Source: Roseovarius sp.
Lineage (GTDB): Bacteria; Pseudomonadota; Alphaproteobacteria; Rhodobacterales; Rhodobacteraceae
Direction: 5' to 3'
Assembly (NCBI GenBank): GCA_007125415.1
Contig: SLDH01000359.1
Coordinates: 1-14,245, forward strand
DNA length: 14,245 nt
Each line of letters opens with the position of its first letter. The stretch's first letter is position 1. Under the pieces are notes generated by a model that was given only the letters and a program-made list of their open reading frames with translations, was not told the DNA's origin and made no database searches. This document shows, piece by piece, positions 1-14,245 of this stretch. The translations under genes were made by a program, and so were the position numbers.

Positions 1-30
1 CATGGCTTGCCCCCTGCAAGCTGAAGATGC

Positions 31-1311
31 TCAGAACCGCCGTGTGACCCCGAGGGCCAAACGCGTGTTGTCATAGGTATAAAGCGGGATCGACGAATCC
101 TGTGTTTCGTACCCCAGTTCCAGCACGGGGGTGAAACCCTGAAAATTCCAGTTTCGATTGGACAGGCGCAGGGTCGCCATCCGCCGGTCATCCTTGCGCC
201 GCGTGCCGAAGAGCGGCGACACACCATCGCGCTTCAGGCGGCTTTGCTCCAGTTCCAACCCAACCTGAAGGCCCCCCTGGAAGAGATACTGCGTTCCCAG
301 CGCAAGGCCGAAATTCGTGCCCTTGTCCGAACGGGTGGGACTGTCGCGAAACTCGGCAAAACCGCTCCCATAGACTTGAAACCGAGGGGTGATATTGTGG
401 CTGTAGCGCAGTTGCAGGCGCGTCTCGTCGGCCGTGGCGATGCGCGGATTGTCATAGTCGATCCGCTGATAGCGTGCGCTTACCAGAATGGACCCCGACG
501 TGCCCGTCAGGCGGCTGTAACGCAGGGTGATCCCGGTTGTGTCCGAGTATAGATCGCCGTCGATCCAGCGACGGGCAAAATGCACGGTTGCACCCGCTTG
601 CCGCGAACGGTCACCGAAGTTGACCAGCCCCAACTGGCCGATCACGCTGTAATCGTCAGGCGCCCTGTCGCTGTTGAAAAAGCGGCCATCGAAGGTGAGC
701 CCGATGCGCGCACGCGTGTCGGGTGCGACCATGGGCAAGAGTGCGCCACCAAAGACAAGGCGCACCCCGGTCGCTGACCTGGCACGCGCGTTCGGGTTGA
801 TGCGAAAGGGCAGGCCGGCGATCACCACCGTGTCGGCTGCCGTGCGCCGCGCGGCATTGCTTTCCGGGGTCAGCGCAATAGACAGGTAGCCCTCCCAGGC
901 CTTGCGCCGCTCCAGCCTGTCCAGACGATCATCGAGCACCGCAGCGATGCCGGGATCGGTGACGGAACTGCGCAGAAGACTGTAATGATAATGCGCGCGC
1001 TCATCCTGCTCGATTGCCATGAGCGCACCGGCCAGTTCAAGCCGGTAGCGCGCACTGCGCGGGTTGAGCGAGATCAGCTGCTCAAGATAGGTGATCGCCC
1101 GGCGCGGACGCCCCTCCTGCCCATAGGCAACCGCAAGCGCCCAGAGCTTGCGCTCCTGCTCGGCGCGGGTGGTTGGCTCATAGGCATCGAGGATCGCGCG
1201 GGCTTCGGCGGTCTGTTCTTGCCGGATCAACGCCTCGGCAAGACCGAGTGGGTTCGCAAGGGCAAGCCCGGGCCAGAGCAGCACCAGCGACAGGCACAAT
1301 ATTCGGAGCAT
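31..1311 (-). CDS. Slam-type surface lipoprotein assembly modifier (outer-membrane TPR/beta-barrel protein)
   Basis: The 426-residue protein has a signal peptide (residues 1-19, cleavage after A-L-A). A helical region of about residues 25-135 looks like TPR repeats, for example the stretch around W57 to L79 with its paired A/Y/L positions. From about residue 140 to the end it has alternating polar/aromatic strands typical of an outer-membrane barrel, and it ends R-R-F, the usual C-terminal Phe signal for BAM insertion. The barrel entry (LTPESNAARRT at 147-157, GLPF at 166-169, ARARSATG at 175-182) resembles the Slam/DUF560 family. Characterised Slam proteins of Neisseria and relatives translocate lipoproteins such as TbpB and fHbp to the outer leaflet; here that role is inferred. 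The protein is somewhat shorter than Neisseria Slam1. The gene follows two lipoprotein genes on the same strand, its probable substrates. The ATG is preceded by a weak purine-rich site. Alternative: a general DUF560 porin. Confidence 0.82.
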   Translation of the reverse strand: MLRILCLSLVLLWPGLALANPLGLAEALIRQEQTAEARAILDAYEPTTRAEQERKLWALAVAYGQEGRPRRAITYLEQLISLNPRSARYRLELAGALMAIEQDERAHYHYSLLRSSVTDPGIAAVLDDRLDRLERRKAWEGYLSIALTPESNAARRTAADTVVIAGLPFRINPNARARSATGVRLVFGGALLPMVAPDTRARIGLTFDGRFFNSDRAPDDYSVIGQLGLVNFGDRSRQAGATVHFARRWIDGDLYSDTTGITLRYSRLTGTSGSILVSARYQRIDYDNPRIATADETRLQLRYSHNITPRFQVYGSGFAEFRDSPTRSDKGTNFGLALGTQYLFQGGLQVGLELEQSRLKRDGVSPLFGTRRKDDRRMATLRLSNRNWNFQGFTPVLELGYETQDSSIPLYTYDNTRLALGVTRRF

Positions 1312-1338
1312 CCGGGACTACTCTTGCGGCAAAAGATC

Positions 1339-1366
1339 ATGGCCGGGCCACTCACCGCCCGGCCAT
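1339..1366 (-). terminator. Perfect 10-bp hairpin between lipoprotein 1 and the Slam gene
   Basis: The arms ATGGCCGGGC (1339-1348) and GCCCGGCCAT (1357-1366) are perfectly complementary around an 8-nt loop. Read on the minus strand the stem is followed by GATCTTTT, a short U tract; nothing similar follows on the plus strand. It therefore looks like a minus-strand intrinsic terminator or attenuator. It sits 43 bp after the lipoprotein stop and 28 bp before the Slam start. It could keep lipoprotein transcript levels high relative to Slam by allowing only partial read-through. Confidence 0.7.
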
Positions 1367-1408
1367 TGCAAAGAACTAGATTAAAATGTCCTTTGGCTCA
1401 ATCCCGGA

Positions 1409-2098
1409 TCATTGCGTCTCGATGTAGAACGAGCCATTCGTGATCACACCTTCAGGATTGTTCACCTGATAGCCCGGCTCTCCATAGGTGCCTCCAACGG
1501 TCCCGATCGCCGCGCGGCCCTCCGCGCCATAGAAGTTGCCACCAAGCAAGACCCTCGATTCGATCGTTTCACCATCGGCTTCAAGCTGACCGATGAGGTT
1601 GAGCATCATGCCGCCAACGGCAACCTCCTGCGATCCACCTGTCGGCAAGTCGATCGTGCTTGCCGTCCACGTGATCGCGCTGGGAATATCCGGATCGATG
1701 AGCATTTCGCCGTTTATCTGCTGAATCTCGTCCCCGCCTGGTTCGCGTCCGCGAAAATTCTTGGCACCGCCAGAAAACGGGTTGGTGGTCTGGCCGTCTG
1801 TCCAATCGATGTCGATATCCAGATCGGCAATCAGCTCAACGACCTCTCCGTCGGCGGAATCCACAGCATCTGCTCTCATTGCGCCCTGATAATTCGCCTC
1901 CAATCTGGTTGGCATGTCGCTCGTGGGCATCATGTCGTTGATCCGATCAAACTCCGCGTCGAAATCGGCAAAGGATACGGAGCCACCCCCTCCGCCGCCG
2001 CCACCTCCGCCACCACCTCCGCCGCTTGAGGTGCATCCGGAGATTGCGGTTGCTGCGGCGATTGCCAATCCGAATTTCAAAAGGCTCGAACGGTTCAT
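1409..2098 (-). CDS. Surface-type lipoprotein 1 with poly-glycine tether (TbpB/fHbp-like, putative Slam substrate)
   Basis: The 229-residue lipoprotein precursor has a basic N terminus, a hydrophobic stretch and the lipobox I-S-G-C22. Thr at +2 (no Asp) favours the outer membrane. Directly behind the acylated Cys lie S-S and then 14 consecutive glycines (residues 26-39), a flexible tether. The rest is acidic and beta-rich and ends with a G-x-F-Y-G motif (GGNFYGAEGRA) followed by a G-T-x-G-G-x-Y-G segment. This is the pattern of the C-terminal barrel in transferrin-binding-protein-like and factor-H-binding-protein-like lipoproteins. It is strongly similar over its whole length to the lipoprotein at 2398-3081, including near-identical ELIADL, DIDWT and NPF segments. 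A GGAG lies about 11 nt before the ATG. The Slam gene downstream suggests surface display. The ligand is unknown; family assignment is by pattern only. Confidence 0.8.
   Translation of the reverse strand: MNRSSLLKFGLAIAAATAISGCTSSGGGGGGGGGGGGGGSVSFADFDAEFDRINDMMPTSDMPTRLEANYQGAMRADAVDSADGEVVELIADLDIDIDWTDGQTTNPFSGGAKNFRGREPGGDEIQQINGEMLIDPDIPSAITWTASTIDLPTGGSQEVAVGGMMLNLIGQLEADGETIESRVLLGGNFYGAEGRAAIGTVGGTYGEPGYQVNNPEGVITNGSFYIETQ
1982..2023 (-). repeat. 42-bp GGN codon tract encoding 14 glycines
   Basis: Fourteen in-frame glycine codons follow the lipidation Cys of lipoprotein 1. The codons are mixed (GGC, GGA, GGT, GGG), so this is an imperfect trinucleotide tract. The paralogue has a shorter version interrupted by Glu (GGGEGGGGGGGG). 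In-frame length change would alter only the distance between the membrane anchor and the folded domain. Confidence 0.85.
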
Positions 2099-2173
2099 GT
2101 CAAATCCACTCCAGTTTCATGGGCCCAAAGACCCTCCCCGGAGGCACTATCGACAACAGCAAATCCATTGTCT

Positions 2174-2191
2174 CCCCCCTGTTCAGGGGGG
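2174..2191. repeat. GC-rich palindrome CCCCCCTGTTCAGGGGGG
   Basis: Six C (2174-2179) face six G (2186-2191), with T2180 and A2185 adding a seventh pair around the loop GTTC. No T run follows on either strand, so a simple intrinsic terminator is unlikely. It lies 76 bp upstream of the lipoprotein 1 start, in the 299-bp gap between the tandem lipoproteins. That position suits an operator or a structure in the mRNA leader. No known binding protein is assigned. Confidence 0.5.
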
Positions 2192-2301
2192 TATGAGCAG
2201 ATTGAAGGATGGAGTTCATGCCTGCAGGGTCGAAGGCCCCGTCATCAGCAAAAGTCGAACCCGATGAGAGAAGAGCAGATCGTTCACGCCCGGAATGTCA
2301 G

Positions 2302-2330
2302 TCTTAACCTGCACCGTCAAAAATCTTCAA
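2302..2330 (-). promoter_or_regulatory. Possible sigma-70-type promoter for lipoprotein 1
   Basis: On the minus strand TTGAAG (2330-2325) and TTAAGA (2307-2302) are separated by 17 bp. This is an acceptable -35/-10 pair within the gap between the two lipoprotein genes, and would give a leader of about 200 nt. The remainder of the gap (2099-2397) holds the GC-rich palindrome at 2174 and no convincing ORF. The assignment rests on hexamer match and spacing alone. Confidence 0.3.
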
Positions 2331-2397
2331 GTCCGTTGCCCAAATCTGACCGCGGTTGAATTGCTGTCCATCTACCGACGGGACAGGCCCGCGCGGC

Positions 2398-3081
2398 TCA
2401 GCGTGTCACGACAAAAAAGTCGCCGTCGATGGTCCCGAACTGGTCTTCGTCGGCAAATTCCGGCGCGCCGTAATTACCGGCTACAGTACCGGCCGCTGCT
2501 CTGCCACCATCCCCATAGAAGGTACCATCGAGAACGATCCGCGCCTCGACATCAGCAATGTCACCGCTCAACGGGATCACCAGACCACCCGAGGCGACGT
2601 CTTGCGTGCCGCCATCGGGCAGGTCTTCGGTGCTCTCGCTACGTGTGATCGAAGCTGGCCTGTCCTGATCAACCGTCAATTCCCCGTTAACGCGAAAAAC
2701 CTCGTCATCACCGACCTCTCGAATGCGGAACCCGCGAGCCGAGCCCCTGAACGGATTCGCGTCCTCGCCTTCGGTCCAGTCGATACGAATATTGAGATCG
2801 GCAATAAGTTCGCGATCATTGAAGCCTTCCCGGTTGTCAGGCATCGCGGCTTTCATCGCGCCGCGATATCTTGCATCGAGGGTTTGGGGCATGTCGGTTG
2901 TGGGCGTAGTTTCGATGACCCGATCGAGCGTGTCGTCGAAATTGGCGAAATCGATGTCACCTACTCTTACGCCCCCTCCTCCTCCGCCGCCGCCTTCACC
3001 TCCGCCTGTGGAACTGCAGGCGCCGATCGCTGCGGCCGCAACAACAGCCAGCCCAAACCTCGCACCGCTTGTCAACTTCAT
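2398..3081 (-). CDS. Surface-type lipoprotein 2 with glycine-rich tether (paralogue of lipoprotein 1)
   Basis: The 227-residue lipoprotein precursor has the lipobox I-G-A-C22, Ser at +2, and a Gly-rich tether (residues 26-37) interrupted by one Glu. The core aligns with lipoprotein 1 from FANFD onward (FADFD in the other), through PTTDMP/PTSDMP, ELIADL, IDWTEG/IDWTDG, NPF, and the GxFYG close (DGTFYGDGGRAAAGTV). The start is placed at the ATG at 3081. It has an excellent ribosome site (GGAG, 8 nt spacer), and the signal peptide begins there. A 19-residue upstream extension is open from a TTG, but it would put charged residues before the signal sequence. It is the first gene of the minus-strand cassette. 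It is likely secreted via Sec/Lol and then displayed by the Slam protein; this step is inferred from context. Ligand unknown. Confidence 0.8.
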   Translation of the reverse strand: MKLTSGARFGLAVVAAAAIGACSSTGGGEGGGGGGGGVRVGDIDFANFDDTLDRVIETTPTTDMPQTLDARYRGAMKAAMPDNREGFNDRELIADLNIRIDWTEGEDANPFRGSARGFRIREVGDDEVFRVNGELTVDQDRPASITRSESTEDLPDGGTQDVASGGLVIPLSGDIADVEARIVLDGTFYGDGGRAAAGTVAGNYGAPEFADEDQFGTIDGDFFVVTR

Positions 3082-3127
3082 GATTTTTTCTCCGTCAAAC
3101 CTGGCAAGGCCGTCATGCCCTTGCTCT

Positions 3128-3156
3128 CTTATGGCCAAAACCTGAACGGCTGTCTC
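3128..3156 (-). promoter_or_regulatory. Possible promoter of the lipoprotein-Slam cassette
   Basis: On the minus strand GAGACA (3156-3151) and CATAAG (3133-3128) are separated by 17 bp, each matching the sigma-70 consensus at four of six positions. Transcription would start near 3121 and leave a leader of about 40 nt before the ATG at 3081, which carries the strong GGAG site. Moderate matches only. Confidence 0.35.
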
Positions 3157-3255
3157 CCCCTTTCGAGCACAGGGAAGCCGAGATGGTCAAGCGCTCGGCG
3201 CCCCGGGGCACTTACCCCGACCGGCGCGACGGGAACTGCATGAAGCGACGGTATG

Positions 3256-3284
3256 TTCAGAAACCACTTCGTGGTATGTCTGAA
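3256..3284. promoter_or_regulatory. Nested dyad in the divergent promoter region (candidate operator)
   Basis: Outer arms TTCAGA (3256-3261) and TCTGAA (3279-3284) enclose inner arms ACCAC (3263-3267) and GTGGT (3271-3275), giving 11 paired positions over 29 bp. No T run follows on either side. It sits between the divergently transcribed lipoprotein 2 and the response regulator, 39 bp before the regulator's GTG. This is a natural place for a dimeric regulator to act on both units. An RNA hairpin in the regulator's leader is the alternative. Confidence 0.5.
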
Positions 3285-3322
3285 GTCTGTTCCAACATCG
3301 GCATTTGATTCGGACTGGCCGA

Positions 3323-3976
3323 GTGAAAGATATTCTGATCGTTGAAGATAGCGGTGACAGCCGCCTGTGGCTCCACAACATCGTGCAGGGCGCCTTTGCG
3401 GATGCGCGAGTGGACCTTGTCGCCAACATGCGGGAAGCGCGCGCTAAACTGGCGGCCAGGCACTATGATCTCGCGCTCATCGACATTCGGCTCCCCGATG
3501 GAACAGGGGTCGACATCCTGCGCATTTTGCGGGGGCGCGGCGCGCAAACGGTCTGTGTCGTGACAACGGCGATAAGCGACGACACGACGGTGGTGGCCGC
3601 CCTGGCCGCCGGCGCGGACGGCTATCTGCTCAAGGATCAGCCGGCACCGATCCTGTCCTTTCAACTCACACAGATCAGCGCGGGCATTCCCGCACTCTCC
3701 CCGGCGATCGCCCGCCGTATCATGGAGCATTTCCACCTGACCGGCCCGTCAGGCACGACCGATCAGAAGCTGACCCGCCGTGAGACCGACGTGCTGATGC
3801 TGATCGCACGTGGCCTGCGCAACACCGAAGTGGCCGAAACACTCGGTCTCGCGCCGAGCACGGTGGCGGGGTATATCAAGAGCATATACCGGAAACTGGG
3901 GATTTGCTCGCGCGCCGAGGCCGCGTGGCATGCCACACGAATGGGGCTCACTTTTGCCCCGCGCGAGCGGCGATGA
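3323..3976 (+). CDS. NarL/FixJ-family response regulator (receiver plus LuxR-type HTH)
   Basis: The 217-residue two-domain regulator has an N-terminal receiver, about residues 2-115. The acidic pair is E8-D9, the phospho-acceptor is D54 (LIDIRLPDG), the switch threonine is in VVTTA (81-82), and the conserved lysine is K104 (YLLKD). The C-terminal LuxR-type helix-turn-helix spans about 150-200 (LTRRETDVLMLIARGLRN, then TVAGYIKSIYRKLG). Phosphorylation would normally drive dimerisation and DNA binding. Start choice: the GTG at 3323 places the first beta strand (KDILIVED) immediately after the start and has a CGGA about 8 nt upstream. A TTG at 3305 would add six residues and has no ribosome site. 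No histidine kinase lies in the window, so it is an orphan here. It is divergent from the lipoprotein-Slam cassette, a possible target. Confidence 0.85.
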   Translation: MKDILIVEDSGDSRLWLHNIVQGAFADARVDLVANMREARAKLAARHYDLALIDIRLPDGTGVDILRILRGRGAQTVCVVTTAISDDTTVVAALAAGADGYLLKDQPAPILSFQLTQISAGIPALSPAIARRIMEHFHLTGPSGTTDQKLTRRETDVLMLIARGLRNTEVAETLGLAPSTVAGYIKSIYRKLGICSRAEAAWHATRMGLTFAPRERR

Positions 3977-4018
3977 GCGCTCTCGCCCCTTGCCTTGCGA
4001 CGGAGGCGGCCTTGCGAC

Positions 4019-4041
4019 GCGCGTGAGGGAAGATCACGCGC
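4019..4041 (+). terminator. 8-bp hairpin after the response regulator
   Basis: GCGCGTGA (4019-4026) and TCACGCGC (4034-4041) are perfectly complementary around a 7-nt loop, 43 bp after the regulator's stop. No T tract follows, so it is either a weak or factor-assisted terminator, or a 3'-end stabilising hairpin. It separates the regulator from the mreB operon. Confidence 0.4.
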
Positions 4042-4082
4042 AGGTTGATCTCCGGCAAGCGATAAGGCGCTGATCGGAATAA

Positions 4083-5234
<1,152 letters not shown>

Positions 5235-5265
5235 CGCGCGCACCTTTTGACGAGAGGGTACGCTC

Positions 5266-6186
5266 TTGGCGAAGGACCGATCAAACAGCTCCGACTATAC
5301 AGGACCGCTCAAGCGGCTCGTGTTCGGGCTTGTGCTGATCGGCCTGCTGGGCCTGTTCCTTGTCTGGCGAATCGACAGCCCGCGGGTCGAGCAATTCCGG
5401 GCCCAGGTCGTTGATACCGTCGTCCCGAATTTCGAATGGGCGATGGCCCCTGTAAACGGGATGGTGAACCTGCTGCGCGACTATCATAGCTACCAGCGGA
5501 TTTATCAGCAGAACCAGGAATTGCGCCGCGAATTGCAACAGATGCGGGCCTGGAAGGAAGCCGCGCTGCAGCTCGAGCAGGAAAACGCGCGCCTTCTCGA
5601 TCTCAACAACGTGCAGCTCGACCCGCGCCTTACCTATGTCACCGGTGTGGTCATGACCGACAGCGGCTCGCCCTTCCGCCAGTCTGTCGTGATCAATGTC
5701 GGTGCCCGCGACGGGATCGTCGATGGCTGGGCAGCGATGGACGGGCTCGGTCTTGTGGGTCGCATTTCCGGCGTCGGGCAGCGGACAAGCCGGGTGGTGC
5801 TGCTGACCGACAGTGCAAGCCGGGTGCCGGTGATCATCCAGCCCTCCGGCCAGAAGGCACTGGTGATCGGAGACAACAGCGCCGCGCCATTGCTCGATTT
5901 CATCGAGGCACCCGACAGGTTGCGCCCCGGCGACAGGGTGCTGACCTCCGGAGATGGCGGCGTCTTCCCGCCGGGGCTGGCCATCGGGCAGGTCCTGCAG
6001 GATCGGGGTGGGCGCTTCCGTATCCGCTTGGCCGCTGACCATGAGCGCCTGGAATTTTTGCGTGTGCTGCGCGATTATGCGAACGAGCCGATCACCGATC
6101 CGGGCCGCCTGATCGCCCCGCGCGTGCTGATTCCGGAGGCCGCCGAAGAGCCCGGAACGGAGGCAGCGGAGGCCAGCAATGGCTGA
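5266..6186 (+). CDS. mreC: Rod-shape-determining protein MreC
   Basis: MreC is a bitopic inner-membrane protein whose periplasmic part activates PBP2/RodA and connects them to MreB. The 306-residue protein has a short cytoplasmic N terminus and one transmembrane helix (about residues 17-35, rich in L/G/V/F). A coiled coil rich in Q/E/L/R follows at about 65-110. The twin beta-barrel domain starts near TYVTGVVMTDS and contains DGIVDGWAAMDGLGLVGRI. The C-terminal tail is rich in E, A and P. Translation starts at TTG 5266, supported by the well-placed GAGAGGG 7 nt upstream and by the N terminus MAKDRS. Its 3' end overlaps mreD by 8 bp, indicating translational coupling. Confidence 0.96.
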   Translation: MAKDRSNSSDYTGPLKRLVFGLVLIGLLGLFLVWRIDSPRVEQFRAQVVDTVVPNFEWAMAPVNGMVNLLRDYHSYQRIYQQNQELRRELQQMRAWKEAALQLEQENARLLDLNNVQLDPRLTYVTGVVMTDSGSPFRQSVVINVGARDGIVDGWAAMDGLGLVGRISGVGQRTSRVVLLTDSASRVPVIIQPSGQKALVIGDNSAAPLLDFIEAPDRLRPGDRVLTSGDGGVFPPGLAIGQVLQDRGGRFRIRLAADHERLEFLRVLRDYANEPITDPGRLIAPRVLIPEAAEEPGTEAAEASNG

Positions 6187-6718
6187 GCGCAGGCATCCCG
6201 GCATCTGGGCGATGCGTCTGATCTATGCAGTGCTGTGTCTTGCGCTGATCTTTCTGAACCTGCTCCCACTCGACACCATGCCACGCGGATGGGCCGGCCC
6301 GGACCTGATGCTGGCGCTGACCTGCGCCTGGGTGGTCCGGCGGCCCGACTTCGTACCCCTCTTGCTGATCGCCCTGGTGTTCCTGCTGGCCGATCTGCTT
6401 TACCAGATGCCACCGGGGCTCTGGGCTGCCTTCGTCGTCATCGGCACCGAGGCGATGCGCCGCCGCGCCCCATTGCTGCGCGACCTTACCTTTCTGGCCG
6501 AATGGTTTACCGTCGCAGTGATTCTGACGGTCATCACCATCGGCAACCAGATCGTGCTTGCCGTCTTGCTGATCGACCGCCCTTCGCCGGGACTTTATCT
6601 CATGCAGCTTGTGATGACACTCGCATGCTATCCCGTTGTGGCTTATGCTTCGCAGATCGTCTTCGGCGTGCGCAAGCAGGCTCCGGGCGATGTTGAAGCC
6701 ATGGTGAACCGCAAATGA
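6179..6718 (+). CDS. mreD: Rod-shape-determining membrane protein MreD
   Basis: The 179-residue polytopic inner-membrane protein has about five hydrophobic segments (roughly residues 11-30, 43-55, 58-76, 107-135 and 138-165) and little else, matching MreD in size and layout. MreD partners MreC in the elongasome and modulates its interaction with PBP2. The sequence is poorly conserved in this family, so the call leans on its position between mreC and mrdA. The ATG lies inside the mreC end (8-bp overlap) with GGAGG 6 nt upstream. The stop overlaps the next start as ATGA. Confidence 0.93.
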   Translation: MAERRHPGIWAMRLIYAVLCLALIFLNLLPLDTMPRGWAGPDLMLALTCAWVVRRPDFVPLLLIALVFLLADLLYQMPPGLWAAFVVIGTEAMRRRAPLLRDLTFLAEWFTVAVILTVITIGNQIVLAVLLIDRPSPGLYLMQLVMTLACYPVVAYASQIVFGVRKQAPGDVEAMVNRK

Positions 6719-8634
6719 GACGCCCCGCAAAGGACAGTATCGAAAGCCAGGCCCGCATAACGCGGAGGGCTATGGTGCTGGGCGGGGCAATGGCTGCCAT
6801 GTCGGGCGTGCTGGCCCTCAGGATGCGCCACATGCAGGTGGATCAGGCCGATCAGTTTCGCCTGCTGGCCGATGAGAATCGCATCAATATCCGCCTCATT
6901 CCCCCGGTACGGGGCCGGATCTTCGACCGCAACGGGATCATCCTCGCCGAGAACACGCCAAGCTACCGCATCAATATCGTGCGAGAGGAAGCCGGGGATG
7001 TGGAGGAAGCCATCGCGCGGCTCGCGCGTCTGATCGAGTTGAACCCGGCCGAGATCGAACGGGCCCTGCGCGACCTGCGGGAATTGCGGGGCGACACTCC
7101 TGTGACCGTGGCCGACCGCGTGAGTTGGGATGATCTGAGCCGCGTGGCGGTCAACGCCCCTGCCCTGCCCGGCGTCACACCGGAAGTGGGGCTGACACGG
7201 CGCTATCCCTATCATGAGCATACGGCCCATGTGCTGGGCTATGTCGGCCCGGTGAATACCCGCGATCTGGAACGTATCGATGCACCGACCCAGCTTCTGA
7301 TGATGCCGCGCTTTCAGGTCGGCAAGATCGGGCTCGAGGCGCGCCGCGAGGAAATGTTGCGTGGGCGGGCCGGCACGAAGCGTGTCGAGGTCAACGCGGC
7401 CGGGCGAGTGATCCGCGAGCTTGACCGTCAGGAAGGCCAGGCAGGCGCCGATTTCCAGGTCACGCTCGATGCGGCATTGCAATCCTATGCACAGGTGCGG
7501 CTGAACGGGGAAAGTGCGGCAGCGGTGGTGATGGATTGCGAAACCGGTGATCTGCTGGCCTGTGTGTCGGCACCCAGTTATGACCCCAATCTCTTCGTGC
7601 GGGGCATTTCCGTCCCCGATTACAACGCCTTGCTGGAAAACAAGTATCGCCCCCTGCCGAACAAGGCGGTTCAGGGCATTTATCCGCCCGGCTCCACCTT
7701 CAAGATGATCACGGCACTTGCCGCGCTGAACGCGGGCACCTTCGACAGCGAGACCACCGTGCGCTGCAATGGCCATATGGAAGTGTCAGGCAGGCGCTTT
7801 CACTGCTGGAGGCGTTCGGGCCATGGCAACATGAACCTGCACACGGCGCTGCGCGAAAGCTGTGATGTGTATTTCTACGAACTGGCCCTCCGAACCGGGA
7901 TAGATGCCATCGCGGATATGGCAAGGCGGTTGGGTGTGGGCGTGGCCTTCGATCTGGAAATGACATCCGTTGCCCGCGGGCTGGCACCTGACCGGACATG
8001 GAAACGCGAGGTCCGCAACGAGGCATGGCGGCCCGGAGATACGGTCAACGCCTCCATCGGCCAAGGCTATGTTCTGGCATCACCGCTGCAACTGGCGGTA
8101 ATGACCGCACGTCTGGCGACCGGGCGCAACATCACGCCGCGTCTGGTGAAATCCATCAACGGCGTCGAACAGCCAACAGGGCATGGCGAGAACCTCGGCC
8201 TCAACGAAAACCACCTGCGCCACATCCGCCGGGCGATGTTCGCCGTAACAAACAACCGCCGCGGCACGGCCTTCGGAAGCCGCGTCATCGCCGAAGGCTT
8301 TGAGATTGCGGGCAAGACCGGCACCAGCCAGGTCCGTTCCAGAATCGTCGACAACGCTCTGGTCCCGTGGGAAGAACGCGACCATGCGCTCTATGTCAAT
8401 TACGCCCCCGCCGATGCGCCGCGCATCGCCGTGGCCGTGGTGGTGGAGCATGGCGGCGGCGGCTCGAGAACAGCGGCCCCCATCGCGCGCGACATCACGC
8501 TCCAGGCGCTCTATGACGGCGACCCACCGCTCAGCGCTTATCCGCCGCAGGACCGTGGCCGCATACAGACCCAGCAGGAAGAGTTGAGTCGCGCACGCAC
8601 CATCAGACCCCGGGACAGCAGCGACCGCGCATGA
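6715..8634 (+). CDS. mrdA: Penicillin-binding protein 2 (elongation-specific DD-transpeptidase)
   Basis: PBP2 cross-links new glycan strands made by RodA during lateral wall growth. The 639 residues are close to the E. coli length of 633. One N-terminal membrane helix (about residues 20-37) leads into the dimerisation/pedestal region (PPVRGRIFDRNG, about 62-73, then ENTPSYRIN). The transpeptidase motifs are all present: S327-T-F-K330 with the nucleophilic serine, S382-C-D384 (the PBP2 form of SxN), and K534-T-G-T. The C terminus, after about residue 600, is Arg/Gln-rich and disordered-looking. The ATG overlaps mreD, and the stop overlaps rodA, each by ATGA. The weak ribosome site fits coupled translation. 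Expected to bind amdinocillin, as known for the family. Confidence 0.97.
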   Translation: MRRPAKDSIESQARITRRAMVLGGAMAAMSGVLALRMRHMQVDQADQFRLLADENRINIRLIPPVRGRIFDRNGIILAENTPSYRINIVREEAGDVEEAIARLARLIELNPAEIERALRDLRELRGDTPVTVADRVSWDDLSRVAVNAPALPGVTPEVGLTRRYPYHEHTAHVLGYVGPVNTRDLERIDAPTQLLMMPRFQVGKIGLEARREEMLRGRAGTKRVEVNAAGRVIRELDRQEGQAGADFQVTLDAALQSYAQVRLNGESAAAVVMDCETGDLLACVSAPSYDPNLFVRGISVPDYNALLENKYRPLPNKAVQGIYPPGSTFKMITALAALNAGTFDSETTVRCNGHMEVSGRRFHCWRRSGHGNMNLHTALRESCDVYFYELALRTGIDAIADMARRLGVGVAFDLEMTSVARGLAPDRTWKREVRNEAWRPGDTVNASIGQGYVLASPLQLAVMTARLATGRNITPRLVKSINGVEQPTGHGENLGLNENHLRHIRRAMFAVTNNRRGTAFGSRVIAEGFEIAGKTGTSQVRSRIVDNALVPWEERDHALYVNYAPADAPRIAVAVVVEHGGGGSRTAAPIARDITLQALYDGDPPLSAYPPQDRGRIQTQQEELSRARTIRPRDSSDRA

Positions 8635-9770
8635 CCTATCTCGAGAATACCGTCAAGCACACGCCCTCGGGTCTGCGCAAGGTGCTCTATCTGAACTGGG
8701 CGCTCGTGATCCTGCTGATGTCGATTGCCGGAATCGGTTTTCTGATGCTCTATTCCGTGGCCGGAGGCTCTTTCTCGCCATGGGCGGAACCACAGGCCAA
8801 ACGCTTTGCCTTTGGCCTTCTTCTGATGTTTGGCATCGCCATGGTGCCGATCTGGTTTTGGCGCAATATTGCGGTGGTGGCGTTTCTGGGCTCGATCGTT
8901 CTTCTGGTCGCCGTGGAATTCTTCGGCGCGATCGGCATGGGGGCCAAGCGCTGGGTCGATCTGGGTTTCATACGGCTGCAACCCTCGGAACTGACCAAGG
9001 TCACTCTCGTGATGATTCTGGCCGCCTATTACGACTGGTTGCCCATGTCGCGCGTCTCGCGGCCCCTATGGGTGCTTCTGCCGGTGGGGATCATTCTTGT
9101 GCCTGTCCTGCTCGTCCTGCGCCAGCCGGATCTCGGCACGGCGCTGATGCTGCTCGCCGGTGGGGGGCTGTTGATGTTCATCGCAGGCGTGCACTGGATC
9201 TATTTTGCCGTCGTGATCCTTGCCATGGTAGCACTTGTCACGTTGGTGCTGCAAAGTCGCGGCACCGATTGGCAGCTTCTGGCCGATTACCAGTTTCGAC
9301 GGATCGACACGTTTTTCGACCCCTCGAGTGATCCGCTGGGCGCAGGCTATCACATCACCCAGTCCAAGATTGCGCTCGGCTCCGGCGGCTGGACGGGAAA
9401 GGGCTTCATGCAAGGCACCCAGTCGAGGCTCAATTTCCTGCCCGAAAAGCACACCGATTTCATCTTCACCACGCTGGCCGAGGAATTCGGTTTTTTGGGG
9501 GCAGTCTCCCTGTTGGCTCTCTACGCCCTTATCATTCTCTTCTGCATCTCCACCGCCCTCAGCACCAGGGACCGCTTTTCCTCGCTGTTCATCCTGGGCT
9601 TCGCCGCGACATTCTTTCTGTTCTTTGCCGTCAACATGGCCATGGTGATGGGGCTGGCGCCCGTGGTGGGCGTGCCCTTGCCCCTCGTGAGCTATGGCGG
9701 CTCCGCAATGCTCGTACTCATGATCGGCTTCGGTCTGGTACAGAGTGCCCATGTCCACAAACCGAGGTAA
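8631..9770 (+). CDS. rodA: SEDS-family peptidoglycan glycosyltransferase RodA
   Basis: RodA polymerises lipid II into glycan strands at the inner membrane, working as a pair with PBP2. The 379-residue protein is highly hydrophobic, with about ten membrane helices. The SEDS hallmarks include GAKRWVDLGFIRLQPSEL, RQPDLGTALML, and the catalytic-loop segment SKIALGSGGWTGKGF...GTQSRLNFLPEKHTDFIF. Within it, D276 corresponds to the essential Asp known from E. coli RodA (D262). The C-terminal GVPLPLVSYGGSA motif is also complete. The start overlaps the mrdA stop (ATGA). The next gene begins 3 bp after its TAA. Confidence 0.97.
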   Translation: MTYLENTVKHTPSGLRKVLYLNWALVILLMSIAGIGFLMLYSVAGGSFSPWAEPQAKRFAFGLLLMFGIAMVPIWFWRNIAVVAFLGSIVLLVAVEFFGAIGMGAKRWVDLGFIRLQPSELTKVTLVMILAAYYDWLPMSRVSRPLWVLLPVGIILVPVLLVLRQPDLGTALMLLAGGGLLMFIAGVHWIYFAVVILAMVALVTLVLQSRGTDWQLLADYQFRRIDTFFDPSSDPLGAGYHITQSKIALGSGGWTGKGFMQGTQSRLNFLPEKHTDFIFTTLAEEFGFLGAVSLLALYALIILFCISTALSTRDRFSSLFILGFAATFFLFFAVNMAMVMGLAPVVGVPLPLVSYGGSAMLVLMIGFGLVQSAHVHKPR

Positions 9771-9773
9771 ACC

Positions 9774-10703
9774 ATGCTAAATGTCCTTTTCGCCGGTCGT
9801 CCGGCCCGCTGGCCCGAATTCGAGTTGCCCCTGCTGGAGGCCTGTCGCGGCGCTGGCCTTGATGTGACCATTTCCCCCGAGATGCCCCCCGAAGAGGTTG
9901 ATTATATCGTCTATGCCGCCACCGGGCCGGTGCAGGATTTCACCCCCTATACCCGCGCGAAGGCCGTGCTCAATCTCTGGGCCGGTGTCGAGAAAGTGGT
10001 CGGTAATCCGACATTGAAAATACCGCTGACCCGCATGGTCGATGAAGGGCTCGAACGCGGCATGGTCGAATGGGTGACCGGCCATGTGCTGCGGCATCAT
10101 CTGGGCATGGATCGGCATATCGTGAACCCTGATCACATCTGGCATGACCATGTGCCGCCGCTTGCCCCTGACCGTCCGGTGAGCATCCTCGGGCTTGGCA
10201 CGCTGGGAAGTGCCTGCGCCGCCTCCCTCGTCCGGCTCGGCTTTCCCGTCACGGGGTGGAGCCGCTCCCCAAAAGTGCTCGAAGGGATCACCTGCGTCTC
10301 GGGCCCCGAGGGGCTTGATGAGGCGCTGCGAACGGGTGAGATCACCGTGCTCCTTCTGCCCAACACACCGGCGACGCAGAACACGATCAACGCCGAGACA
10401 CTCGCCCGCATGCCGCGCGGTGCGGTTGTGATCAATGCCGGCCGCGGCGAGCTGATCGATGATGCCGCACTGATCGCCGCGCTTGACAGCGGTCAACTGG
10501 GCCACGCGACGCTCGATGTCTTCCGTGAAGAGCCGCTGCCTGAGGAGCACCCGTTCTGGGCCCATCCCCGCGTCACCGTCACGCCCCATGTGGCCGCCGA
10601 CACGCGGCCCGAAAGCGCGTCGCGCGTCGTGGCCGAGAATATACGCCGCAGCGAAGCCGGGGAAGAGCTGCTCTATTTGGTGAACCGCGACGCGGGCTAC
10701 TGA
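9774..10703 (+). CDS. ghrA: GhrA-type glyoxylate/hydroxypyruvate reductase (D-2-hydroxyacid dehydrogenase)
   Basis: The 309-residue NAD(P)H-dependent dehydrogenase probably reduces glyoxylate or hydroxypyruvate in the cytosol. The Rossmann dinucleotide motif is GLGTLG (about residues 141-146), followed by GFPVTGWSRSPK. The Ser/Arg after the second strand, rather than an acidic residue, suggests NADPH preference, as in GhrA. The catalytic triad is visible: R224 in NAGRG, E253 in EEPLP and H272 in TPHVA. Length and the LPNTPAT and HPFWAHPRV segments fit the GhrA branch. It starts 3 bp after rodA with GAGGT upstream, so it is probably read as the last gene of the shape operon. Its stop touches the stop of the opposing SseB-like gene. 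The exact substrate is not decided by sequence. Confidence 0.88.
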   Translation: MLNVLFAGRPARWPEFELPLLEACRGAGLDVTISPEMPPEEVDYIVYAATGPVQDFTPYTRAKAVLNLWAGVEKVVGNPTLKIPLTRMVDEGLERGMVEWVTGHVLRHHLGMDRHIVNPDHIWHDHVPPLAPDRPVSILGLGTLGSACAASLVRLGFPVTGWSRSPKVLEGITCVSGPEGLDEALRTGEITVLLLPNTPATQNTINAETLARMPRGAVVINAGRGELIDDAALIAALDSGQLGHATLDVFREEPLPEEHPFWAHPRVTVTPHVAADTRPESASRVVAENIRRSEAGEELLYLVNRDAGY

Positions 10704-11492
10704 TCAGCGCAGGATCGGCGGCTTGTCGGGGTCGCTGCCCGGGGGCGCGCGCTGCGTCTCCGGGCGTGGCGCGACGGGCAAGTCAAAGCGCAACCCTTCG
10801 CGAGCGAGCACCGCCGCAATCGCATCGCTCGGCTCGAAAAACCCCACATCCAGCGTCGCCGCCTCGAGGCCCGAAAAGCGCAGCGCCTCCGCCACCGCCT
10901 GCGCCAGTGGCGACTCCGCCCCCGGTGCCGTGCCGATGAAGCCCAGCAGATGGCCCCGCGCGCCGCTCTCATACTCCACCCCCACAAGACAGGCCATTTC
11001 ACCCATGCCTACCGCAGTCGCAAGCTTGGCATCCAGCGCGGGCAACAACACCTCCGGCAAGCCACTCGGTGCCAGGACCCGCGCGATCGGCTGTTCAACC
11101 ACGTCGGGCCGGTCGGCCAGCATCTGCGCCAGCCATGCCACAGCCGGGGGCGGCAACAGAAAGGCCGATGGTGCCACATCGATATTGAGCGCCAGCCCCA
11201 GCCCCTCTGCAGCAAGCATGGCGGCGATGGCACGCCCCGACAGCGCTGCATAGGGCACGGCTCGCCCGGCGAAGCCCGTAAGGCGGCTATCGAGGTCGAA
11301 GACCAGCACGAAGGAGGCATCGTCGATCTCGAAGACCTCCGGGCTGATCCGCGCGCCCTCGGCCTCGCGGCTCAACAACATGAAAAGCTCCGCCTCTGCC
11401 AGCCGCTCGTAAAAGCGCAGGCGCGCGGCATCCTCGTCGGTTGCGGCTGCCATGGCGGCATGGGCGCGGTCGAGCGGGGTTTCTTCAGTCAT
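10704..11492 (-). CDS. SseB-like family protein
   Basis: The 262-residue soluble protein has no signal peptide or membrane helix. The N-terminal half (AEAELFMLLSRE..., then FVLVFDLDSRLTGFAG, PYAALSGRAIAAML and GLALNIDVAPSAFLLPP) has the pattern of the SseB N-terminal domain of enterobacterial SseB-like proteins. The C-terminal half (LATAVGMGEMACLVGVEYESG, then HLLGFIG) matches the SseB C-terminal layout. The biochemical role of this domain is not well defined; in E. coli sseB is linked to serine sensitivity. The ATG sits inside the end of the upstream uracil-glycosylase-like gene (8-bp overlap) behind a strong GGGAGG. The pair is therefore co-translated. The tail after about residue 245 is Pro/Arg-rich and probably disordered. 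Confidence 0.75.
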   Translation of the reverse strand: MTEETPLDRAHAAMAAATDEDAARLRFYERLAEAELFMLLSREAEGARISPEVFEIDDASFVLVFDLDSRLTGFAGRAVPYAALSGRAIAAMLAAEGLGLALNIDVAPSAFLLPPPAVAWLAQMLADRPDVVEQPIARVLAPSGLPEVLLPALDAKLATAVGMGEMACLVGVEYESGARGHLLGFIGTAPGAESPLAQAVAEALRFSGLEAATLDVGFFEPSDAIAAVLAREGLRFDLPVAPRPETQRAPPGSDPDKPPILR

Positions 11493-12072
11493 CCATTACC
11501 TCCCGCACGCGGGCACGCAGCGCCGGCAGAACCTCCTCGGCAAACCAGTCGTTCCGCTTCAGCCAGCCGGAATTGCGCCAGGACGGATGCGGCAGGACAA
11601 AACATGCCGGCGCATGGCGCTGCCAGTTGCGCACCGTCTCGGTCACGCTTGTTCTCACACCCAGATGATAGCGCAGCGCATGCGCCCCCACCAGCACGCT
11701 GAGCCGCAGGCCGGGCAACGCCGCCATCACCCGGCGGTGCCAGGTCTGCGCACAAAGCGGTGGCGGCGGCAGATCGGCGCCCTTCGCGTCATATCCGGGA
11801 AAACAGAACGCCATGGGCACGATGGCCACACGCGCCCGGTCGTAGAAGTCCTCTTCCGAGATCCCCAGCCACGCACGCAACCGCGCCCCCGACGGGTCGT
11901 CGAACGGCTTGCCAGACAGATGCACACGCATCCCCGGCGCCTGCCCCGCGATCAGCAACCGCGCGCCGGGCCTGAACCAGACCACAGGGCGCGGCGCATG
12001 GGCGGTCTGGGTCCGGGAAAACCGCGCCGCGCACAAGCTGCACTCCGCGATCTGCGCACTTACATCTTTCAT
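11485..12072 (-). CDS. Uracil-DNA glycosylase family protein (family-4-like, probable [4Fe-4S])
   Basis: This 195-residue protein resembles the family 4/5 uracil-DNA glycosylases, which excise uracil from DNA. Motif 1 is AGQAPGMRVHLSGKPFDDPSG (about residues 42-62), where the Q-A-P-G and the K-P-F/G segment line the uracil pocket. Motif 3 is LPHPSWRN with H162. Four cysteines, C11-x2-C14 and C90-x16-C107, have the spacing used for the iron-sulfur cluster in thermophile family-4 enzymes. The sequence around motif 1 differs from classical enzymes (GKPFDDPSGARL), so activity on uracil is likely but not assured. It overlaps the SseB-like gene by 8 bp and is preceded by the GFA gene on the same strand. 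The ATG at 12072 has GGTG nearby. Confidence 0.82.
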   Translation of the reverse strand: MKDVSAQIAECSLCAARFSRTQTAHAPRPVVWFRPGARLLIAGQAPGMRVHLSGKPFDDPSGARLRAWLGISEEDFYDRARVAIVPMAFCFPGYDAKGADLPPPPLCAQTWHRRVMAALPGLRLSVLVGAHALRYHLGVRTSVTETVRNWQRHAPACFVLPHPSWRNSGWLKRNDWFAEEVLPALRARVREVMDD

Positions 12073-12080
12073 TGTTCACC

Positions 12081-12109
12081 AAATACTCCCGCCGGAGGCG
12101 TCCCGCCTC
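12081..12109 (-). terminator. Overlapping hairpins between GFA and uracil-glycosylase genes
   Basis: On the minus strand GAGGCG-GGA-CGCCTC (12109-12095) forms a perfect 6-bp stem. CTCC-GGCG-GGAG (12097-12086) forms a second, overlapping stem followed by TATTTGG. The element starts directly after the GFA stop codon, so it probably ends the GFA transcript, or attenuates read-through into the next gene. The compact AAATACTCCCGCCGGAGGC core looks like a recurrent extragenic element, which needs a genome count. Confidence 0.5.
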
Positions 12110-12568
12110 TCAGCCGTCGCGCGGGCCGAACATGTAGGGCGCATCCTCTCCGTCATGCCAGACCTTGTAGCGCGGCAGACCATCATGCGCCTCGAACCAG
12201 TTGAGGCGTTCGCCGTGATGGATATGACATTCCGGCACGAAATCATCCGGGCGGTCCAGAGTGCCCACGAGCACCTCCACCATCGGGCCGATCTCGTCGC
12301 CGCCATCGCCTTCCCATGTCAACGGTGTGCCGCAATCGCCGCAAAAGGCGCGCCCTACCCCCGGCGAAGAGGCATAGATTTTCGGCGCACCGCTCGTATA
12401 GCGCATCTGGTCGCGTCGGTAGCCCGCCAGCGCCACCACCGGCGCGCCCGCATGTTTGCGGCAGCTTTCACAATGGCAATAGATGACACCCAACGGCGCC
12501 CCCGCCATCTCATAGCGCACGGCTCCGCAGAGGCACCCGCCCGTCGTCCCGGATTTCTCGCCTTCCAT
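12110..12568 (-). CDS. GFA-family (glutathione-dependent formaldehyde-activating enzyme-like) zinc protein
   Basis: The 152-residue protein carries the complete cysteine signature of the Gfa domain: C12-x-C14, the C31-x-C33-x2-C36 group (YCHCESCRKHAG) and C76-x2-C79 (FCGDCG). In the family these bind structural and catalytic zinc. The best-studied member was proposed to combine formaldehyde with glutathione, but most GFA-domain proteins are uncharacterised, so the substrate is left open. The start at 12568 is chosen for its excellent GGAGGTGATC leader. The frame extends to a TTG at 12625 without a ribosome site. It is divergent from the cupin gene across 71 bp. A composite hairpin follows its stop. 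Confidence 0.87.
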   Translation of the reverse strand: MEGEKSGTTGGCLCGAVRYEMAGAPLGVIYCHCESCRKHAGAPVVALAGYRRDQMRYTSGAPKIYASSPGVGRAFCGDCGTPLTWEGDGGDEIGPMVEVLVGTLDRPDDFVPECHIHHGERLNWFEAHDGLPRYKVWHDGEDAPYMFGPRDG

Positions 12569-12597
12569 GATCACCTCCGCTGGACTTTTCAAGGCGC

Positions 12598-12625
12598 AGC
12601 GTAGACTGTTCGCTGGAAGGTTCAA
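12598..12625 (-). promoter_or_regulatory. Possible promoter of the GFA-UDG-SseB genes
   Basis: On the minus strand TTGAAC (12625-12620) and TACGCT (12603-12598) are spaced by 16 bp within the 71-bp divergent gap. A start near 12591 would give a leader of about 23 nt containing the strong ribosome site. The cupin gene on the other strand must share this gap for its own promoter. Confidence 0.35.
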
Positions 12626-12639
12626 CCACGGAGCGGATC

Positions 12640-13386
12640 ATGCAGAACGGGATCATGCGGCTTGAAAGAGATGGCCCGCCGGAGAGCGGCCTTGCGCGGA
12701 TGACCCTCGACCCGGCCGATTTCCAATCGCCCCTCCCTGAACAGAGCATCCATGTCTATTTCGAGGATCCGCAGATCGGGCTCAGCGTCGGTGTCTGGAC
12801 GACCACCGACATGCAGGAGACGTTCGGCCCCTATCCGGGTGATGAGTTCATGCTGGTTCTGGAAGGCCGGGTAGAGATGGTTGATGGGGCAGGCCATGCG
12901 GTACCCATCGAAACCGGGCAGAGCTTCGTGCTGCGAAACGCGATCCCCATCTCCTGGCGGCAGGTGGGACCGATGCGCAAGTTCTTCCTGCTGCTAAATG
13001 ATCCCGCAGCACCCGTCCCGCAGCTTGACAGCGCCGAGGGCGGGGTGATCGTGCTCGACGAAAACGCCCTCGCCGCCGCCGCGAAGCCCGAAGCCGAAAG
13101 CATCGGGGGCGGCGCTCAACGCGATGCGCATGTCTTTACCAATGATGCCGGCACGATGACGGTCGGCCTGTGGGAAAGCACCGCTTTCGAAAGCGCCATG
13201 CAGCCTTTCGGCGTGCATGAGTTCTGCCAGATCCTGCAGGGCCGGGTGGCCATCACCGAAGAGGATGGAACGCGTCACGACTTCGAGGCGGGCGATGTGT
13301 TTTTCGTCCCGCGAGGCTGTGTTTGCAGCTGGGCCGCCGATGGACCCGTTCGCAAATACTACGCGCAGGTGCACACTCCTTCGTGA
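12640..13386 (+). CDS. Bicupin protein (two Cupin_3-type domains)
   Basis: The 248-residue cytosolic protein contains two homologous cupin domains. The first (about residues 48-120) has VGVWTTTDMQETFGPYPGDEF, LVLEGRVEMVD and a GQSFVLRNAIPISW segment. The second (about 173-245) has VGLWESTAFESAMQPFGVHEF, QILQGRVAIT and GDVFFVPRGCVCSW. This is the pattern of COG3450-type cupins, related to ethanolamine-utilisation and ureidoglycine aminohydrolase cupins. The domains differ at the likely metal position: GDEF in the first and VHEF in the second. The second retains His and Glu, so it is the better candidate for a metal site. The ATG has GGAG 7 nt upstream. It is divergent from GFA and stands alone on its strand. 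Substrate unknown. Confidence 0.8.
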   Translation: MQNGIMRLERDGPPESGLARMTLDPADFQSPLPEQSIHVYFEDPQIGLSVGVWTTTDMQETFGPYPGDEFMLVLEGRVEMVDGAGHAVPIETGQSFVLRNAIPISWRQVGPMRKFFLLLNDPAAPVPQLDSAEGGVIVLDENALAAAAKPEAESIGGGAQRDAHVFTNDAGTMTVGLWESTAFESAMQPFGVHEFCQILQGRVAITEEDGTRHDFEAGDVFFVPRGCVCSWAADGPVRKYYAQVHTPS

Positions 13387-13430
13387 ATGATCGTCGAAAA
13401 GGGGCGACAGCCGAACGCAGGCGCACGGTA

Positions 13431-13476
13431 TTGCAAAGCCACGCGATCCTCCAGCACCCGAAAAAATGTTGCAAAG
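13431..13476 (+). repeat. Two copies of TTGCAAAG in the pre-exporter gap
   Basis: TTGCAAAG occurs at 13431-13438 and again at 13469-13476, 38 bp apart, in the unusually AT-rich 206-bp gap before the capsule exporter gene. The second copy contains TTGCAA, which with TGATTT 17 bp downstream could be a poor promoter. They may be regulator half-sites or chance. Confidence 0.3.
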
Positions 13477-13541
13477 AGCATAAAATTGCCCTGATTTGGT
13501 GTAATAGAACTGCACCAACTGGCCAAGATCGGCTAATCACG

Positions 13542-13563
13542 TCTTAATGGGTCCTCGTTAAGA
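13542..13563. promoter_or_regulatory. Inverted repeat TCTTAA-N10-TTAAGA upstream of the exporter ATPase
   Basis: Exact 6-bp arms at 13542-13547 and 13558-13563 form a 22-bp dyad ending 29 bp before the exporter ATG, consistent with an operator for a dimeric regulator. The spacing of the TTAA cores (10 bp) does not match the TTAA-N7-TTAA site of CtrA. Confidence 0.4.
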
Positions 13564-13592
13564 AGGATGGCGAGAGCAGCTTCGGAGCTCAG

Positions 13593-14245
13593 ATGCTCGA
13601 ATTTGACAATGTCAGCAAGTCCTTCTGGACGGGCACACAGCGCAAGGTGATCCTCGAGCGGGTCTCCTTCCGGGTGGACCTTGGCCGCTCGCTCGGTATT
13701 CTGGCGCCCAACGGCATGGGCAAGACGACATTGATCAACATGATGGCCGGCCTCGAAAAACCCGATGAGGGCACAATCAGGCGAGGCTGCCGGATTTCTT
13801 TCCCGCTCGGCTTCATGGGCGGCGTGATCAGCAAGATTTCGGCCATGGAAAACTGCCGCTACATTGCGCGGCTCTACGGGCTTGACCCTGATTACGTGGA
13901 ATCCTTCTGCCGCTGGATGTGCAATCTCGGTGAATATTTCGATCAGCCGCTGGGCACCTATTCCTCCGGCATGCGCGCGCGCTTCACCTTCTCGCTGATG
14001 CTGGCGCTCGACTTCGACATCTATCTCATCGACGAAGGCATGCCCGGCTCCACCGATGTGGAATTCAACCGCAAGGCCGGGGAGGTCCTGCGCGAGAGGT
14101 TGCGCACCACCACAGTCGTTATCGTCTCGCACCAGGCGGAAACGCTTGAGAAATTCGCCCGTGAAGCGGCTGTGCTGATGGGCGGCAAACTCTATATGTT
14201 CGATACCTTGGAAGAGGCGAAACAGCTTTATGACTACGAAACCCA
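13593..14245 (+). CDS. KpsT/CtrD-type capsule polysaccharide export ATP-binding protein (partial, runs off the window)
   Basis: An open frame of 217 codons begins at ATG 13593 (GGAG 5 nt upstream) and reaches the window edge without a stop, so the 3' end is missing. It encodes an ABC ATPase: Walker A APNGMGKTT (residues 38-46), the capsule-exporter Q-loop region ISFPLGFMGG, signature YSSGMRAR (Y123 to R130), Walker B LALDFDIYLIDEG with D147-E148, and switch histidine H180 (VIVSHQ). The SSGM signature and DFDIYLIDE wording are typical of KpsT/CtrD, which powers export of lipid-linked capsular polysaccharide with KpsM, KpsD and KpsE. The Walker A first position is Ala rather than the usual Gly. 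Partner genes would be expected beyond the right edge. The family is near 220 residues, so little is lost. Confidence 0.92.
   Translation, partial: MLEFDNVSKSFWTGTQRKVILERVSFRVDLGRSLGILAPNGMGKTTLINMMAGLEKPDEGTIRRGCRISFPLGFMGGVISKISAMENCRYIARLYGLDPDYVESFCRWMCNLGEYFDQPLGTYSSGMRARFTFSLMLALDFDIYLIDEGMPGSTDVEFNRKAGEVLRERLRTTTVVIVSHQAETLEKFAREAAVLMGGKLYMFDTLEEAKQLYDYET

Follow-up and report, generated by a model that had tools for sequence, protein, structure and literature searches.

A putative type 11 (Slam) surface-display cassette with bare-barrel lipoproteins and probable two-component control in Roseovarius sp.

At one end of contig SLDH01000359.1 of Roseovarius sp. (assembly GCA_007125415.1; 14,245 nucleotides, hereafter the window), two lipoprotein genes, LP1 and LP2, are followed by a co-directional gene for an outer-membrane protein, slam, the three being transcribed in that order (Table 1). 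A preliminary description took them for a self-contained Slam cassette, i.e., an exporter with two paralogous lipoprotein substrates. This raises the questions of whether the exporter is a Slam, whether the lipoproteins are its cargo, and what governs their production. We regard it as probable that the locus encodes a type 11 (Slam) system for surface display, with bare-barrel cargo and under two-component control. On the far side of the divergent regulator gene, the plus strand (4125–9770) carries an ordinary cell-shape operon of mreB, mreC, an unmatched small ORF at the mreD position, a PBP2-type transpeptidase gene and a RodA/FtsW gene.

Table 1. Positions of the cassette genes, the adjoining regulator gene and the candidate promoter elements in the window.
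Feature	Position	Strand	Remarks
Slam / T11SS outer-membrane protein (slam)	31..1311	-	Signal peptide, TPR, SlipAM barrel, C-terminal Phe; 426 aa
LP2, lipoprotein; slower-evolving copy, predicted bare eight-stranded barrel on Gly tether	1409..2098	-	229 aa; lipobox, Gly run, AlphaFold model
Possible -10 element, GATAGT	2146..2151	-	22 bases past the 18-base palindrome; putative promoter role
Conserved AGAC immediately 3′ of the palindrome	2170..2173	-	Consensus of 16 aligned sites; missing in L089
Palindrome CCCCCCTGAACAGGGGGG, candidate operator of the LP2-slam transcript	2174..2191	-	Exact core 2176-2189; 18 bases
LP1, lipoprotein; fast-diverging paralogue of LP2	2398..3081	-	227 aa; 50% identity to LP2
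NarL-type response regulator (REC + LuxR HTH)	3305..3976	+	Pfam matches above cut-offs; divergent from LP1

The product of slam matches the Pfam family SlipAM (PF04575, DUF560) from end to end (positions 1–288 of 288, E 3.4e-19, 69.9 bits against a cut-off of 22), and on its sequence it is firmly assigned to the Slam / type 11 secretion family, as had been proposed. The signal peptide, TPR region, barrel and terminal Phe named in the preliminary description are all present. Its N-terminal TPRs score 39.2 bits with TPR_19 (cut-off 25) and 32.9 bits with TPR_Slam, slightly below the cut-off of 35.2. Among the family members listed, 24 of 32 end in -TRxF. No second SlipAM match was found in the genome (3.09 Mb in 410 contigs, approximately 87% complete).

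LP1 and LP2 are tandem paralogues, as described, and align over 232 columns. By sequence reading, each has a signal peptide whose lipobox ends at Cys22 (AISGC in LP1, AIGAC in LP2), a residue invariant among 24 aligned members of the family. The lipobox is followed by a glycine tether, which is GGGEGGGGGGGG in LP1 and a run of 14 consecutive Gly in LP2. The GxFYG-type motif earlier placed at the C terminus does occur, as NFYGAEGRAAIGTVGG in LP1 and TFYGDGGRAAAGTVAG in LP2, but is internal, approximately 40 residues short of the end. Neither protein matches a Pfam family at E <= 1 or an NCBIfam family above cut-off. The earlier suggestion that HMM searches be made against the TbpB and fHbp barrel families led to no Pfam match of TbpB_B_D or FHBP_C in LP1 or LP2, the best E value being 0.04, in one of 14 family members scanned. 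A protein search recovers 12 relatives of LP2 and a 24-row profile at least 33, mostly about 215–250 aa long. Among the matches listed, the relatives have no precomputed Pfam domain, and those that are named are called “hypothetical” or “uncharacterized.”

The AlphaFold model of LP2 (pLDDT 83.7) is a bare C-terminal eight-stranded barrel on the glycine tether, preceded only by a disordered stretch (1–37) and one helix (43–54). Structural alignment shows that the predicted barrel resembles those of the Slam cargo proteins TbpB and haemophilin, and also other eight-stranded barrels. The fold assignment is good, though not exclusive to Slam cargo. NHBA, for its part, depends on Slam. LP2 is 11–20% identical over the cargo rows to the NHBA C-terminal domain and the TbpB and haemophilin barrels, and is without their handle, pedestal or long N-terminal region. 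As no handle or pedestal domain precedes the barrel in the model, LP2 is called cargo-like and is placed in no known cargo architecture.

The pairing of lipoprotein and exporter extends well beyond the window. When loci in named genomes were sought by Slam alone, all 11 had a homologue of the lipoproteins immediately upstream, beyond chance, and in 15 of the 19 distinct loci found by lipoprotein (the window included), a Slam of this group follows immediately. The pair is therefore adjacent in 26/30 distinct loci, counted at E < 1e-20 for the lipoprotein and without L074 and L076, which duplicate L042 and L039. The Slam is missing from four loci, L082, L086, L090 and L092; in the stretches fetched, the family members at L086:7608-8357 and L090:7482-8261 are accompanied neither by a Slam of this group nor by the kinase or the palindrome. 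Of 394 sampled genomes of the bacterial family, 20 have the lipoprotein (E <= 2e-20), 24 the Slam group (E <= 1e-30) and 17 both, against 1.2 expected. Strong lipoprotein matches are found in only 2 of 84 genomes of the genus (plus one weak match), so that the distribution is patchy, through either loss or transfer. The second of these genomes, G433, carries kinase, regulator, lipoprotein and Slam genes consecutively. A search of 18 genomes found no TonB plug domain on the same contig within 100 kb, several contigs being short, in keeping with the earlier remark that no TonB receptor adjoins the cassette; the window contig itself stops 30 bases past slam (1–30), and a further downstream gene is possible.

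These data also bear on a different role for the exporter. A SlipAM protein could have drifted to another outer-membrane job, with lipoproteins that face the periplasm, perhaps as barrel partners and not as cargo. The TPR_Slam score just under cut-off and the lack in LP2 of the handle or pedestal of known cargo lend this some weight, and cargo loss or distinct functions have been raised for marine cluster 3 Slams in the published account (PMC12282271). Against it are the end-to-end SlipAM match, the recurrent pairing and an LP2 barrel like those of cargo (though like others too), while the long glycine tether would suit display at the surface. We consider such drift unlikely.

Slam and cargo have already been published from marine Rhodobacteraceae (PMC12282271, PMC8406197, PMC5449769), and the cassette could be an ordinary case of the marine cluster 3 locus of Rhodobacteraceae/Roseobacteraceae, which in its published description comes from related bacteria and likewise includes a lipoprotein whose C-terminal part is a barrel (PMC12282271). 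That locus type differs from the one in the window: its lipoproteins are given as 282–375 aa, whereas the candidate bare-barrel cargo considered here has approximately 225 aa. None of the 17 genomes with the pair has a DUF1194 (PF06707) gene on the same contig within 70 kb of it (some contigs being short), but such a gene adjoins Slam matches in seven genomes, including the second Slams of G041 and G091, which also have the pair. The pair is separate from the published marine DUF1194-linked Slam loci, and identity with cluster 3 is improbable.

The usual form of the cassette has one lipoprotein gene, and the pair in the window is a lineage-specific duplication. LP1, LP2 and P0001 form a clade (support 100/99) with end branches of 0.85 for LP1 and 0.11 for LP2, in a tree where the composition of LP1 departs from that of the alignment. 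On these grounds, LP1 is a lineage-specific, fast-evolving copy. It has no copy of the palindrome upstream in the window, where the only one before a lipoprotein gene precedes LP2.

The term “self-contained” probably does not hold: most such cassettes are accompanied by genes for a NarL-type regulator and a sensor kinase, and by a palindromic site. The regulator gene in the window, whose likely true start judging from the alignment is the GTG at 3323, has homologues beside most lipoprotein-Slam pairs, at 52–68% identity except for a 38% match in L089. A kinase or regulator gene adjoins 23 of the 26 pairs, and a kinase gene 22. The kinase (E <= 1e-60) is found in 26 of the 394 sampled genomes and together with the lipoprotein in 15, against 1.3 expected, although the profile was built from lipoprotein-Slam loci and the genome's own kinase and is thereby biased towards this coincidence. 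In the genome under study, the kinase gene is located away from the regulator gene, on contig C160 (L154:5867-7765), and its product is 64% identical to the kinase adjoining the cassette of Aestuariivita sp. FE80 (L033). HATPase_c is above cut-off in all three kinases scanned and HisKA_3 in one of them; at E <= 10, both are present in 11/11 kinases, with predicted membrane helices. The REC and LuxR HTH domains of the regulator and these kinase domains are those of NarL/HisKA_3 two-component systems, which differ in that here a PDZ-like segment is predicted in the periplasmic part of 8 of 11 aligned kinases, the genome's own kinase being without it, and in the tie to Slam cassettes.

In L108, L158 and L160, the same kinase and regulator genes adjoin a Slam of a more remote group (profile E about 1e-23 to 1e-25), and seven kinase/regulator loci have neither a strong lipoprotein match nor this Slam group. 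At L155:1-7004 and L161:8870-11971, the two genes have very large ORFs next to them (of at least 2334 aa in the first and 1033 aa in the second) in place of the lipoprotein-Slam pair, with no palindrome; the start of the 1033-aa product looks RTX-like. From these large ORFs, the kinase-regulator switch may serve other surface proteins as well.

Shared-word counting in 33 upstream regions gives one strong signal, with 9-mers in up to 17 regions against a maximum of six after shuffling. It corresponds to the palindrome, whose 16 sites with at most one mismatch align as CCCCCTGAACAGGGGGGAGAC, AtA being kept 23 bases after the 18-base palindrome, and lie 139–154 bases upstream of the lipobox Cys codon. 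Among 31 lipoprotein genes (30 loci), 16 have the palindrome at <=1 mismatch, six only at two mismatches, and nine none. Of 36 loci that include a kinase or regulator gene, 23 contain the palindrome at <=1 mismatch, as against only 2 of 71 with neither gene (L089 and L093; Fisher 3.5e-12, for loci that are related and were selected by matches). It tracks the kinase and regulator, not the Slam. When two more loci are included, the promoter windows of lipoprotein, kinase or regulator genes contain 23 of 31 sites, where 2.5 would be expected if sites were uniform, and 21/38 loci have such a promoter-window site. The genome under study has one other match at <=1 mismatch, and its kinase contig has none at <=2 mismatches. 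In L156, four copies (2148, 3764, 5758 and 6804; <=1 mismatch) lie within 5 kb by the kinase and regulator genes, with no lipoprotein or Slam gene, as if in a small regulon. Between LP1 and the regulator gene, the window also contains an imperfect palindrome, TTCAGAAACCACTTCGTGGTATGTCTGAA (3256–3284), whose ACCAC...GTGGT core was found before none of the other lipoprotein genes examined.

The palindrome has the look expected of this regulator's operator and is, as a matter of sequence, a likely candidate for it. It might instead act in the RNA as a terminator or attenuator hairpin, or bind another factor, the regulator and kinase being mere neighbours: its six G-C pairs and 6-base loop could fold, its place between LP1 and LP2 would be possible for a terminator, and one of the 16 sites belongs to L089, a locus without the kinase and a site without AGAC. 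Of the 21 loci with promoter-window sites, however, 14 have the palindrome between divergent genes, where no terminator is needed. Its distance to the lipoprotein gene is nearly fixed, and it is followed by AGAC and then the -10-like element, with no direct T run. Moreover, it precedes the kinase gene in L156, L159 and L180, where no lipoprotein or Slam gene was found, and it is rare where kinase and regulator are both absent. A hairpin, or another factor's site beside unrelated neighbours, is rather unlikely.

For a surface-display cassette under two-component control, the following course is proposed. LP1 and LP2 would cross the inner membrane via Sec, be lipidated at Cys22 and arrive at the outer membrane, where the TPR domain and barrel of Slam would move them outward, the C-terminal eight-stranded barrel of the cargo serving as the export signal. 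At the surface, each would be a small barrel, tethered by its glycine stretch. The NarL-type regulator and its presumed cognate membrane kinase would control the LP2-slam promoter through CCCCCCTGAACAGGGGGG, upstream of the -10-like element, while LP1, as a duplicated lipoprotein that lost the palindrome or never possessed it, is diverging.

The PDZ domain of DegS reads the C termini of outer-membrane proteins. On this model, the periplasmic PDZ segment of the kinases might read the C termini of the cassette products, or of unassembled outer-membrane proteins, and adjust lipoprotein and Slam synthesis via the palindrome; since the cargo is a bare barrel, export signal and functional surface would then be combined in one domain. 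In the lineage of the window, the kinase would have lost its PDZ segment and the second lipoprotein escaped the circuit. Such coupling of secretion to synthesis is a speculative and quite improbable extension.

Like the Slam / T11SS (PF04575) systems of Neisseria, Haemophilus and Xenorhabdus, the cassette combines a signal peptide, TPRs and a SlipAM barrel with an adjacent lipoprotein gene; it differs from them in that no TonB receptor was found nearby, a two-component system and a palindrome are linked to it, and the cargo is below recognition by sequence. The main text of the 2025 survey (PMC12282271) makes no mention of a kinase, response regulator, two-component system or LuxR, and the two-component link, the palindrome and pedestal-less cargo were not found in the literature searched. 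For marine Slams, that survey leaves the question of cargo largely open (PMC12282271). The lipoproteins described here are candidate cargo for a Slam group beyond the well-studied animal-associated ones, and LP2 would be a minimal cargo with which to study substrate recognition by Slam. With its promoter, regulator and kinase, the cassette also allows tests of when such surface lipoproteins are produced.
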